Assembly (NCBI GenBank): GCA_016219235.1
Contig: JACRBO010000713.1
Coordinates: 1-8,325 of the forward strand
Direction of reading: 5' to 3'
Source: Chloroflexota bacterium
GTDB lineage: Bacteria > Chloroflexota > Anaerolineae > Fen-1058
Length of the DNA stretch: 8,325 bases
The translations under genes were made by a program, and so were the position numbers. Shown in pieces: positions 1 through 8,325 of the stretch (position 1 is the stretch's first letter; the number at the start of each line of letters is the position of its first letter). The notes beneath the pieces were generated by a model. The model was not told the origin of the DNA. It did no database searches and saw only the letters and a list, made by a program, of their open reading frames with translations.

Positions 1-389
1 TCCTGCCGATGGACCTGGCCGGAAAATATCAGCGGCACGAACGACGCGAACGGGCCGCGCATTTGCTGGACATCGTTGGCCTGAGCGATCAACTTCACAA
101 ACTGCCGAGCGCCGTGTCGGGCGGGCAGCAGCAGCGCGCGGCGATTGCGCGCGCGTTAGCCAACGATCCCGCGCTGATCGTGGCCGACGAGCCGACCGGC
201 AACCTCGATTCGCGCACTTCGCAGGATGTTTTTGAGTTGTTCAGCGAAGTCGTCGGGCAGGGTAAAACCGTGCTCATGGTCACGCATGATAAGGAACTGG
301 CGCAGCGCGTGCCGCGGGTGGTCGAGATTCTGGACGGGCGCATCACGCGCGATGAATACGTCGGGCAGCCCGGCTGGGCAGGTTATTAG
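1..389 (+). CDS. ABC transporter ATP-binding protein, MacB/LolD type (3' part only)
   Basis: This is the C-terminal half of an ABC ATPase; the gene enters from the left edge, so the Walker A motif lies outside the window. The frame is open from base 3 and reads through to TAG at 387-389. Seen directly: the ABC signature VSGGQQQR, the Walker B segment [13 protein letters not shown] and the H-loop MVTHD, in the order and spacing typical of the MacB/LolD/FtsE group, which often has the DEPTGNLD sequence. The family hydrolyses ATP on the cytoplasmic face to drive an FtsX-type permease. The permease gene follows on the same strand after an 84-nt gap, so the two almost certainly form one transporter. 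The gap is unusually wide for such a pair and is filled by a long inverted repeat. The substrate cannot be told from this fragment. Confidence 0.93.
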
Positions 390-455
390 AGACCTGTCAG
401 GTGGCGCAAATATTGGCTTGTTTTTCAGGTATTTATTGCGCCACCTGACAGGTCT
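390..455. repeat. Perfect 20-bp inverted repeat (hairpin) between ABC ATPase and permease genes
   Basis: The arms at 390-409 and 436-455 are perfect reverse complements of 20 bp around a 26-nt AT-rich spacer. Each arm contains the odd palindrome ACCTG-T-CAGGT. The repeat starts one base after the ATPase stop codon and ends 18 nt before the permease start. No T-run follows the right arm, so a simple intrinsic terminator is unlikely. It resembles a REP/MITE-like or mRNA-processing hairpin. A structurally similar element with different arm sequence lies at 4051-4114. Confidence 0.85.
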
Positions 456-473
456 AACGGACGAACGAATATA

Positions 474-2876
474 ATGAGCGTTATCTGGCAGAAGGTCTGG
501 TCTGATCTGTGGCACAACAAAGTGCGCACGCTGCTGAGTGTGCTGAGCATCGCGGCCGGCGTGTTCGCCATCGGCGCGATCTTTGGCATGACCGACAAAA
601 TGCTATCGGGGATGGACGCCGCGCATCAATCGGTCACGCCGTCGCACATCAACATGTTCTTGAGCGCGTACATCAGCCGCGACGATGCGCTGGCGCTGCG
701 GTCGGTGCCGGGCGTGCTGGACATCGAAGTTCAGAATATGATCACCGTCCGGTACAAAGTCAATCCACAGGATGACTGGAAACAAGGCTCGCTGGTGATG
801 CGCGATGATTACACCGATCAGCACAGCGATCTGGTGCAGCTCAAGGAGGGCCAGTGGCCTCAGGGCGACGCCATCGACATCGAGCGGCTGGCCAGCCAGT
901 TCCTCAAAATTGGCGTAGGCGATCACATCCTCATTCGCTACGACAACACCGAACACGAGTACCCGCTCGGCGGCCTGATCCGCCATCCCTTTGTGCCGCC
1001 GCCCGATTTCGGCGGGCCGCCTTACTTCTTCGCCAACGCCGATCAGATGGAACGCTTTGGCGTGCCATCCGGCAAATATCTCAGCCTGTTGATCCGCGTT
1101 ACGCCCTACAGCGCCGAGTATGCCAAAGAAGTCGCCGCCGATATCAAAGATAAGTTATCGAAACAGGGCATCGGCGTGATGATGACACTGTATCAAGACC
1201 CGCTCAAACACTGGGGGCGCATGTACGTTGAGGGCATGACGCTGGTGATGCAGGTGCTGGCCGTCATCTCGCTGTTCATGAGCGTGGTGCTGGTCTTCAA
1301 TACGCTAACGGCGCTCATCACGCAGCAGACGAACCAGATCGGCATCATCAAAGCGATCGGCGGGCGCGCGCCGACGATTATCAAAGTGTATCTGGCCGGC
1401 GTACTGGCGTACGGTCTGCTGGCGTTGATCATCGCGCTGCCGCTGGGCATGTTCCTGGCGTTCGGGATGACGCAGTGGTTCTTGAATCTGTTCAACATCG
1501 ATTACACGACGTTCCAGGTGTCCACCCAGGCCACCATCCTGCAAGTGATTGCGGCGATGGGCGTGCCGCTGCTGGCCGGCCTGATTCCGGTATTGAGCGC
1601 GGCGGGCATCACCGTGCGGCAGGCGATTGCCAGTTACGGCCTGGGCGGCGACTTTGGATCCAGCTGGCTCGATCGGTTGGTGGAGCGTATCGGCGCGAAG
1701 CTGCTGCCGTCGCATTACGCGACAGCGCTGGGCAATCTCTTTCGGCGCAAGGGTCGTTTGATCCTGACGCAGCTGGTGCTGGTCTCTGCTGGCACGATGT
1801 TTCTGCTGGTGATGACGCTCTCGAGATCGATCGACTTTACGCTCGACGAGGTCTTTCAACGCCGCAACTTCGATGTGACGCTGTCCTTCCGCGAACGCCA
1901 GCGGGTGGATCGCCTGGCGGGGATCACGTCGGCCACCGAGGGTGTAGAGGCGATCGAGTTGTGGCCGACGTACTCAGTCTCGATCCTGCGTGACGGCAAA
2001 CGGGCTAAAGAAGCCGGGTTGGGCGCGGAGCTGGTCGGCGTGCCGATCGGCAGTGACTTCTACCGCGAAGTCGTCATCGCCGGCCGCTGGTTGATCCCCG
2101 GCGACAGCCGCGCGATTGTGATGAATCAAGACACGGCCGGCAAGAACGACATCGTGGTGGGCGACACGATTACGCTCGACATCGGCGGCATCGGCAAAAC
2201 CGATTGGCAGGTGGTGGGCCTGTATCAGGTGATCTTCAACGATAACTTTTCATCGGACGCGATCTATGCGCCGACGGAGGTGGTCTATGAAGTCAGCAAC
2301 AAGATCAATCGGGGCAACCTGCTGCACGTGCGGACCACAGCCCATACGGAAACAGCGGTGGATGCAGTCACGGCGCAGCTGAAGAATCAATTTGAAGTCG
2401 GTAACTTGAAGCTGGGTTACAGCCAGACTGAAATCGAAATCCAGAAACGGGCGACGAGCCAGTTTGCGATCTTCACTTCGATGCTGCTGGCGTTGGCGAT
2501 CATGATTGCCGCAGTGGGCGGCATCGGCCTGATGGGGGCGTTGTCGATCAGCGTCGTCGAGCGCACCAAAGAGATCGGTGTGCTGCGGGCCATCGGCGCG
2601 CGCTCGCGCACGATTATGGGCATGTTCATGCTGGAAGGCGTGCTGCAAGGCGCGATCAGCTGGCTCGTGTCGATCGTGGTATCGTTGGGTCTGGCGCGCG
2701 TCGTCGCCGGCGCGATGGGCCAGGCGATCTTCAACATGGAACTCTCGTACCAGTACGATTGGACGGCCGTCGGGGTGTGGCTGGCGATCGTGTTTGTCAT
2801 CTCGACGCTGGCTTCGATCTTGCCGGCGCGCAACGCCACGTTGATCAGCGTGCGCGATAGTTTGAGCTATGCGTGA
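474..2876 (+). CDS. ABC transporter permease, MacB/FtsX family, duplicated domain form
   Basis: An 800-residue membrane protein with the layout TM helix, extracytoplasmic domain, three-helix FtsX domain, then the same pattern again. The first TM is at about residues 20-39 and is followed by a MacB-like periplasmic core region to about 250. FtsX domain 1 spans about 255-390 and contains the typical QIGIIKAIGG turn. A second N-terminal-type TM lies near 430-450 with a second core region to about 660. FtsX domain 2 spans about 669-795 and contains VVERTKEIGVLRAIGAR, the conserved cytoplasmic coupling segment. Gram-negative MacB has one such unit fused to an ATPase; here the ATPase is the separate upstream gene. 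The family uses mechanotransmission to export lipids, lipoproteins, peptides or drugs. No clear Shine-Dalgarno precedes the ATG. The stop is TGA, which shows that TGA terminates normally here. The substrate is unknown. Confidence 0.93.
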   Translation: MSVIWQKVWSDLWHNKVRTLLSVLSIAAGVFAIGAIFGMTDKMLSGMDAAHQSVTPSHINMFLSAYISRDDALALRSVPGVLDIEVQNMITVRYKVNPQDDWKQGSLVMRDDYTDQHSDLVQLKEGQWPQGDAIDIERLASQFLKIGVGDHILIRYDNTEHEYPLGGLIRHPFVPPPDFGGPPYFFANADQMERFGVPSGKYLSLLIRVTPYSAEYAKEVAADIKDKLSKQGIGVMMTLYQDPLKHWGRMYVEGMTLVMQVLAVISLFMSVVLVFNTLTALITQQTNQIGIIKAIGGRAPTIIKVYLAGVLAYGLLALIIALPLGMFLAFGMTQWFLNLFNIDYTTFQVSTQATILQVIAAMGVPLLAGLIPVLSAAGITVRQAIASYGLGGDFGSSWLDRLVERIGAKLLPSHYATALGNLFRRKGRLILTQLVLVSAGTMFLLVMTLSRSIDFTLDEVFQRRNFDVTLSFRERQRVDRLAGITSATEGVEAIELWPTYSVSILRDGKRAKEAGLGAELVGVPIGSDFYREVVIAGRWLIPGDSRAIVMNQDTAGKNDIVVGDTITLDIGGIGKTDWQVVGLYQVIFNDNFSSDAIYAPTEVVYEVSNKINRGNLLHVRTTAHTETAVDAVTAQLKNQFEVGNLKLGYSQTEIEIQKRATSQFAIFTSMLLALAIMIAAVGGIGLMGALSISVVERTKEIGVLRAIGARSRTIMGMFMLEGVLQGAISWLVSIVVSLGLARVVAGAMGQAIFNMELSYQYDWTAVGVWLAIVFVISTLASILPARNATLISVRDSLSYA

Positions 2877-2903
2877 CACATACATAGAAACAGGCTGAGC
2901 GAT

Positions 2904-4010
2904 ATGACCACCAAATTCATCGACCGATTACGTGGATGCTGCGCCGTGCTGTGCGTGCTGACTGTGATGTTGGCCGGGTGTTCAAGTCTGCCGGTCACCG
3001 TCGCGCCCGCCGGTACCTCGACTCCGATCTCGGACACCGGCGTATACTGGCCCACTGCGGCCTGGCGCACCTCGCCCCCGGAAGAACAGGGCATGGACTC
3101 AGCGAAGCTGGCAGAGCTGTTGGATGCGATCCGACAACAGCGCCTGGACTTACACAGCCTCCTGATCATTCGGAACGGCTATCTGGTCAGCGAAACCTAT
3201 TTTGGGTCATATCAACAGGACACACGTCACGTGTTATATTCCTGCACCAAGAGCTTCGTGGCCACGCTCGTTGGCATCGCGATCGATCATGGCTATATCG
3301 ATGGAACTGACCATCGAATCGTCGATTTTTTCTCAGAGCGTACATTCGCCAATCTCGACGGGCAAAAGGAAGAGATGACGCTGGAAGATGTGCTGACGAT
3401 GCAGTCTGGCCTGGATTGGCAAGAAGGCGATCCGGCCTATCAGGCCATGTATGGAAGCGCGGATTGGGTCAAGTTCATGCTCGATAAGCCAATGGCTGTG
3501 CCGCCTGGCAGCCAGTTCAACTATTGCTCGGGCTGCTCACATTTGTTGTCCGCCATTGTTCAGCAGACAACGGGCCTGAACACTCGCGACTTTGCCGAAC
3601 AATACTTGTTCAAGCCGCTTGGCATTTCGAATGCGGAATGGGAGACCGACGCTGCCGGCCTGCCCATCGGCGGCTGGGGATTGCAATTGACGCCACGCGA
3701 TATGGCGAAACTGGGCTATTTGTATCTCCAGGGCGGACGCTGGGCGGGTCACCAAATCATCTCCACCGAATGGATACAGACGGCCACGCACGCCCACGCG
3801 CAGGCCGAGGGTAATCTGGACTACGGCTATCAATGGTGGACGCAGTCATCGCCGATAGCCTACGCCGCGTTGGGGCGCTATGGACAGACGATCTTCGTGG
3901 TTCCACAGTTTGATCTGGTCATCGTCACGACGGCTCAACTGGATAACCATGACGCCATATTTCAGTTGATCGATCAATACATTCTTCCGGCCGTCCAGAC
4001 ATCGCCATAG
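2904..4010 (+). CDS. Lipoprotein serine hydrolase, beta-lactamase/class C PBP fold (Pfam Beta-lactamase type)
   Basis: A 368-residue protein starting with a lipoprotein signal peptide: basic residues K4, R8 and R10, a hydrophobic stretch, then the lipobox L23-A24-G25-C26, so it should be anchored to the outer membrane face. The catalytic SxxK motif is S113-C114-T115-K116. A second motif, Y207-C208-S209 inside QFNYCSG, stands in for the YxN/YxS of class C beta-lactamases. The third motif is the GRYGQ region at 324-328, replacing KTG/HxG as in many esterase-like members. Such proteins act as D,D-peptidases, esterases or amide hydrolases; true beta-lactamase activity cannot be assumed. It starts 27 nt after the permease and is probably co-transcribed with the ABC genes, which suggests an envelope role. 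The Shine-Dalgarno is weak. Confidence 0.9.
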   Translation: MTTKFIDRLRGCCAVLCVLTVMLAGCSSLPVTVAPAGTSTPISDTGVYWPTAAWRTSPPEEQGMDSAKLAELLDAIRQQRLDLHSLLIIRNGYLVSETYFGSYQQDTRHVLYSCTKSFVATLVGIAIDHGYIDGTDHRIVDFFSERTFANLDGQKEEMTLEDVLTMQSGLDWQEGDPAYQAMYGSADWVKFMLDKPMAVPPGSQFNYCSGCSHLLSAIVQQTTGLNTRDFAEQYLFKPLGISNAEWETDAAGLPIGGWGLQLTPRDMAKLGYLYLQGGRWAGHQIISTEWIQTATHAHAQAEGNLDYGYQWWTQSSPIAYAALGRYGQTIFVVPQFDLVIVTTAQLDNHDAIFQLIDQYILPAVQTSP

Positions 4011-4050
4011 ATTCAACCGGATGTGGCTAACATGGGTTGATCGCCAGTCA

Positions 4051-4114
4051 AGACCTCGGAGGTTTCATGAGACGGTCAAGCATGGCCCATCAGCCGTGAA
4101 AACCTCCGAGGTCT
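4051..4114. repeat. Inverted repeat (hairpin) upstream of the merB-like gene
   Basis: Arms 4051-4065 and 4100-4114 are perfect reverse complements of 15 bp, and pairing extends two more base pairs inward if one A is bulged. Each arm holds the odd palindrome ACCTC-G-GAGGT, the same 5-1-5 design and the same AGACCT start as the repeat at 390-455, with compensating C/G changes. It occupies the centre of the 182-nt gap 4011-4192, where I see no gene and no convincing promoter. No T-run follows it. Confidence 0.8.
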
Positions 4115-4181
4115 GCGCCCGGTGCGCAGGACTATTCTGGCCGCAGTCAAACGAAGCCGCTTCATCACGTGCACTCACGAT

Positions 4182-4187
4182 AGGAGA
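4182..4187 (+). promoter_or_regulatory. Ribosome binding site of the merB-like gene
   Basis: AGGAGA lies 5 nt upstream of the ATG at 4193. This is a strong Shine-Dalgarno and one of the best in the window. It supports 4193 as the start and argues that the gene is expressed in spite of its in-frame TGA codons. Confidence 0.8.
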
Positions 4188-4192
4188 CAATC

Positions 4193-4936
4193 ATGAGCAA
4201 TGCTTTGTTGCTGGGCATGGGCCGGCGACTCATCCCGATTCCGGCGTTTATCTGGCAGCGGCAGGTGAAGGGCAACACCGGCGATGCGCCGACGGCCTTT
4301 ATGACGGCCGATCATCATCGCGTGCGAAATTTCGTCGTGACGGAACTGCCGATCGCGGGCCGGCCGTTGTCGCCGGAATTGATCGCCGCCCGCTTGAATC
4401 TGCTGCTCGATCGGACAAACGCCCTCCTCGACGATCTGGAACGGCATCTGACCTTTTTGTTTCGCGACGAAGCGGGCGGGGTGGAGTGGGCGTATCCGGT
4501 GACGGCCGCGCGGACGCCGCATCGCTTCACGGCCAACACCGGCGAGTCGTTGTATGCGGCTTGAGCGGTCGATGCGATTGCGACGCCCTTCGTGCAAGGG
4601 CGCTTACGACCGGACTTCACCTCCATCTCGCTCACGACGGAATGCGCGCATTGCGGCCAGCCGCTGCATATCGAGATCGATCGCGACTTGAACTATCGGG
4701 TGGCCGAGGCCGGCGCCCGCCCCATCGTGGCCGCGCCGCAGGTCAACTTTGCCCGGCTGCGCGATCCCAGCATCATCGATGCCTTCTGAAGCAAGTCCAT
4801 CTTCTTCTGGTCAGAAGAACACGCTCGTGAATATCGCCAGCAGCACAGCGACGATCGCTGCACTTATCTGACGCTGGAGCAGGCCGTCTACGTCACACGC
4901 CTCGTTCAAAGCGTGATATTTGCGTTTCCGTTGTGA
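4193..4936 (+). CDS. merB: Alkylmercury lyase (MerB)-like selenoprotein with two in-frame TGA (Sec124, Sec199)
   Basis: Read through two TGA codons (4562-4564 and 4787-4789), this frame encodes 247 residues ending at TGA 4934-4936. MerB cleaves the carbon-mercury bond of organomercurials in the cytoplasm. From memory of the R831b enzyme, ELAKGRPVS, RRLYAWC96ALD99 and SFC159CHVHFFAS correspond here to ELPIAGRPLS, ESLYAA-U124-AVD127 and DAF-U199-SKSIFFWS. Both catalytic cysteines are therefore TGA, while the catalytic Asp is kept as D127. C151 in CAHCGQP matches structural Cys117. The N-terminal part (about 45-90) fits the MerB helical domain. Each TGA is followed by a SECIS-like hairpin. The rest of the frame is undamaged and has a strong RBS, so decay is unlikely. 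Neighbouring genes use TGA as a stop, so global reassignment is unlikely. A conventional caller would report a 123-residue fragment. No other mer genes are nearby, so the true substrate is uncertain. Confidence 0.88.
4562..4564 (+). other. In-frame TGA read as selenocysteine 124 (MerB Cys96 position)
   Basis: The codon lies in YAA-TGA-AVD, which lines up with YAW-Cys96-ALD of MerB. One base separates it from TGC. The same frame continues with TPF, GRL and CAHCG conserved sequence. Confidence 0.87.
4566..4612 (+). promoter_or_regulatory. Putative bacterial SECIS element 1
   Basis: Inner stem 4584-4590 pairs with 4596-4602 (7 perfect bp) and closes a 5-nt loop CGUGC. A lower 6-bp stem, 4566-4571 with 4607-4612, starts one base after the TGA and is separated from the inner stem by an asymmetric internal loop. 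The apical loop begins 26 nt after the TGA and has G then U at its second and third positions. This agrees with the general bacterial SECIS pattern of a hairpin within the coding region, a G early in the loop and roughly 16-37 nt spacing. Confidence 0.75.
4787..4789 (+). other. In-frame TGA read as selenocysteine 199 (MerB Cys159 position)
   Basis: The codon lies in DAF-TGA-SKSIFFWS, which lines up with QSF-Cys159-CHVHFFAS of MerB. Downstream the same frame gives about 48 further residues with the MerB C-terminal helix-like segment, then stops at 4934-4936. Confidence 0.85.
4802..4819 (+). promoter_or_regulatory. Putative bacterial SECIS element 2
   Basis: Stem 4802-4808 pairs with 4813-4819 (7 perfect bp) around the tetraloop GGUC (4809-4812). 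The loop starts 19 nt after the TGA at 4787-4789. GGUC is also found in the apical loop of the E. coli fdhF SECIS, whose G and U contact SelB (established knowledge). There is no T-tail, and the coding frame runs through the hairpin. Confidence 0.78.
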
Positions 4937-4960
4937 ACCCGGGTTTGAATCAGGGCGCTC

Positions 4961-4966
4961 AAGGAG
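4961..4966 (+). promoter_or_regulatory. Ribosome binding site of the deazaflavin reductase remnant
   Basis: AAGGAG sits 9 nt before ATG 4976 in the 39-nt gap after the merB-like stop. It shows that the remnant once had its own translation start, probably as the second gene of an operon with merB. Confidence 0.65.
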
Positions 4967-4975
4967 CACTTGGCT

Positions 4976-5336
4976 ATGTGGTTCATGAATCATATCGTTA
5001 ATCCGATCGTGCGCTTGATTTTGTGTTCCCCCCGTCCATCGATTGTTCAGCAAATTGATCGTGCTGATCACTTATCAGGGCCGCAAGAGCGGCAAGACTT
5101 ACACACTGCCGGTGCAATTTGTGTAAGCCGATAAACTGATCTACATCCTGCCTGGCGCGCCCGGGCAAAAGACGTGGTGGCGTAATCTGCGCGGCGGTGC
5201 GCCCGTGCGATTGCGTTTGGGTGGACCAGACCTGAATGCGCAGGCCGAGGTATTGGCGGGCGATACGAACGGCGAAGAGATCAGGCGCGCACTGGACTCA
5301 TACTTGCACCGCACCAAATCGCTTACTGCCAGTTAG
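4976..5336 (+). pseudogene. Deazaflavin (F420)-dependent nitroreductase family gene, frameshifted and interrupted
   Basis: The start encodes MWFMNHIVNPIVRLILCSP. An extra C in the six-C run at 5028-5033 then breaks the frame; in the new frame the text reads VHRLFSKLIVLITYQGRKSGK, then TLPVQFV, a TAA stop at 5124-5126, then ADKLIYILPGAPGQKTWWRN, then GGAPVRL to TAG 5334-5336. These are hallmarks of the DDN/DUF385 deazaflavin-dependent nitroreductase family: the GRKSGK region, and PG followed by WWRNLRGG. The corrected length is about 119 residues, near the short end of the family. The homopolymer frameshift could be an assembly error, but TAA cannot be explained as selenocysteine, so the copy seems broken as read. 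It lies 39 nt after merB with a good RBS. Its last 14 bases overlap the end of the convergent DUF1573 gene. Confidence 0.75.
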
Positions 5337-5814
5337 ACAACACTTGCAGCACTTTCTCCGGCTGCGCGGGATCGTTGGTGAGCAGGTGCACGCGAAAATC
5401 GTGCGGGCCGCCCATCTCGCCGTGCATCATGAACGACATCGACAGGGTGGTTTTCTGGCCGGGCATGAGGACCATCGTACCGATGGCCGGGACCGGCGGT
5501 CAACACCCCGCCGCGACTTCGATGTAGGGCTTCTCCTTGAAACGCAGTGGCGCATCACCCGTGTTGGCGACCTCGAACGAGACTTGCACCGTCTGCCCCA
5601 GCTTCACATCGCCAAAGTCAAACTTGTCCTTATCGACGCTCAACGCTGGAGCGCCGCTGGTAATGGGCACAGTGGGCACGGTCGTTGAGCTACCAGTGTT
5701 GCTCAACACCGCGACCGCGATCAGCACCACACCCGCCACGATGATTAGCGGCAGCCAGATGGGAAAGCCCGGCTGTTTCGGCGGCGTCACTTTCTTCGAT
5801 GGTTTCGTCGTCAA
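5323..5814 (-). CDS. Membrane-anchored DUF1573-type selenoprotein with Cys-Sec motif (Sec105)
   Basis: The frame starts at TTG 5814 and encodes 104 residues to a TGA at 5502-5500. It then continues in frame for 58 residues to TAA 5325-5323, giving 163 residues. An N-terminal lysine/proline-rich stretch is followed by one TM helix (about 19-37). The extracytoplasmic domain contains FDFGDVKLGQTV and FEVANTGDAPL, typical of DUF1573/ASH-like beta-sandwich proteins. The TGA falls in AAGC-TGA-PPVP; I recall related proteins with GCCPP, so the TGA would replace the second Cys. Downstream FMMHGEMGGPHDF (128-140) and LLTNDP fit the domain's C-terminal half and could bind metal. A SECIS-like hairpin follows the TGA. 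The gene sits 15 nt after the CuA/cytochrome gene, so it probably serves the same extracytoplasmic electron-transfer module. Its function is unknown; a redox or copper-handling role is inference. Confidence 0.83.
5470..5488 (-). promoter_or_regulatory. Putative bacterial SECIS element 3
   Basis: On the minus strand, 5488-5482 pairs with 5476-5470 (7 bp including one G-U) around the loop GGUAC (5481-5477). The loop starts 18 nt after the TGA at 5502-5500. It begins with GG and contains GU, like the loops of the two merB elements. Confidence 0.73.
5500..5502 (-). other. In-frame TGA read as selenocysteine 105 in C-U-P-P motif
   Basis: The codon directly follows TGT (Cys104) and precedes two proline codons. 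Sequence conserved in the family continues in the same frame up to an ordinary TAA at 5325-5323. Confidence 0.8.
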
Positions 5815-5820
5815 GGTTGT

Positions 5821-5828
5821 CCCTCCTC
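5821..5828 (-). promoter_or_regulatory. Strong RBS fixing the TTG start of the DUF1573 gene
   Basis: GAGGAGGG on the minus strand lies 6 nt before TTG 5814-5812. In the same frame the only codons between the upstream gene's TAA (5832-5830) and this TTG are CGA, GGA, GGG, ACA and ACC, so TTG is the only reasonable start near the motif. Confidence 0.8.
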
Positions 5829-5829
5829 G

Positions 5830-6816
5830 TTACTCAAACTGAAATGTCCACAGATAATCAATCAACGCCCACGTCTGCGCCTCGGTGAAGATCGGCCCCC
5901 AGTACGGCATACCGGTGCCCATGCCGCCGCGCACGATTTTACCTTGCAACAGGGCCGAATTCGCGCCGAGCATGTTCCGCGCGTCGGTGAAATCGATCGG
6001 CGTAACGGTGGCGTGCCCGATCATACCCGGCATATCCGACGGGTTCGCTGTCTGCAATGAACCGGCCATGACGCCATCGCCCTGGCCTGTCTCACCATGA
6101 CAGGCCGCGCAGTTTTCGGCATACAATTTTTTGCCTGCCGCCAATCGCTCCGGCGTTGTGTTCGATTGCCACGTCAGCGCGACTAAGTCCCACACTTGCT
6201 GATCGGTCAACGACTTTGATGAAGCACGCGCGCGCAACTGCCGCCACACCTGCGCGGGACTCTGCACCCGATAGGCGTCGGCCCGATCGAGATCGGCGGC
6301 GACACCGGGTCTGACGTTCAACGCAGCGCCGCGTGCCGCCAAGGGCTTAATATCAGGCGCCACCTCGCTGAGGTGGGGGGCATCCAGATCGAGTTTCAGT
6401 ATCGCGTACAGCGGGGGCGGCTCAACAGGGGTGTTCGTCTCATCCCCTGTCACTTCGATTGTACCCCGCATGCGCCAGTGATTGGCCCCGCACCAGCGCG
6501 TGCAGTAAAACGTGTACTTGCCGGGTCGATCGAAGATCACTGTGGTGGTCGTCCATTTGCCCGGCATTACATCGAGGGTTGGTCGATCGCTTTGGCCGAT
6601 CGCAAAGCCGTGCACGACATCGTCGGAGGTGAGCCGCAAGTTGATCGGTTCGCCAACAGCCGCCGTGATTTCACCCGGTGTCCAGCCGCCCTCGTCGGCC
6701 ATGACGCCGTGCAGCTCGATCGGGCCGCCACCAGCCGATCGGGCTGTCACGATCAGCATCGGCAAACCGATCGCGATCAAAATGACTAACACTCGCGCAC
6801 AGCGTTCAGCCTTCAT
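5830..6816 (-). CDS. CuA cupredoxin-cytochrome c fusion protein (cytochrome c oxidase subunit II-like)
   Basis: A 328-residue exported electron-transfer protein. Residues 6-27 form a signal peptide or anchor helix. A cupredoxin domain (about 30-123) carries a complete CuA site: H69, then C105-x3-C109-x3-H113-x2-M116 within YCTRWCGANHWRM, as in COX subunit II and NosZ. A linker rich in Pro and Ala leads to a class I cytochrome c domain (about 220-328) with the haem motif C236-A-A-C239-H240 and a candidate axial Met at M303 in GMGTGMPYWG. Unlike classical subunit II, there are not two N-terminal TM hairpin helices. The ATG overlaps the upstream stop by 4 nt (ATGA), so translation is probably coupled; a longer frame upstream is open but is just overlap with the FeS gene. 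The probable role is passing electrons from the membrane FeS protein to a periplasmic acceptor. Confidence 0.9.
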   Translation of the reverse strand: MKAERCARVLVILIAIGLPMLIVTARSAGGGPIELHGVMADEGGWTPGEITAAVGEPINLRLTSDDVVHGFAIGQSDRPTLDVMPGKWTTTTVIFDRPGKYTFYCTRWCGANHWRMRGTIEVTGDETNTPVEPPPLYAILKLDLDAPHLSEVAPDIKPLAARGAALNVRPGVAADLDRADAYRVQSPAQVWRQLRARASSKSLTDQQVWDLVALTWQSNTTPERLAAGKKLYAENCAACHGETGQGDGVMAGSLQTANPSDMPGMIGHATVTPIDFTDARNMLGANSALLQGKIVRGGMGTGMPYWGPIFTEAQTWALIDYLWTFQFE

Positions 6817-8296
6817 CCGATCAACAATCCCATTAAACTGGCCGTGACGGCGAAGCAGAAGCCCATCACCGGCGAGGCCTGCAACAGCGCCTTGCGGCCA
6901 GTCGATTTTTCGGCGGCGATGTTGCGCGCCGTCACACACGCCCACGCCAACCCGACGACCAACACACTCGTTTGCAACAGCGGCACCAGCGAGGTGAGAT
7001 ACGGCTGCCAGTTCACATTCAACGTGCCGAAGAGATTCCAGCCCAGCCCCAGCGGATCGCTCAACGTGGGCCACAGATACGAGAGGTTGGCGAACACGAA
7101 CGACAGGCTGAACGCGATCCACGCCGTGAGGCCCAGCGGCACGAGCGCATAGGCGAAGGCGATAAAATTTTCTTAAGCGGTTGATTGGACTTGCTTAAAG
7201 CGCGACCGATGGCGACCGCGCTCAGAAACAGCCCTGGCAAAATCCCGAAAATCAAGCCTAAAAACGAGAGCGCATACATCAGCCACATCCCGCTGCCGAT
7301 GGTGTATGCGGCGGACTTCAACGCGCCCCACGGTCCCAACATCACCGCCGAGTAGATCAGCGCGCCACCCAGCATGATGAAGGCCTTAAACGCCTCATCG
7401 AGTTTGCGATCCGCCGGTTGATGCAAGTCCGCGCCGAACGGTCGCAAGTTAAGCGCGAGGTTGTCGTGCGGACAGGTGCGCAGGCATTCCAGGCACGTGC
7501 CGCAATAGGTGTTCTTCGTCAGCGCGCCGGGATACAACAACCACGGGCAGCCATAACCGTCGGCGCTGCCCACGTAGCACGATTTATCGGTGTGTGCCGC
7601 GCAGATGGCCGTGTCCTTCACGCGAATTTCGAGCGGCGCGAGTTGCGAATACAGGCCAATGAAACCGCCGACGGGGCAGAGATAACGGCAGAAGGCACGC
7701 CGCTCAAAGATCAGGCTGGTGCCGATGGCGACGAAGAGAAAGGCCAACAGCACAATCGCCGTGATGGTGGGCTGCGTCAGGATGACGGCGCTGAACAAGG
7801 CGACCAGTGTAAAGGCGATGTTTTGCAGCCAGATATTGCGAAAGCGTTTGGGCCACTTGCGATTGAGACTCAGCCCTTTTTTCTGAGGGCCAAGCACCGC
7901 GCCATTTTGCAGGCATTCGCCCGGCATGGGAATGGGGCAGATGCTGCACCAGCCGCGTCCGAAGACCGGCACGGCGATCAGCATCAGCAGCGCCCACCAC
8001 GCGATCCACACGAAGACGATGCCGAAGTTGTGACTGCCCACCGGCGTGCCGATCAGGCCGGCAATGATGGCGATGAGAAAACCCGCCAGCGCGATGGCGC
8101 GAGCGATCAACTGCGGCCAGCGATTCTGCAGCACAGCCCGGAGTATAGGCCAACGTAATAGATCAATGCGGCGTCGATCGCGCAGTGGTGCGAGGGCGCG
8201 CTGCACGTTCTGCCGCGCCGCAGGCGCAGGCTGCATCAACAGAGGGATAAGGGTTTCGTTGCGCGCATCTGAACCGTCGAGGTCGTGCCACATCAT
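6813..8296 (-). CDS. NosR/NapH/CcoG-like 4Fe-4S polytopic membrane protein, with apparent -1 frameshift
   Basis: The frame from ATG 8296 reads 376 residues, up to L374-K375-K376, and then degenerates into Arg/Ser/Cys-rich text ending at 7061. A -1 shift at the A4T4 tract (7164-7171) restores membrane-protein sequence, NFIAFAYALVPLGLTAWIAF, continuing for 118 residues to TGA 6813-6815 (about 494 in total). Cysteine motifs: C117-x2-C120-P, C203-x3-C207-P (the NosR/NapH FCxxxCP type), C232, C240, C250, and a ferredoxin cluster C265-x2-C268-x2-C271-x3-C275-P. TM helices lie near 63-83, 91-111, 157-195, 303-322 and 335-363, with more in the C-terminal part. The family moves electrons from quinol or other donors across the membrane. 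The shift may be an assembly indel or two separate genes (7061-8296 and 6813-7142, the latter with a GTG start). It is the first gene of the minus-strand operon in view. Confidence 0.85.
7164..7171 (-). other. Frameshift site in the FeS membrane protein gene (AAAATTTT)
   Basis: Before this tract the 8296 frame codes for membrane-protein sequence; after it only the -1 frame does. The overlap reads K-K then N-F-I-A-F. It does not match a classical X-XXY-YYZ slippery heptamer in the incoming frame, so a missing A (sequencing indel or true mutation) is more likely than programmed shifting. Confidence 0.65.
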
Positions 8297-8305
8297 GCGC
8301 GTTTG

Positions 8306-8311
8306 TCCTTC
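8306..8311 (-). promoter_or_regulatory. Ribosome binding site of the FeS membrane protein gene
   Basis: GAAGGA on the minus strand lies 9 nt before ATG 8296-8294. The frame stays open to the window edge, so an upstream start cannot be excluded, but this motif supports 8296 (or the adjacent ATG at 8293). Confidence 0.6.
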
Positions 8312-8325
8312 GACTGAATTGACCA

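Follow-up and report, generated by a model that had tools for sequence, protein, structure and literature searches.

A MerB-superfamily gene with in-frame TGA codons at both mercury-ligand positions, very probably an overlooked two-selenocysteine protein of several bacterial phyla

Known MerB proteins and the two-TGA locus

The organomercurial (alkylmercury) lyase MerB (PF03243), whose structures (3f0o, 3f2f, 3f2g, 3f2h, 3fn8, 5c0t, 5c17) are the nearest solved kin of the protein described here, binds organic mercury through Cys96 and Cys159 with the assistance of Asp99 (PMC4525700, in excerpt). In the excerpted part of a 2021 survey, MerB sequences were screened for Cys96, Asp99, Cys159 and Cys117 (PMC8261052); since that screen requires Cys at 96 and 159, genes with selenocysteine (Sec) at both positions are left out of it. 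Among selenoproteins, the MerB-like organometallic lyase SaoL (NF040728) is the sole MerB entry in Table 1 of a 2026 inventory, where it appears with the motif CU and one Sec (PMC13188914), and one MerB-like protein is named in an excerpt of a 2022 review (PMC9312934). Families with two Sec are also present in the inventory, ferredoxin-thioredoxin reductase, a putative mercuric reductase with UxxU and MbdU being among the examples (PMC13188914). No two-Sec MerB was named in the titles and abstract openings searched, a search that left the subscription literature largely outside, so that Haft and Gwadz 2023 and Haft and Tolstoy 2025 may mention the family.

The window, that is, the whole stretch of 8,325 nucleotides analysed here, carries on its forward strand a frame (4193-4936) with two in-frame TGA, at codons 124 and 199, a terminal TGA of its own at codon 248, and no TAA or TAG within. 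The parts of the gene are as follows.

4193..4936, + strand: candidate di-Sec MerB-superfamily gene, 247 residues long if the TGA codons 124 and 199 are taken as Sec (PF03243, E 2.1e-17)
4562..4564, + strand: TGA, putative Sec124, in the column of MerB Cys96
4571..4573, + strand: Asp127 codon, in the column of MerB Asp99
4585..4601, + strand: SECIS-like hairpin 1, 6 bp stem and 5-nt loop, 20 nt 3' of the TGA
4643..4645, + strand: Cys151 codon, in the column of MerB Cys117
4787..4789, + strand: TGA, putative Sec199, in the column of MerB Cys159
4802..4819, + strand: SECIS-like hairpin 2, 7 bp stem and 4-nt loop, 12 nt 3' of the TGA
4934..4936, + strand: terminal TGA, codon 248, taken as the real stop; homologous genes have a similar length

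With Cys written for Sec, the protein matches PF03243 at 63.7 bits against a Pfam cut-off of 27, and a MerB fold is predicted for it when modelled with Cys in place of Sec. Alignment to the MerB structure 3f2g, with residue numbers counted by hand along it, pairs U124 with Cys96, D127 with Asp99, C151 with Cys117 and U199 with Cys159. A preliminary description of this DNA had placed the TGA codons exactly at the two mercury-binding Cys, with Asp preserved three residues after the first and the structural Cys117 still Cys, and the alignment bears out all three statements; the chance of two random codons landing on both ligand positions is 3.3e-5. The canonical Asp99 and Cys117 are therefore present, whereas the Cys at 96 and 159 of the published signature (PMC8261052, in excerpt) are absent, TGA standing at both, and the protein carries that signature only when Sec is counted as equivalent to Cys. 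UGA at a Cys column of homologs, a criterion for selenoproteins, is what is seen here, 3f2g having Cys at both columns. Against the NCBIfam equivalog model for canonical MerB (NF009710), on the other hand, the protein scores 56.7 bits, below the cut-off of 193.

The arrangement is not confined to this contig. Genome contigs were scanned with patterns that leave out the two TGA columns, and the best 80 of the 108 relatives obtained were retained; among 36 pattern matches on viral contigs none was a relative, and a viral home was rejected. TGA occupies both columns in 80 of the 81 genes (the window and the best 80 of 108), one relative (L072) having TGC and TGA, and no other in-frame stop (TAA, TAG or further TGA) lies inside any of the 81; L010 has an additional TGA at codon 251, past the usual gene end, and in L059, L075 and L079 the matches span just 211-219 codons. 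Homologs with TGA at both columns, which the preliminary description had proposed to look for, thus exist in 79 of the 80 best relatives. The closest among the matches listed is a Thermoflexales genome (L001; 83-84% identity), and the record titles of the best 80 include Chloroflexi, Deltaproteobacteria and Desulfobacterales, Acidobacteria, Nitrospirae, Zixiibacteriota, Rokuibacteriota and Bacteroidota, all metagenome-assembled by title, so that individual taxon labels may be wrong. Two-TGA MerB-like genes form a widespread family rather than a single oddity, and their recurrence across several bacterial phyla makes it very probable that this one is a genuine selenoprotein gene, so far overlooked, and not a broken one. 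In the protein database there were 63 matches to the protein, 33 of them aligned: 26 of these have Trp at both columns, six carry Cys in the first column and stop immediately ahead of the second, one ends before the first, and none has Cys at both. The Trp residues are best read as a table-4 translation of TGA. Two of the truncated database homologs (P0056 and P0063) carry PF10518 and start with an RRTFL stretch; we take PF10518 to be a Tat-type export signal domain, and some family members may be exported by this route.

Proposed chemistry, substrate and gene neighbourhood

Our preferred reading, to which we give a probability of about 0.8, is that the gene encodes a PF03243 selenoenzyme in which both mercury-ligand Cys are replaced by Sec, recoded via hairpins, and which likely cleaves organomercurials. 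Its parts differ in strength: Sec at both positions is close to certain, and cleavage of organomercury is probable to a lesser degree. SelB and Sec-tRNA would recode each UGA, every one being served by a separate hairpin 3' of it, and translation would end at the UGA of codon 248. The likeliest course thereafter is that the two selenolates, together with Asp127, would capture an organomercurial (methylmercury, for example) and drive attack by a proton on its C-Hg bond, by analogy with Cys96, Cys159 and Asp99 of MerB, the expected products being a hydrocarbon and Hg(II). Selenols are more acidic than thiols and bind mercury more tightly. Selone mimics cleave the Hg-C bond faster than their sulfur counterparts (PMC11639659, in excerpt), and with both properties in play two selenolates should favour capture and cleavage. 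They could, conversely, grip Hg(II) too tightly for turnover, and we speculate that Hg(II) release would be the slow step, perhaps eased by sulfide, selenide or a partner protein. With MerA exceeding its cut-off in just 2 of the relatives' 40 genomes, the Hg(II) is probably not, as a rule, reduced to Hg(0) afterwards.

The surroundings of the gene bear on the substrate. Within 4.5 kb of the 81 loci the commonest neighbour clusters are MerR-type (9 loci) and MarR-type (8 loci) regulators, and neither the ten most frequent clusters, named by eye on contigs many of which are short, nor the five further window proteins scanned with Pfam and NCBIfam included a recognisable mer gene. Downstream of the MerB-like gene, 4976-5336 (+) holds a gene remnant that a change of frame and a TAA seem to have disrupted, and which by eye we presume to be of DUF385 type. 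A NapH-like ferredoxin gene (6813-8323, - strand) seems, also by eye, to have its frame broken near its end, at about 7150-7190, through either genuine decay or an error of assembly. The whole window gave no match in a scan with Rfam or in one for tRNAs.

An alternative that shares the Sec reading, and whose share of confidence therefore overlaps with ours, holds that the substrate is not methylmercury: the protein would act on another organometal or metalloid compound, or would sequester inorganic Hg(II). The neighbours read as above, the two MerA genomes out of 40 and the score below the NCBIfam MerB cut-off all speak for it, as does SaoL, likewise MerB-like and named by NCBI for organometallic compounds generally; yet Asp99 and both ligand positions are retained in a protein kept by selection, and we regard this alternative as unlikely, though far from negligible. 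We infer mercury as the substrate of the putative di-Sec protein.

Putative recoding signals, selection and selenocysteine machinery

The preliminary description had also pointed to a SECIS-like hairpin after each TGA. RNAalifold, run on the 81 genes with no structure supplied, recovers both, with 6 pairs after the first TGA and 7 after the second, the second being absent from the window's own 54-nt minimum-energy fold, in which hairpin 1 is present. Compared with synonymous shuffles, stability after the first TGA has a mean z of -0.97, the lowest of 16 positions, and there is no excess stability after the second (mean z -0.08); folding of single sequences weakly supports hairpin 1 and does not support hairpin 2. 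Codon choice is largely fixed at the hairpins (Ser207 is TCA in 74/81, Gly136 GGG in 81/81 and Val134 GTG in 81/81), and the 10 testable hairpin columns take ranks 1-4 and 7-12 among 85 conserved columns (p 3.8e-7, with sequences unweighted for kinship). In stem 2 a U-A pair has become C-G in four genes, with Trp206 changed to Arg, so that the protein is altered yet the pair is kept; in 8 of the 81 genes stem 1 lacks its basal pair. For hairpin 2, then, the support comes from conservation and covariation.

Two parts of the Sec machinery, SelB and tRNA-Sec, were sought in 40 relatives' genomes, drawn from 41 hand-picked loci of the 80. SelB is over the cut-off in 37; for tRNA-Sec, 36 genomes pass the gathering score and 33 exceed 60 bits. 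We prefer the stricter 60-bit count because the control matched 14 of 14 known genomes at a loose E-value, 5 of them over score. Counting SelB by its cut-off and tRNA-Sec by 60 bits, 39 of the 40 have at least one of the two, the genome of L031 having neither. Since SelB is common in the phylum of L001 (158 of 201 genomes), its presence indicates availability and not a link to the di-Sec gene, and SelB enrichment was dropped as proof of Sec. A further candidate for recoding lies in the window itself.

5323..5814, - strand: DUF1573-like gene with an in-frame TGA at 5500-5502, motif GCUPP, and a hairpin at about 5470-5488

Judging by its sequence and relatives, this is a probable second selenoprotein gene. 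Matches with E < 1e-20 and exactly one TGA were found at 13 places in 9 of the 40 genomes searched, a copy without TGA adjoining one of them; 9 of 10 loci have GCUP, the other (L133) being a Cys copy with GCCPQ, and the minimum-energy folds, computed for the window and 11 relatives, all contain the hairpin.

UGA might instead be read as Cys by a suppressor tRNA-Cys, which would make this an ordinary Cys/Cys MerB. Suppressor tRNA-Cys species exist, and Cys does occur at the first column in L072 and in the six database proteins; however, the SECIS-like hairpins after both UGAs, the gene's own apparent termination at a UGA, and SelB and tRNA-Sec in most of the relatives' genomes searched make this reading very improbable, and Sec at both UGAs is preferred, with its insertion in this cell expected by extension from the relatives.

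Selection bears on a second objection, that the gene is a decaying pseudogene or a product of sequencing errors. Between the window and L001, dN/dS is 0.163 overall, 0.199 before the first TGA, 0.191 between the two and 0.069 after the second; as it stays low past both TGA, the read-through product is what selection keeps. Two window neighbours look frameshifted by eye (4976-5336 and about 7150-7190) and the contig may be imperfect, but with both TGA in 79 of the other 80 loci (best 80 of 108) and no other stop in any, we reject decay and error as having hardly any probability, in line with the preliminary description, which had argued against random decay. A cell-wide code in which UGA is Trp (code 4) agrees with the Trp at both columns in 26 of 33 aligned database proteins, but it is contradicted by Cys at the first column in other homologs together with UGA stops, one of which ends the di-Sec gene itself, and by the unsuitability of Trp as a mercury ligand, and it is likewise rejected as next to impossible.

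The wider family and comparison with known systems

Members of PF03243 with TGA at ligand columns extend beyond the subfamily of the window. In the phylum of L052 (titled Desulfobacterales), 198 genomes hold at least 31 PF03243 places in at least 24 genomes, at least 20 with two TGA, so that two-TGA forms account for 20 of 31 places found; the counts are lower bounds, the one match listed in the genome of L052 (G030) lying elsewhere than the L052 gene. Of 19 such two-TGA genes fetched, four belong to the window subfamily and 15 to another, in which Glu occupies the Asp99 column and both ligand columns are TGA. In the phylum of L001, at least 27 of 201 genomes have a PF03243 match; the genes there include a Cys/Sec subfamily, Cys/Cys forms, and one gene (L110) with the states of the Glu subfamily.

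Glu U/U subfamily, phylum of L052: L144, L146, L147, L149-L151, L153-L155, L157, L161-L163, L165, L166
Cys/Sec MerB-like subfamily, Cys in column 96 and TGA in column 159: L093, L095, L097, L100, L104, L107, L114

Two single MerB-like genes, L106 and L140, have one TGA at the Cys159 column, in the surroundings LUCKIYYF and YTUPLINFF. A quick tree with 93 rows unites all 42 from the window subfamily in one group (SH-aLRT 100), needs 9 changes in the Cys96 column over its whole extent and separates the two U/U subfamilies; a single clade of both was not rejected by the AU test (p 0.735).

We suggest tentatively, as a possibility somewhat short of an even bet, that these genes belong to a hidden class of di-selenolate organomercury-cleaving enzymes, with at least two subfamilies (Asp or Glu as acid), in bacteria that are spread over several phyla and of which many are probably anaerobic. 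If so, the class could explain some of the breakdown of methylmercury in sediments for which no gene has been assigned. We presume the phylum of L052 to include well-known mercury methylators. Genes of this kind are missed because gene callers stop at UGA and the MerB screen demands Cys, and merB counts that combine ordinary gene calls with Cys at both positions, as in the excerpted survey (PMC8261052), would omit likely demethylases. The transfer of both metal ligands of a known enzyme to selenium across phyla would be an unusual natural experiment in selenium-for-sulfur replacement.

Compared with the MerB structures, the window protein would have Sec for both ligands, shows 13-22% identity in structural alignments, falls below the NCBIfam MerB cut-off, and has no mer operon recognised among the neighbours read. 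SaoL is likewise MerB-like and has Sec at the Cys159 column (L137 scores 175 against the cut-off of 140); it differs in having Cys at the Cys96 column and a single Sec preceded by Cys (CU), whereas the window protein, at 47.0 bits against 140, has TGA at both columns and no CU pair, Phe preceding Sec199. The Glu U/U subfamily shares TGA at both ligand columns, with Glu in place of Asp99; its member L151 scores 36.4 against 193 for MerB and 39.9 against 140 for SaoL, and the window protein, L151 and the sole C/U example tested, L104 (below the SaoL and MerB cut-offs), all lie below the cut-offs of the models they match in NCBIfam (June 2026). With the two-Sec families of the inventory (PMC13188914) the likeness is two Sec in one protein, the families being otherwise different: in UxxU proteins both Sec lie in one short motif, whereas in the window protein they would stand 75 residues apart, in one active site.
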